64,000 nucleotides of DNA from Coriobacteriales bacterium OH1046 (GTDB taxonomy: Bacteria; Actinomycetota; Coriobacteriia; Coriobacteriales; Atopobiaceae): the NCBI GenBank assembly GCA_004010535.1, contig RQYE01000002.1, forward strand, positions 186,001-250,000, in the 5' to 3' direction. Below the pieces are notes generated by a model. It did not search any database. It worked only from the letters and a program-made list of their open reading frames with translations, and was not told where the DNA came from. Positions 1 through 64,000 of the stretch are shown here, in pieces (position 1 is the first letter of the stretch; each line of letters starts with the position of its first letter). The position numbers and the translations under genes are program-made.

Positions 1-80
1 TTATCCGTGTGGGAGCCTCCGATTGCATAGCCAAGGGCGGCTCCATCGTCAAGACCGTCATGAAGAAGCTCGGCAAGTAG
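1..80 (+). CDS. 3' end of upstream CDS, possibly a PTS EIIB subunit
   Basis: A frame open from the window edge (codons from base 3) ends at a TAG at 78-80, giving a basic tail that ends in KKLGK. The EIIC gene starts 35 bases later behind a strong ribosome-binding site, so the two are probably cotranscribed. EIIB commonly precedes EIIC in fructose-type PTS operons, which is why I suggest EIIB. Only 25 residues are visible and none is a diagnostic motif, so the assignment rests on position. Confidence 0.5.
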   Translation, partial: IRVGASDCIAKGGSIVKTVMKKLGK

Positions 81-115
81 CGTCTCGGCAACCTTATCAA
101 GAAGGGGGTAGAACC

Positions 116-1219
116 ATGTCAGATCTCATCACCATTCTCAGAGGCGCCAAGAAGCACGTCATGACCGGCGTCTCATACATGATTCCGTTTGCTGTTGCAG
201 GTGGTGTCACCTTGGCGGTCTGCGTTATGCTCGGCGGTCAGAATGCCGTGCCCAGCGAGGGCGTACTCGGTCTCATCGCCCAAGTCGGTATCGCAGGACT
301 CACCCTCATGGTTCCCGTGCTCGCGGGTTATATAGCGTACTCTATCGCCGACCGCGCGGGTATCGCTCCCGGCTTCATTGGCGGGTATATCGCAAATACC
401 ATAGGCGCGGGTTTCCTCGGAGGCCTTTTCGCCGGCCTGCTCGCGGGCATTCTCGCCTTCTATCTTAAAAGGGTGAAGGTTCCCGCCGCCATGAGCTCCG
501 TCGTCTCCATCTTCATCATCCCCCTTGTCGATACCCTGCTGGTCTGCTGCGTGATGCTGTTTGTTGTCGGCACACCCATCGCCGCCATGATGTCGGCCCT
601 CACCGACTGGCTTAACAATATGGGCACCGGCAATGCCGTCCTGCTCGGCATCATCCTTGGCGCCATGGACTGCACCGATATGGGCGGCCCCATCGGAAAG
701 GTCGCCTACACCTTCGGCGTGACGATGGTGGGAACCATCGAGGCTTCCACCGGCTTGCCGTCCTTCTCGGCTATGCAGGTCATGGCTGCAGTGGGCGCCT
801 CCTGCGCCATCCCGCCGCTCGCCTGCGGCCTTTCCACTCTCTTGTTCCGCGACCGCTATACCGACGATGAGAAGGAGGCGGGAAAGGCTGCGCTCGTCAT
901 GGGCGTCGTCTCCATCTCCGAGGGAGCCATTCCCTTCGCCGCCAATTCCCCGTTGCGTACCATCCCCCAACTCATGGTCGCCGGCGGTCTCGGCGGTGCG
1001 CTGGCCATGCTGCTCGGCGCGGGCAACCCCGCCCCCTGGGGCGGTCTCATCGTGGCGCCGATTGTCACCAATCCGTTCGGCTACTGCCTGGCGATTGCCG
1101 CCGGGGCCGTCGTGGGAGCCCTGCTCATGGGAATCTCCCGCAAGGCGATCGCAGCCAAAACTGAGATGGTTGGAGAAGATGATGATGACGATCTCGACCT
1201 TGACATCGAGATCGGCTAG
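116..1219 (+). CDS. PTS fructose-family EIIC permease
   Basis: Membrane translocation subunit of a phosphotransferase system, 367 residues, with about nine hydrophobic segments. The start at 116 is chosen over an in-frame upstream ATG at 23 because AAGAAGGGGG lies just ahead of it and the protein then opens MSDLITILRGAKKHVMTGVS, as in this family. The fructose-family EIIC core is visible as DCTDMGGPIGKVAYTFG near residue 185, followed by EGAIPFAANSPLRTIPQLM near 265. The C-terminus is a run of Asp and Glu. There are no fused EIIA or EIIB domains, which resembles the separate EIIC (FrwC/FrvB type) encoded beside E. coli pflD. The sugar cannot be read from the sequence. It converges on the DeoR gene across a strong hairpin. 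Confidence 0.9.
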   Translation: MSDLITILRGAKKHVMTGVSYMIPFAVAGGVTLAVCVMLGGQNAVPSEGVLGLIAQVGIAGLTLMVPVLAGYIAYSIADRAGIAPGFIGGYIANTIGAGFLGGLFAGLLAGILAFYLKRVKVPAAMSSVVSIFIIPLVDTLLVCCVMLFVVGTPIAAMMSALTDWLNNMGTGNAVLLGIILGAMDCTDMGGPIGKVAYTFGVTMVGTIEASTGLPSFSAMQVMAAVGASCAIPPLACGLSTLLFRDRYTDDEKEAGKAALVMGVVSISEGAIPFAANSPLRTIPQLMVAGGLGGALAMLLGAGNPAPWGGLIVAPIVTNPFGYCLAIAAGAVVGALLMGISRKAIAAKTEMVGEDDDDDLDLDIEIG

Positions 1220-1235
1220 GCGCGAGAAGACGCAT

Positions 1236-1284
1236 CGCATGGCAGGAGGCCGGCGGGCTCGATCCGCCGGCCTCCTGCCATGCG
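1236..1284. terminator. Long perfect hairpin between convergent EIIC and deoR genes
   Basis: Two 21-base arms (1236-1256 and 1264-1284) are perfectly complementary around the loop GCTCGAT. No T-run follows on either strand. Its position between two converging genes fits a bidirectional terminator of the U-tract-poor kind common in actinobacteria. Confidence 0.75.
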
Positions 1285-1315
1285 CTCTTGCTCTTGGGAG
1301 GAATGGACGGCCTCC

Positions 1316-2071
1316 TTACAGGCAGGTCGACCCGAGCCTCGCCACCGCTTTGCGTGCCTTATCCGTGAAGCTCTCCATGATGATCGAGTTGAAGTCGCCT
1401 ATGTTTGCAAAGCGGTAGGTTCCTGAAGACGAGAGCTTGCTCGTGTCGGCCACGAGGTACGTGTTCGAGGAGTTGCGGATAACGAGTTCCTTCACGGAGC
1501 CGTCATCGATGTTATAGGTGAGGACGGAGCCGTCTTCAAGGTCGACTGCGAGCGCACCGATGAAGGATCGATCGAAACGCATTGACCCGACCATTTTGAG
1601 GGTGGCCGAGCCCACGAAGCCGTCGAGGTCGCGGCTAACGGCACCGCCCGTGCACACGGCGCTCACCAAAGGGTTTATGGCGAGCGTACGCATAATCTCC
1701 ATCATGTTGGAGATGACGGTGCACTGCTTCGTGCCGGCTGCGAGCAGCTCGGCGATAGCGAGCGTGGTTGTGGAAACATCCAGAAAGACGGTGTCATCAT
1801 CGTGAATGAGCGCGTAGGCCTTTTCGGCGATGGCGCGTTTTGCCGCAGTGTTGGCTGTGAGACGTTTCGTGATGTTGCGCTCCGGTGCGGAGGCAACGCT
1901 GACCGCACCGCCGTAGACGCGCTGAAGCTTTCCTTGGGCATCGAGCTGCTTGAGATCCTTGCGAATGCAGTCATCGGTCACAGAGAAAAGCTCTGCGAGA
2001 TCGGTTACGGTCACACGTCCCTCGGAATTGATAAGCTCGATGATCTTATCGTGGCGCTCTTTGAGAAACAT
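1316..2071 (-). CDS. DeoR-family transcriptional regulator
   Basis: 251-residue sugar-phosphate-responsive regulator. The N-terminal winged helix spans about residues 1-55 (RVTVTDLAELFSVTDDCIRK is the recognition-helix region). A DeoR C-terminal sensor domain with a phosphosugar-isomerase-like fold follows, including DVSTTTLAIAELL and CTGGAVS. The start at 2071 is preceded by GGGAGG at a suitable distance; a longer in-frame start at 2149 has no such site. It lies downstream of the epimerase on the same strand, 83 bases away, and is divergent from the glycyl radical enzyme. A 17-bp inverted repeat sits just upstream, and its half-sites recur in the enzyme promoter, so it probably regulates itself and the locus. 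The effector is unknown. Confidence 0.9.
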   Translation of the reverse strand: MFLKERHDKIIELINSEGRVTVTDLAELFSVTDDCIRKDLKQLDAQGKLQRVYGGAVSVASAPERNITKRLTANTAAKRAIAEKAYALIHDDDTVFLDVSTTTLAIAELLAAGTKQCTVISNMMEIMRTLAINPLVSAVCTGGAVSRDLDGFVGSATLKMVGSMRFDRSFIGALAVDLEDGSVLTYNIDDGSVKELVIRNSSNTYLVADTSKLSSSGTYRFANIGDFNSIIMESFTDKARKAVARLGSTCL

Positions 2072-2104
2072 AATAGCCTCCCAAACGATACTCACTTGGA
2101 AAGA

Positions 2105-2121
2105 ACAATACGTTATATTGT
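2105..2121. promoter_or_regulatory. Candidate DeoR operator upstream of deoR
   Basis: ACAATA and TATTGT half-sites separated by 5 bases, in the gap between the epimerase and deoR. The same half-sites, 6 bases apart, overlap the -35 of the glycyl radical enzyme promoter at 2882-2899. Binding by DeoR is inferred from the sharing. Confidence 0.5.
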
Positions 2122-2154
2122 GCCACACACGAGGAAAATCGGAAATCACATGCT

Positions 2155-2832
2155 TTATGAGAGCTCGTGCAGGAGGTTCTCCCGACAGATGGCGATGGCG
2201 TTTGCGGTTTCGGCATCCTTAGAGAAGAGACCGCTTGTACCGATGACGAACGTATCGGCACCCGCATCGCGCAGGGCACGATACCAACGCTCGTTGCATG
2301 AGCCATCGACTTCGATATCGAACGAGAGGCCAAGCCGGTCGCGCAGCCTCGCTGCGGCCTCGATTTTGGCAAGCACGGGTTCGACGAAGTCTTGGCCTGC
2401 GAATCCGGGGTCGACGGCCATGATGAGCAGGCGGTCGAGCACCTCCGCATACGGCTCGACCACATCGAGCCTGGTCGCAGGATTGAGGAATACGCCGAAG
2501 CCCACGTTGTGCGCATCCATGGCGCGCTTGAGCCTCCATACCTGCCGTTCGATCACCTCGGGCGGCATTGTTACCATCGTGGCCCCGCTATCCATGCAGA
2601 GTCCGACAAGGTCGAGCTCTATGTTGTCGACATACAGATGGCATTCGATGGGCTTGTCCGTGAGGTCGCGCACGCCCTTCACGAAGCATGGCGTCCAGCT
2701 CATGTTCTTGCAGTAGTGCCAGTCGAGGATATCGGCATGGTACTCGTCGGCGAACGGCTCAAGCGCGGCGATCTCGTTTGCGATGTGCATGAGGTCAACG
2801 CACATGAGGGAAGGTGACACGCGGACATCCAT
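2155..2832 (-). CDS. Ribulose/allulose-phosphate 3-epimerase family protein (AlsE-like)
   Basis: 225-residue TIM-barrel sugar-phosphate 3-epimerase. AlsE-type signatures are SPSLMCVDL (6-14), VDPGFAGQ (140-147), IEVDGSCN (173-180) and VIGTSGLF. The metal and acid-base positions of the family are present: His32, Asp34, Asp37, His65 and Asp176. The pocket differs from AlsE: the usual DIMDGHF is DILDWHY here, and CHLM is CHLY, so two of three conserved pocket methionines are gone. The start at 2832 follows AGGAG. The gene diverges from the glycyl radical enzyme and is followed by deoR. I infer that it epimerises C3 of a ketose 6-phosphate made in this locus. Ordinary ribulose-5-phosphate epimerase activity is less likely given the context and AlsE resemblance. 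Confidence 0.88.
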   Translation of the reverse strand: MDVRVSPSLMCVDLMHIANEIAALEPFADEYHADILDWHYCKNMSWTPCFVKGVRDLTDKPIECHLYVDNIELDLVGLCMDSGATMVTMPPEVIERQVWRLKRAMDAHNVGFGVFLNPATRLDVVEPYAEVLDRLLIMAVDPGFAGQDFVEPVLAKIEAAARLRDRLGLSFDIEVDGSCNERWYRALRDAGADTFVIGTSGLFSKDAETANAIAICRENLLHELS

Positions 2833-2881
2833 GGAGGGCTCCTGTCTTCTCCGAACATAGGGTATTCGATTTCAAGAATAA

Positions 2882-2899
2882 ACAATAAAAAATTATTGT
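2882..2899. promoter_or_regulatory. Candidate DeoR operator in the divergent promoter
   Basis: An 18-bp inverted repeat with 7-base arms ACAATAA and TTATTGT around AAAA. It overlaps the -35 box at 2896-2901 and lies between the divergent epimerase and glycyl radical enzyme genes, where a repressor could control both. Confidence 0.55.
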
Positions 2900-2924
2900 C
2901 AAGAAATATAAAACAAGATATACT
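2896..2924 (+). promoter_or_regulatory. Sigma-70-type promoter of the glycyl radical enzyme operon
   Basis: TTGTCA (2896-2901) and TATACT (2919-2924) are separated by exactly 17 bases in a strikingly AT-rich stretch. The enzyme start codon is 33 bases beyond the -10. A smaller dyad, ATTCT/AGAAT at 2926-2941, covers the expected transcription start. Confidence 0.75.
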
Positions 2925-2956
2925 GATTCTAAAATAAGAATATGATCGGAGGAAGC

Positions 2957-5257
2957 ATGCTCACCGAACGCAGTGCTCGTATCAAGGAGGCCCTCTTCGC
3001 GAATCCGCGCAGGATATCGCTCGAGCGTGCATGCCTCTGGCAGGAGAGCTATGAGGAGACCGAAGGTGAGCCCATCATCCTCAGGCGCGCGAAGGCTTTC
3101 GCCCACGTGCTCGAGAAGCATGCCATCGTCATCGACGACGATGACCTTCTGGTGGGTAATCGCAGCGAATCTCCGCGCGCCGGCGTCATCTCGCCGGAGA
3201 TGAGTCCTTATTGGATCATCGACGAGCTCGACGAGTTCTCCACGCGCCCCCAGGATACCTTCGAGATGAGCGAGGATGACAAGAGAAAATTCCGTGAGGT
3301 CGTCTATCCCTATTGGGCTGGCAGATCGTTGAACGACTGGTATCGCGCACACCGTGAGGATGATGTGAGAGCCGCCGAGGCCGACAAGGTTTTCGCTGTA
3401 GCGCAGACCGACAAGGGCCAGGGCCACATCATCTGCGACTTCGACGAGGTGCTCGAGCGGGGTCTTGGGGACATCCTCGCCGAGTGCAAACGCCATCTGA
3501 CATCCTCACCCAAAAACGAGTTCTACCAAGCGAGCGTCATCTGCATGAAGGCCATGACCGCCTACATCGACCGCTATCGGATCCTCGTGGACGAGCGTAT
3601 CGCGGGCGGAGTATGCAGCCCCCAGCGTGCAGCCGAACTCGCCCGTATCTCCGAGGTGCTCGGCCATATCGCCACCCAGCCGGCACGCGACCTCTATGAT
3701 GCCCTCCAGCTCGTGTGGCTCGTCTCGGTAGCCTTGCAGCATGAGTCAAACGCGAGCTCCCTCTCGTTGGGCCGTGCCGATCAGTACCTGCTTCCCTTTT
3801 ACCGTGCGAGCGTCGAGGCCGGTGTGACCCAGGCCGAGATCCGCGAGCTCCTCCAGTGCTTCTATCTCAAGTTCAACACCATCATCGCCGTGCGCTCCAC
3901 CGAGAGCGCGCGCTTCTTCGCCGGCTTTCCCATCGGCTACAACCTCGTGGTGGGCGGTGTCGATGAACAGGGCGATGACGCTGCGAACGAGCTCTCCGAA
4001 CTGCTGCTCGACCTCCAGCGCGATACGCGCCTGCCTCAGCCCAACCTCAGCCTGCGCGTGCATAAAGATACGCCCGAAGGCCTGCTCCGCAAGGCCGTCG
4101 AGATCATCCGCCTAGGCGATGGGCTGCCGCAGTGCTTCAACGATGAAGTCAATATCGAATCGTTTGTCCGGCGTGGCGTGAGCGCCTCCGATGCCCGTGA
4201 CTACGCCGTTGTCGGCTGCGTGGAGCTTTCCATTCCCGGCCGCATGTACGGCCTGCATGACATCTCGATGTTCAACATGCTCAAGTGCCTCGAGATAACT
4301 CTCCGGGAGAACCCCCGGGGCTTCGGCGGCTTCGAGGACCTCGTCTCCGCCACCGAAGCTACCATCGACCGCTACGTGGCCCTTATGGTGCGCGGCTGCG
4401 ACACCTGCGACCGCGCGCATCGCGAGACCAGTCCCACGCCCTTCCTCTCCACGTTCGTGCACGACGCGCTCGAGAAGGGGGCCGATATCACTTCGGGCGG
4501 GGCGCGCTACAATCCTAGCGGGGTGCAGGGCGTGGGCACGGCCAATCTCGCCGATTCGCTCTACGTCATCAAGAAGGCTGTTTTCGATGAGAAATCCGTC
4601 TCTTGGAAGGAGCTGCTCGACGCGCTCGAACGAGATTGGACGGGTGATGGCGACGAAACCTTGCGCCAACGCTTCGTTAACGCCTATCCCAAGTACGGCA
4701 ACGATGTGGACGAGGTCGACGAGCTGGGCAGGCATTTCCTCGCCCATTACGGCCGCGAGGTCGAGAGATACGGCAACGTGCGCGGCGGCTTCTTCCAGCC
4801 GGGTAGCTACACGGTTTCCGCCCACGTGCCCTTGGGCGCTGCGGTGGGCGCTACTCCCGACGGCCGTCGTTCCGGCGAGCAGCTCGCCGATGGTGGCCTC
4901 TCTCCCATGGCGGGCCGCGATCAGCATGGTCCCACAGCGAGCCTCATGTCGGTCTCGAAGCTCGAGAACGTGCTCGATACCAACGGGAGCCTCCTCAACG
5001 TGAAATTCTCTCCTGCAACGCTTGCCGGTGAAGAGGGTCTGGCCAAGCTCGAGGCGTACATCCGCTCGTTCAGCCGCCTAGGCATCCAGCACATCCAGTT
5101 CAACGTTATCGATCGTGCTACGCTTATCGATGCGCAGGAACATCCCGACCGTCACAGGAATCTCGTGGTGCGTGTGGCAGGCTACTCGGCTCTGTTTGTA
5201 GAGCTTTCCAAGGCCATTCAGGACGATATCATCAATCGTACCGAGCATGTGCTGTGA
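2957..5257 (+). CDS. Glycyl radical enzyme of the eliminase (C-O lyase) type, PflD-like
   Basis: 766-residue cytosolic PFL-family enzyme. The catalytic cysteine is Cys421 in VVGCVELS. The CVE pattern (Cys421, Glu423) is that of radical dehydratases and lyases rather than pyruvate formate-lyase, which has adjacent cysteines. The radical glycine is Gly742 in VRVAGYSALF near the C-terminus. GGAGG at 2948-2952 selects the ATG at 2957 over one at 2942. The cognate activase and a fructose-6-phosphate aldolase follow, and a separate-subunit PTS permease is nearby. This neighbourhood matches E. coli pflD-pflC with frwCB and fsaB. E. coli PflD and YbiW are reported to open 1,5-anhydrohexitol 6-phosphates to 1-deoxyfructose 6-phosphate. 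The exact substrate here is inferred, not shown. Choline or glycerol lyase is less likely because the partner genes of those pathways are absent. Confidence 0.92.
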   Translation: MLTERSARIKEALFANPRRISLERACLWQESYEETEGEPIILRRAKAFAHVLEKHAIVIDDDDLLVGNRSESPRAGVISPEMSPYWIIDELDEFSTRPQDTFEMSEDDKRKFREVVYPYWAGRSLNDWYRAHREDDVRAAEADKVFAVAQTDKGQGHIICDFDEVLERGLGDILAECKRHLTSSPKNEFYQASVICMKAMTAYIDRYRILVDERIAGGVCSPQRAAELARISEVLGHIATQPARDLYDALQLVWLVSVALQHESNASSLSLGRADQYLLPFYRASVEAGVTQAEIRELLQCFYLKFNTIIAVRSTESARFFAGFPIGYNLVVGGVDEQGDDAANELSELLLDLQRDTRLPQPNLSLRVHKDTPEGLLRKAVEIIRLGDGLPQCFNDEVNIESFVRRGVSASDARDYAVVGCVELSIPGRMYGLHDISMFNMLKCLEITLRENPRGFGGFEDLVSATEATIDRYVALMVRGCDTCDRAHRETSPTPFLSTFVHDALEKGADITSGGARYNPSGVQGVGTANLADSLYVIKKAVFDEKSVSWKELLDALERDWTGDGDETLRQRFVNAYPKYGNDVDEVDELGRHFLAHYGREVERYGNVRGGFFQPGSYTVSAHVPLGAAVGATPDGRRSGEQLADGGLSPMAGRDQHGPTASLMSVSKLENVLDTNGSLLNVKFSPATLAGEEGLAKLEAYIRSFSRLGIQHIQFNVIDRATLIDAQEHPDRHRNLVVRVAGYSALFVELSKAIQDDIINRTEHVL

Positions 5258-5268
5258 TAGGGTGTCAT

Positions 5269-5309
5269 CCTTCGCGCGGCTCCGCATCTCTAAGGGAGCC
5301 GTCCGAAGG
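5269..5309 (+). promoter_or_regulatory. Intercistronic nested hairpin between enzyme and activase
   Basis: CCTTCG and GGCTCC pair with GGAGCC and CGAAGG in nested order inside the 104-base gap between the glycyl radical enzyme and its activase. It could attenuate or process the message so that less activase than enzyme is made. There is no T-run, so it is not an obvious full terminator. Confidence 0.55.
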
Positions 5310-5361
5310 GCGCGCTGAGAAGCCAACGCGTTCGCAAGCTTGCTCGAATCGAGAGGATGAC

Positions 5362-6210
5362 GTGGAAGCGACTGTTACCAACATACAGAGATTCTCGCTG
5401 CATGACGGCGGCGGTATCCGCACGGTGGGCTTCCTCAAGGGTTGTCCATTCCGCTGTCCGTGGTGCTGCAATCCCGAGAACCTCTCCTACGAGCCCGAGG
5501 AATCGTTCAACGAGAAGCTCTGCATCGACTGCTCGCGCAGGTCTGGCGAAGACTGCATACGCCCTTCTGAGGAGTGCCCTACGGGTGCGAAGAGGCTGCT
5601 CGGAGAGATCCGTGAAGCCTCCGACTTTGCCGGCGAGCTTGTGCGCGATAGTATCTTCTTCGATGAATCGCACGGTGGTGTTACGCTCTCGGGAGGGGAG
5701 TGCCTTGCCCCTATCGAGCGGCAGGCCTTTGTCGCCGAGGTGCTCGGGGCGGTAAAGGCGGCGGGTGTGCATACCGCCGTCGAGACCACGCTCGCCATGC
5801 CCCTCTCCGATCCTGCAGGACTTGTTGCCTGCGTGGATGTATGGCTCGTCGATTTCAAGATCGCCGACCGCGCGGAGAGCCTGCGCGTGACGGGGATCGA
5901 TCCCGATTTGCGCGATGCCAACCTGCGGGCCCTTCTCGATAGGGGAGCGCATGTGATTGCGCGTATGCCCATCATCCCGGGTTTCACCGATGCGCGTGCC
6001 AACGTGGAAGCAAACATCGCTCGCGCCATCGGCCTCGGTATCACCGAGGCCGATGTTCTCCCGTTCCACCAGTTGGGCGAGAGCAAGTACGAGACGCTCG
6101 GCATGGGCTACCCCTTATCGGGAGTCACCCAGCTCTCGGCTGAAGATGTCGGATGGATTAAGGAGCTCGCCGAAGCCGCGGGACTCCATACGGTAGTAGA
6201 TGGCCGGTAG
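5362..6210 (+). CDS. Glycyl radical enzyme activating enzyme (radical SAM, PflC-like)
   Basis: 282-residue radical SAM protein that would install the glycyl radical on the upstream enzyme. The cluster motif is CPFRCPWC (CX3CX2C), preceded by SLHDGGGIRTVGFLKG as in GRE activases. One further cysteine group (LCIDCSRRSGEDC, then C before PTGA) suggests a single auxiliary Fe-S cluster, fewer than in many GRE activases. I use the GTG at 5362 because GAGAGGA precedes it and homologous sequence starts there (VEATVTNIQRFSLHD). The frame is open back to 5254, but that extension reads through the intercistronic hairpin. The aldolase follows 33 bases later, so the genes are probably one operon. Confidence 0.9.
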   Translation: MEATVTNIQRFSLHDGGGIRTVGFLKGCPFRCPWCCNPENLSYEPEESFNEKLCIDCSRRSGEDCIRPSEECPTGAKRLLGEIREASDFAGELVRDSIFFDESHGGVTLSGGECLAPIERQAFVAEVLGAVKAAGVHTAVETTLAMPLSDPAGLVACVDVWLVDFKIADRAESLRVTGIDPDLRDANLRALLDRGAHVIARMPIIPGFTDARANVEANIARAIGLGITEADVLPFHQLGESKYETLGMGYPLSGVTQLSAEDVGWIKELAEAAGLHTVVDGR

Positions 6211-6243
6211 AGCTGCCGGCTTCGAAGAGAAAGGTCGTCGATC

Positions 6244-6909
6244 ATGGAACTGTTTCTGGATACCGCCGATGCCCGCGCCGTAGCCGAGCTCTCCGAGGTG
6301 CTCACCGTTGCCGGCGTCACCACAAACCCCACCATCATCACCAAATCGGGCAAGACGCCCGAGCAGGTCGCCGCCGAAATGCTCGCGGTGCTTTCACCCG
6401 ACCAGAAGTTCTTCATGCAGGTTATCGCCGAAGACGCCGAGGGCATGCTCGCCGATGCGCATCGCATCTGCAGCCTGCGCGAAAAGAATATGTGCGTGAA
6501 GATCCCCGTGACGCCCGAGGGCATGAAGGCCATCAAAGCCGCCAAGGCCGAGGGCATGTGCGTGCTCGCGACCGCCATCTACACCGCCGACCAGGCCTTC
6601 CTCGCCGCGATGAACGGTGCGGACCACCTTGCCCCCTACGTCAACCGCATGGAGAGCCTCGGCGACGGCGTGGGTCAGGTGCTCGATCTCATCCAGATGC
6701 TCGCGGGCTCGGGCCTGCCCGCCGGGATCATCGCCGCCTCGTTCAAGAACGTCTACCAGGTGCACCAGCTCATCACCGCCGGCATCCAGGCCGTCACCGT
6801 TGCGCCCGATGTGGTGTGGAGCATGATCGGGCATCCGTCCACGCAGCTTGCCGTCGATGAGTTCGTGGATGCATGGGAGGCGAGCTTCGGGCGCCGCACG
6901 TTCGCATAG
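6244..6909 (+). CDS. fsa: Fructose-6-phosphate aldolase (FSA)
   Basis: 221-residue class I aldolase of the small transaldolase family; E. coli FSA has 220. The Schiff-base lysine is Lys86 in CVKIPVTPEGMKAIK. Gln59 (FFMQV) and Tyr132 (APYVNR) are the residues that separate FSA from true transaldolases, which carry Phe at the Tyr position. The C-terminus SFGRRTF also matches FSA. FSA reversibly joins glyceraldehyde 3-phosphate to dihydroxyacetone or hydroxyacetone. In this locus it would be expected to cleave the 1-deoxyketose 6-phosphate to hydroxyacetone and glyceraldehyde 3-phosphate. No gldA-like dehydrogenase for hydroxyacetone is in the window. Confidence 0.92.
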   Translation: MELFLDTADARAVAELSEVLTVAGVTTNPTIITKSGKTPEQVAAEMLAVLSPDQKFFMQVIAEDAEGMLADAHRICSLREKNMCVKIPVTPEGMKAIKAAKAEGMCVLATAIYTADQAFLAAMNGADHLAPYVNRMESLGDGVGQVLDLIQMLAGSGLPAGIIAASFKNVYQVHQLITAGIQAVTVAPDVVWSMIGHPSTQLAVDEFVDAWEASFGRRTFA

Positions 6910-6945
6910 GCTTCCGGTGCGACATGGAGCGCGTTTTACGGCGGA

Positions 6946-7102
6946 GCGTTCCCCCGGCACGGCTTCTGGCGACTGTGCAGTCACCGGGAGCGTTGCTGGG
7001 CAAACGTGCCGAGAAGGATATTCGAAAGGGCTGCAGAAGAGCGTTCCCCCAGCATTGTCTCCAACGACTGCACAGTCGCCAGAAGCCGTGCCGGGGGAAC
7101 GC
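6946..7102. repeat. Inverted pair of ~62-bp palindromic elements
   Basis: Copy 1 (6946-7007) and the reverse complement of copy 2 (7041-7102) share a perfect 37-base block starting GCGTTCCCCCGGCACGG, then diverge moderately. Each copy is itself an imperfect palindrome, with ends GCGTTCCCCC and GGGGGAACGC best preserved in copy 2 and a central GACTG/CAGTC dyad. The two face each other over 33 bases, as in BIME-type paired REP elements. They fill most of the 356-base gap between the aldolase and ftsE. No other copy is seen in the window. Confidence 0.8.
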
Positions 7103-7265
7103 CCGGAGAAGGGAGGCCCTGACAGGCCCCCCTCCACGGATCCCTGCTGTGGCCGGGCCTACGGATGGGCTTTTCTGTAGGGGTCATGTTCCTTGAGATC
7201 ATGCTCGTCTGCTCCGCTATAATGATGCGCGTATCTGTATCTTTGCGTTCAGAAGAGGAGCTTAC

Positions 7266-8270
7266 GTGGCAAACCACTTTCGCAGCAGCGAACGCGATGG
7301 TTTGGAGGAGGAGGCCGAGCAGCTTGCCGCCTCCACCGCAGAGGTGGCCGATCCCCAGCTTCCCGACCTCGAGGAAAGCGGGACTCCCGGTCGCATCCAA
7401 GTGCCCACGATCGAGCAGCCCGCCTCGACTCCGGCGTTCTCGGTCCCGTCCGTCACGGGCGATCCTGCCGAGTCCGCCGATGAGCCCGAGGCACGGCCTG
7501 CGGCTGACGACATCTACTCGTCCCTTGCGTCCGACGAGGATGATCAGCCCATCGCTCACACCGGCAATCCGACCATCTCGTTCAGAAACGTAACACTCAT
7601 CTACCCGTCGCAGCCCGAGAAGCCCGCCCTCGACGACATGAGCGTGGACATCTATCCCGGCGAGTTCGTCTTCGTCGTAGGCCATTCCGGATCGGGCAAG
7701 ACCTCGTTTCTGCGCCTCATCACGCGCGAGATGCGCGCGACGAGCGGCCAGGTCATCGTCGCCGGCCAGGAACTCACCAAGATGCGCAACGGCAAGGTGC
7801 CCTACCTGCGCCGTCAGATCGGCTGCGTCTTCCAGGACTTCAAGCTCCTGCCCGACAAGACAACCTACGAGAACGTGGCCTTCGCACTCGAGTGCATCGG
7901 CAAGCCCCAATCGGTCATCAAGGTGCAGGTGCCCGAGGTGCTGCGCCTTGTCGGGCTGGGGGAGTCGATGGACAAGTTCCCCGATCAGCTTTCCGGCGGC
8001 GAGCAGCAGCGCGTCTCCATTGCCCGCGCCATGGTCAACCGTCCGCCGCTCCTGGTGTGCGACGAGCCCACGGGCAACCTCGACCCCGCCATCTCGCTCG
8101 GCATCATGAAGCTCCTGGACCGCATCAACCGCACGGGCACCACCGTGGTCATGGCAACGCATGATCGCGAGATGGTCGATTCCATGCGCAGGCGCGTGAT
8201 CACCCTCGAGGCCGGGCATATCGTCCGCGATCAGGAGAAGGGAGGGTATGGTTTCTATGGCGCTCTCTAA
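7266..8270 (+). CDS. ftsE: Cell-division ABC-type ATPase FtsE with a long N-terminal extension
   Basis: 334 residues, against about 225 for typical FtsE. The ABC core starts near residue 103 (TISFRNVTLIYPS) and has Walker A GHSGSGKT, Q-loop CVFQDFK, signature LSGGEQQR, Walker B LLVCDEP and the switch histidine in MATHDRE. FtsE partners FtsX to control peptidoglycan hydrolases at the septum. The first ~100 residues are rich in Glu, Asp, Pro, Ser and Ala and look disordered. The GTG at 7266 is preceded by GAAGAGGAG, so the extension is probably translated; no internal start has comparable support. It overlaps ftsX by 23 bases. Confidence 0.92.
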   Translation: MANHFRSSERDGLEEEAEQLAASTAEVADPQLPDLEESGTPGRIQVPTIEQPASTPAFSVPSVTGDPAESADEPEARPAADDIYSSLASDEDDQPIAHTGNPTISFRNVTLIYPSQPEKPALDDMSVDIYPGEFVFVVGHSGSGKTSFLRLITREMRATSGQVIVAGQELTKMRNGKVPYLRRQIGCVFQDFKLLPDKTTYENVAFALECIGKPQSVIKVQVPEVLRLVGLGESMDKFPDQLSGGEQQRVSIARAMVNRPPLLVCDEPTGNLDPAISLGIMKLLDRINRTGTTVVMATHDREMVDSMRRRVITLEAGHIVRDQEKGGYGFYGAL

Positions 8271-9177
8271 TTTCGGATACTCGTTCCGCGAAGTCGGACA
8301 CCATTTCCGCAGAAGCTGGTCAACCGTGCTCGGTGCTATCGTGACCATCTTCCTCTCGCTGTTCATCATCGGCTTGTTCCTGCTGGGTTCGGCCCTGATC
8401 GACAACATGGTGGGCACGGTCGAGGATCGCGTGACCATCCAGGCCTTCCTCTCCGACAACGCATCCCAGTCCGACGTCGATGCGCTCCGGCTCAAGATCC
8501 AGGGCTGGGACAATGTCGAATCCGTCACGTACAAGAGCAAGGAGGAGGCGCTCGAGGAGTACCGGAACACCATGTCCAACCGCAATGCCAGCGACGCGGT
8601 CGCCGCCTTGGACGGTGAGAACCCCATCCCCGCATCGCTCGTCATCAAGCTCGATGATCCCCAACTCGTGGAGGAGACGGCCAACCGCCTCATCGGAGAT
8701 GCCGACTTCGGCAGCGTGTCGGATGGCACCGCCGCCTCGTCGGTGCAGTATGGCCGCGATACGGTCGAGAAGCTCTTCAGCTTCGCCAACTATCTGCGCC
8801 TCGCCGCTGTGGTGCTGGTAGGCCTGCTCACGTTCGTGGCATTCGTCTTCATCAACAACACCATCCGCTTGGCCATCACCGCACGTCGCCGCGAGATCTC
8901 GATCATGCGCCTCGTGGGTGCATCCAACAGCTTCATACGCGGCCCGTTCTTGCTCGAGGGTGCGCTCGAGGCCCTGATCGGCGCGGTGCTCGCCATCGTG
9001 GCCTTGCATTTCGGTATGAACGAGCTGATCTCCCAGCTGTCGGGCAGCCTGCAGTTCCTATCGTTCGACATCCCGGCCCGGACGACGCTCATGACCTTCG
9101 CCGCGTTGCCGGGTATCGGTGTGATCATCGGCCTCTTCGGCTCGGCCATCGCCATGCGCCGCTACCTCAAGGCATAG
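8248..9177 (+). CDS. ftsX: Cell-division permease-like protein FtsX
   Basis: 309 residues with the FtsX plan: a cytosolic start, one membrane helix (about residues 26-52), a large extracytoplasmic domain, then three C-terminal helices (about 190-305). SVQYGRDTVEKLFSFANYLR before the second helix is typical. FtsX anchors FtsE and relays its ATPase cycle to cell-wall hydrolases. The start may be the ATG at 8248, two bases after GGAGGG, or the ATG at 8257, which has better spacing; both overlap ftsE, so translation is likely coupled. A terminator follows. Confidence 0.93.
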   Translation: MVSMALSNFGYSFREVGHHFRRSWSTVLGAIVTIFLSLFIIGLFLLGSALIDNMVGTVEDRVTIQAFLSDNASQSDVDALRLKIQGWDNVESVTYKSKEEALEEYRNTMSNRNASDAVAALDGENPIPASLVIKLDDPQLVEETANRLIGDADFGSVSDGTAASSVQYGRDTVEKLFSFANYLRLAAVVLVGLLTFVAFVFINNTIRLAITARRREISIMRLVGASNSFIRGPFLLEGALEALIGAVLAIVALHFGMNELISQLSGSLQFLSFDIPARTTLMTFAALPGIGVIIGLFGSAIAMRRYLKA

Positions 9178-9210
9178 CCGTTCTTCCCGCATGGCAGACC
9201 CGTACGTCGG

Positions 9211-9237
9211 CCGCCCCTCTTCGGAGGGGCGGTTTTG
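9211..9237 (+). terminator. Rho-independent terminator of ftsEX
   Basis: CCGCCCCTC and GAGGGGCGG form a 9-bp stem with a TTCG tetraloop, followed by TTTTGT. Confidence 0.9.
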
Positions 9238-9319
9238 TGCCGGGTTTTCTCGCTCTCGGGGGTGATCGGACGTGCGGTCCCCTGCCCTGCAGCACCGTTG
9301 AAAATAGCTCTCCTGAAAT

Positions 9320-9431
9320 AAACCGATCGGCAGGATGTCAGATAGCATTACTAGGAGAATGCAGATCTACAATATGGGTAAACGTCGTCTCTCTTTCTTA
9401 TTTGGCGCGTACGAATCCTGCCGATCGGTTT
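9320..9431 (+). ncRNA. Candidate small RNA or long hairpin
   Basis: A 17-base arm (9320-9336, AAACCGATCGGCAGGAT) is perfectly complementary to 9415-9431, and the second arm runs into TTTTTT. The 78 bases between are AT-richer than the surroundings and hold AGGAGA and a short ATG frame at 9374 with no good ribosome-binding site. This would fit a small RNA closed by a long-range stem, or a degenerate MITE. No family is recognised. Confidence 0.35.
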
Positions 9432-9516
9432 TTTCGGGGAATGGCGAAGGACGGGACGAATCTGGGCGGATCGGCTTTGCCTCATCCTTTTGCCTTCGGG
9501 CTAGATCCCCTCACAC

Positions 9517-9606
9517 GAACATCCCAATGAAAATACGAACATCCTGCGGGTGTTCATGAACATCCCCGAGGTGTTCGCGAACATACCGGGATGCTCGCGA
9601 ACAGGA
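9517..9606. repeat. GAACATC palindromic array, copy 1
   Basis: Five tandem units of 20-21 bases begin at 9517, 9537, 9558, 9579 and 9599. The best preserved read GAACATCC...GGTGTTC, so each is self-complementary (GAACATC/GATGTTC). Neighbouring units join as GTTCGCGAAC. It sits between the ftsX terminator and tRNA-Ser. The same unit recurs at 44808, 45945 and 47558. Confidence 0.75.
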
Positions 9607-9644
9607 TTCGCGTGGTTGCGCCATGTCGCCGATGCTCGGCTTAA

Positions 9645-9669
9645 CAAAAACACCCCCATAGTGGGGGCG
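9645..9669 (-). terminator. Terminator downstream of tRNA-Ser(GCU)
   Basis: Read on the minus strand, CCCCCA/TGGGGG form a short stem followed by GTTTTTGTT, just past the 3' end of the tRNA. Confidence 0.7.
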
Positions 9670-9679
9670 TTTAGCAGTC

Positions 9680-9771
9680 TGGCGGAGAGCTGGGGATTCG
9701 AACCCCAGAAGGGCTTTGCGGCCCTTACTCGCTTAGCAGGCGAGCACCTTCGGCCTCTCGGTCAGCTCTCC
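9680..9771 (-). tRNA. tRNA-Ser (anticodon GCU)
   Basis: A 92-base cloverleaf with acceptor GGAGAGC/GCTCTCC, encoded CCA, T-loop GGTTCGAATCC, and anticodon GCT in the loop CTGCTAA. The long variable arm (AAGGGCC...AGCCCTT) is that of a class II tRNA. It is the first product of the minus strand here, directly downstream of gluQ. Confidence 0.95.
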
Positions 9772-9787
9772 AATAGGTGCCTACGCA

Positions 9788-10753
9788 TCATACCGCAGAA
9801 ACGGCTCCCGCGTCCACAACGATATTATTCCCGCATGCCTTGAGGGAATCCCACGAGAAGCGCGCGACCAGCTCTGCTGCGGAGAGCTCTGCGCCGGTAT
9901 CCGCAAAGCCCGCAAGCGCCCCGAGCCAGCCGACCAGACGCTCCGGGGAGACCCCGCGTGCGCGGAGCGTTCCCACGTCGAGGTCGCCATCGCGCTTGGC
10001 AAGGCGCCTTCCATCAGCGGCTACCAGAAGAGGCACGTGCCCATAGCCGGGATTCGCCAAGCCGAGCAGCTGCTGCACGTATATCTGGCGGCCCGTCGAG
10101 CCCAGAAGGTCGTTTCCGCGCACGACCTGCGTCACGCCCATGAGCGCATCGTCCACCGCGCAGGCCAGCTGGTACGCGTACACCCCGTCACCGCGCCGCA
10201 GCACGAAGTCGCCGCAATCGCGGGCGAGCACCTCATGCTGCCTTCCGAAGACCGCATCATTGAAGTCGATCTCCGCGCCGTCCACGGCAAGCCGCGTCGC
10301 CGGTGCCCGGAGGACTCGGCGCCTTTCGATCTCGGAGGCCGAGAGTGCGCGGCAGCTGCCCCGATAGACGGGTGTGCCGTCGCTCCCGTGGGGAGCCGAG
10401 GCCGCATGCAGGCTTGCCCGCGAGCAGAAGCAGGGATAGGTGAGGCCCGCTTTCTCGAGCTGCTCGAACGCGTCATCGTACACGTCCCCGCGCTCGCTCT
10501 GCCGATATGGGCCCTCGTCCCAGTCGAGCCCCATCCAGGCAAGGTCGTCGATGAGCGTCTCGGCAACGGCGCGGTTCCGGCAGCGCTCATCGAGGTCCTC
10601 GATCCTGAGCACCATCCTGCCGCCGACCGAGCGGGCCGCCAACCACGCCATGAGCGAGGCGAAGGCGTTGCCCACATGCATGCGCCCCGATGGCGACGGG
10701 GCGAAACGCCCCACCGTCGCCGGTGCTTCCCGTTCCACGGCGGCTGGATCCAT
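9788..10753 (-). CDS. gluQ: Glutamyl-Q tRNA(Asp) synthetase
   Basis: 321-residue truncated glutamyl-tRNA synthetase paralogue that attaches glutamate to queuosine on tRNA-Asp. The HIGH-type motif is PSPSGRMHVGN near residue 20, and the KMSKS-equivalent is RRLAKRDGD. The zinc site CFCS with a later YRGSC fits GluQ-RS. The anticodon-binding domain of full GluRS is absent, which is normal for this family. The start at 10753 gives an N-terminal extension of about 14 residues; later starts are possible. Confidence 0.92.
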   Translation of the reverse strand: MDPAAVEREAPATVGRFAPSPSGRMHVGNAFASLMAWLAARSVGGRMVLRIEDLDERCRNRAVAETLIDDLAWMGLDWDEGPYRQSERGDVYDDAFEQLEKAGLTYPCFCSRASLHAASAPHGSDGTPVYRGSCRALSASEIERRRVLRAPATRLAVDGAEIDFNDAVFGRQHEVLARDCGDFVLRRGDGVYAYQLACAVDDALMGVTQVVRGNDLLGSTGRQIYVQQLLGLANPGYGHVPLLVAADGRRLAKRDGDLDVGTLRARGVSPERLVGWLGALAGFADTGAELSAAELVARFSWDSLKACGNNIVVDAGAVSAV

Positions 10754-10835
10754 ACCTGCTCCTCATGACATACGCTACGATGTAGTTTCGCATATCGGGA
10801 GGTTCGGCGCAGCGCGACGAGTCAGGGGTGGTACC

Positions 10836-11501
10836 GTGGTAGGAACAGCAGCCCATGAGATGTCCGGTTTCTCGCTGGGAATCCCGGCGCTCGTGTGCCG
10901 ATGGCGCCTCGCCGCCGGCCATCTCCTGCTCGAGAACCGCCACATGCGCGCCTTCGCCCGTCGCACGGTGGGCGCTGCAACCCTTTCGCCCGAGCTCGTC
11001 GCCTGGGCGAAGCAGCACATCGAGTGGACGCTCGCTGCGGGCAGCTGCGAATACCCGGACGGCGTCCTCATGCTCATCGTCGACGAGGGCGGTGCCGCCG
11101 CCATGACCGTCGGCCCCTACGAGCCGTTGGCCGAGACGAATGAGCGGGCCCTTCTCGCCCGTGCCCGACATGCGGTGTACGAGCAGGAGAGGACGGGCAT
11201 CGCGCCGGAAACGGTTTTCGCGTACGTGGATGGCGAGCTCGTGGCGGGCATCTCGGCGAACGTCGATAAGAGCGCGACTTCGAGCCTCGTCGTGCAGCTC
11301 GCCCAGACCTTGGGCATCGCGACCACGTATCGCCCCGATCTCGCGGTCTTCCTCGCCGAGGGCGTCCTCGAGGTTGACGAGACCTTCCTTGCATCCGATG
11401 AGCACGGCATCGTGGTGTCGAGCGATCGCACGGGCGAGCATGCAGCTCGATTCGCAGCCTCCTACCAGCGTCTTTTCGATAACGCGCACAAGAAGCGCTG
11501 A
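10836..11501 (+). CDS. Conserved-looking protein of unknown function
   Basis: About 221 residues from a GTG at 10836, with AGGGGTGG upstream; an ATG at 10860 is the alternative. No motif is recognised. The protein has no signal peptide or clear membrane helix. It reads as an alpha/beta protein with LMLIVDEGGAAAMTVGPYE in the centre and a repeated aliphatic pattern (AGISANVDKSATSSLVVQL). It is divergent from gluQ and lies ahead of nifJ with its own spacing. Codon use matches its neighbours, so I take it to be a real gene, but no function can be given. Confidence 0.65.
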   Translation: MVGTAAHEMSGFSLGIPALVCRWRLAAGHLLLENRHMRAFARRTVGAATLSPELVAWAKQHIEWTLAAGSCEYPDGVLMLIVDEGGAAAMTVGPYEPLAETNERALLARARHAVYEQERTGIAPETVFAYVDGELVAGISANVDKSATSSLVVQLAQTLGIATTYRPDLAVFLAEGVLEVDETFLASDEHGIVVSSDRTGEHAARFAASYQRLFDNAHKKR

Positions 11502-11598
11502 GCGCTCGTCACCACGCCCGGCTGGGCTGCAGGTTTGGATTTGCTGTCGTACCCGCGCATTAACACCCGTTCCAGATTTATTGCAGGCATGTTGCGTA

Positions 11599-11650
11599 TA
11601 TAATTGATGTGCTTGGGAACGCACTGCTCGGATTGCCCCGATGCGTTCCC
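11599..11650 (+). promoter_or_regulatory. nifJ -10 box and leader hairpin
   Basis: TATAAT at 11599-11604 has no good -35 at 17 bases. Downstream, GGGAACGCA (11615-11623) pairs perfectly with TGCGTTCCC (11642-11650) around an 18-base loop. The hairpin would sit at the very 5' end of a ~100-base leader, where it may protect the message or regulate it. Confidence 0.5.
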
Positions 11651-11709
11651 GGATACCATGCGGAAAAACCGCCTTCCAGGCGGGATGAGAAGCCAACAGA
11701 GGAGAGGAC

Positions 11710-14700
11710 ATGGCTAGAAAATTCAAGTCCATGGATGGTAACAACGCTGCGGCGTGGGTGTCGTACGCGTTCACGGAGGTGGCGGGCATCTACCCCATCA
11801 CGCCGTCCAGCCCCATGGCCGACTATGTCGACCAGTGGGCAGCCGCAGGCCAGAAGAACATCTTCGGCACGACCGTCAAGGTCGTCGAGATGCAGTCAGA
11901 GGCCGGTGCCGCAGGTGCCGTCCACGGCTCGCTCGGTGCCGGCGCCCTCACGACGACCTACACGGCGTCCCAGGGCCTGCTGCTCATGATCCCCAACATG
12001 TACAAGATCGCAGGCGAGGGCCTGCCGTCGGTCTTCCACGTGTCCGCCCGCACCGTGGCCACCCACGCGCTCAACATCTTCGGCGACCACTCCGACGTCA
12101 TGGCCTGCCGCCAGACCGGCTTCGCCATGCTTGCCGAGGGCAGCGTCCAGGAGGTCATGGATCTCTCGGCCGTCGCGCACCTCTCCGCCATCAAGGGCAG
12201 CGTGCCGTTCATCAACTTCTTCGACGGCTTCCGCACCTCGCACGAGATCCAGAAGGTCGCCGTGTGGGATTTCGAGGACCTTAAAGAGCTGTGCGACATG
12301 GATGCCGTCCAGGCCTTCCGCGATCACGCCCTCAACCCCGAGCATCCGCATGCGCGCGGCTCCCACGAGAACGGCGATATCTTCTTCCAGCACCGCGAGG
12401 CCTGCAACCCCGCCTACGATGCGCTCCCCGCCGTCGTCGAGGAGTACATGGACAAGGTCAACGCCAAGCTGGGCACCGACTACCACCTGTTCGACTACTA
12501 CGGCGCGAAGGACGCGGACCGCGTCGTCGTCTGCATGGGCTCGTTCTGCGAGGTCCTCGAGGAGGTCGTCGACTACCTCAACGCCCGTGGCGAGAAGGTC
12601 GGTCTCGTCAAGGTCCGCCTGTACCGCCCCTGGTCCATCGAGCACTTCATCGCCGCCCTGCCCAAGACCGTGAAGGCCGTCGCCGTCCTCGACCGCACCA
12701 AGGAGCCCGGCTCCATCGGCGAGCCCCTCTACCAGGATGTCGTCACCACGTTCTTCGAGACCGGCAAGTCGGGCATCAAGGTTATCGGCGGCCGCTACGG
12801 TCTCGGCTCCAAGGACACGCCCCCCGCATCCGCCTTCGCCGTGTTCGCCGAGCTCGCCAAGGACGAACCCAAGCGCGAGTTCACCATCGGCATCGTCGAC
12901 GACGTCACCAACCTCTCCCTCGAGGAGATGGCCGACGCCCCCAACACGGCCGACCCCTCCACCATCGAGTGCAAGTTCTGGGGTCTCGGCGGCGACGGCA
13001 CCGTGGGCGCCAACAAGAACTCCATCAAGATCATCGGCGACCACACCGACAAGTACGTCCAGGCCTACTTCCAGTACGACTCCAAGAAGACCGGCGGCGT
13101 CACCGTCAGCCACCTGCGCTTCGGCGACACGCCCATCCGCTCGCCCTACTACGTGACCAAGGCCGATTTCGTGGCATGCCACAACCCGTCCTACATCACC
13201 AAGGGCTTCAAGATGGTCCGCGATGTCAAGCCCGGCGGCAGCTTCCTCATCAACTGCCAGTGGACCGTCGATGAGCTCGAGCATCACCTCAACGCGGCCG
13301 CCAAGCGCTACATCGCCGAGAACAACATCCGCGTCTACCTGATCAACGCCATCGACCTGGCCATGCAGGTGGGCATGGGCAAGCGCACCAACACCATCCT
13401 CCAGTCCGCCTTCTTCGCCCTCTCCGGCGTGCTGCCGCAGGAGGATGCCATCAAGTACATGAAGGATGCCGCCGAGCACTCCTACGCCAAGAAGGGCCAG
13501 GCCATCGTCGAGGCCAACTGGAAGGCCATCGACGCCGGCGCCACCGCCTTCACCGAGATCGAGGTTCCCGAGTCCTGGAAGACCGCGACCGATGCACCCT
13601 CCGCGCTCACCCTCGAGGGCCGCGCGGCCATCGTCAAGCAGGTCAAGGAGCTCCTGCATCCGATCGATCTGATGGACGGCGACAGCCTGCCCGTCTCCGC
13701 GTTCAAAGACGTCGCCGACGGCCAGTTCGAGCTCGGCGCCTCCGCCTACGAGAAGCGCGGCGTCGCAGCCTTCGTGCCGCGTTGGGACCAGACCAAGTGC
13801 ATCCAGTGCAACAGCTGCTCCAATGTCTGCCCGCATGCCGCTATCCGCCCGTTCGCGCTCTCCGAGGAAGAGGCTGCCGCAGCGCCCGAGGGTATCAAGC
13901 TGCTCGATCTCACGCCCGCCAAGAAGTTCCCGGGCCTGAAGTTCTCCATCGCCATCTCCCCGCTCGACTGCATGGGCTGCGGCGTCTGCGTGCGCGTCTG
14001 CCCCAAGGAGGCCCTGTCCATGGCCGGCCAGGAGGAGGAGCTTGCCGAGCAGGCCAACTTCGACTACTGCGTCGCCAACGTCACCGAGAAGGACGGCGTC
14101 GTCGCCAACAACCTCAAGGGCATCCAGTTCAAGAAGCCGCTCCTCGAGTTCTCCGGTTCCTGCGCGGGCTGCGCCGAGACCGCCTACGCCCGTCTCGTCA
14201 CGCAGGTCGCGGGCGACCGCATGTTCATCTCCAACGCCACCGGCTGCTCCTCCATCTGGGGTAACCCGGCTGCCACCTGCCCCTATACCACCAACGCCGA
14301 CGGCCATGGCCCCGCATGGAACAACTCGTTGTTCGAGGACAACGCCGAGCATGGCTTGGGCATGGCGCTCGGCTACAAGGCCGTCCAGAACAAGATCGTC
14401 GAGCAGACCGCCCAGCTCCTCCAGAAGGAGGGCGTGCCCGAGGCCGTGAAGGAGACCGCGACGGCGTGGCTCGAGTCGCGCGACGACGCCGTGGCCAGCA
14501 AGGCTGCCGCTGCCGCCTACATCGCCGCCCTCGAGGAGTGCGGCTGCGACGATGCCAAGGCCATCCTCGCCGATAAGGCCTATCTCACCAAGAAGTCCTT
14601 CTGGATCTTCGGCGGCGACGGTTGGGCGTACGACATCGGCTTCGGCGGCCTCGACCACGTGCTCGCATCCGGCGAGAACGTCAACGTCTTCGTCTTCGAC

Positions 14701-15261
14701 ACCGAGGTCTACTCCAATACCGGCGGCCAGGCTTCCAAGGCTTCCAACATCGGTCAGGTCGCGCAGTTCGCCGCCGCTGGCAAAGAGGTCAAGAAGAAGA
14801 GCCTCTCCGAGATCGCGATGAGCTACGGCTACGTCTACGTTGCCCAGATCGCCATGGGCGCCAACCCCGCTCAGACGTTGAAGGCCATCCAGGAGGCCGA
14901 GGCCTACGACGGCCCGTCGCTCATCATCGGCTACAGCCCCTGCGAGATGCACTCCATCAAGGGCGGCATGACCCTGTGCCAGGACGAGATGAAGAAAGCC
15001 GTCGAGTGCGGTTACTGGAACCTCTTCCGCTTCAACCCCGCCGCCGAGCCCGGCAAGCAGTTCACGCTCGATTCCAAGGAGCCGGCGGGCGGCTATCGGG
15101 AGTTCCTGATGAACGAGGCGCGCTACAATCGCCTCACCCGCGAGTTCCCCGAGCGCGCCACCGAGCTGTTCGCCAGAAACGAGGAAGCTGCCATGGCCCG
15201 CTACCAGCACCTGCTGCGCCTGAAGGACCTCTATGCCGCGCCCAAGATCTCCGAGGAGTAG
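11710..15261 (+). CDS. nifJ: Pyruvate:ferredoxin (flavodoxin) oxidoreductase
   Basis: 1183-residue single-chain PFOR, a normal length for the fused enzyme. It oxidises pyruvate with CoA to acetyl-CoA and CO2 and reduces ferredoxin. Domains in order: N-terminal pyrimidine-binding and transketolase-like domains (to about 410), the gamma domain, two 4Fe-4S ferredoxin motifs (Cys697 onward, CIQCNSCSNVCP; Cys754 onward, CMGCGVCVRVCP), and the TPP-binding C-terminal domain with the proximal-cluster cysteines from CAGC at 818 and FGGDGWAYDIGFGG. The start follows GGAGAGG. Codon use is strongly biased to C/G third positions, suggesting high expression. It is central to fermentative energy metabolism and stands as a single gene with its own leader and terminator. 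Confidence 0.97.
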   Translation: MARKFKSMDGNNAAAWVSYAFTEVAGIYPITPSSPMADYVDQWAAAGQKNIFGTTVKVVEMQSEAGAAGAVHGSLGAGALTTTYTASQGLLLMIPNMYKIAGEGLPSVFHVSARTVATHALNIFGDHSDVMACRQTGFAMLAEGSVQEVMDLSAVAHLSAIKGSVPFINFFDGFRTSHEIQKVAVWDFEDLKELCDMDAVQAFRDHALNPEHPHARGSHENGDIFFQHREACNPAYDALPAVVEEYMDKVNAKLGTDYHLFDYYGAKDADRVVVCMGSFCEVLEEVVDYLNARGEKVGLVKVRLYRPWSIEHFIAALPKTVKAVAVLDRTKEPGSIGEPLYQDVVTTFFETGKSGIKVIGGRYGLGSKDTPPASAFAVFAELAKDEPKREFTIGIVDDVTNLSLEEMADAPNTADPSTIECKFWGLGGDGTVGANKNSIKIIGDHTDKYVQAYFQYDSKKTGGVTVSHLRFGDTPIRSPYYVTKADFVACHNPSYITKGFKMVRDVKPGGSFLINCQWTVDELEHHLNAAAKRYIAENNIRVYLINAIDLAMQVGMGKRTNTILQSAFFALSGVLPQEDAIKYMKDAAEHSYAKKGQAIVEANWKAIDAGATAFTEIEVPESWKTATDAPSALTLEGRAAIVKQVKELLHPIDLMDGDSLPVSAFKDVADGQFELGASAYEKRGVAAFVPRWDQTKCIQCNSCSNVCPHAAIRPFALSEEEAAAAPEGIKLLDLTPAKKFPGLKFSIAISPLDCMGCGVCVRVCPKEALSMAGQEEELAEQANFDYCVANVTEKDGVVANNLKGIQFKKPLLEFSGSCAGCAETAYARLVTQVAGDRMFISNATGCSSIWGNPAATCPYTTNADGHGPAWNNSLFEDNAEHGLGMALGYKAVQNKIVEQTAQLLQKEGVPEAVKETATAWLESRDDAVASKAAAAAYIAALEECGCDDAKAILADKAYLTKKSFWIFGGDGWAYDIGFGGLDHVLASGENVNVFVFDTEVYSNTGGQASKASNIGQVAQFAAAGKEVKKKSLSEIAMSYGYVYVAQIAMGANPAQTLKAIQEAEAYDGPSLIIGYSPCEMHSIKGGMTLCQDEMKKAVECGYWNLFRFNPAAEPGKQFTLDSKEPAGGYREFLMNEARYNRLTREFPERATELFARNEEAAMARYQHLLRLKDLYAAPKISEE

Positions 15262-15298
15262 CGCTTCTCGCAAGCAGCGCACGTATCGAGCACGCACA

Positions 15299-15326
15299 GG
15301 CCCCGGTTTCCCGCCGGGGCCTTTCT
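15299..15326 (+). terminator. nifJ terminator
   Basis: GGCCCCGG and CCGGGGCC flank TTTCCCG and are followed by TTTCTT. Confidence 0.85.
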
Positions 15327-15427
15327 TGTGACACGCCCAGCGTGACAAATGACCTGTCCCCTTGTCACGCAGGGGCCTTTCTTGTGACACGCCCAGCGTG
15401 ACAAATGACCTGTCCCCTTGTCACGCT
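15316..15427. repeat. Tandem 56-bp repeat carrying two copies of the 29-bp REP
   Basis: The block from GGGGCCTTTCTTGTGACACG to the REP is present twice with period 56 (15316 and 15372). Each unit ends in the REP (15341-15369 and 15397-15425). The REP starts CGTGACAAATGACC and ends TGTCCCCTTGTCACG; its 8-base ends CGTGACAA/TTGTCACG are complementary. The first unit takes in half of the nifJ terminator, so the duplication arose across it. Confidence 0.9.
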
Positions 15428-15464
15428 GTTCCCGGTTGCACGCTTAGCGAACCGTGCGCACGTA

Positions 15465-15498
15465 TCGCGAACCGTACGGTTCGCGAGCGGTGCCAGCG
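15465..15498. repeat. 22-bp perfect palindrome and left flank repeat
   Basis: Bases 15465-15486 are a perfect palindrome (TCGCGAACCGT mirrored). Bases 15476-15498, starting ACGGTTCGCGAGCGG, match 17065-17087 at 22 of 23 positions. The two matches lie at either side of the ATPase gene in the same orientation. Confidence 0.8.
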
Positions 15499-15500
15499 GC

Positions 15501-16895
15501 ATGCGCGAGCTCGACAGGTATTGCGAGCTCAAGCGCCCGGAGTTCGTCGTTGTCTATGGCCGTCGCAGGGTGGGGAAAACCTATCTCATCCGAGAGTACT
15601 TCCACGGGGCATTCTCGTTCTATGCGACGGGGGTGGCTGGGAGGAACAAAGCCTCGCAGCTGGCTGCCTTTTGCGCAAGCCTGAAACGGTATGGCGGTAG
15701 AGGCGATGCCGGTACGTGGCTCGAGGCGTTCGAGGAATTGAGGGTCCTGCTCGAGGATCAGGATGTGGCGCGCGACGCCAAATGCGGGAAGAGGGTTGTG
15801 TTCATCGATGAGCTTCCTTGGCTGGATACGCAGCATTCGGGCTTTCTGACCGCGCTCGATTTTTTCTGGAATAGCTGGGGATCCGCCCAAGAGGAGCTTC
15901 TTCTCATCGTTTGCGGTTCGGCCACATCTTGGATTGTGGAAAACCTGTTCGCGAATCGGGGAGGGCTGCACAACCGCGTTACGGGTCGCATCTTCCTCGA
16001 GCCGTTCACGCTTGGGGAATGCGAGCAGTACTACCGGGCCAACGAGATCGAGCTCAGCAGGCGCGAGATGATCGAGTCGTATATGGTGTTCGGCGGCATC
16101 CCCTTCTACCTTGACTTGCTCGACAGGCGCTTGGGGCTTGCACAGAACATCGACAGGCTCTGCTTCTCCAAGAAGGGACAGCTCCGGGGGGAGTTCGAGG
16201 AGTTGTTTAGGTCGCTTTTCAGAAAGGCGGATAGGCATATCGCCATAGTCCGCGCTCTGCACACGAAGGGATCGGGTGCCACACGGGAGGAAATCATCGG
16301 CCTTTCGGGAATCGGGGACGGCGGGGCGCTCTCAACCAATATCGAAGAGCTCGAGCAATGCGGCTTCATCCGATCCTATCGCGATTTCACGAGGACATCG
16401 CGTGGCAAACTATATCAGCTCATAGACCCGTTCACGCTGTTCTGGCTCCGTTTTGTCGAGGGATCGGCAGACGAGCACTGGTGGAGCGCGAACTATGGCA
16501 GCGCACGGCTTCGCGCTTGGAGCGGGCGTGCGTTCGAGTTGGCCTGCCTACTGCATGTTCCGCAGATGCTGCGTGCGCTCGGGGTATGGGGCGTATCCGT
16601 TGATGCGTGCGCGTGGCGGAGCAAGAAGTCCAGTCTCGGCGCGCAGATCGATTTGGTTCTCGACCGTGCCGATGGCGTTGTCAACCTTTGCGAGATGAAA
16701 TTCTCGGATGGCCCGTTTGCGATCGATAAGGCTTGCGATGCATCGTTGCGCGCCAAGCGGTCGGTATTCGCAGAGGAGAGCAAGACGAGAAAAGCTCTCC
16801 ATATCACCATGGTGTGTCCGTACGGTATAGGAGAGACTGCGTATCGGTGGACGCCGCAGTCTGTTATCACGGGAGATGATCTGTTCGCCTTGTGA
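15501..16895 (+). CDS. AAA ATPase with C-terminal DUF234 nuclease-like domain, 5' end unusual
   Basis: 464 residues from the ATG at 15501. Walker A is VVYGRRRVGKT and Walker B is VVFIDELPWL, followed by CGSATSWI, all typical of the archaeal-type ATPase family. The C-terminal region carries GAQIDLVLDR...LCEMKFS, a PD-(D/E)XK-like arrangement described for DUF234. Family members usually begin with an FxGR...EL segment before the P-loop. Here that segment is missing and the upstream reading frame is repeat-derived, so the N-terminus may have been lost or rewritten. No convincing ribosome-binding site precedes 15501. The frame stays open to 15405 through REP sequence. Function is unknown; such proteins occur sporadically and are often part of mobile gene pools. 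Confidence 0.8.
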   Translation: MRELDRYCELKRPEFVVVYGRRRVGKTYLIREYFHGAFSFYATGVAGRNKASQLAAFCASLKRYGGRGDAGTWLEAFEELRVLLEDQDVARDAKCGKRVVFIDELPWLDTQHSGFLTALDFFWNSWGSAQEELLLIVCGSATSWIVENLFANRGGLHNRVTGRIFLEPFTLGECEQYYRANEIELSRREMIESYMVFGGIPFYLDLLDRRLGLAQNIDRLCFSKKGQLRGEFEELFRSLFRKADRHIAIVRALHTKGSGATREEIIGLSGIGDGGALSTNIEELEQCGFIRSYRDFTRTSRGKLYQLIDPFTLFWLRFVEGSADEHWWSANYGSARLRAWSGRAFELACLLHVPQMLRALGVWGVSVDACAWRSKKSSLGAQIDLVLDRADGVVNLCEMKFSDGPFAIDKACDASLRAKRSVFAEESKTRKALHITMVCPYGIGETAYRWTPQSVITGDDLFAL

Positions 16896-16930
16896 CGTCC
16901 GCGGAGAGGGGTCCTCGGGCTGCGGAAAAG

Positions 16931-17003
16931 CGTGACAAACAACCTGTCCCCTTGTCACGCATGTCCCCTTGCCCCGTGACAAACGACCTGTCCCCTTGTC
17001 ACG
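16931..17003. repeat. Two REP copies right of the ATPase gene
   Basis: Copies at 16931-16959 (AAC variant) and 16975-17003 of the 29-bp REP with CGTGACAA and TTGTCACG ends, in the same orientation as the pair at 15341 and 15397. Confidence 0.9.
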
Positions 17004-17064
17004 GTTCGCGTGGACGATGCCTCTGCCCCCCGTCCACGTTGGACGATCCACCCTCCCCGGCTGC

Positions 17065-17087
17065 ACGGTTCGCGAGCGGAGCCAGCG
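17065..17087. repeat. Right flank repeat of the ATPase gene
   Basis: Direct copy of 15476-15498 with a single difference, T to A. With the REP pairs it makes the ATPase gene a segment bounded by matching repeat blocks. Confidence 0.75.
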
Positions 17088-17101
17088 AGCTTGCAGTCTG
17101 C

Positions 17102-17132
17102 TATGCTATGCATATCTGCTTTACCGTAAAGC
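17102..17132 (+). promoter_or_regulatory. Promoter and operator of the toxin-antitoxin operon
   Basis: GCTTTA and TAAAGC (17118-17132) form a dyad around CCG, directly upstream of the ribosome-binding site AGGAGAGGG. TATGCT at 17102-17107 may be the -10. A dyad over the transcription start fits autorepression by a ribbon-helix-helix antitoxin. Confidence 0.5.
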
Positions 17133-17145
17133 AAAGGAGAGGGAT

Positions 17146-17517
17146 ATGGGCGCATCGGCTACAGCTCAGATCAACGTGAGGATCGACCGCGAGCTCAAGG
17201 AAGCGGGCGACCGCGAGCTCGAGCGCTTGGGTATAACGCCCTCGCAGGCAGTGCGCGCGCTTTGGGAGAAGTTCTCCGAGGGCGGACAGGGTTCGGAAGA
17301 TGCTCGTCGCGCACTTATCGGCATGGGTGGGGCGGCCGGAGCAGGAACGGCGCAGAAGGCCAAGCTCGCCGCGCTCGATCGGTTCGGAGCATCGCAAAGG
17401 AGCTTCACCCAGATGCTCGAAGATGCGGGAATCGACCCTTATACCTTCGAAGCCATGGAAGATGAGGAAGTGCTCGAAGCACGCTACGAGCACCTTCTCG
17501 AGAAGTACGGGAAGTAG
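17146..17517 (+). CDS. RelB/DinJ-family antitoxin
   Basis: 123 residues. The N-terminal ribbon-helix-helix (residues 5-45) reads AQINVRIDRELKEAGDRELE then GITPSQAVRALWE, the standard DinJ/RelB pattern. The C-terminal half is rich in Gly, Ala and Glu and would wrap the toxin. The start at 17146 is set by AGGAGAGGG; the frame stays open further upstream only through REP sequence. The PIN-domain gene follows after two bases, so translation is coupled. DinJ-type antitoxins usually pair with a RelE/YafQ toxin, so this pairing is unusual. Confidence 0.88.
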   Translation: MGASATAQINVRIDRELKEAGDRELERLGITPSQAVRALWEKFSEGGQGSEDARRALIGMGGAAGAGTAQKAKLAALDRFGASQRSFTQMLEDAGIDPYTFEAMEDEEVLEARYEHLLEKYGK

Positions 17518-17519
17518 CC

Positions 17520-18017
17520 ATGGACGATGCCCGTAAGATGAGGGTCCTTCTCGATACCAACGTCTGGCTCGACTATCTCTTGCTGGGGCGTTCCGGCAGG
17601 GATATCGCGGAAGAGCTGATCAGGCGCTGTTCCTGCGGGGATGTCCTACTGCTCTATGCTCTTCACGCGATTCAGGATGTGTTTTTCCAGGCCGGGGTCA
17701 CCTACAAGCGGATGCTGTGCGCGGATGGCGTCGAGATCGACGATGCGTGGGGCCGCGCCATCAGCGACCAGGCGTGGGAGTGTGCGCGCACGATGAACGA
17801 AGTCGCGACGCTTGCGGGGATGGATCAGGGCGACCTCTGGCTCGCGTTCAAATATCGGGAACTGCATCCGGATTTGGAAGACGATCTTGTCATCGCCGTC
17901 GCGCAACGCGCGGAGGCGGATTACCTCGTGACGTCGGATTGCAAGCTCATAGCACGGTCTCCCGTTGCCGCGCTCACGCCAAGGGACATGCTCACCGTGC
18001 TGAAGGCGCTGGGATGA
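17520..18017 (+). CDS. PIN-domain ribonuclease toxin
   Basis: 165 residues. The PIN fold is marked by LLDTNVWLDYLL near the N-terminus (Asp12), an acidic pair in LEDDLVIAVAQR, and DYLVTSDCKLI near the C-terminus, together supplying the Mg-binding carboxylates. In PIN toxins these cut tRNA or mRNA. The start at 17520 is two bases after the antitoxin stop; an internal ATG at 17538 is possible. The partner is a ribbon-helix-helix antitoxin of RelB type rather than VapB or an AbrB-type protein. Confidence 0.88.
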   Translation: MDDARKMRVLLDTNVWLDYLLLGRSGRDIAEELIRRCSCGDVLLLYALHAIQDVFFQAGVTYKRMLCADGVEIDDAWGRAISDQAWECARTMNEVATLAGMDQGDLWLAFKYRELHPDLEDDLVIAVAQRAEADYLVTSDCKLIARSPVAALTPRDMLTVLKALG

Positions 18018-18257
18018 TCCGAAGAACCGCAGCGCTCAACGTCTGGTATCCAAGGCATGTCGCTCGCGCGGATATACCGAGGGGGGCTTCCCAGCTCGAA
18101 ATTCATCGACGTGGCGCTCGGTCAAGGGGCGCGCTTGCTCATAAGGCGATCCTCGGACAGGGGTATACGCGGTCTGATGGGGCGGCAATCCGAGCGGCGT
18201 TGGATTCGGATGGGTCATAATCTGATCCAGGCAGGAAAGGCGAAGCGGGGGCGCGGC

Positions 18258-19502
18258 ATGCACACGTCCGGGGAAACCGACATGCAGGGCAAGGCGAAGC
18301 GGGGGCGTGGCTGGGCGATCGCGCTGTCCGTGCTTGCGGCAGCAGCGGTCCTCGGCTTCGGCGGTTACCATCTCTGGCTCCATCGCGATGTCCGCGTCTA
18401 CGTCAACGGGGTGCCGGTCGATATCAGGTACCGCTCGTCGTTCGGGGAGATATGCGATGAGGCGGGCGTGGTGCCCGAAGCGGGCGACCTCTATTCCATA
18501 GCGGGCAACCTCATCGCGACGGGAGGCGGCGGGCCCTTCACAGTCTCCCTCGACGGTGTCGAGCTCTCGGAAGCGCAGCTCGATGCGGTGGAAGTCGAGG
18601 GCGGTGAGTCCTTCACGGTGCGCGATGGGGATGATGCGGTTGAGGATTCCGAGGTGGTCGAGCGCATCACGGCCCCTCGGCTCGTCCCCGCCGAGAGGCT
18701 CGCGGCGGTGACGTATGTGAGCCAGTGGGGGGCGAACGGCATCGACCGCGTGCGCGTGGGGGCGGTTTCGGGGGAGGAGATCCTCGAGGAGGTCGTGCAG
18801 GAGCCTCGGGACTGCGTGCTCGCCTCGGTGAACCCGGTTCCGTCGGATGGGCGGAGGCTCGTGTGCCTGACCTTCGACGACGGTCCCAGCCCGTATACCG
18901 CCCAGGTGCTCCAGATTCTCGAGGAGAAGGGCGCTTGTGCGACCTTCTTCGTGCTCGGTTCGAACGTCGGCCCCTGGTCCGATGCCATCCAGGGGCTCGA
19001 GGCTGCGGGCTGCGAGGTCATGAGCCATACGATGAACCACCGGAACCACTATGCGACCACCTCGGATGAGACCTATCGGGAAACGGCGGATGCGTTCGCT
19101 GCCCTGCGCGACTGCGCGGGGGTCTACACCTCGGTGATCCGCCCGCCCTACGGTAACTGGAACGAGCACTGCTGGATCAGCTCGCGCGGGACCATGAGCG
19201 CGTCGGTGATCTGGAACGTCGATAGCCGCGACTGGGAGCTGCCCGGTGCGGACGCCATCGTCGAGAACTGCACCTCGGGCATCGAGAACGGCGACATCAT
19301 CTTGCTGCACGATGGCGGGGGAGACCGCTCGCAGGATATCGAGGCGCTGCCGCGCATCATCGACATCCTGCGCGAGCAGGGATTCGAGCTCGTCACGCTT
19401 TCCGAGCTGATGGATGCGGATGACCGCATTCCCGACGAGGCGGCCCGGCAATACGCTCCCATGCCCGAAGACTGCGCATGGCCCGCACAGATCGCGGAGT
19501 AG
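18258..19502 (+). CDS. Membrane-anchored polysaccharide deacetylase (NodB domain)
   Basis: About 414 residues. One membrane helix (WAIALSVLAAAAVLGFGGY) near the N-terminus anchors an extracytoplasmic protein. A small domain follows (VRVYVNGVPVDIRYRSSFGE...), resembling the beta-grasp YabE-type (DUF348) modules found in cell-wall enzymes. The NodB deacetylase core spans about residues 195-395. Its motifs are TFDDGPSPYT (catalytic and metal Asp), SHTMNHRNH (metal His), RPPYGNWN, DSRDW and LLHDGGGDR. It probably deacetylates N-acetyl sugars in peptidoglycan or surface glycan. The start is uncertain: 18258 and 18282 both lie ahead of the helix, and 18282 has GGGGAAA upstream. A short direct repeat (GGCGAAGCGGGGGCG at 18239 and 18292) spans this start region. 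Confidence 0.88.
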   Translation: MHTSGETDMQGKAKRGRGWAIALSVLAAAAVLGFGGYHLWLHRDVRVYVNGVPVDIRYRSSFGEICDEAGVVPEAGDLYSIAGNLIATGGGGPFTVSLDGVELSEAQLDAVEVEGGESFTVRDGDDAVEDSEVVERITAPRLVPAERLAAVTYVSQWGANGIDRVRVGAVSGEEILEEVVQEPRDCVLASVNPVPSDGRRLVCLTFDDGPSPYTAQVLQILEEKGACATFFVLGSNVGPWSDAIQGLEAAGCEVMSHTMNHRNHYATTSDETYRETADAFAALRDCAGVYTSVIRPPYGNWNEHCWISSRGTMSASVIWNVDSRDWELPGADAIVENCTSGIENGDIILLHDGGGDRSQDIEALPRIIDILREQGFELVTLSELMDADDRIPDEAARQYAPMPEDCAWPAQIAE

Positions 19503-19807
19503 GGTTCCGGAACCCGGCGCAAGCCCTCCCAAGGAGGCGAGATTAACCCTCACGTTCAGGGTGAGGCAATGCGGATAGCCGGCTGCGGCAGGGGCGGATG
19601 CCGGGTTTGGGGAGCCTGTTTTATCGAAGAATCCCCTTTCGGCATTTTTTCGGGCATTTTTCGGATTCCTTTCTGCGGGGATGAAAGGTAGAATTGGCAC
19701 ATCTGTAGGGATTGAGAGAAGGCTTCAACATCTTTTTCTGTACCGAAGGTCTGTTCACATGCGTATTCCGGAGCAGTGCGTGCTGTAGCGGGGAAACGGA
19801 GCATCCT
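19503..19807 (+). other. Intergenic region upstream of the adhesin
   Basis: No gene is seen in these 305 bases. CCTCAC/GTGAGG near 19545 forms a weak hairpin. A T-rich stretch follows, with a possible -10 TAGAAT at 19689-19694. The adhesin start codon is preceded by GGAG at 19798-19801. Confidence 0.5.
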
Positions 19808-22800
19808 ATGGGATCGAAGAGTAGGAATAGGGTATTCGCGCTGGTCGCGACGGTGATGGTGGCGATAACCACCGCGCTTGTCGGGTTCGGCGGGCTGGGA
19901 ATCGCCGAAGGGGAACCAACCGCGACCCCTCCCGGAACGGCCAAGACGCTGACGGACAACGGCGACGGAACCTACACGCTCTCCCTCAGCGTGACGGGCA
20001 GGGCGGAGAGCTCTTCAACGTCCAGCAAGGCGGACGTCATCGTGGTGCTCGACCGATCGGGTAGCATGCGTTACGACCAAGCGGGGCACAGTCCGGACAG
20101 TTGGCAATATTCGGGTCCGAGCAGGCTCTCTGTCGCCACAAGCGCTGTGAACAGCCTTGCCGGGCAGCTGCTTGCCAACAACACTGCGGATAATCCCGAC
20201 AGGGTGCAGCTCTCCCTCGTCACCTTCTCGAGCACGGCTTCGACGGATATCACAGGGACGACAAGCTTGAGCCAATTCCAGAACAGGGTGAACAGCATCA
20301 CCGCCAACGGGGGTACGAACTGGGAGGATGCCCTTCAAGATGCCCATGCGATCGACACGCGCGAGGGCGCTAACGTCTATGTGATCTTCGTCTCCGACGG
20401 CAACCCGACCTTCAGGAACACCCAGGGCGGGGGTTCCGGCTATGAGAATGCACAGCACGGCTCATATCCGAATTACTATTACGGCTCCGGCAACTCCGAC
20501 AACAACGGGAAGAACTTTCAGTATGCGCTGGTGCAGGCACAGGCTATCGTCAACGCTGGAAAGATCTTCTACTCCATTGGAGCGTTCGGCGATGCCACCA
20601 ATATGCAGAACCTTGCCACGCAGAGCGGCGCTCCCGCATCCAACTACTATGACGCGACGGATCAGTCGGCGCTCAACGCGGCCTTCGACAACATCATCGC
20701 CGAGATCACCAATGCCTTCGGCTACAAGGACGTGAAAATCGAGGACGGCATAACAAGCCTGACCTCGGCTCTTGTGAGAACCGATCCGAGCAGCTTCACC
20801 TACACCAGAAGCGGCGGCAGCTACGGTACCGGAACCGCGTGGAACGATGCGCCGGGGGCGTCTTATGCCGACGGCAAGGTCACCTGGGATCTCGGCACTA
20901 TGCAGCTGGAGAACGGGGTCACCTATACGGTCAGCTTCAAGGTATGGCCGTCGCAGGAGGCCTATGACCTCGTAGCCGACCTCAACAACGGGTTTGTGAG
21001 CTACGACGATTTAACGCCGGATCAGAAAGCGCAAATCGTGGCCGTTGCAGGCGGATACGGTCTGAAGACCAACACGGATGTGACCTTCTCGTATACCCAG
21101 ATCGAGACCATAACCACCAATCAGAGGCCCGAGGGCTTCGTCGAGGGACAGCCTGCCGCCGACGGCTTCACCTACACCTACGATGCGGCTACGGGAATCT
21201 ACACGGGCACCAAGGAAACACCGGGAAGCTCATCGACCGACAGCCCCGATCCGATGCCCCTGACCAACAGCAAGATGACGGTCACCAAGGCCTGGAACGA
21301 CTCGCTCGACCCGAACCAGCGCCCGGACAGCGTCACCCTGCGCATCAACAGGGACGATGACACCTATACAGACGTTGTGTTGAATGAAGCGAACAACTGG
21401 ACGCAGCAGATCGATGTGGCGCCGGGGCTGATTGCGGACGGGCAGACGCTGGAAACAGGCCATGATTACACGATCGAGGAAATCGACGGGGACTATCACT
21501 TCGAGCTCGATGCCGATCCGTTCCATCCGATGATCGTCGATGGCGTGCTGAAGAAGTCGGCGAATGCCTCTGGATCTGCGCAGGCTACTGCGACGGCGAC
21601 CAATGACTTGAAGGGTCGCCTCAACATAAGCAAGACCGTTACGCACAGCGCCGATACGACGCCGAATCCCAATCAGCTCTTCACCTACACGATCAAGGTT
21701 ACCGACAAAAAAGGCGATGACGTATGGTTTTCCATCGGTAACAGCAGCGGACCGATCGATGTATCGGGCGAGAACCGCGTAACGGGCGCTACGGTTGGCA
21801 CCGATCCTAAGTATTACTCTGCTGCATCCGGAGCCGTTATCACGGTTAAGATCAAAGGCGGGGAAAATATCCTCTTCCTCAACCTGCCCCATGGATCCAC
21901 CTACGAGGTCGAAGAAATCAACGTCCCATCCGCATATACCTGCACGGTCGCAAACGACGACAGTGAAGCCACGACCTCGGGCAACAAGACAAGCGGCAGC
22001 ATCGCTGCAAACACGCAATATAACGTGGCGTACACGAACGCCTATGCGGTAAGTCCGACTACGGCGACGATCCCGGTGACCAAGGTCCTGTCGATCCCAG
22101 CGGGTCAGACCGGACCCGAAGACATCACCGGCAAGTATACATTCACGTTGACGGCTGCAGCGGGCACGCCGATGCCGGCATCCGGCGGCGAGACCGTCAC
22201 CAACCCTGCGGCCACAGGTGGCACGGCCAGTTTCGGCAGCATCACCTATACGACTCCGGGTACCTACACCTACACGGTGACTGAGACCGGTAGCGTAGAC
22301 GGCGTCAACAACGATCCGAACGGAAACAAGACGATTACCGTTGTCGTGACGGACAACGGCGACGGCACGCTCAGCGCAACGGTGAATGGAGCCACTCCCA
22401 CGCCGACGAATCCGGCCGACACTACCTTCACCAACAGCTATGCGACGACTGAGGTGAGCGTGCAGATTCCGGTGACGAAGACGCTTGTCGTTCCATCCGG
22501 TCTGACCGGTCCCGGAGACATCACCGGCAAGTACACGTTTACGCTTGCTGCGCAGGATGGTGCTCCTATGCCGGCATCCGGCGGCGAGACCGTCACCAAC
22601 CCTGCGGCCACAGGCGGCACGGCCAGCTTTGGCAGCATCACCTATGACACGCCGGGCGAGTACACCTATACCATCACCGAGAGCGGCACCGTTGCCGGCG
22701 TGATCAATGACGGGATCTCCACCAAGACCGTTACCGTTACGGTCAGCGATGACGGCCATGGGCATCTGAGCGCCACGAGCAAGGGAGCGGACTCAACCGC

Positions 22801-25800
22801 CACGGAACCGAAGTCGAGCACGACTTTCACCAACACATACGGCGCAACGCCTGCTACGGCGAACATTCCTGTGAAGAAGGTTCTGAATGCAGCAAGCGGG
22901 CTCACGCCTCCCGACATCACGGGTGCGTACACGTTTACGCTGGCAGGAGTGACTGCAAATGCGCCGATGCCTGCGCAGACCACGCTGACCAACCCTGATG
23001 CCAACGGCGGTACGGTGACCTTCGGCGAGATAAGCTTTGACAGGATCGGCACCTATACCTACACCGTCAGCGAGAGCGGCACGGTCGATGGCGTCACGAA
23101 CGACAGCAGCGGAGCTAAGACAGTAGTTATAACGGTCACCGATAACGGCGCAGGTGCTCTGTCCGCGCAGGTCAGCGTGTCCGCCAACAATCCGGTGACC
23201 TTCACGAACACCTATACGGTCACGCCGACGACGGCCAGCGTGCCGGTGACCAAGGCGCTGTCCGTGCCCGCAGGGCTCACCGGGCCGGCTTCGATCAGGG
23301 AAGCCTACACCTTCACGCTGACGCCGCAGGACGGCGCGCCGGCAGCAGCCACTTCATCGGTCAAGAACCCCGCTGATAATGGCGGCACGGCCAGCTTCGG
23401 CGAAATCACCTTCACGGCGCCGGGGACCTACACGTATACGATCACGGAGGCCGGCGCTGTTGCCGGCGTCACCAACGACGCCGCCGCAGCTTCCGGCAAG
23501 ACCGTGACGATCGAGGTCAAGGACAACTCCGACGGCACGCTGACGGCGACGGTCAAGGGCGCCGACACAACGGCTGACAACCCGACAGCGAACACCACCT
23601 TCACCAACGTCTACGACGCCAGCTCGACGACGGCGACAATCCCGGTGACGAAGCTCTTGTCGTATGCATCGGGACTCACGCCGCCGGACATCGCAGAGCA
23701 GTACGAATTCACGCTCGCAGGCACCGGGAGCGCGCCGATGCCGGCTTCTGGCGGGGAGAAGGTCAAGAATCCTGACCCGGCAGGCGGCACGGCCAGCTTC
23801 GGCGAAATCACCTTCACGGCGCCGGGGACCTACACCTACACCGTGACCGAGTCCGGCAACGTGGCGGGCATCACCAACGACGACGCCGCAGCTTCCGGCA
23901 AGACCGTGACGGTCACCGTCACCGATAACGGCGACGGTACGCTGAGCGCGACCGTCGCAGGCGCCGACGGGCAGGGAGCGGACACGACGTTCACGAACAC
24001 CTACCGCGTCGAGCCCACGACGGCAAGCATTCCGGTAACCAAGAGGCTTTCCGTCCCCACCGGCTTGACCGGCCCCGACATCGCCGAGGCCTATACCTTC
24101 ACGCTGGCAGACTGGGACGAGGACGAGACGAGCTCTCCCCTTCCGGCGACGACCGAGCTCAAGAACCCCGACGCCGACGGCGGCACGGTGGCCTTCGGCG
24201 AGATCACCTATGCCGCACCGGGAACCTACACCTATACGGTAACCGAGTCCGGTACCGTTGCAGGCGTCACCAACGATGCAGCGGCGACCAAGACCGTGAC
24301 CGTCACCGTCACCGATAACGGCAACGGAACCCTGACGGCCACCGTCGCAGGTGCCGATGGACAGGGAGCGGGCACAACGTTCACGAACGCCTATGCCGTA
24401 AGCCCGACGACCGCGAGCTTCCCGGTCAAGAAGGTCCTGTCCGTGCCCGGAGGGCTCACCGGGCCCGACATCACGGGCAAGTACACCTTCACGCTGACGG
24501 CTGCAGAAGGCACGCCGATGCCCGCCGACGCCGAGCTCGCCAACCCCGACGCAGACGGCGGCACCGTGACCTTCGGGCCCATCACCTACAGCATGCCCGG
24601 TACCTACGCCTACACCGTGACCGAGTCCGGTACCGTTGCCGGCGTCACCAACGACGCGACGGCCGCCAAGACCGTCACGGTCGAAGTCGTGGACAACAAG
24701 GACGGCACGCTGAGCGCCACGGCGAGCTCCACGGACGCGAGCCCGCTCGCCTTCACCAACAGCTATGGCGCGTCCGGTTCCGTCACGCTGGAGGCCGCCA
24801 AGGTCGCCGTGGGCTTCGACCTCGCCGACGGGCAGTTCTCCTTCGAGCTGAGGGGCGCCGACGAGAGCGTGCTGCAGACCAAGCAGAACGACGGCGATGG
24901 CAAAATCGTGTTCGACGCCATCTCCTACAGCGCGGCCGGTACCTACAGCTACACGATCAACGAGGTCGTGGTTGAGGGCAACGGCATCGCCGAGGACACT
25001 CATGTGGCGAAGGTGACGGTCACCGTAGTCGACAACGGCGACGGCACCCTGACCGCGACGCCTGCCTATGAGGATGCGACCTTCACCAATAAGCACGGCG
25101 ACACCGAGAAGGACGTCGTGTCCGCCGCAGACACCGCAACCAGCGTCGACGGCGAGTTGGTCGCGGCCGGCGACACCCTGACCTACACCATCACCTACGC
25201 CAACAACACCAGCGGCGCGGCGACGGTCACCGTCACCGACACCATCCCGGCCAACACCACCTACGTTGCCGGCTCCGCCTCCGACGGCGGCGTCGAGAGC
25301 GGCGGCATCATCACCTGGACCATCCCGGACGTTGCCGCTGGCGCGACCGGCACCGTCACCTTCCAAGTGACCGTGAATGACGACGCCAACGGCGCCACTA
25401 TCGAGAACACCGCCACGGTCTCGGACGGCGAGAACCAGTCCAGCTCCAATGCCGTCACCACGAGCGTCCCGGTGAAGGACGTCCTGGACGACAGCGGCTC
25501 GGGTATCGACGGCGGCAGCGTGCAGGTGGGCGACACGCTCACCTACGAGGTCACCTTCACATTGACCGAGGACTGCACCTCCGTCGTCGTGACCGATGGC
25601 GTGCCCGCCAACACCACGCTGGTCGACGGCTCCGTCAGCGACGGCGGCACCGTGGCCGACGGCACCATCACCTGGGATCTGGGCGCCCTTGCGGCTGGAA
25701 CCTACACCGTGAGCTTCAAGGTGACGGTCGATGAGTTCGCTGCGGGTGCCGACGCCATCACCAACACGGCCTCCATCAGCGTGAACAACCACTCCGAGGT

Positions 25801-28411
25801 CGAGACCAACACGACGACCAACACGACCGAGACGGGCGGCCTGACCATCTCCAAGGAGATCATGGTCCCCGCAGGCTTTACGATCGACGAGAACAAGGCC
25901 TTCACCTTCACCGTCACCCTGGTCGACAAGAACGGCAATGACCTGACCGGCGCATATAACTACACCGGCAGCGCGGAGGGCACCATCTCCAATGGCGGCA
26001 CCATCCAGCTCAAGCACGGCGAGTCCGTCACCATCGAGGGCCTGCCCGCAGGTGCCATCTACACCGTCGTGGAGACCGCCGAGACCGGCTACACCGCCAT
26101 CCAAGATACCTTCACAGCAACCATCCCCAACGGCGGCGAGCCCGCAGTTGCGGCCTTCAAGAACAAGTACGGCGACGGCGCCTCCACTACCGCGAGCTTC
26201 CCGGTGAAGAAGGTCCTGTCCGTGCCCGGAGGGCTCACCGGGCCCGACATCACGGAAGCCTACACCTTCACGCTGACGGCGGCTGACGGCACGCCGATGC
26301 CCGCCGGCACCGAGCTCAAGAACCCCGACGCAGACGGCGGCACCGTGACCTTCGGGCCCATCACCTACACGGCTCCGGGCACCTACGCCTACACCGTGAC
26401 CGAGTCCGGCGACGTGGCCGGCGTCACCAACGACGCGACGACCACCAAGACCGTCACGGTGACCGTAACCGACAACGGCGACGGCACGCTGACGGCCACG
26501 GCGAGCTCCACGGACGCGAGCCCGCTCGCTTTCACTAATAGTTACTCCGTCAACCCGACGACGGCTACGATCACGGCCAGAAAGGTTCTGGAGCATGCGG
26601 ATCTCGCAGCTGGTGCATTCAACTTCGAGTTGAGCGCTGCCGATGGAACGCCGATGCCGGCATCTCCCAACGCGACGAACGCCGCTGACGGCACGGTGAC
26701 CTTCGGCGAGATCACGTATAGCGCACCGGGCGAGTACGCCTACACGATCAAGGAGACAGCCGGAAGCGCGACGTACTTCGACTACGATAGCTCGGAGAAG
26801 ACCGTGAAGGTCAAGGTCGTGGACAACGGCGACGGCACGCTGACCGCAACCGTGACAGGCGACGGCGAGGACGCCACCTTCACCAACACCTACCATGCCG
26901 GCAGCGACGAGATCTTCATCAACGCGGTCAAGAACGTGAACGGCCAGGCGGCATCTCAGAACATCTTCGAGTTCACCATCACCGCAGACGATGGCGGTGC
27001 CCTGCCCGATGAGACGACCGTTGCCAACAACGGCGGAAGCGTGACCTTCGGGCCGATCGCCTACGACACGAGCATCTTCGACGAGCCCGCTCCTGCTCCC
27101 GAGCCGAACGAGCCCGAGACGGTCAGCCTGACCTTCTCCCCTGATGACGGGATCGAAGGCGATACCCTGTATGCCGTGCCGTATCTGGACGGAATGGCCC
27201 AGGACGAGCTTCTTAGAGAGACGCGCAAGGACGATGAGGGCGTATGGCAGCCCATCACGTGGACTGGCCTGCCGAAAAACAATGACGAGGGCGACGAGAT
27301 TGCCTTCGAGGTGTACTATATGGTTGACGAAGATGCCACGCTTGTGCGCGCCAGCGGTCTTCTGCTCCAGCAGCTCGATGAAGAGCCGGCTGGCGAACCT
27401 TCAGAGCCTGCGGCTCCGAGGACCAAGGTCTTCCACTACACCGTCAGCGAGACGGCCGGCAGCGCGCCCGGCTACACCTACGACGGCCACAGCGAGACCG
27501 TGACCGTCACCGTGACCGACAACGGCGACGGCACGCTCGCAACCTCGGTCGCATACGACGGGGACGGTGCCGTCTTCAACAACATCTACGAGGCTTCGGG
27601 CTCTGCGACCATCCGCGCCGAGAAGGTCCTGGAGGGCCGGGATCTCGATGCGGGCCAGTTCGAGTTCGGTCTCTTCGAGGGCGACGAGCAGGTCGGAGAT
27701 CCTGTCGCAAACGATGCGGACGGCACCGTCACCTTCGAGGTTCCCTACCGTGTCGATGCCGGGAAGAGCGATGTCGGCACGCACGCCTATACCGTGCGCG
27801 AGCTGGGGACTGCGTCGACCGGATACACCTACGACAGCTCCGTCAAGGAAGCTACGGTAGAGGTCACGGATAACGGCGATGGCACGCTCGCAACCTCGGT
27901 CACGTATGGCGAGGACATGACCTTCACCAACACCTACAAGCCGTTGCCGACCGAGGTTGTGCTCGAGGCCGAGAAGGTCCTCAACGGCATGAACCTCGCC
28001 GCCGGCGAGTTCGGCTTCAGGATCGAGGATGAGGATGGCAACGTGGTGTCCAGCGGCACGAACGATGCCTCCGGCAAGATCACCTTCCCCGCGATCCCCA
28101 TCACGGAGGCGGGGACGTATACCTTCACCGCCTACGAGGTGAAGGGCAGCGTGGATGGCATCACCTACGATGAGACGCGCTTCACCTACGAGGTGGATGT
28201 CGCAGATGAAGGCGGGCAGCTGGTGATAACCGAGGTGAGGACGAATACCAACGTCGTGTTCACCAACACCTATACCCCGCCTGCGCCTCCGCCCGAGCCC
28301 AAGCCCGAGATCCCCAAGACCGGCGATGCAACCCCGCAGGTCGCGGCTATCGTGGCCCTCGGCGCGGGTCTCGCGATCCTCGGCGTGCTCCGCTATCGCA
28401 AGGAGAGCTAG
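19808..28411 (+). CDS. Giant sortase-anchored adhesin with VWA domain and FctA/Spy0128-type repeats
   Basis: 2867 residues. A signal peptide (1 to about 35) is followed by a von Willebrand A domain (about 55-330) with the MIDAS DRSGS from Asp82, then GGTNW and VSDGNP. A Cna-B-like domain lies near 489-600 and a DUF7601-like domain near 605-750. Thirteen pilin-type domains follow, starting near 752, 884, 1016, 1143, 1275, 1404, 1535, 1657, 2129, 2254, 2366, 2598 and 2716. Two DUF11-like domains and another Cna-like domain lie between 1768 and 2128. Most repeats show the Lys (PVTK), Glu (YTYTVTE) and Asn (TFTN) of FctA/Spy0128 domains that form Lys-Asn isopeptide bonds. The anchor IPKTG is at 2835-2839, then a hydrophobic helix and RYRKES. 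No sortase gene is nearby. It is probably a shaft-like surface adhesin with a VWA tip. Confidence 0.93.
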   Translation: MGSKSRNRVFALVATVMVAITTALVGFGGLGIAEGEPTATPPGTAKTLTDNGDGTYTLSLSVTGRAESSSTSSKADVIVVLDRSGSMRYDQAGHSPDSWQYSGPSRLSVATSAVNSLAGQLLANNTADNPDRVQLSLVTFSSTASTDITGTTSLSQFQNRVNSITANGGTNWEDALQDAHAIDTREGANVYVIFVSDGNPTFRNTQGGGSGYENAQHGSYPNYYYGSGNSDNNGKNFQYALVQAQAIVNAGKIFYSIGAFGDATNMQNLATQSGAPASNYYDATDQSALNAAFDNIIAEITNAFGYKDVKIEDGITSLTSALVRTDPSSFTYTRSGGSYGTGTAWNDAPGASYADGKVTWDLGTMQLENGVTYTVSFKVWPSQEAYDLVADLNNGFVSYDDLTPDQKAQIVAVAGGYGLKTNTDVTFSYTQIETITTNQRPEGFVEGQPAADGFTYTYDAATGIYTGTKETPGSSSTDSPDPMPLTNSKMTVTKAWNDSLDPNQRPDSVTLRINRDDDTYTDVVLNEANNWTQQIDVAPGLIADGQTLETGHDYTIEEIDGDYHFELDADPFHPMIVDGVLKKSANASGSAQATATATNDLKGRLNISKTVTHSADTTPNPNQLFTYTIKVTDKKGDDVWFSIGNSSGPIDVSGENRVTGATVGTDPKYYSAASGAVITVKIKGGENILFLNLPHGSTYEVEEINVPSAYTCTVANDDSEATTSGNKTSGSIAANTQYNVAYTNAYAVSPTTATIPVTKVLSIPAGQTGPEDITGKYTFTLTAAAGTPMPASGGETVTNPAATGGTASFGSITYTTPGTYTYTVTETGSVDGVNNDPNGNKTITVVVTDNGDGTLSATVNGATPTPTNPADTTFTNSYATTEVSVQIPVTKTLVVPSGLTGPGDITGKYTFTLAAQDGAPMPASGGETVTNPAATGGTASFGSITYDTPGEYTYTITESGTVAGVINDGISTKTVTVTVSDDGHGHLSATSKGADSTATEPKSSTTFTNTYGATPATANIPVKKVLNAASGLTPPDITGAYTFTLAGVTANAPMPAQTTLTNPDANGGTVTFGEISFDRIGTYTYTVSESGTVDGVTNDSSGAKTVVITVTDNGAGALSAQVSVSANNPVTFTNTYTVTPTTASVPVTKALSVPAGLTGPASIREAYTFTLTPQDGAPAAATSSVKNPADNGGTASFGEITFTAPGTYTYTITEAGAVAGVTNDAAAASGKTVTIEVKDNSDGTLTATVKGADTTADNPTANTTFTNVYDASSTTATIPVTKLLSYASGLTPPDIAEQYEFTLAGTGSAPMPASGGEKVKNPDPAGGTASFGEITFTAPGTYTYTVTESGNVAGITNDDAAASGKTVTVTVTDNGDGTLSATVAGADGQGADTTFTNTYRVEPTTASIPVTKRLSVPTGLTGPDIAEAYTFTLADWDEDETSSPLPATTELKNPDADGGTVAFGEITYAAPGTYTYTVTESGTVAGVTNDAAATKTVTVTVTDNGNGTLTATVAGADGQGAGTTFTNAYAVSPTTASFPVKKVLSVPGGLTGPDITGKYTFTLTAAEGTPMPADAELANPDADGGTVTFGPITYSMPGTYAYTVTESGTVAGVTNDATAAKTVTVEVVDNKDGTLSATASSTDASPLAFTNSYGASGSVTLEAAKVAVGFDLADGQFSFELRGADESVLQTKQNDGDGKIVFDAISYSAAGTYSYTINEVVVEGNGIAEDTHVAKVTVTVVDNGDGTLTATPAYEDATFTNKHGDTEKDVVSAADTATSVDGELVAAGDTLTYTITYANNTSGAATVTVTDTIPANTTYVAGSASDGGVESGGIITWTIPDVAAGATGTVTFQVTVNDDANGATIENTATVSDGENQSSSNAVTTSVPVKDVLDDSGSGIDGGSVQVGDTLTYEVTFTLTEDCTSVVVTDGVPANTTLVDGSVSDGGTVADGTITWDLGALAAGTYTVSFKVTVDEFAAGADAITNTASISVNNHSEVETNTTTNTTETGGLTISKEIMVPAGFTIDENKAFTFTVTLVDKNGNDLTGAYNYTGSAEGTISNGGTIQLKHGESVTIEGLPAGAIYTVVETAETGYTAIQDTFTATIPNGGEPAVAAFKNKYGDGASTTASFPVKKVLSVPGGLTGPDITEAYTFTLTAADGTPMPAGTELKNPDADGGTVTFGPITYTAPGTYAYTVTESGDVAGVTNDATTTKTVTVTVTDNGDGTLTATASSTDASPLAFTNSYSVNPTTATITARKVLEHADLAAGAFNFELSAADGTPMPASPNATNAADGTVTFGEITYSAPGEYAYTIKETAGSATYFDYDSSEKTVKVKVVDNGDGTLTATVTGDGEDATFTNTYHAGSDEIFINAVKNVNGQAASQNIFEFTITADDGGALPDETTVANNGGSVTFGPIAYDTSIFDEPAPAPEPNEPETVSLTFSPDDGIEGDTLYAVPYLDGMAQDELLRETRKDDEGVWQPITWTGLPKNNDEGDEIAFEVYYMVDEDATLVRASGLLLQQLDEEPAGEPSEPAAPRTKVFHYTVSETAGSAPGYTYDGHSETVTVTVTDNGDGTLATSVAYDGDGAVFNNIYEASGSATIRAEKVLEGRDLDAGQFEFGLFEGDEQVGDPVANDADGTVTFEVPYRVDAGKSDVGTHAYTVRELGTASTGYTYDSSVKEATVEVTDNGDGTLATSVTYGEDMTFTNTYKPLPTEVVLEAEKVLNGMNLAAGEFGFRIEDEDGNVVSSGTNDASGKITFPAIPITEAGTYTFTAYEVKGSVDGITYDETRFTYEVDVADEGGQLVITEVRTNTNVVFTNTYTPPAPPPEPKPEIPKTGDATPQVAAIVALGAGLAILGVLRYRKES
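26190..26541 (+). repeat. Internal near-identical duplication within the adhesin gene
   Basis: This segment closely matches 24411-24768 at the DNA level, including long identical runs such as AAGGTCCTGTCCGTGCCCGG and the 3' stretch before CTCGCYTTCAC. Other repeats in the gene differ much more at silent positions, so this copy is recent or maintained by gene conversion. Confidence 0.8.
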
Positions 28412-28449
28412 GCCGTCCCATCGCGAATCGGCGCATCGACTGAACGGCA

Positions 28450-28479
28450 GGAGGGGTTTCTTCGGAAGCCCCTCCTTTT
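28450..28479 (+). terminator. Adhesin terminator
   Basis: GGAGGGGTTTC and GAAGCCCCTCC pair around TTCG and are followed by TTTT. Confidence 0.9.
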
Positions 28480-28554
28480 CGGACTTCCCAAGACATCGAA
28501 GCGCGCGGACGGCAGATGCTCACGAGCTGCGGCGGCAGGGGTCGGGCTGGGCAT

Positions 28555-28615
28555 GGGGATGCCCTTCCCGTTTCGGGACATCCCCCTGCGGGCTCCGCTG
28601 CACGGAGCCCGCAGG
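28555..28615. other. Two adjacent hairpins in a gene-free region
   Basis: GGGGATG/CATCCCC (28555-28585) and the perfect 12-bp stem CCTGCGGGCTCC/GGAGCCCGCAGG (28585-28615) follow one another. The 745 bases from 28412 to 29156 contain no gene; besides these hairpins they hold the adhesin terminator and the MITE at 28695. I see nothing else in 28845-29143. Confidence 0.6.
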
Positions 28616-28694
28616 ATCCGCTCCGCCCGCGCCGGATACCCCGGAGATGCCTCCCGGCAGGGTCGCCGGCCCCCATATCCCGCTTGGGAACGAG

Positions 28695-28844
28695 GTACCT
28701 ATGAGCAATTTGGAGTTGTAGGAAGGTTTGACGGCGCGTTTCGCCCGTGTCTCCATGCCAACTGGGGTTTTGCGGGTGCCAAAGGCCTTTTTTGGCACCA
28801 TCCGCGTTCGGATCTTCCTACAACTCCAAATTGCTCATAGGTAC
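28695..28844. mobile_element. 150-bp MITE-like element with 31-bp perfect terminal inverted repeats
   Basis: The ends 28695-28725 (GTACCTATGAGCAATTTGGA...) and 28814-28844 are exact reverse complements over 31 bases. The 88-base interior is non-coding and contains a TGCCAAA/TTTGGCA hairpin. The left end can be read as a six-codon frame (MSNLEL) but has no other support as a gene. Size, perfect ends and absence of a transposase fit a non-autonomous element. No obvious target duplication is seen and no related transposase is in the window. Confidence 0.8.
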
Positions 28845-29156
28845 GGGGGAGAACTCAGCCCGCGCACTTCGATATCCTCGGGTTTGGAATGGGGCACAAG
28901 GGGGCTGGGACAGATTTCCGCGCACCCCATGGGTGCCGGAATGCCTCTGGAGTCCTAGCGCGCCCCTGCTCAGCCCGCGCGCCCGGTATCATCCACTACT
29001 GCCCGCATGGGATCGGCCATTCGACCCAGCGTGGGACGGCGGTGCGCGTTTCTCGACTTCCGCCGAATGTGGCGGACGCTCCATCGCATAAGCTGCTATT
29101 CTTATATGACGCAGAATATCGCTGTTTCACAGCGTTACCCCTCAGAAGGAGGCAGC

Positions 29157-31229
29157 ATGGCGGCAAAGGTGGAGAACGTTAAGAATGTCGTCCTCGTAGG
29201 GCAGGGCGGCGTCGGGAAGACCATGCTCGCCGAGGCTATGCTGCACCTCACGGGGCGCACCAGCCGCCTGGGCGGCCATGCCGGCACCAAGCCCACGCTC
29301 GACTACGATGCCCAGGAGAGCGCCCGGGGCTTCTCCATCTCCACGACCATAGCGCCGGTCATCTGGAAGAACACGCGTCTGAACGTGCTCGACGCACCCT
29401 GCTATCCCGATTTCGTGGGCGATGCCTACACCGCCATGTCCGCGTGCGAGACGGCGCTGTTCGTCGTGGATGCCGCCTCCGGCCCCGGTACCACCACCAC
29501 GCGCCTGTGGTATGCGGCCGAGGAGCTCTCGCTCGCACGCGCGGTCTTCGTCAACCGCTTCGACCGCACCGAGACCGACTTCGGCACGGTCCTCTCCGAG
29601 CTCCGCGACCGTTTCGGTAATCGTCTGGGTGCCGTCACGCTGCCCAACGGCGTGGGCGACCAGTTCCGCGGCATCATCGACGTCGTGTACATGAAGGCCC
29701 GCCACCTCGAGGGCGGCAAGGTCGTCGAGGAGGATATCCCCGCCGATATGCTCGGTGCCGCCCAGGCCGCCCGTGAGGCCCTCATCGACCTCGTTGCCGA
29801 AGCCGATGAGGACATCATGATGAAATACCTCGACGGCGAGGAGGTCACGCAGGCCGAGCTCGAGGGCTGTCTCGGCCAGGCGATCCGCGACCGCATCTTC
29901 GTCCCCGTCTTCTCGGGCGTCAGCGTCCAGGAGGAGGGCATCACCTCGCTCCTCAACGCCGCCGTCGCATGGTTCCCCACGCTCATCGACTTCGGCCCCG
30001 TGCCCACCGTCAACGGCAAGACCATCGATATCGACCCCGATGACAAGCGCCCGGTGGCCTTCGTCTTCAAGAGCCTCAACGACGCCCAGAAGGGCCGCCT
30101 CTCCTTCCTCAAGGTGCTTGCCGGCACGCTCACCACGGGCATCGAGCTCACCAATGCCCGTACCCGCAAATCCGAGCGTCTGGGCCATCTCAACTACATG
30201 ATGGGCAGCGAGACCGAGGAGGTCGACTCCGTCGCCGCCGGCGATATCTGCGTCGTGCCCAAGCTCGAGGCCCTCACGGGCGACACCCTGTCTGCCACGG
30301 GCAAGGTCGAGGCCGCCGCCTTCCGCTTCCCCAACTCGCTCTACCGCATCGCCATCGAGCCCGACGCGCGCGGCACCGAGGGCAAGATCTACGATTTCCT
30401 GCAGAAGTCGTCCGAGGCCGATCCCACCCTCAAGGTCGCCCGCGACGAGGAGACGGGCCAGACCGTCGTGTCCGCCATCGGCGAGGCGCAGGTCTCCGTC
30501 CTCCTCGACCGCCTCGAGGATCGCGCCGGCGTGACCGCCCATACCGTGGCGCTGCGCATCCCGTATCGCGAGACCATCCGCCGCATCGCCTCCGCTCAGG
30601 GCCGCCACAAGAAGCAGACCGGCGGTGCCGGCCAGTTCGGCGACTGCTACCTGCGCATCGAGCCCAATCCCGGCAACGGCTACGAGTTCGTCGACGAGGT
30701 CGTCGGCGGTGCCATCCCGCGCGGCTTCATCCCCGCGATCGACAAGGGCGTGCAGGAGACCATGCGCGACGGCGTTTTGGCCGGCTATCCCATGATCGAT
30801 GTCAAGGTCGCGGTCTACGACGGCTCCTACCACCCCGTCGACTCCAACGAGATGGCCTTCAAGACGGCTGCCCGCATCGGCTTCCAGAAGGCCGTCGAAC
30901 AGGCCGAGGCCGTCATACTCGAGCCCATGGCCCATCTCAACATCACCGTGCCCGACAGCTACGCCGGCTCCGTGATGGGCGATGTGTCAGCCTCCCGCGG
31001 CCGCGTCGAGGGCATGCATGCCGCCGACGGCCAGCATGCCGGCGAGACCACCATCGAGGCCACCATCCCGTATGCCGAGGTCACCGATTACGCAACCCGT
31101 CTGCGCTCGCTCTCCCGAGGCACCGGCGAGTTCGAGTTCGAGATGACGGGCTACGAGCAGGTCCCGCACGACATCCAGCAGCGCCTTGCCAAGGAGTACC
31201 AGGATAGGCGTGCCGCAGGCGAGAAGTAG
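29157..31229 (+). CDS. EF-G paralogue (FusA2-like translation GTPase) with divergent GTPase motifs
   Basis: 690 residues with all five EF-G domains, but clearly distinct from the canonical fusA at 42275. The P-loop is GQGGVGKT (15-22) instead of AHIDAGKT. The G3 motif is DAPCYPDF (Asp79, Cys82, Tyr83) instead of DTPGHVDF, so the catalytic histidine is replaced. G4 is VNRFDR. Domain IV retains an EF-G-like loop (GGAGQFGDC). Paralogues of this kind in actinobacteria are described as weak or ribosome-stimulated GTPases of uncertain role. AGAAGGAGG precedes the ATG at 29157, ruling out a longer upstream start. It is monocistronic, followed by an inverted REP pair. Confidence 0.92.
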   Translation: MAAKVENVKNVVLVGQGGVGKTMLAEAMLHLTGRTSRLGGHAGTKPTLDYDAQESARGFSISTTIAPVIWKNTRLNVLDAPCYPDFVGDAYTAMSACETALFVVDAASGPGTTTTRLWYAAEELSLARAVFVNRFDRTETDFGTVLSELRDRFGNRLGAVTLPNGVGDQFRGIIDVVYMKARHLEGGKVVEEDIPADMLGAAQAAREALIDLVAEADEDIMMKYLDGEEVTQAELEGCLGQAIRDRIFVPVFSGVSVQEEGITSLLNAAVAWFPTLIDFGPVPTVNGKTIDIDPDDKRPVAFVFKSLNDAQKGRLSFLKVLAGTLTTGIELTNARTRKSERLGHLNYMMGSETEEVDSVAAGDICVVPKLEALTGDTLSATGKVEAAAFRFPNSLYRIAIEPDARGTEGKIYDFLQKSSEADPTLKVARDEETGQTVVSAIGEAQVSVLLDRLEDRAGVTAHTVALRIPYRETIRRIASAQGRHKKQTGGAGQFGDCYLRIEPNPGNGYEFVDEVVGGAIPRGFIPAIDKGVQETMRDGVLAGYPMIDVKVAVYDGSYHPVDSNEMAFKTAARIGFQKAVEQAEAVILEPMAHLNITVPDSYAGSVMGDVSASRGRVEGMHAADGQHAGETTIEATIPYAEVTDYATRLRSLSRGTGEFEFEMTGYEQVPHDIQQRLAKEYQDRRAAGEK

Positions 31230-31239
31230 CGGCCCGCTG

Positions 31240-31313
31240 CGTGACAAGGGGACAGGTCGTTTGTCACGCTTCGTCCGTTGCAAGCGTGACAAACGACCTG
31301 TCCCCTTGTCACG
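31240..31313. repeat. Inverted pair of 29-bp REPs
   Basis: The REP at 31240-31268 is in reverse orientation and the one at 31285-31313 in forward orientation, 16 bases apart, forming a large potential cruciform just after the EF-G paralogue. Confidence 0.9.
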
Positions 31314-31351
31314 CTGGGAAAGTTAGGATCATCTGGGAGATAGGAGCCCCC

Positions 31352-32542
31352 ATGCTGACAGCAATGCAGATCAAGCCCGATGTCTACTGGGTCGGCGGCC
31401 TCGACTGGAATGCCCGCAGCTTCCACGGCTATACCACCGAGGACGGCATCACCTATAACGCCTACCTCATCATGGACGAGAAGGTCACCCTCATCGACAC
31501 CACCAAGGCAACCTTTGCGGACGAGCTCATCGGCCGCATCTCCTCCATCATCGATCCCGCCGAGATCGATGTCATCATCGCCAACCACATCGAGATGGAC
31601 CACTCCGGTTCCATTCCCGCGATCCTCGAGCTCGCGCCCCACGCCGAGGTCTACGCCAGCGCCCCCGCCGGCGTGAAGGAGCTCGCCGCCCATTTCGGCA
31701 TCGCGGGCGAGCGCGTGCACGGCGTCAAGACCGGCGATACCCTCTCGATCGGCAGACGCACGCTCTCCTTCGTGCAGACCGCGATGGTGCACTGGCCCGA
31801 CAACATGGTCACCTACAGCGCCTACGATAAGATCCTCTTCTCCAACGACGCCTTCGGCCAGCACTTCGCGAGCGGCGCGCGCTTCGAGGACGAGAACGAC
31901 CTGCATGAGATCATGCTCCAAGCGTGCAAGTACTACGCCAACATCGTGCAGCCCTACGGCAAGCAGGCGGATGCCGCCCTCGCTGCGGTGAAGGGCCTCG
32001 GCATCGAGAACATCGAGGTCATCGCCCCGTCTCACGGCGTCTGCTGGCGCAGCCACGTCGCCGACATCATCAGCGCCTACGATGGGTTCGCCTCGGGCGC
32101 GGTCAAGGAGAAGGCCATCGTGGTCTACGATTCCATGTGGCACTCCACCGAGAAGATCGCCCTCGCGCTGGTCGACGGCTTCCTCGCCTCCGGCGTGCCC
32201 GTCAAGCTCTTCGACCTCAAGGCCAACCACAACTCCGACATCATGACCGAGTTCCTCGATACCAAGTACGTCTGCGTGGGCTCGCCCACCCTGAACTCCC
32301 AGATGCTGCCCACGGTCGCCGGATTCCTCACCTACATGCGCGGCCTTTCGCCCAGAAACGAGAAGCGCATCGGCGTGGCCTTCGGATCCTACGGCTGGGC
32401 CCCGCTCGGTCCCAAGAACGTGGGCGCCGTGCTCGAGGAATGCGGCTTCCAGATGCCCGAGAAGCCGCTCGCCTACAATTGGATTCCCGGCGAGGAGCCG
32501 CTCGAGGAGATCAAGGCCAAGGTCGCGGCATTCGTAGGGTAG
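31352..32542 (+). CDS. A-type flavoprotein (FprA/flavodiiron protein)
   Basis: 396 residues: an N-terminal metallo-beta-lactamase-like diiron domain and a C-terminal flavodoxin domain (from about 255, VVYDSMWHSTEKIA). The diiron ligands are in HIEMDHSG (H-X-E-X-D), MVHWPDN, SNDAFGQH and APSHGVCW. Such proteins reduce O2 to water or NO to N2O without forming superoxide, protecting anaerobes. No rubredoxin is fused, so an external electron donor is needed. TAGGAG precedes the ATG at 31352; the frame is open upstream only through REP sequence. Confidence 0.94.
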   Translation: MLTAMQIKPDVYWVGGLDWNARSFHGYTTEDGITYNAYLIMDEKVTLIDTTKATFADELIGRISSIIDPAEIDVIIANHIEMDHSGSIPAILELAPHAEVYASAPAGVKELAAHFGIAGERVHGVKTGDTLSIGRRTLSFVQTAMVHWPDNMVTYSAYDKILFSNDAFGQHFASGARFEDENDLHEIMLQACKYYANIVQPYGKQADAALAAVKGLGIENIEVIAPSHGVCWRSHVADIISAYDGFASGAVKEKAIVVYDSMWHSTEKIALALVDGFLASGVPVKLFDLKANHNSDIMTEFLDTKYVCVGSPTLNSQMLPTVAGFLTYMRGLSPRNEKRIGVAFGSYGWAPLGPKNVGAVLEECGFQMPEKPLAYNWIPGEEPLEEIKAKVAAFVG

Positions 32543-32735
32543 GGCCTGCCGTTGCCGTACAGCGCCGTAGGCAGCCGGCGGATCCGGGCGGATATGTCCG
32601 GGTCCGCCGGCTCGCTTCACGGTATCCATGCCTTCCGCGCGCCTTCGCCGATATATCCTCGCGGGATGCCGACATTTCGCCGCCGCCGATCGTATCCTTG
32701 ATGAAAGAGCACGCCGCGAACGTGAGGGGGCAATC

Positions 32736-33494
32736 ATGAAGACGGTTGGACGGCTGGCAGCCTTGGCCGCTGCGCTTGCCATCTGCAGTGCGCTCGGCGC
32801 ATGCGGGGGGACATACGGCATGGACGCGCGGGAGCACGTCATCACGGTCAACGCCTCGGCCGAGGTCAAGGTCGTCCCCGACAAGGCGAGCTTCTCGGTC
32901 ACGATCCTCACGCAGGGCTCCACTGCCGAGGAGGCGAGTTCCGCCAACGCCGGTCCCACCAACGCCGTGATCGAGCAGCTCAAGGCTGCGGGCATCGCCG
33001 AGGAGGACATCCAGACCACCTACACCGAGCTCTCGCCGGTGTACGGTTGGGGCGATGCGGCCATAGACGATAGCATGGATATCTACCCCGGAGGCGGCAG
33101 CGAGATCGTGGGCTACGAGATGAGCACGACCATCGAGGTCGCGGGTGCGGAGATCGATGAGGTGGCCACCCTCATGCAGGCATGCATCGGCGCAGGGGCG
33201 ACGGGCGTGGACGGTCCCCGCTACTACGTGAGCGCCTATGACGACGCCTACGCGGACGCCCTCGCCCAAGCTATCGAGGCGTCCCGCGAGAAGGCGCAGG
33301 TCATGGCGGCGGCTGCCGGTGTCACGCTCGGCCACGTGGTCGACATAACCGAGGGCTACCAGTACACGGGGTACCGCTATGCGGCCAACGACGCCGCTGC
33401 GGCGGGAGGCGCCGAAGGCGGTATGGCGGAGATGGAGATCGCTCCCGGCCAGGTGAGCATCGAGGCCCAGGTCACCGTCTCCTACGCCATCTAA
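32736..33494 (+). CDS. SIMPL (DUF541) domain lipoprotein
   Basis: 252 residues. The signal peptide MKTVGRLAALAAALAICSAL ends in the lipobox ALGAC, so the mature protein is lipid-anchored outside the membrane. The rest is a SIMPL/DUF541 domain: ITVNASAEVKVVPDKASFSV near the start, ETTIEVAG-like central strand and AREKAQVMAAAAGVTLG-like helix near residue 185. The family is periplasmic or surface, oligomeric, and poorly understood. GTGAGGGGG precedes the ATG at 32736. It converges on hypA over a strong hairpin. Confidence 0.9.
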   Translation: MKTVGRLAALAAALAICSALGACGGTYGMDAREHVITVNASAEVKVVPDKASFSVTILTQGSTAEEASSANAGPTNAVIEQLKAAGIAEEDIQTTYTELSPVYGWGDAAIDDSMDIYPGGGSEIVGYEMSTTIEVAGAEIDEVATLMQACIGAGATGVDGPRYYVSAYDDAYADALAQAIEASREKAQVMAAAAGVTLGHVVDITEGYQYTGYRYAANDAAAAGGAEGGMAEMEIAPGQVSIEAQVTVSYAI

Positions 33495-33516
33495 GCGGCC
33501 GGTGAAGGCTATTGCT

Positions 33517-33571
33517 GCCCCAGGAGGGCCCTTGTCCGCGAGATTCTCGCGGACAAGGGTCCTCCTGGGGC
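33517..33571. terminator. 27-bp hairpin between convergent genes
   Basis: Arms 33517-33543 and 33545-33571 are complementary except for one G.T wobble. There is no U-tract. It lies between the SIMPL lipoprotein gene and hypA, which converge, so it probably terminates both. Confidence 0.75.
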
Positions 33572-33651
33572 GACATCCCGCAGACAGAGGCCTTCCCGCG
33601 CCATGGCTGGCCGTCGGGCAGCTATGCGCCGCGAGCGGCTCCCTGCTCGAG

Positions 33652-34011
33652 CTACGCAGGCTCGTCCTCGGGCACCTCTATGGAGTCGAGCTCCATCTCG
33701 TTGCCTTGCAGAAGCACGGTGTCGGGGCTCGTGCAGTGCGGGCAGATCTTGCCGAACTCCACGGTGGGATAGGTGCGTCCGCAGCTGTTGCAGACGGTGA
33801 TGGCGTTCACGGGCTCGATAACCAGCTCGCAGCCATGGAGCAGCTCGCTCCTATCGGCGGCCCAACGCCAACAATCCTGCAGATAATCGGGGATGACGCC
33901 CGAGACCTCGCCCAAACGCAGATTGACCTTGGCGACGGAGCCGAGATCGTGATCGCGTCCCAGCTCCTCCACCATGTCGACGATATGGAAGACGATGCCC
34001 AGCTCGTGCAT
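33652..34011 (-). CDS. hypA: Hydrogenase/urease nickel incorporation protein HypA
   Basis: 119 residues, the normal size. It opens MHELGI, where His2 is the nickel ligand, and carries a zinc ribbon from CNSCGRTYP to ICPHC. It delivers Ni to [NiFe] hydrogenase with HypB. Its ATG lies one base after the stop of the upstream oxidoreductase, so translation is coupled. No hydrogenase structural gene or other hyp gene besides hypB is in the window. Confidence 0.93.
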   Translation of the reverse strand: MHELGIVFHIVDMVEELGRDHDLGSVAKVNLRLGEVSGVIPDYLQDCWRWAADRSELLHGCELVIEPVNAITVCNSCGRTYPTVEFGKICPHCTSPDTVLLQGNEMELDSIEVPEDEPA

Positions 34012-34012
34012 G

Positions 34013-37000
34013 CTAGCTCTTGGCCGTACCGGCGATCTTGCCCCTGATAATCCTGATGCCGCGCTTCGCCGCGTAGGGCAGGACCGCCTTGACCTTGTCC
34101 TCGCTCTTCCACATCCGGCTCGCCTCGGGAACATCGCGGGTCAGGTGGATGGCGTCGAACTCGCAGCGCGTGGTGCACAGCCCGCAGCCGATGCACTTGT
34201 TGGTGTCGACGACCGACTTCCCGCACTTCAGGCAGCGCGCGCATTCGATCTTGAGCTGCTCTTCCGTGAACACCTGGCGCGGGTCGGCCCAGTTGTGGAC
34301 GATCTTGGCGACCTTGGAGCAGGCGGGAACCTGGCGCCCGGCGTGGTCGTAGCCGTTGCCGGCAAGGTCGATGTCGCTCTTGTCGAGCTCCACATAGAAG
34401 CGCTGGTTGCGCGATAGCGTGAGCGACGAGCCCCGCTGCACGTAGCGGTGCAACGAGATGGCGGCCTCGTGGCCGGCTGCGATGGCATCGATGATGAACT
34501 TCGGGCCGGTGTAGGCATCGCCGCCGATGAAGATATCGGGCTGCATGGTCTGATAGGTCTTGGGGTCGGCTGCAACGCGCCCGCCACGTCCGATGTCGAT
34601 GGCGTCCTCGTTCACGAGGAGATCGCCCCATTCGATGCTCTGGCCGATGGAGAGGACCACGTTCTTGCAGGCGATGAAGGTGGTGTCGCCCTCATCGTAT
34701 AGAGGCGAGAACCGCCCTTCGTCGTCGAGGACGCGGGTGCAGCGCTTGAAGGTGACCCCCTCCACGCTTCCGTCTTCGGCAAGCTCGATCATGGCCGGCC
34801 CCCAGCCGTTCATGATCTCGACGCCGTCCTCCTCGGCCTCGATAATCTCGCCCGGGAGCGCGGGCATCCCGTCGCGCTGCTCGAGGCAGGCCATGGTGAC
34901 CTGGGATGCTCCGCAGCGCACCGATACGCGCGCGGCGTCGATGGCCACGTTGCCCCCGCCGATGACGACGGTGGGTCCGGCGACCTCGTGCGCGGGGTCC
35001 TCGAGCACCGTGCGCAGGAAATCGATGGCCGTGGAGACGCCCCGGCCGTCTTCGCCCCCGATGCCCGCCGTGCGGCCGCCCTGGCAGCCGATGGCCAGGT
35101 AGAAGCCCGTATAACCCTCGTCGCGCAGCTGGTCGATCGTGATGTCCTTGCCCACGGTGATGCCGCAGCGGATCTCCACGCCCATCGCGCGCAGGATGTC
35201 GATCTCGGCCTCGACGACATCCTTCTCGAGCTTGTAGCTCGGGATGCCGTAGACCATCATGCCGCCGGGCTTGTCGTTGCGCTCGAAGACGGTGGGGTTG
35301 TAGCCCATCTGCGCGAGGTAGTACGCGCAGGAGAGGCCCGCCGGGCCGCCCCCCACGATGGCGATCTTCTCGGGAAGGCGGCCGCGCGTGGAGGGGATGA
35401 CCGGCTCGGGCACGTAGCGGGATGCGGCATCGAGGTCTTTCTGTGCGATGAAGTTCTTGACATCGTCGATGGCCACGGCCTCGTCGACGGTGCCGCGCGT
35501 GCAGGCGTCCTCGCAGCGCTTGTTGCAGACGCGCCCGCAGACGGCGGGGAAGGGGTTCTCCTTCTTGATGAGGGCGAGTGCATCGCGGTAGCGTCCCTCG
35601 GCAGCCATCTGCAGGTAGCCTTGGACCGAGATGTGCGCGGGGCAGGCGGTCTTGCAGGGGGCCGTACCGGTCCCGTGCGTCTCGATGCGGTTGTTGTCCT
35701 TGTAATCGGGGTCCCAGTCCTCCTCGCCCCAGGGGAGGGCGTCGGGCAGCGGCTGGACGGGGTATTCGACGGCGGTGCCGTCGGTGCGGGGCAGCTTCTG
35801 GCCGAGCTGCACGGCGCCGGCGGGGCAGACCTCCACGCAGCCCGCGCAGGCGACGCACTTCTCGTCATCGATATGGGCGCGGTAGGCGCTCGCGCTCATG
35901 TTGGGGGTGTTGAAGAGCTGGCTGGTGCGCAGCGCATAGCATACGCTCGCGTCGCAGTTGCAGATGGCGAAGATCTTCTCCTCGCCGTCGATGTTGGTGA
36001 TCTGGTGCACGTAGCCATTCTTCTCGGCCTGGAGCAGGATGTCGATCACCTCGTCGTAGGTGACATAGTGGCCCTTGCCGGTCTCGACGCAGTAGTCGGC
36101 CATGTCGCCCACGCCCAAGCACCAGTTCTGCACGTCGCGTCCGCCGTTGTCGCCGCGTGCGCGTTCGGCGATGCAGCACGAGCAGGCGCCTGCGGAATAG
36201 CGGTCGTATTTCTCGAGCCAGTGAGATATATGCTCCACGGAGGCCGTGACGCTCTCCTGCCTGATGGCGTGCTCGACGGGGATGACGTGCATGCCGATGC
36301 CGGCGCCTCCGGGCGGGACCATCTTGGTGGCCACCGTGAGCGGGAGGAACGTCATGCGCTCGAAGAAGGTGCCTATCTCGGGGTGCTCCTCCATCTGGCG
36401 CTGGTTCATGACCGTGAACTCGGCCGATCCCGGCACGAACATCGGCAGCACGTAGCGCTTCTTGTGCTCGGGGTTCTTGCCGTCGAGGTTCTCCCAGTTG
36501 TATTCCACGACGCCCTTGATGCACAGGGCATCGAGGAGCTCCTGGGTGCGCTCGGGTCCCATACCGCACCCCGCCACGACCTGCTCGAAGGTCTCCGGCA
36601 CGCGCACCCTCATGTGCTTGGTGAGCTCCGCCTCCTCCTCGGTCATGACGGATGCGAGGCCCCAGTAGTCGGGATCGGCGCAGCCGGCCTTCTTGAGGCC
36701 CAGTTTGATGGGGAGGCGGTCGGTGATCTTCCTTCCCTCGCGGAGCACGCCCGGCTTGAGCGCCGCGAATGCCGCCGGGCCCGGATCGTCGGGGTGGGCG
36801 GGCTTGTAATGCGAGAAGGCGTCGTTCTCCGAGAAGTACTCCTCGGCGATGATGCGATGCGGCCCATCTATGGGGTTGGTCTTAGGGATGACGTTGCGTG
36901 CGGCTATCTCCTCGTCGGTGAGCTCGCCGCGCATGGTCGCGGCGCGTTCCTCCACGCTTGCCCCGCCGTAGGCTTCCTTCGGGCGGGGGGTCTTTCCCTT

Positions 37001-37018
37001 GGCGGCTGCGTCGGCCAT
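34013..37018 (-). CDS. Large Fe-S/FAD pyridine nucleotide oxidoreductase (GltD/NfnB-like fusion)
   Basis: 1001 residues. The N-terminal ~380 residues hold cysteine motifs (SAGACSCCIAERARG, FAICNCDASVCYALRTSQ) of a domain found in anaerobe Fe-S oxidoreductases. A ferredoxin domain follows (CVACAGCVEVCPAGAV, about 390). Next is a glutamate-synthase-small-subunit-like part: the Fe-S helical region (CKTACPAHISVQGYL, CGRVCNKRCEDAC), an FAD Rossmann fold (IVGGGPAGLSCAYYLAQMG) and an NAD(P)H fold (VVIGGGNVAIDAARVS). The C-terminus adds a ferredoxin-like set (CARCLKCGK, CIGCGLCTTRCEFDA). AAGGAGGAG selects the ATG at 37018. It lies between hypB and hypA, so it may serve electron flow to or from a hydrogenase; this is inference. 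The precise redox partners are unknown. Confidence 0.85.
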   Translation of the reverse strand: MADAAAKGKTPRPKEAYGGASVEERAATMRGELTDEEIAARNVIPKTNPIDGPHRIIAEEYFSENDAFSHYKPAHPDDPGPAAFAALKPGVLREGRKITDRLPIKLGLKKAGCADPDYWGLASVMTEEEAELTKHMRVRVPETFEQVVAGCGMGPERTQELLDALCIKGVVEYNWENLDGKNPEHKKRYVLPMFVPGSAEFTVMNQRQMEEHPEIGTFFERMTFLPLTVATKMVPPGGAGIGMHVIPVEHAIRQESVTASVEHISHWLEKYDRYSAGACSCCIAERARGDNGGRDVQNWCLGVGDMADYCVETGKGHYVTYDEVIDILLQAEKNGYVHQITNIDGEEKIFAICNCDASVCYALRTSQLFNTPNMSASAYRAHIDDEKCVACAGCVEVCPAGAVQLGQKLPRTDGTAVEYPVQPLPDALPWGEEDWDPDYKDNNRIETHGTGTAPCKTACPAHISVQGYLQMAAEGRYRDALALIKKENPFPAVCGRVCNKRCEDACTRGTVDEAVAIDDVKNFIAQKDLDAASRYVPEPVIPSTRGRLPEKIAIVGGGPAGLSCAYYLAQMGYNPTVFERNDKPGGMMVYGIPSYKLEKDVVEAEIDILRAMGVEIRCGITVGKDITIDQLRDEGYTGFYLAIGCQGGRTAGIGGEDGRGVSTAIDFLRTVLEDPAHEVAGPTVVIGGGNVAIDAARVSVRCGASQVTMACLEQRDGMPALPGEIIEAEEDGVEIMNGWGPAMIELAEDGSVEGVTFKRCTRVLDDEGRFSPLYDEGDTTFIACKNVVLSIGQSIEWGDLLVNEDAIDIGRGGRVAADPKTYQTMQPDIFIGGDAYTGPKFIIDAIAAGHEAAISLHRYVQRGSSLTLSRNQRFYVELDKSDIDLAGNGYDHAGRQVPACSKVAKIVHNWADPRQVFTEEQLKIECARCLKCGKSVVDTNKCIGCGLCTTRCEFDAIHLTRDVPEASRMWKSEDKVKAVLPYAAKRGIRIIRGKIAGTAKS

Positions 37019-37067
37019 ATCTCCTCCTTCTCGATCGGCCTGCATCATGCCGGCTCCTGTCGATGCG

Positions 37068-37736
37068 CTATGCCGTATAGGCCGCGACGGATTCGCGCAA
37101 CCACTGGTACCATTCCTCCATGCCCTCGCCCGTCTTGGCGCAGAGGGGGATCACGCGTGCTCGGGGGTTGCGCATGCGGACGTTCTCGATGCAGCGTGCG
37201 AGGTCGAAGTCGAAGTAGGGGAGCACGTCGATCTTGTTGACGAGCACCACATCGCAGACCTCGTACATGAGCGGGTATTTGAGCGGCTTGTCATCGCCCT
37301 CGGGGACCGAGAGGATCGTGACGTTGGCGGCGGCGCCGGTGTCGAACTCGGCCGGGCACACGAGGTTGCCCACGTTCTCGAGCACGATGAGGTCGGCATC
37401 ATCGGCAGCAAGGTTGTCGAGGCCCTGCCGGCACATGCTGGCGTCGAGGTGGCACATGCCCCCCGTGTGCAGCTGGATGACGCGTGCGCCCGTGGCGGAG
37501 ATGGCGGCGGCATCGACGTCGGAGTCGATGTCGGCCTCCATGACGGCGATCCGCATCTCGGATGCGAGCGCTTGGATGGTACGGGCGAGCAGGGTGGTCT
37601 TGCCCGAGCCGGGAGAGCTCATGAGGTTCACGAGGAACTGCCCGCGCTCCCTCATGATGGCGCGCAGCTCGTCGGCGCGGCGGTCGTTGCCGGCGCGCAC
37701 GGCCTCCTTGACCTCGATGACGCGGTATTTCTCCAT
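37068..37736 (-). CDS. hypB: Hydrogenase nickel incorporation GTPase HypB
   Basis: 222 residues. Walker A is SSPGSGKTTLL and the G-domain metal site is seen in GGMCHLDA with a later CPAEFD. The guanine-specificity motif is VNKIDVLP. It lacks the N-terminal CxxCGC and His-rich segments of some HypB proteins, as many bacterial forms do. GGGAGG precedes the ATG at 37736. It is the first gene of a three-gene operon with the oxidoreductase and hypA. It supplies GTP-dependent Ni insertion during hydrogenase maturation. Confidence 0.93.
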   Translation of the reverse strand: MEKYRVIEVKEAVRAGNDRRADELRAIMRERGQFLVNLMSSPGSGKTTLLARTIQALASEMRIAVMEADIDSDVDAAAISATGARVIQLHTGGMCHLDASMCRQGLDNLAADDADLIVLENVGNLVCPAEFDTGAAANVTILSVPEGDDKPLKYPLMYEVCDVVLVNKIDVLPYFDFDLARCIENVRMRNPRARVIPLCAKTGEGMEEWYQWLRESVAAYTA

Positions 37737-37955
37737 GTGAAGGCCTCCCTTTCCACGTGTATCCACACCAGTATACGCGAGGAGGGGCGGACCGCTCGCA
37801 TCCACGTCCCGCATGCCTCCCTACCCTCGGATCCGATAGGCCCTTCTTCGAAAATGAGAGTCGGGCTATCGAACCCGGAAAACAGCGCATATCGGATTCT
37901 CCCTCGGACAAGGTGCTCGCGCAGGGAGCGGAACACGCGGCCACCCCGGCAGCTT

Positions 37956-38540
37956 CTAAGCGATGACCTCGTCCTTGGGCCTGAAGATGATCGAGATGAT
38001 GGCGGCATCCTCGCCGTCGAGGGCGATCATGCCGTACATGCGCCCGGAGTCGAAATAGAGCGTGTCGCCTGCGGAGACCTCCTCGATATGGTCCTCGAAG
38101 GCGTAGCGTAGGCGCCCTTTGACAACGTAGTCGAATTCCTGCCCTTTGTGATGGGTGAGGGCGATGGGCTCATCCTGGAGCGCTTCGCTGTAGGGGATCT
38201 CGATATAGAACGGCTCGCCGATGCGGTTCTTGAAGTAGGGGGCCTTATGCAGGTAGCGGAACCCGTCCGGGCTCTCGACGGGCAGGCCCTCGCCTGCGCG
38301 GACGATAGAGTAGTGCTTGAGGCGCGGGCTCTCGCTGGTGAGCAGGTCGACCACGTCGACGCCCAGCTTGGCGGCGCACTTGTAGATGAAGGTGAAGGTG
38401 AGGTCGTGCCCGCCGCTCTCGAGGGAGGCATATACCTCGGGCGTACGGCTGGTGGCGCGGGCCATCTCCTCTATGGAGACGCCGTTGTCCTCGCGAAGCG
38501 ACCTGATGCGCTCGGCGATCTCGCGCGTATGCTCGGCCAT
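37956..38540 (-). CDS. XRE-family regulator with C-terminal cupin domain
   Basis: 194 residues. The N-terminal HTH (about 5-60) reads IAERIRSLREDNGVSIEEMA then SLESGGHDLTFTFIYKCAAKLGV. The C-terminal half is a cupin sensor with THHKGQEFDYVVKGRLR and GDTLYFDSG. It is divergent from an acyl-CoA synthetase gene 420 bases away. The same arrangement of cupin-XRE and AMP-binding genes is frequent in anaerobes and suggests control of that gene. GGGGGTG precedes the start at 38540; a start at 38573 is less well supported. Confidence 0.9.
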   Translation of the reverse strand: MAEHTREIAERIRSLREDNGVSIEEMARATSRTPEVYASLESGGHDLTFTFIYKCAAKLGVDVVDLLTSESPRLKHYSIVRAGEGLPVESPDGFRYLHKAPYFKNRIGEPFYIEIPYSEALQDEPIALTHHKGQEFDYVVKGRLRYAFEDHIEEVSAGDTLYFDSGRMYGMIALDGEDAAIISIIFRPKDEVIA

Positions 38541-38809
38541 GGCGATCACCCCCGAACTGCGAAGCGGTTCCATTTGGTCAAATCATACGCATAGCGCCCT
38601 GCCGCGATGAGATGTTTTCGCGTAACGAAACGAATCCCTCGGCGGCCAGACCCATGCGGAGGCGGGAGCGCTTCGCGCCTTCTCCGCAGCGTATCGGCTT
38701 TGTTACGTCATACGGGTGCTGGCGGGCACCCTATGCGCGTATGGTATAACTGTGTGCATGCCATCGCGGGATGATCCCGCGCTCGATTCCGCACAGGGAG
38801 GTTGCCCGC

Positions 38810-38872
38810 ATGACCAGCACCGTCTCGCTCTGGGCATCCCCCGCCTCTGTATCCGGCGTCCTCGTAGGCTAA
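38810..38872 (+). CDS. Candidate 20-residue leader peptide ahead of the acyl-CoA synthetase
   Basis: An ATG with CAGGGAGG eight bases upstream encodes MTSTVSLWASPASVSGVLVG and stops 88 bases before the synthetase gene. A possible -10 TATAAC lies at 38745-38750. The remaining leader is GC-rich. It may be a regulatory leader peptide, but no alternative hairpin pair is obvious and no family is recognised. Confidence 0.3.
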   Translation: MTSTVSLWASPASVSGVLVG

Positions 38873-38960
38873 GGCGCAGCCTGCTGCAACCGGCTGTGCC
38901 GAAGACCCGCACCTGCTGCGCGCTGCCGCATACCCATCCCGCCATCAGGAGATACGAGAG

Positions 38961-40712
38961 ATGCTCAACATTCACAGGCGTTACTGCACCGAGACCTTCG
39001 ATACCGCCGGCAACCTTGCCAGCTTCCGCATCCACGTGCCGCAGGACTTCAACTTCGCCTACGATGTCATCGACCAGATCGGCGCCGCAGAGCCCGAGCG
39101 CAGGGCCATGATCTGGCGCAACCCCGAGGGCGAGGAGCACGACCTCACCTTCGCCGACTTCGCGCGCCTCTCGAACAAGGCCGCGAACTACCTGCTCTCG
39201 CAGGGTATCGGCGCGGGCGACAAGGTCATGGTGATCCTGCGCCGCCACTACTCGTTCTGGGTCACGGCGCTCGCGCTGCACAAGATCGGCGCGGTCGCCA
39301 TCCCCGCCACCTTCATGCTCAAGCAGCACGACGTCCTCTACCGCATCAAGGAGGCGCGGGTGAGGGCCATCGTCGCCACCTCCGTGGGCACCATCGCCGA
39401 TGTCATCGATGCCGCCTGCGCCGAGCTCGCCGAGCCGCCCCTGCGCTTCATCATGAACGGGGCGCAGTACGATATCGCAGGTTCCGGGAGCACCGGGTCC
39501 GATCCAGCCCTCACCGGTCCCGCGCTCTCGGGCGGGCAGGGCCTCTTCGCCGCGACGTGCGCGCGCCCGGGCTGGCACGACTACAACGCCGGCGTCCGCG
39601 CGGCGCGGGAATCGCTCGACCGCATCCCCACGCATGTCGACGACCCCCTGCTCATCTACTTCACGAGCGGGACCTCCGGCGAGCCCAAGATGGCCCTGCA
39701 TGGCCATGACTACGCCGCCGCCCATCTCGTCACCGCCAAGTGGTGGCACGGCGTCACGCCTGACGGCATCCACATGACCATCGCCGACACCGGCTGGGCC
39801 AAGTGCACCTGGGGAAAGTTCTACGGCCAGTGGTTCATGGAGGGCTGCCAGGTCGTCTACGACTTCGACCGCTTCCAGGGCGGCGAGATCCTCTCGCTCA
39901 TCGGGAAGCACCGCATCACCACGTTCTGCTGCCCGCCCACCATGTGGCGCATGCTCTCCCGCGAGGATGTCGACAGCTTCGACTTCTCATCCATCGAGCG
40001 CTTCACCACGGCGGGCGAGGCGCTGCCGCCCGACCAGTTCGATTTCTGGCTTGCGCACACGGGTCATCCCATCTATGAGGGCTTCGGCCAGAGCGAGGGG
40101 CCGGTCATCGTGGCCAACATGATCGGTTGTGCGCCGCGTCCCGGATCCATGGGCAAGCCCGTGCCCTTCGGCAACATCAAGCTGCTGCGCGAGGACCTCA
40201 CCGCATGCGATCCGGGCGAGGAGGGCGAGATCTGCATCAAATGCGATCCCAAGCCCGCCGGCATCATCCACGAGTACTACCGGGCTCCCGACAAGACCGC
40301 CGAGGCCTTCTCCGGCGGCTGGTACCATACCGGCGATGTTGCCTATGCGGATGAGAGCGGCTACTACTACTACTGCGGCCGCAACGACGACCTCATCAAG
40401 TCAAGCGGTTACCGCATCGCGCCCTTCGAGGTCGAGAGCGCCCTCAACAGCCATCCTGCCGTGCACGAGTGTGCGGTCACCGGCGTCCCCGACGAGTTGC
40501 GCGGGTTCGCCGTGAAGGCGACCGTCGTGCTCGAGCCGGGCTATGCGGGAACGCCCGAGCTCACCAAGGAGCTGCAGGTCTGGGCCAAGAAGCAGACCGC
40601 ACCGTACAAGTTCCCCCGCGTCATCGAGTATACCGATGCGCTCCCCAAGACCTTCTCGGGCAAGATCCGCCGATCCCGTATCCGCGAGAACGACGGCGCT
40701 GCGGCGCAGTAG
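38961..40712 (+). CDS. AMP-forming acyl-CoA synthetase
   Basis: 583 residues of the ANL superfamily. The phosphate-binding loop is IYFTSGTSGEPKMALH, the A5 motif is YEGFGQSEG, A7 is WYHTGDVA and the C-terminal catalytic lysine is in LPKTFSGKIRR. The arrangement (SSGYRIAPFEVESAL) resembles medium-chain or acetyl-type synthetases. It activates a carboxylate to an acyl-CoA with ATP; chain length cannot be read safely. AGGAGATACGAG precedes the ATG. It is divergent from the cupin regulator, its likely controller. Confidence 0.9.
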   Translation: MLNIHRRYCTETFDTAGNLASFRIHVPQDFNFAYDVIDQIGAAEPERRAMIWRNPEGEEHDLTFADFARLSNKAANYLLSQGIGAGDKVMVILRRHYSFWVTALALHKIGAVAIPATFMLKQHDVLYRIKEARVRAIVATSVGTIADVIDAACAELAEPPLRFIMNGAQYDIAGSGSTGSDPALTGPALSGGQGLFAATCARPGWHDYNAGVRAARESLDRIPTHVDDPLLIYFTSGTSGEPKMALHGHDYAAAHLVTAKWWHGVTPDGIHMTIADTGWAKCTWGKFYGQWFMEGCQVVYDFDRFQGGEILSLIGKHRITTFCCPPTMWRMLSREDVDSFDFSSIERFTTAGEALPPDQFDFWLAHTGHPIYEGFGQSEGPVIVANMIGCAPRPGSMGKPVPFGNIKLLREDLTACDPGEEGEICIKCDPKPAGIIHEYYRAPDKTAEAFSGGWYHTGDVAYADESGYYYYCGRNDDLIKSSGYRIAPFEVESALNSHPAVHECAVTGVPDELRGFAVKATVVLEPGYAGTPELTKELQVWAKKQTAPYKFPRVIEYTDALPKTFSGKIRRSRIRENDGAAAQ

Positions 40713-40798
40713 GGTTAGCGGGGGCGGGCCTGCGCACCGGGAGCGGATCGGACAGACGGCTCCGTCGATGTTCACGATAACCATAAGAATTCTTCCTT

Positions 40799-41145
40799 AT
40801 GCATGGCAACGCGCACACCTATAGCCGTATCGCGCGCAGCGCGAGATCGCGGCCAACCTCGATCTTGCCCGTCGACAGCAGCGCATCGCGGTCGATCTGC
40901 TGGCCGATCGCGCGGGCATATCGGCATCCACGCTCAGAAGGCCCCTCCGCCGTGCCGTCTGCTGCCGTTGCGGCTTGCGAGCTGTATCGTGTGATCCCAG
41001 CTCATGCGCGCGCAGAAGCGCGTAAAATGGCTCGGGTGCTTTCCGGATGGCGCCGTCTGGCTCGGCAAGACGGGGTATCGAAGGCATCGATCGAGCGTAT
41101 GTCAACCTGCTTCGAGGCGGGCATCTCCCGCTTGGGGCACGTCTA
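40799..41145 (+). pseudogene. Frameshifted remnant of an HTH regulator
   Basis: In one frame, bases 40840-40940 read REIAANLDLARRQQRIAVDL then LADRAGISASTLRR, the start of an HTH of XRE/HipB type. The expected continuation (a GDPSVSL-like turn and helix) appears as EGPSAVPSAAVAACELYRV in the next frame from about 40936, running to 41145. The N-terminal part also needs a frame change near 40838. No single frame carries the whole domain and no good ribosome-binding site is present. The rest of the 650-base gap up to rpsL holds only the rpsL promoter. Confidence 0.4.
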
Positions 41146-41233
41146 GGACCCGTCTCCAGTCCAAGCCCCCGGTATGCGGGCCGCATGGTCTATGGGGTTT
41201 ATGGAGAAGGGATACGCCCGGAACCGTGGCGTG

Positions 41234-41262
41234 TTGACAACTGCTTTTTGCAGGCGCACAAT
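41234..41262 (+). promoter_or_regulatory. rpsL (str operon) promoter
   Basis: A consensus -35 TTGACA (41234-41239) and CACAAT (41257-41262) are 17 bases apart. The leader to rpsL is about 95 bases. Confidence 0.75.
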
Positions 41263-41364
41263 CTTTTCTCGCGCGTATTCAGGGCAAGCGGTGCTGCGCT
41301 TCCCTTCAATGTCTCGACGAGCACGTCAACCTATGCAAGTTCTTTTATCAGAAGGAGAGAAACG

Positions 41365-41736
41365 TTGCCTACCATCAACCAGCTTGTCCGCCAAGGCCGC
41401 ACATCCGTTGCCGTGAAGTCCAAGAACGCCGCCCTGCAGCACAACCCCCAGAAGCGCGGCGTCTGCACCCGCGTCTTCACCACCACCCCCAAGAAGCCCA
41501 ACTCGGCGCTGCGCAAGGTCGCCCGCGTGCGCCTCGTGAACGGCATCGAGGTCACCGCCTACATCCCCGGCGAGGGTCACAACCTCCAAGAGCACTCCAT
41601 CGTGCTCATCCGCGGCGGCCGCGTCCGCGACCTCCCCGGCGTCCGCTATAAGATCATCCGCGGCACGCTCGACTGCGCTGCTGTCCAGAATCGCAAGCGC
41701 GCCCGCTCCCGCTACGGCGCCAAGCGTCCCAAGTAA
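41365..41736 (+). CDS. rpsL: Ribosomal protein S12
   Basis: 123 residues, standard. The start is a TTG at 41365, fixed by GAAGGAGAG and by homology ([12 protein letters not shown]). The decoding-centre loop [17 protein letters not shown] carries lysine at the positions linked to streptomycin resistance, so the wild-type form is present. First gene of the str operon, followed by rpsG. Confidence 0.98.
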
Positions 41737-41781
41737 GCGCCTCGTCCCGTCGACCATCCCACTATCTGAGGAGATATAACC

Positions 41782-42255
41782 ATGCCGCGTCGTTCAACCG
41801 CAGTCCATCGCCGCGAGGTCATGCCTGACGCCAAGTACAACAACCGTCTGGTGACCCAGCTCATCAACAAGGTCCTGCTCGACGGCAAGAAGTCCGTCGC
41901 CGAGCGCATCGTCTACGGCGCCTTCGATATCGTCGCCGCCAAGACGGGCGAGGATCCCCTTACCCTGTTCAAGAAGGCCATGGACAACGTGCGTCCCACC
42001 GTCGAGCTCAAGCCGCGCCGCGTCGGCGGTGCTACCTACCAGGTCCCCATGGAGGTCAACTCCCGCCGCTCCACCACGCTTGCCATCCGCTGGATGGTCA
42101 ACTTCAGCCGTGCCCGCAAGGAGAAGACCATGGCCGAGCGCCTGGCCAACGAGATCATCGATGCCTCCAACGGCGTCGGCGCATCCGTCAAGCGCCGCGA
42201 GGACGTCTTCAAGATGGCCGAGGCCAACCGAGCCTTCGCCCACTACCGCTATTAA
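41782..42255 (+). CDS. rpsG: Ribosomal protein S7
   Basis: 157 residues; begins [20 protein letters not shown] and contains the S7 core [12 protein letters not shown]. Small-subunit head assembly protein that binds 16S rRNA. GAGGAGA precedes the start. 45 bases after rpsL and 19 before fusA. Confidence 0.98.
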
Positions 42256-42274
42256 GCCCACGAGGTAGCTCAAT

Positions 42275-44368
42275 ATGGCAAAAATCAAGTACAAGCTCGA
42301 GAACCTCCGCAATATCGGCATCATGGCCCATATCGATGCCGGTAAGACGACGACCACCGAGCGCATCCTCTACTACACCGGCAAGACCCATAAGATCGGC
42401 GAGGTCCACGACGGTGCGGCGACCATGGACTGGATGGTCCAGGAGCAGGAGCGCGGCGTGACCATAACCTCCGCAGCCACCACCTGCTTCTGGGGCGATC
42501 ACGTCATCCAGATCATCGACACCCCGGGCCACGTGGACTTCACGGCCGAGGTCGAGCGCTGCCTGCGCGTCCTCGACGGTGCCGTTGCCGTCTTCGATGC
42601 CGTCGCCGGCGTCCAGCCCCAGTCCGAGACCGTGTGGCGCCAAGCCACCAAGTACAGCGTGCCCCGCATCGCCTTCATCAACAAGTACGACCGCATCGGC
42701 GCCGACTTTTTCCGTGCCATCGAGACCATGAAGGACCGCTTGGGGGCCAACGCCATCGCCGCCCAGATACCCATGGGTTCCGAGAACAACTTCTGGGGCC
42801 TTATCGACCTCGTCACCATGGAGGCGTGGGATTTCAAGGAAGACGCCAAGGGGATGATCTATCCCGAGAAGCTGGATGCCGTCCCCGCCGATTTCGCCGA
42901 CCTTGCCGCCGAGAAGCGCGAGGAGCTGCTGGATGCAGCCTCGAATTTCTCCGATGAGGTCATGGAGGCCGTGCTCTCCGATGAGGAGGTGCCCCTCGAC
43001 GTGCTCAAGGCCGCCATCCGCACCGGCGTCATATCCGGTGAGATCAACCCCGTCTTCGTGGGGTCCGCCTATAAGAACAAGGGCATCCAGGAGCTGCTCG
43101 ACGCCGTCGTCGACTATCTTCCCAGCCCGCTCGACGTGCCCGAGGTCGACGGCCTCACCCTCAAGGGTGCCGACGACGTCCGCCATGCCGATCCCAAGGA
43201 GCCCTTCTCGGCGCTCGCCTTCAAGATCATGACCGACCCGTATGTGGGCAAGCTCACCTACATCCGCGTCTACTCCGGCCAAGCAGAGGCCGGCAGCTAC
43301 GTCTACAACTCCACCAAGGACGGCCGCGAGCGCTTGGGGCGTATCCTCGAGATGAACGCGAATGACCGCGTCGATCGCGAGGAGTGCTCCGCCGGCGATA
43401 TCGTCGCGTGCGTGGGCCTCAAGAACACCACCACCGGCGATACCCTCTGCGATGAGAAGCACCCCATTATCCTCGAGTCCATCAAGTTCGCCGATCCGGT
43501 CATCGACGTCGCCGTCGAGCCCAAGACCAAGGCCGAGCAGGAGAAGATGAGCGTCGGTCTCGCCAAGCTGGCGGAGGAGGACCCCACCTTCCAGGTCCAC
43601 ACCGATCAGGAGACCGGCCAGACCATCATCGCCGGCATGGGCGAGCTGCACCTCGAGATCATCGTCGACCGCCTGCGCCGCGAGTTCAAGGTCGAGTGCA
43701 ACGTGGGCAAGCCCCAGGTCGCCTACCGCGAGACCGCAGGCCGTGCCGTCAACCACGTCGAGGGCAAGTTCGTACGCCAGTCCGGCGGTCGCGGCCAGTA
43801 CGGCCACGCGGTCATCGACATCGAGCCCAACGAGGCCGGCAAGGGTTACGAGTTCGAGAACGCCATCGTGGGCGGCGTCATCCCCAAGGAGTACATCCCC
43901 TCGATCGACAAGGGCATCCAGGAGGCGCTGGAGAGCGGCGTCATCGCGGGCTACCCGGTGGTCGATGTCAAGGTCAAGCTCGTCGACGGCTCCTACCACG
44001 AGGTCGACTCCTCCGAGGCCGCCTTCAAGATCGCCGGTTCCATGGCCATCAAAGAGGCCCTGCGCAAGTCCGATCCCGTCCTCCTCGAGCCGATGGAGGC
44101 CGTCGAGGTCGAGACCCCCGAGCAGTACATGGGCGATGTCATGGGCAACCTCTCGAGCCGCCGCGGCAAGATCGAGGGCATGGAGGATCGCCGCGACACC
44201 AAGGTCATCAAGGCCAAGGTGCCTTTGGGCGAGATGTTCGGCTATGCGACCGATCTCCGCTCCCAGACGCAGGGTCGCGCGAGCTATACCATGCAGTTCG
44301 ACTGCTACGAGCCGGTTCCCAAGGCAGTCCGAGAAGAGATCGTCGCCAAGCACGGCGGCATCGCCTAA
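42275..44368 (+). CDS. fusA: Elongation factor G
   Basis: 697 residues, canonical EF-G. G1 is [13 protein letters not shown]3 is DTPGHVDF, and G4 is INKYDR. Five-domain length is normal and domain IV has GGRGQYGHA. It drives ribosomal translocation and recycling. It is clearly the housekeeping copy compared with the paralogue at 29157. tuf, which usually follows fusA, is not present; rpsJ follows after 48 bases. Confidence 0.98.
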
Positions 44369-44416
44369 GTTGTAGCCCAAGGCGTGGAGACACGCACGAT
44401 AACGGAGGTTTTGAAA

Positions 44417-44725
44417 GTGTCAAACCAGAAGATCAGGATTCGTCTCAAGGGCTATGACCATGAGGTTGTCGATCAGTCCTCGAAGCTCATCGTCGATACC
44501 GCCCTCAAGACCGGCGCCCGCGTGTCAGGCCCCATCCCCCTGCCCACCGAGCGCAACCTCTATACCGTGATCCGCTCGCCGCACAAGTACAAGGATTCCC
44601 GCGAGGAGTTCGAGATGCGCACCCATAAGCGTCTCATCGACATCCTCGATCCCTCCAGCTCCACGGTCGACTCGCTCATGCGCCTCGATCTCCCCGCCGG
44701 CGTCGATATCGAGATCAAGCTCTAA
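44417..44725 (+). CDS. rpsJ: Ribosomal protein S10 (NusE)
   Basis: 102 residues from the GTG at 44417 ([20 protein letters not shown]), the expected S10 length. GGAGG at 44404-44408 sets the start; the TTG at 44411 would be too close. It also acts in antitermination as NusE. It would normally lead the S10 operon, but here a terminator follows and rplC lies 3.1 kb away. Confidence 0.97.
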
Positions 44726-44751
44726 GCTTTCCCGCAGCAGGCAACGCAAAC

Positions 44752-44781
44752 GCCTCCGGCCCTCGGGCCGGGGGCGTTTTT
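44752..44781 (+). terminator. Terminator after rpsJ
   Basis: GCCTCCGGCCC and GGGCCGGGGGC form a GC-rich stem with one mismatch, followed by GTTTTTG. It separates rpsJ from the rest of the S10 operon. Confidence 0.85.
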
Positions 44782-44807
44782 GCAGCGCGGAAGCGTACGC
44801 TTCGCAC

Positions 44808-44889
44808 GAACATCCCGGCATGATCGCGAACATCACCGGGGTGATCGCGAACATATGTGGTGTGTTCATGAACACGGCGGGATGTTCGA
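44808..44889. repeat. GAACATC palindromic array, copy 2
   Basis: Four units start at 44808, 44828, 44849 and 44870. The first, GAACATCCCGGCATGATCGC, is identical to the first unit of the array at 45945. Confidence 0.8.
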
Positions 44890-45024
44890 AAAGAGTGCTT
44901 CGCAGGTCCTCGAAAGCGCTGCCTGTGCATCCTCTTGCAGCCCGCCCGCCAGTTGATAACTGGATGCCAGCTATCCGAAAAACCCGTCTGATACGATTTC
45001 CTCCCCATCGAACGAGGAGGTAGG

Positions 45025-45960
45025 ATGCACGCGGTGATCAGCCATTCCAGCGCGCTGATGTTTCTCGATCAGTGCTCGCGCCTCGTGCCATTTCCTGCGT
45101 TCAGGACCCAGGTCGTAGCTTTCGGCGATCCGATCGGGGCATGTGCGCACACGAAGAGGGAGCTTGCTGCGTTCCACCTTGATCGCTTCAGGCGCATGGG
45201 CAGGGATACCGACGTCCTTGTCCCCACGTTCAGGCAGAATAAACGGGTCGCAGGATATGTCCATCATGCCGCCGGCGGCAAGCTGCCGAAGGGGTCGTTG
45301 CTCGATGCGGGCGGGGGCGTGCTCGTGTGCTCGGCTCCGCTCGTGTTCGTGCAGCTGTGCCGGAGTCTTCCGTTGCTGCGTTGCATCAAGCTGGGCCACT
45401 TCATCTGCGGCACGTATTCCAAGGAGCCGAGCGTGCCGAGCGGCGTGGTAGACCGGTACCCGCTCGCGGCAAAAGCGGAGCTCGAGGAATTTGTCCGCAA
45501 GGCGCATCATCTGCGCGGTTCCCGCAATGCCGCTGCGGCGCTCCCGTGGGTGCTGGAAGGCGCAGCATCGCCGAAGGAAACCGAGCTCGCCCTGCCGTTT
45601 TATCTGCCCGAGCATCTGGGCGGATACGCTTTCATCCCCCCGGAGATGAACTATGGGGAGCGGCTCTCCGAGGCAGCTGGGAAGATCGAAGGTTCGGTCA
45701 ACGCGGCCATCGATGTGTATTGGCCTGGGCAGAAGATCGGGTTCGAATACACGAGCTATGCCGAGCACGGCGACCCGCATAAAATCGGCGAGGACGAGCG
45801 GCGAAAGCTGGCGCTGCAAACCATGGACGTCCGTCTTGAGCTGGTGACCAACCAGCAACTCATAGATGATAGGCAGCTCATGGCCCTTGCGCAGCTGCTG
45901 GCAAACTACGGTGTTCCGAAAGCCGTTTCGGCGGATGCCGAAACGAACATCCCGGCATGA
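45025..45960 (+). CDS. Unknown protein with AbiEi/DUF559-like, PD-(D/E)XK-type C-terminus
   Basis: 311 residues. GAGGAGG precedes the ATG. The C-terminal third has IDVYWPGQKIGFEYTSYAEH then DERRKLAL, matching the DUF559/Vsr-like pattern of an Asp (230), then Glu (241), then His and Asp-Arg. The central part (LVCSAPLVFVQLCRSLPLL) resembles the middle region of AbiEi-type antitoxin proteins. I infer a nuclease-fold protein; enzymatic activity is doubtful because the usual Glu-X-Lys/Asp is Glu-Tyr-Thr. It lies alone between two GAACATC arrays, and its last four codons fall inside the second one. It belongs to the insert that splits the S10 operon. Confidence 0.6.
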   Translation: MHAVISHSSALMFLDQCSRLVPFPAFRTQVVAFGDPIGACAHTKRELAAFHLDRFRRMGRDTDVLVPTFRQNKRVAGYVHHAAGGKLPKGSLLDAGGGVLVCSAPLVFVQLCRSLPLLRCIKLGHFICGTYSKEPSVPSGVVDRYPLAAKAELEEFVRKAHHLRGSRNAAAALPWVLEGAASPKETELALPFYLPEHLGGYAFIPPEMNYGERLSEAAGKIEGSVNAAIDVYWPGQKIGFEYTSYAEHGDPHKIGEDERRKLALQTMDVRLELVTNQQLIDDRQLMALAQLLANYGVPKAVSADAETNIPA

Positions 45961-46028
45961 TCGCGAACATCTCCGGGATGTTCGCGAACACCCCCATGAT
46001 GTTTGTGTGAGGATCGGGATGTTCGTGT
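45945..46028. repeat. GAACATC palindromic array, copy 3
   Basis: Units start at 45945, 45965, 45986 and about 46008. Bases 45944-45971 match 44807-44834 exactly. The array provides the last codons and stop of the upstream gene. Confidence 0.8.
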
Positions 46029-46054
46029 TGAGCAATACTCTGGCTGCCCGTTCC

Positions 46055-46654
46055 TTACCAGCTCACGCCCTCCCACAGCGAGAAGAGATAGCTCTCGTCG
46101 AGCATGATGCCGCCTTCGCGGATGCTGGGCTCGGCGACGATGATCTCGAGCGCATTGCCCTCATCGACCTGGATGGCTGAGACGTAGAACATGTTGGGGC
46201 GATCGTACTCGTCGTCGAAGCGGTACCAGCCCCAGAGCACCTCGTGGCCGTTGACGGTCGTGCACATGAGCCCGCTCGTCTCGATGTCGGTGTAACGGCT
46301 GCCGAAGAGGCGGCTTCCCACGATATTGTCGGTATCGAGCTGGTAGAGAAGGTATTTCTCGGCATCGTCGGAGGCGTAGGCGATGTCCACGCTGCCGCGC
46401 GCCCACAAACAGCCGATGCGCTCCTCGGCAACAGACGCGTCATCGGCAAGCGGCTCGTATTTGGCGGTTTCGAGCCAGTCGGGCAGACCCACCGTCACGT
46501 GCGGAGCCTCATCATCGTGCCACGGGACGATGATGACCGAGTCCTGAGCGGCGAGGTCGATCTCGATGGCGTTGGGCGACATGCCATCCCCGCAGGCGGC
46601 GAGCGGCAAACAGGCGAGAAGGGCTAGGGCGAGATAAAGCAGGCGCTTACGCAT
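46055..46654 (-). CDS. Lipoprotein of unknown function
   Basis: 199 residues. The signal MRKRLLYLALALLACLPLAA ends with the lipobox LAAC, so Cys21 would be lipidated. The mature part is acidic, with SYLFSLWEGVSW at the C-terminus and a pattern (DTDNIVGSRLFGSRYTDIET) I do not recognise. GGGAG precedes the start at 46654. It converges on the array at 45945 and shares its strand with the small XRE gene upstream. Confidence 0.8.
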   Translation of the reverse strand: MRKRLLYLALALLACLPLAACGDGMSPNAIEIDLAAQDSVIIVPWHDDEAPHVTVGLPDWLETAKYEPLADDASVAEERIGCLWARGSVDIAYASDDAEKYLLYQLDTDNIVGSRLFGSRYTDIETSGLMCTTVNGHEVLWGWYRFDDEYDRPNMFYVSAIQVDEGNALEIIVAEPSIREGGIMLDESYLFSLWEGVSW

Positions 46655-46722
46655 GGATGCTCCCAACGGAGACGGTAACACAGCCAGTGTACGCCATCAT
46701 AGATTGGTGAAAGCTCCGAGAC

Positions 46723-46941
46723 CTAGAGCCCTTCGAGCAGCTCCGAGAGCGTCAGGCCGAGGCTGGAGGCGATTTTCCTGAGCAGGTTGATGGTGGGAGC
46801 ATGTTTGCCCTGCTCGATGGATGCGTAATACGTCCGATCGATGCCGGCCTGATAGGCGAACTTCTCTTGGCTCAAGCTCGTCCGTTCAAGTCGGAGCGAC
46901 TTGATGCGCTTCCCCAACGCTTGCTGAAAGACCTCGTCCAT
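46723..46941 (-). CDS. Small XRE-family repressor
   Basis: 72 residues, a single HTH domain (KRIKSLRLERTSLSQEKFAY, then DRTYYASIEQGKHAPTINLL). I start at 46941; the frame remains open upstream but that part overlaps the divergent lipoprotein gene and shows no family features. A dyad in the promoter of the divergent lipoprotein lies 35 bases away, so it probably represses that gene or itself. Base composition here is less GC-rich than in the flanking ribosomal genes. Confidence 0.85.
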   Translation of the reverse strand: MDEVFQQALGKRIKSLRLERTSLSQEKFAYQAGIDRTYYASIEQGKHAPTINLLRKIASSLGLTLSELLEGL

Positions 46942-46969
46942 ACGGCGAAGTCTAAATACGCCTGCATTT

Positions 46970-47000
46970 TTGACAACGGTACATATACCGTAGTGATATA
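46970..47000 (+). promoter_or_regulatory. Promoter with operator dyad in the spacer
   Basis: A consensus -35 TTGACA (46970-46975) is followed immediately by ACGGTA-CATA-TACCGT (46976-46991) and then GATATA or TGATAT as -10. The dyad fills the spacer between the boxes, an ideal place for repression by the adjacent XRE protein. Confidence 0.65.
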
Positions 47001-47037
47001 TACTTATCAAACAGAGACGATGAAGGGATGATGACCG

Positions 47038-47499
47038 ATGAAGAAGTTCGATAGACTCCCGATTATGCTCGTTGTCCTTGCTTTGACGTTTGGAATAGCG
47101 GGTTGCAGCGATCGGGCAAACAACAGGCAAGATGAGCCGGCGGCCGTTGTCGAGCAAACCGATCCCAAGCTCGCACCGGAACCCGGATCCGATCCAGAAC
47201 CAGTAGCTGCTGGGGAACGCGATGAAACATACATCCGCCCCGAGTTTCAAGAGTTCATCGATGCCTATTTGGATTTCTATCGCGAGTATGCAGAGTTCAT
47301 GAAGTACTACGAAGAGCATCCTACTGATACTGATGTCCTGCTGAGGCTGGCCGACATGATCGATCGTGAGGCAGATATGGTCCGTGTGGCTCACGAGTGG
47401 GAGGAAGATGACCTTACGAATGCCGAAGCAGCACTGCTCATTGAGGCGGAAGCCGAGATGCTCAGGATTACTGCTGATCTTATGGAAACATTGGACTAG
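47038..47499 (+). CDS. Small lipoprotein of unknown function
   Basis: 153 residues. The signal peptide ends in the lipobox IAGC (Cys23). A short Pro/Glu/Asp-rich linker leads to a helical domain (EFQEFIDAYLDFYREYAEFM, then a long acidic helix ending ITADLMETLD). The pattern resembles the DUF6591-type lipoproteins of Firmicutes and Actinobacteria; I hold that loosely. Lower GC and different codon use than its neighbours suggest acquisition by transfer. It is controlled from the promoter at 46970. Confidence 0.8.
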   Translation: MKKFDRLPIMLVVLALTFGIAGCSDRANNRQDEPAAVVEQTDPKLAPEPGSDPEPVAAGERDETYIRPEFQEFIDAYLDFYREYAEFMKYYEEHPTDTDVLLRLADMIDREADMVRVAHEWEEDDLTNAEAALLIEAEAEMLRITADLMETLD

Positions 47500-47557
47500 C
47501 TCTGCAATAACAGGGCTATTCCCCCTGCGCCGTGCGGGCTGGCAAGATATCCGTTAC

Positions 47558-47640
47558 AAACATCCCGGTATGATCGTGAACATCCTCTGGATGATCGTGA
47601 ACATCCTCGGGATGTTCGCATTTCCCTAGGGATGATTGTG
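47558..47640. repeat. GAACATC palindromic array, copy 4
   Basis: Units start at 47558, 47578 and 47599, with a degenerate fourth from 47620. GAACATCCTCGGGATGTTCG is the clearest self-complementary unit in the window. It lies in the gap upstream of rplC. Confidence 0.8.
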
Positions 47641-47708
47641 GACCAGCTATTCTCAAGACACAAAACCCCGCACCAACCAAAAATCTCGAGGATACGCGCG
47701 GCTACGTG

Positions 47709-47854
47709 TGTTAATCTAGTAAAGCTGCTCGCTCAGGGTGGGTCGTCCAGCTCTGCCACGGGCGCGCAGCACACCCGACGGATGTGGTCCGCTGGGAGCG
47801 TGCGGTAAGGGACCGCACGTAAAGGCCCATGACCACCGAAGGAAAGGACCAGGG
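47709..47854 (+). promoter_or_regulatory. rplC promoter and leader
   Basis: An extended -10 TGTTAATCT (47709-47717) starts a ~130-base leader. CGTGCGGT/ACCGCACG (47799-47819) forms an 8-bp hairpin 36 bases before the rplC start. The leader could be a target for autoregulation by a ribosomal protein such as L4; this is inference. It shows that rplC onward is a separate transcription unit from rpsJ. Confidence 0.5.
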
Positions 47855-48475
47855 ATGGTCAACACGATTCTCGGCCGCAAGCTGGGGATGACGCAGGTCT
47901 GGGACGAGAACGACAACGTCGTGCCCGTCACCGTCATCCAAGCCGGCCCCTGCACGGTCTCGCAGGTGAAGACCAAAGCGACCGACGGCTACGACGCCGT
48001 CCAGATCGGTTTTGGCGAGATCAAACCCAAGCGCGTCAACAAGCCTCTCGCGGGCCACTTCAAGGCCCAGGGCGTCGAGCCCCTGCGCTACCTCCGCGAG
48101 GTGCGCGTCGAGAACGCCGAGGAGTACAAGCCCGGCGACCAGGTCACCGTGGAGATCTTCGCCGAGACCAAGGCGGTCGACGTCACCGGCACGTCCAAGG
48201 GCAAGGGCTTCCAGGGCACCATCAAGCGCTGGAATTTCTCCCGCGGCCCCATGACGCACGGCTCCCGCAACCAGCGCCGTCCGGGTTCCATCGGCCAGTG
48301 CGCCTATCCCGCCCGCGTCCGCAAGGGCCTCCACATGGCCGGCCACATGGGCAATGAGCGCGTTACCGTGAAGAACCTCAAGCTCGTGCGCGTCGATGCC
48401 GAGCAGAACCTCCTGCTCGTCAAGGGCGCCGTCCCCGGTGGCAAGAACGCCCTCGTCCAAGTCCATATGGCTTAA
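47855..48475 (+). CDS. rplC: Ribosomal protein L3
   Basis: 206 residues; [20 protein letters not shown] and [20 protein letters not shown] are diagnostic. Early assembly protein near the peptidyl transferase centre. The ATG at 47855 follows GGACCAGGG; the frame is open upstream without homology. First gene of the truncated S10/spc operon. Confidence 0.98.
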
Positions 48476-48488
48476 AGGAGGGTAAGCA

Positions 48489-49115
48489 ATGGCACAGTAT
48501 GAGATCAAGAACGTGGACGGCAAGAAGGCCGGATCCGCCGATCTTGCCGATGCCGTCTTCGGCATCGAGCCCAATATCCCCGTCATCCACCAGGTGATCG
48601 TCTGCCAAGACGCCTCCCTGCGTCAGGGCACCCACTCAACCAAGAACCGCCACGAGGTCTCCGGCGGCGGCAGGAAGCCCTATCGCCAGAAGGGCACCGG
48701 CCGTGCCCGCCAGGGTTCCATCCGTGCCGGCCAGTGGACCGGCGGTGGCGCCATCTTCGGCCCCCTGCCCCATAGCCACGCCAAGCGCATCAACAACAAG
48801 ATGGTCAAGCTCGCCATGCGCTCCGTGCTCTCCGGCAAGGTCCGCGACGAGGAGCTCCATCTCATCGACAGCCTCGAGTTCGCCAAGCCCTCCACCAAGG
48901 AGGCCAAGGCCGTCCTCGAGGCCCTCGGTATCTCGGGTAAGCGCGTGACCTTGGTCGTTGCCGACGACGACATCAACACCTACCTGTCGTTCCGCAACCT
49001 TCCCAAGGTTTCCATCTTCGGCGTCTCCGAGGTCACCGCCCGCTTCCTCATCGACAACGGCGCCCTCGTCATGTGCGCTGCTGTCGCCAAGCAGCTCGAG
49101 GAGGTGCTCGCATAA
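48489..49115 (+). CDS. rplD: Ribosomal protein L4
   Basis: 208 residues with KGTGRARQGSIRAGQWTGGG of the L4 exit-tunnel loop. L4 often autoregulates its operon. AAAGGAGGG precedes the start; its stop overlaps the rplW start by one base. Confidence 0.98.
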   Translation: MAQYEIKNVDGKKAGSADLADAVFGIEPNIPVIHQVIVCQDASLRQGTHSTKNRHEVSGGGRKPYRQKGTGRARQGSIRAGQWTGGGAIFGPLPHSHAKRINNKMVKLAMRSVLSGKVRDEELHLIDSLEFAKPSTKEAKAVLEALGISGKRVTLVVADDDINTYLSFRNLPKVSIFGVSEVTARFLIDNGALVMCAAVAKQLEEVLA

Positions 49116-49420
49116 TGAACTCCGCCTACAGCGTCATCATCCGCCCCATCGTCTCCGAGCGTTCCTATGACCTCATGGAGCAGGGAAAGTACACGTTCGA
49201 GGTCGCCAAGACCGCGGCTAAGGAGGAGATCGCCGAGGCTGTCGAGAAGCTCTTCGGCGTCCATGTCGTGAAGGTCAATACCATGTCGGTCAAGGGCAAG
49301 CACAAGCGCGTCCGCTACCAGACCATGGGCACCACCCGTTCGTGGAAGAAGGCTATCGTCACCCTCGCGGCTGGCGAGAGCATCGAGATCTTCGGCAACC
49401 AGCAGGTGGCCGCAGAGTAG
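49115..49420 (+). CDS. rplW: Ribosomal protein L23
   Basis: 101 residues starting MNSAYSVIIRPIVSERSYDL in the TAATG overlap with rplD. It sits at the tunnel exit and docks signal recognition particle and trigger factor. Confidence 0.97.
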   Translation: MNSAYSVIIRPIVSERSYDLMEQGKYTFEVAKTAAKEEIAEAVEKLFGVHVVKVNTMSVKGKHKRVRYQTMGTTRSWKKAIVTLAAGESIEIFGNQQVAAE

Positions 49421-49563
49421 GTGATCCGCCCGCGCTCCGTGCGAACGGGGCTCGGGCATCTATGCCGCGCACTATGGATACGCGCGGTACCGTGGTAGTT
49501 CCGGTGTCGTCTCGCCACACCTTCGAGCGAGATGGCCAACGGAGAACAGAAGGGATTTGAGTA

Positions 49564-50406
49564 ATGGCAGTGAAGCACCTCAAGCCAACGAGCCCCGGCC
49601 GTCGTTGGCAGACGGTCTCCGATTTCGCGGAGATCACGACGGACAAGCCCGAGAAGTCGCTTCTCGAGCCCCTGCCCAAGAAGGCGGGCCGCAACAACAA
49701 CGGCCGCATCACCACCCGTCACCAGGGCGGCGGCCACAAGCGCCAGTACCGCAAGATCGATTTCAAGCGCACCCATGATGACGTCCCGGCCAAGGTCGCT
49801 ACCATCGAGTACGACCCCAACCGCAGCGCCCGCATCGCGCTCCTGCACTACGCAGACGGTTTCAAGGCCTATATCCTCGCTCCCGAGGGTCTCAAGGTCG
49901 GCGATACCCTCTACTCCGGCGCCTCCGGTGTCGACATCAAGCCCGGCAATGCCATGCCCCTCTCCGAGATCCCCGTCGGCACCCTCGTGCACGCCGTGGA
50001 GTTCCAGCCCGGCAAGGGAGCGGCCCTCGCGCGTTCCGCCGGCACCTCGGTCCAGCTCATGGGCAAGGACAACGGCTATGCCGTCCTGCGCCTCCCCAGC
50101 TCCGAGCTCCGCCGCATCCTGCTCACCTGCCGTGCAACGGTGGGCGAGGTAGGCAATGCCGATCACGCCAACATCGTCGTCGGCAAGGCCGGGCGCAGCC
50201 GCTGGGCAGGCGTCCGCCCCACCGTCCGCGGCACGGTCATGAACCCGGTCGACCACCCGCATGGCGGCGGCGAGGGCAAGAACCACACCTCCGGCCGTCC
50301 TTCCGTCACCCCGTGGGGCATCCCGACCAAGGGCAAGAAGACCCGCGATCCCAAGAAGGCGTCCAACCACCTCATCATCCGTCGTCGTAAGACGAAGACC
50401 AAGTAG
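49564..50406 (+). CDS. rplB: Ribosomal protein L2
   Basis: 280 residues; [19 protein letters not shown] is the conserved L2 motif with the key histidine. Required for subunit joining. A 143-base gap separates it from rplW, longer than other gaps in the operon, with no gene seen in it. Confidence 0.98.
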
Positions 50407-50436
50407 TCGGAACACGAGTGAGTGGAGAAAGATAGC

Positions 50437-50697
50437 ATGAGCAGAAGTCTCAAGAAGGGCCCGTTCGTGGAGACTCGCCTCCTCGCGCGTGTCACCGCAC
50501 AGAACGAGGCCGGCACCAAGGGGGTCATCAAGACCTGGTCGCGTTCCTCGACCATCTATCCCGAGATGGTCGGCCACACCATCGCCGTCCACGACGGCCG
50601 CAAGCATGTTCCCGTATACGTTACCGAGTCCATGGTCGGTCACAAGCTGGGCGAGTTCGCACCCACCCGCACCTTCCGCGGCCACAAGGCGAAGTAG
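50437..50697 (+). CDS. rpsS: Ribosomal protein S19
   Basis: 86 residues from the ATG at 50437 ([19 protein letters not shown]); an ATG 15 bases upstream lacks homology. [17 protein letters not shown]-type C-terminus. Binds 16S rRNA with S13. Confidence 0.97.
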
Positions 50698-50711
50698 GGA
50701 GGTAGATCCGC

Positions 50712-51062
50712 ATGGCAAACAGCAATGAGGTCAAGGCCACAGCCAAATACGTGCGCACAGCCCCGCGCAAGGCCCGCATGGTCGTCGATATGATCCGCAA
50801 CAAGTCCGTCGCCCAGGCGCTCGAGATCCTCCAATTCTCCAACCGTGCCGTCGCGGGCGACGTCGCCAAGGTCGTGCGTTCCGCAGTCGCCAACGCCGAG
50901 AACAACAACGGCATGCGCGGCGAGAACCTCGTCATCAAGGCCTGCTTCGTGGACGAAGGCCCAACGCTGAAGCGCATCCGTCCCCGCGCGAAGGGTTCCG
51001 CGAGCCGCATCAACAAGCGTATGAGCCACATCACCGTCATCGTCGCACCGAAGGAGGCGTAA
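50712..51062 (+). CDS. rplV: Ribosomal protein L22
   Basis: 116 residues; ARMVVDMIRNKSVAQALEIL and the tunnel-loop region (RGENLVIKACFVDEGPTLKR) are present. Its hairpin lines the exit tunnel. AGGGAGGT precedes the start. Confidence 0.97.
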   Translation: MANSNEVKATAKYVRTAPRKARMVVDMIRNKSVAQALEILQFSNRAVAGDVAKVVRSAVANAENNNGMRGENLVIKACFVDEGPTLKRIRPRAKGSASRINKRMSHITVIVAPKEA

Positions 51063-51069
51063 AGAAGCT

Positions 51070-51783
51070 ATGGGCCAGAAGGTACATCCTACCGGTTTCC
51101 GCCTCGGCACCACCGAGAACTGGCGTTCCCGCTGGTACGCCGAGAACAAGAAGTATGCCGCCAGAGTCGGCTCCGATCTCGCCATCCGCGCATTCCTCGA
51201 GAAGCGCCTCAGCAACGCCGCGCTCTCCCGCGTCGAGATCGACCGTGCCGGCGACAAGATCACCGTCAGCATCTACACCGCCCGCCCCGGCGTCGTCATC
51301 GGCAAGAAGGGCGCCGAGATCGACACCCTCCGCTCCGACTTGGAGAAGGTCGCCGGTGTCGAGAGGGGTATGGTTGCCGTGGACGTCATCGAGGTCAAGC
51401 GCCCCGAGCTCGACGCCACGCTCGTCGCCCGCTCCATCGCCGATCAGCTCGAGGGTCGCATCGCCTTCCGCCGTGCCATGCGCAAGGCAGTGCAGACCGC
51501 CCGCAAGTCCGGCGCCAAGGGCATCCGCATCCAGTGCTCCGGTCGCTTGAACGGCGCCGAGATGGGCCGTCGCGAGTGGTACCGCGAGGGTCGCGTACCC
51601 CTGCACACGCTGCGTGCCGTCATCGATTACGGCGAGGCCGTCGCCTCCACCACCATGGGCGCCTGCGGCGTCAAGGTGTGGATCTACCACGGCGAGAAGC
51701 TCCCCGGCCAGGCTGCCCCCAAGCCCGCGCTCGAGGGCTCCGCGCGTCCCCGCCGCCCGCGTAACGAGAGGAGGGGCCGCTAA
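51070..51783 (+). CDS. rpsC: Ribosomal protein S3
   Basis: 237 residues. [13 protein letters not shown] opens the protein, a KH domain with [11 protein letters not shown] follows, then the C-terminal S3 domain ([19 protein letters not shown]). Part of the mRNA entry helicase site. Its stop overlaps the rplP start. Confidence 0.98.
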
Positions 51784-52208
51784 TGCTCGCACCCAAACGC
51801 GTTCTGCACCGTAAGGTCCAGCGTGGCTCCATGAAGGGTCAGGCAAAAGGCAACACCGTGCTGCATCATGGCAGCTACGGCATCCAAGCCCTCGAGGCCC
51901 ACTGGATCACCAACCGCCAGATCGAGGCATGCCGTATCGCCATGACGCGTTATATGAAGCGTGGCGGTAAGGTCTGGATCACCATCTTCCCGGACAAGCC
52001 CATCACCAAGAAGCCCGCCGAGACCCGCATGGGCTCCGGTAAGGGTAATCCCGAGGAGTGGGTGGCCGTCGTCAAGCCCGGCCGCATCATGTTCGAGATC
52101 GATGGCGTGTCCGATGAGGTTGCTCGCGAGGCCCTCCGTCTTGCCCAGCACAAGCTTCCCATCAAGACCAAGATCGTCTCCCGCGCCGATCAGGACGGGG
52201 AGGAGTAA
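51783..52208 (+). CDS. rplP: Ribosomal protein L16
   Basis: 141 residues; [15 protein letters not shown] and [20 protein letters not shown] are characteristic. Contacts A-site tRNA. Begins in the TAATG overlap with rpsC. Confidence 0.98.
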
Positions 52209-52210
52209 CC

Positions 52211-52426
52211 ATGAAATATGCTGAGATCGCCAAGCTCACCGATGATGAGCTGGCCAAGAAGCTGGAGGAGGGCCGCGCGGAGCTGTTCAACCTCCGTTTC
52301 CAGATGGCCACGAGCCAGCTTGATAACACGGCCCGCGTGAAGATCGTCAAACGCGATATCGCGCGCGTCCAGACCGAGATGCGTACCCGTCAGATCGCAG
52401 CGGATAAAGCCGCTGCCCAAGAATAG
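52211..52426 (+). CDS. rpmC: Ribosomal protein L29
   Basis: 71 residues, two helices ([20 protein letters not shown] and [20 protein letters not shown]). Located at the tunnel exit beside L23. GGGGAGGAG precedes the start, two bases after rplP. Confidence 0.96.
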
Positions 52427-52443
52427 AGCCGGGAGAGATTGAC

Positions 52444-52710
52444 ATGGCTGAAAACGAGACCAGGAACGCTCGAAAGGTCCGCACCGGCGTCGTCGTCTCC
52501 CTCTCCGGCGACAAGACGATCACGGTCGAGATCACCTATCGAAAGCGTCACCCCAAGTACAGCAAGATGATGACTATCCGCAAGAAGCTCCACGCGCATG
52601 ACGAGAAAAACGATGCCGGTCTCGGCGATACCGTCCGTGTCATGGAGACCCGTCCGCTTTCGAAGACCAAGCGCTGGCGTTTGGCTGAGATCGTGGAACG
52701 CGCCAAGTAA
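52444..52710 (+). CDS. rpsQ: Ribosomal protein S17
   Basis: 88 residues; [20 protein letters not shown] and [17 protein letters not shown] are the OB-fold signature of S17. Early 30S assembly protein. Confidence 0.97.
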
Positions 52711-52724
52711 AGGAGGAGTGCCCC

Positions 52725-53093
52725 ATGATTCAGATGGAGACCATGCTCAATGTGGCCGACAACAGCGGCGCGAGGCGCGTGAAGTGCATCAAGGTCATCG
52801 GCGGCTCCAAGCGCCGGTATGCCGGCCTCGGCGACGTGATCATCTGCGCCGTCCAAGAGGCAACGCCCGGTGCCGCCGTCAAGAAGGGCGATATCGTGCG
52901 CTGCGTCATCGTGCGCACCGCCAAGGAGTCCCGTCGCAAGGACGGCAGCTACATCAAGTTCGATCAGAACGCCTGCGTGCTGGTCAACAAGGATGGCGAG
53001 CCCCGCGGCACCCGCATCTTCGGGCCCGTCGCCCGCGAGCTGCGCGACCGCAAGTACATGAAGATCGTCTCGCTCGCGCCCGAGACGCTGTAG
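52725..53093 (+). CDS. rplN: Ribosomal protein L14
   Basis: 122 residues, exactly the usual length; [19 protein letters not shown] and [20 protein letters not shown]. Contacts S12 region and RsfS. AAAGGAGGAG precedes the start. Confidence 0.98.
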
Positions 53094-53107
53094 GAGGAGA
53101 CGAGATT

Positions 53108-53422
53108 ATGCCTAAGATGAACGTCAAGAAGGGCGATACCGTCGAGGTCCTCTCCGGCAAGGACAAGGGCAAGCAGGGTCTGGTCCTGCGCGCCTTCCCC
53201 GAGGAGGGCAGGGTCCTCGTCGAGGGCGTGGCCATGGTCAAGAAGGCCACGCGCCCCAATCAGGTGAACCAGCAGGGGGGTATCGTCGAGCAGCCTGCCA
53301 AGATCGACGTCTCGAACGTCATGCTCGTGTGCCCGACGTGCGGCGAGGCCACCCGTGTCGGCCACAGCGGCGTCGGCACCGACAAGAAGCGCGTCTGCAA
53401 GAAGTGCGGTGCCGAGTTTTAA
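53108..53422 (+). CDS. rplX: Ribosomal protein L24
   Basis: 104 residues from the ATG at 53108 ([20 protein letters not shown]) with a KOW motif and a C-terminal CPTC...CKKC pair that could bind zinc. Initiator of 50S assembly. It is the last gene of the cluster here: rplE, rpsN, rpsH and rplF, which normally follow, are absent and a terminator comes next. Confidence 0.97.
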
Positions 53423-53451
53423 ACCCGCCCGTCTCCGATGCAGTTCCGACC

Positions 53452-53475
53452 GGCCCCGCCTCGCGCGGGGCCTTT
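53452..53475 (+). terminator. Terminator after rplX
   Basis: GGCCCCGC and GCGGGGCC pair across five bases and are followed by TTTG. It ends the truncated ribosomal operon. Confidence 0.75.
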
Positions 53476-53592
53476 GACATGGAAGGGCCCACCCGCCCCC
53501 GCTGTTTGGATAAGGTGCGGGTTCGCGAGCCTCCCGAACCCATGCGGCAACCCAGCGCATGGGAAGGCGGTTCTGCCCGGGCCATGCCCCGC

Positions 53593-53784
53593 TGTCACAT
53601 GAAATCGTTCAGATGGCGAAATGTCACGCTTTTCTGCTGAATTCGGGTCTCGAATCGCTATCAAGCGGAAAGAGCACTCCTGTCTCGGCAGGCCAGAGCC
53701 TTAGAAATGCGACCCCGCTTTTATCGATGCCTCAAATCAGCAGAAAACCGTGATACTTCGCCATCCGGGCAAATGTACGTGATA
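53593..53784. mobile_element. ~192-bp non-coding element, copy 1
   Basis: The ends are imperfect inverted repeats: GATGGCGAAATGTCACGCTT near 53613 mirrors bases around 53735-53765, and the outer TGTCAC mirrors GTGATA at the right edge. A related sequence of the same length lies at 58705-58897, sharing the central CCAGAGCCTTAGAAATGCGA-like block and the ends. It is AT-richer than its surroundings and has no coding potential. A MITE or a structured RNA would both fit. Confidence 0.65.
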
Positions 53785-53860
53785 CTGGGCCGCATGTTCG
53801 TCCCGGCATAGAGTCCGGCCTTGTCCGCGTGCGGACGGGGACAGGGGAGGGGAGCTTGCG

Positions 53861-55117
53861 TTACAGGCCCATCGCCTGCAGGATGAACATCAGGACCGTG
53901 AAGATGATCACGGCGATGACGATGCACCATGTGAGCGCGTTCCATATGCGGCCGTTGGCGTAGACGCCCATAATGTGTTTGTCGCTCGCGATGCCGATCA
54001 TGAACACGAGTAGCACGGGCAACAGCAGGCCGTTGATGACCTGCGCTATCATCATGATGCCGAAGAGGTCGACATCGGGGATGATGACGATGCCCGCTGA
54101 GATCACGACGATGGCCGTGATGAGGATGCGGTACGTGGGCGCTTCGGACCAGGTCCGGTCGCTGCCCCGTTCCCAGCCGAAAGCCTCGCAGATGGCGTTG
54201 GCGGTGATGCCGGGCAGCACGCAGGCAGCGAGGAAGGACGCGCCAGCGAGACCCGCACCGAAAAGGATCTCCGCATAGTCGCCTGCAAGGGGTGCCAAAG
54301 CGCGTGCGGCGTCCTCGGCTCCCTCCACATTGACGCCGGCACCGTGGAGCACGGCCCCTGTGGTGAGGATGATGAACCAGCTGATGGCGCTTGCCACCAC
54401 GGCACCCGTCACGGTATCAATGCGCTGGTAGGGCAGGTCCTCCTCGCGGGCGTTCTTCTCGACCACGTTGGATTGGGCGAGGAAGATCATCCAGGGCGCG
54501 ATGGTGGTGCCCACGTTGGCCACGAGCAGCGAGAAGTACCGGGGATCCTCCGTGAAGCGCGGGATCAGGGTCGCGTGGAGCGCGGCGCCCCAATCGGGGC
54601 CGACGAGCACGCCCGCGATGACATAGGTCACGAAGATGCAGCTTATGGCGAGCAGGATCTTCTCGATGCGCCGATACGAGCCGCTCATGGCGAGCAGCCA
54701 GATGGCGAAGGCGGCTATGGGGATGGAGAGGTAGGCGGGCACGCCGAAGAGCCCGAGCGCAGAGGCGATCCCGGCGAACTCGGAAAGGGTGACGGTGGTG
54801 TTCGAGACGAGCAGGGCGAGCATGGCGAGAGCCGACAGCCTCACCCCGAACTGCTCGCGTATGAGCGACGCGAAGCCCTTGCCCGTGACGCAGCCCATGC
54901 GCGCCGCCGTTTCTTGGGCGACGATGAGCAGAAAGCACATGACGGGCACCGTCCACAGCTGCGCGAATCCGAAAAGCGCGCCCGCATTGGAGTAGGTGGC
55001 CACGCCGCCCGCGTCGGCACCGGCGAGCGCGGCGACCATGCCCGGGCCCATAGCCGCTAGGACGCGGCGGAGCGTGAGCTTGGGACGGGCTGTCGGTTCT
55101 CCTTTTCCTCCTGCCAT
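53861..55117 (-). CDS. Nramp-related magnesium transporter (NRMT type)
   Basis: 418 residues with about 11 membrane helices in the Nramp (SLC11) fold. The TM1 metal motif, DPGN in manganese/iron transporters, is DAGG here (Asp35 to Gly38, in AGADAGGVATYSNAG). The TM6 motif MPH is APW (207-209, in VGTTIAPWM). Loss of the soft Met ligand and of Asn is what marks the Nramp-related Mg transporters described from Eggerthella. The gene starts two bases after an MgtE-like gene on the same strand, supporting a role in Mg2+ uptake. I therefore do not call it mntH. Confidence 0.85.
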   Translation of the reverse strand: MAGGKGEPTARPKLTLRRVLAAMGPGMVAALAGADAGGVATYSNAGALFGFAQLWTVPVMCFLLIVAQETAARMGCVTGKGFASLIREQFGVRLSALAMLALLVSNTTVTLSEFAGIASALGLFGVPAYLSIPIAAFAIWLLAMSGSYRRIEKILLAISCIFVTYVIAGVLVGPDWGAALHATLIPRFTEDPRYFSLLVANVGTTIAPWMIFLAQSNVVEKNAREEDLPYQRIDTVTGAVVASAISWFIILTTGAVLHGAGVNVEGAEDAARALAPLAGDYAEILFGAGLAGASFLAACVLPGITANAICEAFGWERGSDRTWSEAPTYRILITAIVVISAGIVIIPDVDLFGIMMIAQVINGLLLPVLLVFMIGIASDKHIMGVYANGRIWNALTWCIVIAVIIFTVLMFILQAMGL

Positions 55118-55119
55118 GG

Positions 55120-56967
55120 CTACACCAGGATGATGCCGGGACCGGTGATGGTTGCCGCTACGAGCGCGAAGGTCGCCAAGGCTATGCCCATCGCCACGAG
55201 CGAGAGGACGTATCCCGACGTCTCCTCGTTGCGGCGGTCCCGATAGCGGAGGATCGCGAGATAGATGGGGCTGAGGACGAACGACGCGATGGTTGAGATC
55301 GCCGCCCCGCTGAATCCGGCGAGCAGGGCGCGCACAAGCTCCGCGCCGTCCGCATCGGCGAAGACGACGGAGTTGAACCCTGATACGATGAGGAAGACGA
55401 TGGCACCGAAGATCACCCCCAAGCCGATCGATTTGATGGCGAAGCCCAGCATGGAGGGGGAGTCCTCGTCATCGGAATCGTTCTCGAGGAAGAAGTTGGT
55501 CACATAGCTCACGGAGTCATCGGCGAGGATGAGCGCGATCGGGAGGGCGGAGCTGGCGAGGAGGGTGTTCACGAGCGGCACGCTCCCGCCCGAGACGCCC
55601 GCCATGATGGCCACGCCCACGATCCAGAAGAAGAACCACAGCTCGCGGCGGAGAAGCCAGAGCAGGCTGTGACTGCCCTCGCCGGTGCTGCTGTTGGAGC
55701 GACCCGCACCGGCGATCTGCAGGTCCTCGGCGTGCTCCTCCTCCAGGACATCGAGGGCATCGTCGACGGTCACGATACCGAGCAGCTTGCCCTCGTCGTC
55801 CACAACGGGCAGGGCGAGCAGGTTGTACTTAGATATGGACTCGGCGACGTCCTCCTGGTCGTCCTCGGGGCTGGCCGTCACGAGGTCGACGGCGGCGATA
55901 TCGGCGAGCCGTGCGGAGGGCTCGTTCACCAGCAGCGCGTTGAGGGTCACGGCACCGGAGAGCCGCCCGTCCTCATCGACGAGGTAGAGGTAGCGGACGG
56001 TCTCGAAGCTCTCCTCGAGTCCCCGGAGGCGCTCGACGGCGTCGGCAACGCTGCCGGCCTCGGGAAGGCTCACGGCCTCGGAGGTCATGATGCGGCCCGC
56101 CGTCCCGTCGCGGTAGCCGAGCAGCTGGCGTATGGCGGCGGCGTCCTCGACGCCCATGATGCGCAGGAGCTTCTCGGCCTTCTCGTACGAGAGCTCGCCC
56201 ACGAGATCGGCGGCGTCGTCAGGATCCATGGCGGAGAGCATGCGGGACGCCTCGGCCTCGGAGAGATCGCCCATGATCTCGGCGGCCTTGTCCTCCTCGA
56301 GCTCCGCCATCGCATCCGCGCGCTGCTCGTCGTCGAGTTGGGCGAATACCCGGCCGCGCAGACGCGGGTCGAGCTGCTCGATGATGTCCGCGACATCCGC
56401 CGGGTGCATGTCATCGAGGGTTTTGTGCGAGACCGAGAGCTTGACGTTGGAGAGGTCGCGTTCCACGAGGTCCATGTAGCTCCACGCGATGATGCGCTCG
56501 GGGATGGGCTTGCCGAAGACGCGGCCGATCCTGGTGGCGATCCTCTCCAATGCGGGCGAGATCGAACGCAGGATGCCGCGAGCGCCCACCTCGGCGCCGA
56601 GCAGGCGGAGCTGCGTGGAGCTGGTATCGGAGAGCTTGAGGTCGTTCACGCGCACGACGCGCATGCCGCGCGTATCGACGATCTGCTTGTTCAGAATGTC
56701 GCGGGCGAGCAGGACCTCGTCGGGTTGCAGGTACGAGAAGCGGACGTCGGTGGCCACGACCCCGAGGCGGATTTCATCCTCGCCGAAGGATTCGACGTAT
56801 TTGCGCCAGCTGATCATGAACGGGGTCTTGCCGGGACCCGTGAATGCGAGACTCGTCACGCGGGGGAAGACCTCGCCTGTGGCGATGCCGAGGTCGGAAA
56901 CGGCCCCGAGCTTCTCGCCCGAGGCATCGAGTACGGGATTTCCCAGAAGTTGGGAGAGGTAGATCAT
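55120..56967 (-). CDS. MgtE-like protein with PRC-barrel N-terminus and atypical membrane domain
   Basis: 615 residues. PRC-barrel-like segments occupy about 1-160 (YLSQLLGNPVLDASGEKLG). An MgtE N-terminal helical domain follows (185-280, HPADVADIIEQLDPRLRGRV), then a CBS pair (about 285-410) and four or five helices from about 450. The cytosolic part is the Mg-sensing module of MgtE. The membrane part lacks the GNxGxQ-like pore signature of MgtE channels and opens WLLRRELWFFFWIVGVAIMA. It may thus be a Mg sensor or gate for the adjacent Nramp-type carrier rather than a channel; this is inference. AAGGAG precedes the start on the minus strand. Confidence 0.85.
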   Translation of the reverse strand: MIYLSQLLGNPVLDASGEKLGAVSDLGIATGEVFPRVTSLAFTGPGKTPFMISWRKYVESFGEDEIRLGVVATDVRFSYLQPDEVLLARDILNKQIVDTRGMRVVRVNDLKLSDTSSTQLRLLGAEVGARGILRSISPALERIATRIGRVFGKPIPERIIAWSYMDLVERDLSNVKLSVSHKTLDDMHPADVADIIEQLDPRLRGRVFAQLDDEQRADAMAELEEDKAAEIMGDLSEAEASRMLSAMDPDDAADLVGELSYEKAEKLLRIMGVEDAAAIRQLLGYRDGTAGRIMTSEAVSLPEAGSVADAVERLRGLEESFETVRYLYLVDEDGRLSGAVTLNALLVNEPSARLADIAAVDLVTASPEDDQEDVAESISKYNLLALPVVDDEGKLLGIVTVDDALDVLEEEHAEDLQIAGAGRSNSSTGEGSHSLLWLLRRELWFFFWIVGVAIMAGVSGGSVPLVNTLLASSALPIALILADDSVSYVTNFFLENDSDDEDSPSMLGFAIKSIGLGVIFGAIVFLIVSGFNSVVFADADGAELVRALLAGFSGAAISTIASFVLSPIYLAILRYRDRRNEETSGYVLSLVAMGIALATFALVAATITGPGIILV

Positions 56968-56991
56968 GCGTGCTCCTTACGGTTGCACCCC

Positions 56992-57116
56992 TCACAGCGC
57001 CGGAGAGAGCACGCTGCGAGGGGCTATCGACTGTGAGGTCGGGGTTTCATCAAGAGCCCTTCTCTTGGACAACAGGAGCGGCGTGATGAGGATGCCGCAT
57101 GCATCTAGGGATTGTA
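56992..57116 (-). promoter_or_regulatory. Promoter and structured leader of the magnesium operon
   Basis: On the minus strand, a -10 TACAAT (57111-57116) starts a ~140-base leader in which CCTCACAG and CTGTGAGG (57031-57038 and 56992-56999) pair around a GC-rich loop. It does not match the conserved blocks of the known ykoK/M-box Mg riboswitch as I remember them. Confidence 0.4.
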
Positions 57117-57143
57117 CAACAAATAGTGCGGATTCGAGGTGGA

Positions 57144-57177
57144 GAAAAAGCCCCGCAGCTTCTTGAGCTGCGGGGCC
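57144..57177 (-). terminator. lemA terminator
   Basis: GCCCCGCAGCT and AGCTGCGGGGC pair around a short loop and are followed on the minus strand by TTTTTC, 30 bases past lemA. Confidence 0.9.
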
Positions 57178-57204
57178 GGTTGGGAAGCTGCTGCGTGGGG
57201 GAGC

Positions 57205-57756
57205 TTAGAACCTGACGGAGGGAGCCTCGCGGATAGCGTCGTTGGCGGCCTCGAAACCATGACGGGTCTTGAACGCGCCGCCTGCGACGATGTTGCCCGG
57301 GAAGGTCTCGATGGCGTTGTTGTAGGCGAGCACGCAGTCGTTGAAGCTCATACGGGCGTAGCTGATCTTGTTCTCGGTGTCGGTGAGGTCGGACTGGAGC
57401 TGCTGGAAGTTGAGGTTGGCCTTGAGCTCGGGGTAGTTCTCGGCAACGGCGAACAGGTGCCCGAGCGCGTTGGTTATGGCGTTGGAGGCATCCATCTTGG
57501 CCTCGGCGGTGGCGGCGGTGACGTAGTTCGAGCGGGCGGCGGTGACGGCCTCGAGGGTGGAGGACTCGTGGGCGGCATAGCCCTTGACGACCTCGACCAG
57601 ATTGGGGATGAGGTCGTTGCGGCGCTGGAGTTGGGTCTCGATGGTCTCCCATGCGTTGTCGCAGCGGTTCTCCTTCTCGATGATGCCGTTGCGGATGCTG
57701 ATGTACCAGAAGGCGCAGATAACGACGAGCGCGATCAGGATAAGTGCGATAACCAT
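57205..57756 (-). CDS. lemA: LemA family protein
   Basis: 183 residues, the usual LemA size. One N-terminal membrane helix (MVIALILIALVVICAFWYIS) precedes a coiled helical domain with CDNAWETIETQLQRRNDLIP and NLVEVVKGYAAHE, the family hallmark. The C-terminus FNDCVLAYNNAIETFPGN is also typical. Function is unknown; it is thought to face outside or form bundles at the membrane. GAAGGGAT precedes the start at 57756. Confidence 0.93.
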   Translation of the reverse strand: MVIALILIALVVICAFWYISIRNGIIEKENRCDNAWETIETQLQRRNDLIPNLVEVVKGYAAHESSTLEAVTAARSNYVTAATAEAKMDASNAITNALGHLFAVAENYPELKANLNFQQLQSDLTDTENKISYARMSFNDCVLAYNNAIETFPGNIVAGGAFKTRHGFEAANDAIREAPSVRF

Positions 57757-57913
57757 GTTGAATCCCTTCGACGGGCAGGGCGTGTCCCCCTGCTCTGCAT
57801 TCGAGTATACCCGTGTTACGGCGAAATTTACAGGATGAGGTTGCTGCGGGGCAGGGACCGGGATGATGCGCTCGATGGCGGTGACTGCACGGCTACCAGA
57901 GGCATTGCCGCGG

Positions 57914-57981
57914 TGACAAGTCATTTGTCACGCCTGTCACCGGGGAGCATGGCGTGACAAATGACCTGTCCCCTTGTCACC
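57914..57981. repeat. REP cluster: one shortened and one full copy
   Basis: 57914-57933 is a shortened reverse REP in which the GGGGACAG core is deleted (GTGACAA directly joined to GTCATTTGTCACG). 57954-57981 is a near-complete forward REP, followed by an extra CTTGTCACG end. Confidence 0.8.
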
Positions 57982-58046
57982 CCCCTTGTCACGTGCGGGC
58001 GCAGCGAAAGAGCTTCGAATCCCCGCGAGCGCTATGCACATGGGAA

Positions 58047-58064
58047 CGCCCCGTTGCGGGGGCG
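58047..58064 (-). terminator. Possible terminator of tRNA-Ser(UGA)
   Basis: CGCCCC and GGGGCG pair around a short loop 11 bases past the tRNA 3' end; there is only a weak T-run on the minus strand. Confidence 0.4.
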
Positions 58065-58073
58065 CGTGCGATC

Positions 58074-58167
<94 letters not shown>

Positions 58168-58227
58168 GGAGACGATGTGCTCTATCCTAGCATACAGATG
58201 AATGGCGGCAGCGGATGAAGGCGGCAT

Positions 58228-58695
58228 ATGACTGCAGATGACGGGCATTTCATGGAGCAGGCCCTCGAGGAGGCGCGCGTCGCTGCCGAGGAGGGGGAGG
58301 TCCCCATCGGCGCGGTGGTCATCTACGAAGGCGACGTGATCGCGCGCGCCCACAACCGGCGCGAGGGCGATGCCGATCCCTCCGCCCACGCGGAGTTCTC
58401 CGCACTGCTCGAGGCGGCACGCGTCCTCGGCCGCTGGCGCCTTGCCGGCTGCACGGTCTATGTCACGCTGGAACCCTGCCTCATGTGCGCTGGACTCATG
58501 GTGAACGCACGCATCGACCGCTGCGTGTACGGGGCCTCCGATCCCAAGGGCGGGGCGCTCGGCACACTCTACGACGTGAGCGCGGATCCGCGCCTCAACC
58601 ATGCCTTCGCGGTGACCCCCGGTGTCCGCGCGTGCGAATCGGCAGACCTGCTCCGCTCGTTCTTCCGTTCCCGTCGGGAGGCGCGTGGCACGTAA
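58228..58695 (+). CDS. tadA: tRNA-specific adenosine deaminase
   Basis: 155 residues of the CDA fold. Zinc and catalytic residues are in SAHAEFSAL (His-Ala-Glu) and LEPCLMCAGLM (PCxxC). It converts A34 to inosine in tRNA-Arg(ACG). The C-terminal region (DPRLNHAFAVTPGV) fits TadA rather than a guanine deaminase. The start could be 58228 or the ATG at 58252. It is divergent from tRNA-Ser. Confidence 0.92.
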   Translation: MTADDGHFMEQALEEARVAAEEGEVPIGAVVIYEGDVIARAHNRREGDADPSAHAEFSALLEAARVLGRWRLAGCTVYVTLEPCLMCAGLMVNARIDRCVYGASDPKGGALGTLYDVSADPRLNHAFAVTPGVRACESADLLRSFFRSRREARGT

Positions 58696-58704
58696 ACCCT
58701 GCGC

Positions 58705-58897
58705 GGTTCACAGGAAAACGTCCTGCTGGCGATTTTATCCGCTTTTCAGGAGAATTTGAGCCTCGCATCTCCATCGAGGAACTACGAGGCCGATGCCGAT
58801 GCAGGTCAGAGGCTTGAAAATGCGACTCCGGTTTTCTCGATACCCAAAATCGGCAAAAAAGCGCATTTTTTCGCCAGCTGGGCAATTCGACGTGACA
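58705..58897. mobile_element. ~192-bp non-coding element, copy 2
   Basis: Same length and layout as 53593-53784. The ends are GCTGGCGATTTTATCCGCTT on the left and its imperfect mirror near 58860-58880 on the right, and the central block GTCAGAGGCTTGAAAATGCG corresponds to that of copy 1. It begins just after the tadA stop. Confidence 0.65.
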
Positions 58898-58971
58898 CCT
58901 AGCGGAGAAGCAGCCTGCGGCGTGGAAGATGCGATACCATAGGGGCAGCGTATTCCGTCGATTGGCTGGCT

Positions 58972-59163
58972 ATGGTGGATCCTATCGTTCTTGCAGATGT
59001 CGCCGCGCTCGTCCCCGCTGGAGACGCAACCGACCTCACCCTTCCCGCCGCCATCGCGGGAGCGGGCATCGGCGTCATCGTCGTCGCCCTATTCGCTCGC
59101 CGACGCGGCAGGGAGGATGGCCGCGGCCATGCTTCCAAGCGGAAGGGAGAACGCAGCGAGTAG
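58972..59163 (+). CDS. Possible small membrane protein
   Basis: 63 residues with one clear hydrophobic helix (LPAAIAGAGIGVIVVALFA) followed by a strongly basic tail (RRRGREDGRGHASKRKGERS), a positive-inside topology. No ribosome-binding site is visible and no family is recognised. The composition is plausible for a real short gene but does not prove it. Confidence 0.35.
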   Translation: MVDPIVLADVAALVPAGDATDLTLPAAIAGAGIGVIVVALFARRRGREDGRGHASKRKGERSE

Positions 59164-59222
59164 CGTGTGCCGGGTAACGCCGGTACGGTGCGGGACGCGC
59201 GCAGGGCGCTACCGCCGTGCGG

Positions 59223-60755
59223 CTATGCGAGTCCCGGGCCGTAAGTCCTCACGGCGTCGTTGAAGATATCGCCGTCGGCGCGGCTGGGCACGAAAAGGTC
59301 GCCCTCATGCTGGCGCGTCTCGTCTCCCTTGGCGAGCAGGCACACGAGCGCCGGGCGTCCGCAGGCATAGGCCAGCTCCACGGCGCGGCCGATGGCCTCC
59401 TCGCGATCGGGGATGATCTCGTAGTCCACGCCTTCCGGGGTGTTCGCAGCCATCTCGGCGCAGATATCGGCGACATCCTCGTGGGCGGGGTCCTCCTCGG
59501 TATAGACGAGAAGGTCGCACCATGTGGCTGCTTCCTGCGGCAGCTCCACACGCCGCTCCAGGGCCTTGTCGCCGGGACAGCCGAATACGGCAGCTATCCA
59601 GAAGCCCGGGAACTCTTCCTTCATGGATGAGAAGAACCTCTGGTAGGAGAGCTTGTTGTGGGCATAGTCCACGATGGCGGTGATGCGGCGGTCGGGGGTG
59701 AAGAGGAGCTCCATGCGCCCCGGCACCCGCACGTAGAAGAAGCGCTCGATGATGCGCTCGCGGGCGATGCCGACCGCCTCGCAGATGGCGATGGCGGCGA
59801 GTGCGTTCTCGATGTTGAAGAGTCCCGGCATGGGGATGGTCACACGCCCTTCCCAGCTGGGCGTGTGCGCCATGAACCCCACGAGGCCGAACTCGTGGAT
59901 GATATCGGAGGCCCATATGTCGGCGGTGTCGCTCTTGGCTGAGAAGGTCAGGACGCGCTCGCAGCGCCGGGCCCGGTCGAGGATGATGCCGGCATGGTCG
60001 CAGTCGAGGTTGACCACGGCCGTGCGGGTTTGGTCGAAGATCCTGAGCTTGCTCTCGAAATAATCCCCGAAATCCGGGTGCTCGATGGCCGAGATGTGGT
60101 CGCGGCCGATGTTCAGGAAGCAGCCCACGTCGATGCCGAGGCCGACCACCCGACCGTACTTGAGACCCTGGCTCGAGACCTCCATGATCATGTGGTCGAG
60201 GCCGGAGTCGGCGGCGTTGGCGAGGTGGCGCCATAGGTCGGGTGCCTCGGGCGTGGTGTTGCGGCTCTCGAAACCCTCGACGCCATCGAAGGTCTCGATG
60301 GAGCCCATGATGCCCGCATGCTCGTAGGCCTCGTCGCCATCGAGAATGGAGCGCAGCATATAGGCCACGGTGGACTTGCCCTTGGTGCCCGTGATGCCGA
60401 GCACGTTGAGCCGCCGGTCGGGATGGCCCCAGCAGATGGGGGAGACCATGCCCATCGCGCGGCGCACGTCGGAGACGATGAGCGAGGGCGTGCCGGGTGC
60501 ACGTGCAGCGAGCTCGTCGGCGAGATCTGCTCCGCACAGGTAGGCGATGCAGCCCTTCTCGAGCGCGGTTTCGAGGAACTCTGCGCGGAACGCCCGCCCC
60601 TTGCAGATGAAGAGGTGGCTCGCGGCCGCCGCGCGCGAGTCGCAGTCGGCGCCCGTGATGGGTGCAGCAAGCGCATCGTGCGTGCAGCTGACCGTCCTGA
60701 CGAGGAGTTTCTCGGCGTCGAGCACGTCGATGACGTGTGAAAGCGTCGTTTCCAT
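59223..60755 (-). CDS. MurE-like Mur ligase (UDP-MurNAc-tripeptide synthetase)
   Basis: 510 residues. The ATP loop is GITGTKGKST, then NTTPEAPDL and the lysine region YFESKLRIFD (carbamylated in the family), with DYAHNK and a C-terminal domain. In MurE the DNPR-type motif selects diaminopimelate. Here the corresponding segment reads YTEEDPAHED, so the third residue added may be lysine, ornithine or another amino acid, or the enzyme may be a specialised paralogue. It stands alone between tadA and tRNA-Val, outside a dcw cluster. The start at 60755 is the first ATG; no strong ribosome-binding site is evident. Confidence 0.85.
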   Translation of the reverse strand: METTLSHVIDVLDAEKLLVRTVSCTHDALAAPITGADCDSRAAAASHLFICKGRAFRAEFLETALEKGCIAYLCGADLADELAARAPGTPSLIVSDVRRAMGMVSPICWGHPDRRLNVLGITGTKGKSTVAYMLRSILDGDEAYEHAGIMGSIETFDGVEGFESRNTTPEAPDLWRHLANAADSGLDHMIMEVSSQGLKYGRVVGLGIDVGCFLNIGRDHISAIEHPDFGDYFESKLRIFDQTRTAVVNLDCDHAGIILDRARRCERVLTFSAKSDTADIWASDIIHEFGLVGFMAHTPSWEGRVTIPMPGLFNIENALAAIAICEAVGIARERIIERFFYVRVPGRMELLFTPDRRITAIVDYAHNKLSYQRFFSSMKEEFPGFWIAAVFGCPGDKALERRVELPQEAATWCDLLVYTEEDPAHEDVADICAEMAANTPEGVDYEIIPDREEAIGRAVELAYACGRPALVCLLAKGDETRQHEGDLFVPSRADGDIFNDAVRTYGPGLA

Positions 60756-60819
60756 GGCTCCAGTATACCCCCATGCGCTCCTTGCTCCGGCGCTTCTGTG
60801 CTACACTTCCAAACTGCAC

Positions 60820-60894
60820 GGGCGATTGGCGCAGCGGGAGCGCAGGTGCCTTACAAGCACAAGGTCACAAGTTCGAATCTTGTATCGCCCACCA
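60820..60894 (+). tRNA. tRNA-Val (anticodon UAC)
   Basis: A 75-base cloverleaf: acceptor GGGCGAT/ATCGCCC, encoded ACCA, T-loop GTTCGAATC, anticodon TAC in the loop CTTACAA. Confidence 0.95.
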
Positions 60895-60905
60895 TGATCC
60901 CCTCA

Positions 60906-60929
60906 GGCTGCCGATCGGGCGGCCTTTTT
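60906..60929 (+). terminator. tRNA-Val terminator
   Basis: GGCTGCC pairs with GGGCGGCC around GATC (with mismatches) and is followed by TTTTT. Confidence 0.7.
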
Positions 60930-60973
60930 AACATCGCCCGCCTTGATGCGGCCCAAGTGCGGGGCCGATCTAT

Positions 60974-61031
60974 CTGCAGAGGCGCTTCCAGACGGAAACA
61001 GGCTCGTTTCCGTCTGGAAGCGCCTCTGCAG
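60974..61031. terminator. 26-bp perfect hairpin upstream of mfd
   Basis: Arms 60974-60999 and 61006-61031 are exactly complementary around AGGCTC. There is no U-tract. It lies 117 bases before mfd and may insulate that gene from the tRNA. Confidence 0.6.
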
Positions 61032-61148
61032 CGCTGCGCTCCGAGGGATGCGATCCCCGCTCCGCTACAATAGTCTCCATAAGGAAGACCGCATCACCCG
61101 CGAGCACGCTGCTCGCGGGCGTTACGTCATGAGAACAGGACCTTTCGC

Positions 61149-64000
61149 ATGATCATCAACCGCGTGGCCGACCAGCTCCTCGGCATACCCGAGCTCAGTC
61201 CCCTCATGCGTGCCTTGGACGCCGGCGAGGACGCGAGCCTGTCCATAGCCCAGAGCGCACGCCAGCTCATGCTCGCGGCGCTTTGGGCGAGAAACTCGCG
61301 CCCGACCGTCATGATCGTGTCGGGTGAGGAGGCGGCAGACCGTGCCGCGCGCGCCCTCGCGGCGTGGCTCGGCCCCCAGAACGTGAACCGCTTCCCCGAG
61401 CGCCGCGATCGCCCATGGTCGGAGGCCGAGCCGGATGATGCGGCGATCGCCGCACGCTGCCGGGCCCTCTCCCGCCTTGCTGCGGGCGAGGGCTGCGTCG
61501 TCGTCGCGAGCGCCCGTGCGCTCCTGCGCCGCGTCCCGCCGGTGGGCAGCGGCTACTTCGCAGGAAGCACCTTCGCGGTCGGCGACGAGGTTCCCTTCGA
61601 GGATATGGGAGCGCTGCTCGTGGGCATGGGGTACACCGATGCCGGCGCGGTCGATGCGCCCGGCAGCTTCCGCATCCACGGCGATGCGGTCGACGTCTTC
61701 CCCGCGCAGGCAAGCTCGCCGGTGCGCATCGAGTTCTTCGGAGACGAGATCGACCGCGTGCGCCGCATGGTCCCCTCCACCGGCCAGACCATCGGCGAGC
61801 TCCGGCAGGTCGAGATCGTGCCGTGCCGCGAGATGGCGTTCACCGACGAGACCGTCGCGCGGGCCACGCGCGTGCTCTACAACGCGGCCCAGGAATCGGC
61901 CGAGATCGCAGCCGATCTGGAGCTCATCGCCCAGCGTGCCGCCAATCCTGCGCTCGAGCGCTATCTTGCCGCCCTCTACGGCGCGACCGCCTCGCCTCTG
62001 GAGCACCTCTCCGCAAGCACGCTGGTCGTGCTCGCCGAGCCCCGCGCGCTGTTCGACGATTGCGCGCGTGCTTTCGAGGAGATCGAGGCCTCCGCCCGCG
62101 CGGCCCGCATCGATCCCGAAGGGCTCTATACCGCACCGCGCGAGCTCGACTTCGGGAGCAGGCAGCGCCTGTCGTTCTCCTCACTCATGCGCGCGGGCGT
62201 GGAGCTCACCGCCAAGATCGATGTGCGCCAGCCGAGCATCGCCGGCGCGGATACCAAGCTGTTGGGGCGCGTGCGCCAGCTCATCGCCGACCGCTGCGCC
62301 GTGCTCTTCGCCGTGCCCGACCGCTGCGCGCGCGAGGCCCTCGAGCTGCGCTTCTCCGATGAGAACATCCCTTTCATGGAGGCGCTGGGCGTGCATGGCG
62401 AGCACGGGGAGCTCGAGCCGGGCATGGTCACCTTCTTCGATGCCCCGGTTCCGGCGGGCATCGTGTTCCCCGAGGCGCGCCTCGCGGTCCTGTCGGTCTC
62501 CGATCTCGCTGCCCGCAGCGCCAAACGCCATCGTACGGGCAGGCGCGTCGATCCCACAAGCGTGACCTTCCCCTTCAAGCCCGGAGATTACGTGGTCCAT
62601 GCTACGCATGGTATCGCGCTCTTCGCCGACATCGTGCGTCAGGAGGTCGCAGGCCGCGAGCGCGACTACTTCCTGCTGGAGTACGCCGAGGGCGACAAGC
62701 TCTATGTGCCGCTCGAGCAGGTCGACCGTATCACACGCTATATCGGTCCCGATGGCAGCGCTCCGCGCCTCACGCGTCTCAACACCGCCGATTGGACGCG
62801 GGCTTCGGGCAAGGCGCGTGCAAGTGCGCAGAAGCTCGCATTCGACCTCGTGGACCTCTACACGCGCCGCTCGTCGGTCGCCGGCTATGCCTTCGCGCCC
62901 GACACGCGGGCGCAGGAGGAGATGGAGGCGAGCTTCGGCTACGATCTCACGCCCGATCAGCTATCCGCCTTGGCGGATATCAAGGTCGACATGGAGTCAG
63001 AACGCCCTATGGACCGTCTGCTCTGCGGAGATGTGGGCTTCGGCAAGACCGAGGTGGCCCTGCGTGCCGCCTTCAAGTGCTGCCAGGATTCCAAGCAGGT
63101 CATGGTGCTCTGCCCTACGACCATCCTCGCCGAGCAGCACTTCCAGACCTTCTTCGAGCGCTTCACGCCTTTCAGATTGCGCGTGGCCGTGCTCTCGCGC
63201 TTCGTCACGCCCGCCCGCCAGCGTGCTGCCCTCGCGGGTTTCGCCACGGGCGACATCGACGTGCTCATCGGCACGCACCGCCTGCTCTCCTCGGATGTCA
63301 ACCCCTACGATCTGGGTCTGGTCATCATCGATGAGGAGCAGCGTTTCGGCGTGGGCCACAAGGAGCAGCTCAAGAACATGCGCGAGCAGGTCGACGTGCT
63401 CACGCTCTCCGCGACGCCCATCCCGCGCACCATGCAGATGGCCGTCTCGGGCGTGCGCGACATGTCGCTCATCATGACGCCGCCGCCCGGGCGCCTTCCC
63501 GTGAAGGTCGTGGTGGGGGAGTACGATCCCGACATCGTATCCGCCGCCATCCGCGAGGAGCTGGCGCGCAAGGGCCAGGTCTACTACGTGTCCAACCGCG
63601 TGACCACCATCGACGAGGCGGTTGGGCGGGTGTTGGAGGCGGCGCCCGAGGCCCGTATCGGCGTGGCGCATGGCCAGATGAGCCCGCGCGAGGCCGAGGA
63701 TGTGATGATGCGCTTCCAAGGGCACGAGATCGACGTGCTCGTGGCCACGACCATCATCGAGAGCGGCATCGACAACCCCGTCACCAACACGCTCATCATC
63801 GAGGATGCGCAGCGTTTGGGCCTGGCGCAGCTCTACCAGCTCAAAGGCCGTGTGGGACGTGGGCACGAGCAGGCCTATGCCTATTTCATGTTCCCGCCCG
63901 AGCTGCCGCTCACGCCCGAGGCGATCGAGCGCCTGACCGCCATCAACGAGTACCAGGATCTGGGGAGCGGCATGCGCATCGCCCTGCGCGACCTCGAGAT
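61149..64000 (+). CDS. mfd: Transcription-repair coupling factor Mfd (3' end outside window)
   Basis: About 950 residues are visible. The order is a UvrB-like N-terminal part (to about 460), the CarD-like RNA polymerase interaction domain (KPGDYVVHATHGIALFADIV near 480), and the translocase with Walker A GDVGFGKTEVALRAAFK, DEEQ box IIDEEQRFGVGHKEQ and the SATPIPRTMQM motif. It removes stalled RNA polymerase and recruits UvrA. The N-terminal motor-like domain is degenerate, as in all Mfd proteins. The ATG at 61149 follows ACAGGA. The frame is open to the window edge. Confidence 0.96.
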   Translation, partial: MIINRVADQLLGIPELSPLMRALDAGEDASLSIAQSARQLMLAALWARNSRPTVMIVSGEEAADRAARALAAWLGPQNVNRFPERRDRPWSEAEPDDAAIAARCRALSRLAAGEGCVVVASARALLRRVPPVGSGYFAGSTFAVGDEVPFEDMGALLVGMGYTDAGAVDAPGSFRIHGDAVDVFPAQASSPVRIEFFGDEIDRVRRMVPSTGQTIGELRQVEIVPCREMAFTDETVARATRVLYNAAQESAEIAADLELIAQRAANPALERYLAALYGATASPLEHLSASTLVVLAEPRALFDDCARAFEEIEASARAARIDPEGLYTAPRELDFGSRQRLSFSSLMRAGVELTAKIDVRQPSIAGADTKLLGRVRQLIADRCAVLFAVPDRCAREALELRFSDENIPFMEALGVHGEHGELEPGMVTFFDAPVPAGIVFPEARLAVLSVSDLAARSAKRHRTGRRVDPTSVTFPFKPGDYVVHATHGIALFADIVRQEVAGRERDYFLLEYAEGDKLYVPLEQVDRITRYIGPDGSAPRLTRLNTADWTRASGKARASAQKLAFDLVDLYTRRSSVAGYAFAPDTRAQEEMEASFGYDLTPDQLSALADIKVDMESERPMDRLLCGDVGFGKTEVALRAAFKCCQDSKQVMVLCPTTILAEQHFQTFFERFTPFRLRVAVLSRFVTPARQRAALAGFATGDIDVLIGTHRLLSSDVNPYDLGLVIIDEEQRFGVGHKEQLKNMREQVDVLTLSATPIPRTMQMAVSGVRDMSLIMTPPPGRLPVKVVVGEYDPDIVSAAIREELARKGQVYYVSNRVTTIDEAVGRVLEAAPEARIGVAHGQMSPREAEDVMMRFQGHEIDVLVATTIIESGIDNPVTNTLIIEDAQRLGLAQLYQLKGRVGRGHEQAYAYFMFPPELPLTPEAIERLTAINEYQDLGSGMRIALRDLE

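Follow-up and report, generated by a model that had tools for sequence, protein, structure and literature searches.

A PDC-S27-type ATPase gene that has probably lost its 5' end by rearrangement at a local repeat in a Coriobacteriales genome

The region described here lies between a nifJ-type pyruvate:ferredoxin oxidoreductase gene and a polysaccharide deacetylase-like gene in the genome of Coriobacteriales bacterium OH1046, a 2.38-Mb draft in 19 contigs with a completeness of 98.57. The whole stretch of DNA analysed, 64 kb in length, is called the window (G000:C2:186001-250000). From left to right, the interval contains an intrinsic-terminator-like hairpin, two REP sequences, a perfect palindrome overlapping one copy of a 23-base sequence (the 23-mer), an ATPase gene, two further REPs, the other copy of the 23-mer and a toxin-antitoxin pair (relB and a PIN-domain gene). 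These features are collected in Table 1. Reading the surroundings by eye, we also noted a small palindrome (GCTTTACCGTAAAGC, window 17118-17132) immediately 5' of relB, which is a plausible operator for the toxin-antitoxin pair. Further to the right, window 19712-28411 is occupied by an open frame of 2899 residues; it contains numerous repeats that resemble one another, has IPKTGD at its end and probably encodes a giant surface protein.

Table 1. Features of the nifJ-deacetylase interval (window coordinates)
Feature	Position	Strand	Basis or remark
nifJ-type pyruvate:ferredoxin oxidoreductase, left neighbour	11710..15261	+	Pfam POR_N, POR and TPP domains; syntenic in G002, G003, G004
Intrinsic-terminator-like hairpin, downstream of nifJ	15298..15322	+	
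REP copy, left 1	15342..15368	+	Exact match
REP copy, left 2	15398..15424	+	
Perfect 22-bp palindrome	15465..15486	.	
Left 23-mer	15476..15498	+	
Truncation junction, start of homology to intact PDC-S27 proteins	15499..15506	+	Alignments; profile match from position 12
5'-truncated PDC-S27-type ATPase / PD-(D/E)XK-like gene	15501..16895	+	464 codons from ATG 15501
Walker A GRRRVGKT, intact	15558..15581	+	K in 87/87 homologues
Walker B VVFIDELPW, intact	15795..15821	+	D in 87/87 homologues
D...ExK nuclease-like motif (QIDLVL, CEMKF), intact	16644..16703	+	D 86/87, E 87/87, K 87/87 homologues
REP copy, right 1	16932..16958	+	
REP copy, right 2	16976..17002	+	
Right 23-mer	17065..17087	+	22/23 identical to left copy
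RelB/DinJ-like antitoxin	17146..17517	+	Pfam RelB; TIGR02384 under its cut-off
PIN-domain toxin	17520..18017	+	Pfam PIN_3
Polysaccharide deacetylase-like gene, right neighbour, start uncertain	18057..19502	+	Pfam Polysacc_deac_1; syntenic in G002, G003, G004

The longest open frame of the ATPase gene starts at ATG 15405, inside the second left REP, and comprises 496 residues. An earlier note, made from the sequence of the window, had labelled it a member of the AAA/DUF234 family. No DUF234 domain (which we take to be PF03008) is found in a Pfam search at E up to 0.001; the search gives ATPase_2 over its cut-off (E 1.3e-10) and AAA_16 and AAA_22 below theirs. The PADLOC profile PDC-S27, a single-gene phage-defence candidate, is matched with an E value of 2.2e-178 over profile positions 12-473 of 474, and is the better family label. 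The closest homologue in our collection, L054 from an uncultured Coriobacteriaceae bacterium (61% identity, among the best 80 of 339 homologues), is intact and aligns to the profile over 1-473. According to the part of the source available, PDC-S27 joins an ATPase domain to a PD-(D/E)-X-K member and is one of a set of candidates mostly still awaiting experimental validation (PMC12988326); an excerpt of another paper counts it with the frequent candidates in the rumen (PMC13356809).

Apart from its first 11 positions, the whole profile is represented here, and the Walker A, Walker B and D/ExK motifs are kept. Conservation was scored in 87 homologues with E <1e-50, kept from 101 full-length candidate ORFs (14 were dropped). 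From the Met onward, the gene violates 4/94 of the columns that are 90% conserved (rank 71 of 88) and 3/77 of those that are 95% conserved (rank 78 of 88), which is about as in other members. Since violations are no more frequent than usual and the catalytic residues are intact, the loss described below looks recent. An AlphaFold model of the truncated protein has a pLDDT of 92.1, a value that does not bear on activity. Solved structures related by sequence are absent at E up to 0.01. In a fold search with the model, the nearest structures are the archaeal AAA+ ATPases PABY2304 (2qen, E 3.1e-12) and SSO1545 (2fna, E 1.3e-9), followed by ORC/Cdc6 and NLR ATPases; the two archaeal proteins differ in sequence (15-19% identity) and have shorter chains (350 and 352 residues).

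What distinguishes the gene from PDC-S27 is its start, which has neither the N-terminal hhGRxxE motif nor a ribosome-binding site. In the 87 homologues the motif is almost invariant (R in 87/87, G in 84/87 and E in 86/87), and all three residues are absent here. The earlier note had pointed out that the usual FxGR start was missing and that repeat-derived sequence had taken its place; both observations are borne out. The in-frame codons at the motif position read VRFASGASG and derive mostly from the 23-mer, and intact family members, when aligned, keep the motif throughout and do not share the short N-terminus. The gapless match to L054 (FELGRLCETPRAEF) resumes at RELDRYCELKRPEF (RELDRYCE), which puts the junction no more than about 8 bp from the end of the 23-mer. 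Judged by its sequence, the gene is a truncated descendant of PDC-S27 and not an intact member, with a candidate defence role. In a structure of the related plant NLR ATPase NRC1, the adenine of the bound ADP is contacted at N6 and N1 by a valine belonging to the hhGRExE motif (PMC6713354). By analogy, loss of the motif would inactivate the ATPase product.

Signals for expression were sought around the new start. There is no Shine-Dalgarno sequence before ATG 15501 or ATG 15405, whereas relB and nifJ have one; the start of the PIN gene likewise has none in the same test. No sigma-70-type promoter match occurs in 15200-17200, but this absence is weak evidence because only 0.8 chance matches (from shuffles) are expected there. 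RNA folding of the leader is not clearly beyond that of shuffled sequences (z -1.78).

The repeats around the gene are of two kinds. The earlier note had described two REPs followed by the same 23-base sequence on each side, and the positions are correct, although the 23-mers are not identical. It had also described the left 23-mer as part of a perfect 22-bp palindrome. This is indeed so: the left copy contains half of the palindrome, which is the longest perfect one in the 64-kb window (the next is 16 bp). Further copies of the 23-mer at ≤3 mismatches occur neither in the 2.38-Mb genome nor in the genomes of 35 other relatives, so the pair is a real local duplication. We rejected the possibility that it is a dispersed repeat: it is unique to the two ATPase flanks, and its 12-base core has 7 genome occurrences compared with 6 for the backward control, the other sites lying in unrelated sequence. 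The exact core pattern has no match in viral_contigs. A composite mobile element with target-site duplication would be expected to show identical end repeats together with its own transposase or integrase, a combination that is not seen here; the 23-mers differ by one base, and among the frames scanned against families the ATPase gene is the only recognisable one between them.

The REPs, in turn, are part of the genomic background. At ≤3 mismatches the REP (GTGACAAAnnACCTGTCCCCTTGTCAC) has 91 copies genome-wide (backward control 0), and 54 REP clusters can be distinguished. The genome has 35 doublets: 29 show the inverted (-+) order, 1 is +- and 5 are ++. According to the portion of the paper available, REPINs are REP doublets in inverted order (PMC3116915). 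The present family resembles the REPIN/RAYT system described there in being palindromic and spread across the genome, in its predominantly -+ doublets and in including one REP-flanked Y1_Tnp gene; many dispersed copies, doublets and a RAYT gene are thus all present in the genome. The differences are that both doublets flanking the ATPase gene are direct (++), the minority order, and that the 23-mer does not belong to the REPs. Two REPs flank the only Y1_Tnp (RAYT-like) gene of the genome (G000:C12:120280-121200), which is the likely driver of the family.

Clusters less than 3 kb apart are about as frequent as chance would have them (6 observed and 3.5 expected from 2000 random placements, P about 0.13), so a gene sitting between two REP clusters is unremarkable. 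The left pair represents a local 56-bp tandem duplication (15302-15413, repeat family D2) that includes part of the nifJ terminator. The proposal in the earlier note that the blocks on the two sides are duplicates does not hold for their full length. In 269/500 cases shuffled sequences score at least as high as the segment separating REP 2 from the 23-mer, and in 489/500 as high as the segment preceding REP 1; neither alignment is better than random. A composite element formed from a duplicated REP-REP-23-mer block was rejected, since the two sides show more than chance similarity nowhere but in the REPs and the 23-mer region. We also considered whether bracketing by REPs might mark defence genes. 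A PDC-S01 ATPase gene (L144, G000:C2:10801-12662) is likewise bracketed by REP doublets; other bracketed stretches carry tlyA/nusB-like, glnA/gpmA-like and transporter ORFs (recognised by eye), DUF4143 matches in the genome number 11 over the cut-off and 13 in all, and the idea was rejected. The REPs beside the ATPase gene thus belong to the background formed by a REPIN-like family that is spread over the whole genome.

Comparison with congeners shows that the locus is variable. One genome (G001) has no match to the nifJ part, leaving three informative congeners (G002, G003 and G004). Both G003 and G004 have nifJ, psd (minus strand) and deacetylase in this order, with no ATPase gene or toxin-antitoxin pair between, so that the gene is absent from the site in two of the three, albeit in species other than the source. 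The earlier note had suggested looking for such sites in related strains. REP-like motifs are present in the corresponding intergenic stretch of G003. In the present genome the order is nifJ, ATPase, relB/PIN and deacetylase, and no match to the psd-like gene is found in G000 (the interval being window 15262-18057) or in G001. In G002, nifJ is followed by a block of other genes, an ATPase remnant (minus strand), psd (minus strand) and the deacetylase gene; the name psd and the identities of the other G002 genes come from a reading of ORF translations and not from a family search.

The G002 remnant (L050:8944-9288, minus strand) is decayed, retains only a C-terminal part and lies beside psd in the opposite orientation to the gene here. 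Its two aligned pieces are about 98 nt apart, and its stop is followed by a REP-like hairpin. It is the nearest relative found (77% amino acid identity over 96 codons compared with 59% for L054 over the C-terminal 105 codons). Since it occupies the same interval, the gene was probably at the locus before the truncation. Between the two copies, second codon positions differ by 0.125 and third positions by 0.521, and selection has therefore probably acted on the gene during much of their divergence. These comparisons suggest that the gene was probably present at the locus in a shared ancestor and was later damaged on both lines, in G002 beside psd and here with loss of psd. Any order of events is tentative, given that the G002 copy is inverted and that the completeness of G002 is low (68).

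We consider it probable that a PDC-S27-type gene was beheaded by a rearrangement at the 23-mer/palindrome, which left a recent remnant that is inactive or poorly expressed. The starting point would be a single-gene PDC-S27-type candidate (an AAA+ ATPase with an ORC/STAND-like fold and a C-terminal PD-(D/E)XK-like nuclease domain) situated in the variable nifJ-deacetylase interval. One breakpoint of the rearrangement would then have fallen at the left 23-mer/palindrome, and the upstream region, the ribosome-binding site and about the first 11-13 codons, including the hhGRxxE motif, would have been lost. We infer that this 5' part disappeared when psd was deleted or via recombination at the repeats. 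Some points run counter to this. The frame is intact for 464 codons and even stays open through the repeats as far as ATG 15405, so that a product is possible, and a simple deletion does not explain the opposite orientation of the G002 remnant.

The earlier note had instead favoured insertion by recombination within a repeat cluster, in which an ATPase fragment entered between REP/23-mer blocks and the insertion itself removed the 5' end. The gene-free sites in G003 and G004 agree with this part of the proposal, as do the 23-mers, found on both flanks and nowhere else, and the REP-like motifs already present in G003. The REP blocks, however, which are not copies of each other, are unsupported as the cause, and the G002 remnant in the same interval argues for an earlier presence of the gene, which makes an insertion of this kind unlikely. 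For the same reason a later deletion or rearrangement of a resident gene is a simpler account than damage done to the gene on insertion, and the event may have been one that also removed psd. It is somewhat more doubtful still that the gene is a functional short form, started at ATG 15501 or the REP-borne ATG 15405 and working without the hhGR motif. Such a form would account for an open frame in phase with both ATGs, for the retention of all other catalytic residues with no excess of unusual ones, and for the confident structural model; it is difficult to reconcile with a motif kept by every homologue, with the lack of a Shine-Dalgarno sequence and promoter match, and with the nifJ terminator upstream. 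A bolder version, in which the repeats rebuilt the 5' end, REP and palindrome supplying the start codon and N-terminus of a PDC-S27 protein without hhGR whose nuclease is regulated differently and which is kept by selection, strikes us as far-fetched. An assembly or binning artefact at the palindrome is very improbable: the junction does coincide with the strongest palindrome of the window in a draft of 19 contigs, but the open frame passes it in frame, and the contig, which measures 292 kb, is syntenic with congeners to the left and right of the site.

The likeliest interpretation is thus that a candidate defence gene, located in a variable part of the genome, has undergone ordinary decay by rearrangement. 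Two congeners have only psd in the interval, the third has an ATPase remnant from which most of the gene is deleted, and the ATPase gene here is beheaded but nearly whole; the locus provides a well-resolved example of the decay of a candidate defence gene between two core genes. It also illustrates that a profile search would call such a gene a full PDC-S27 match even though its first motif is gone.
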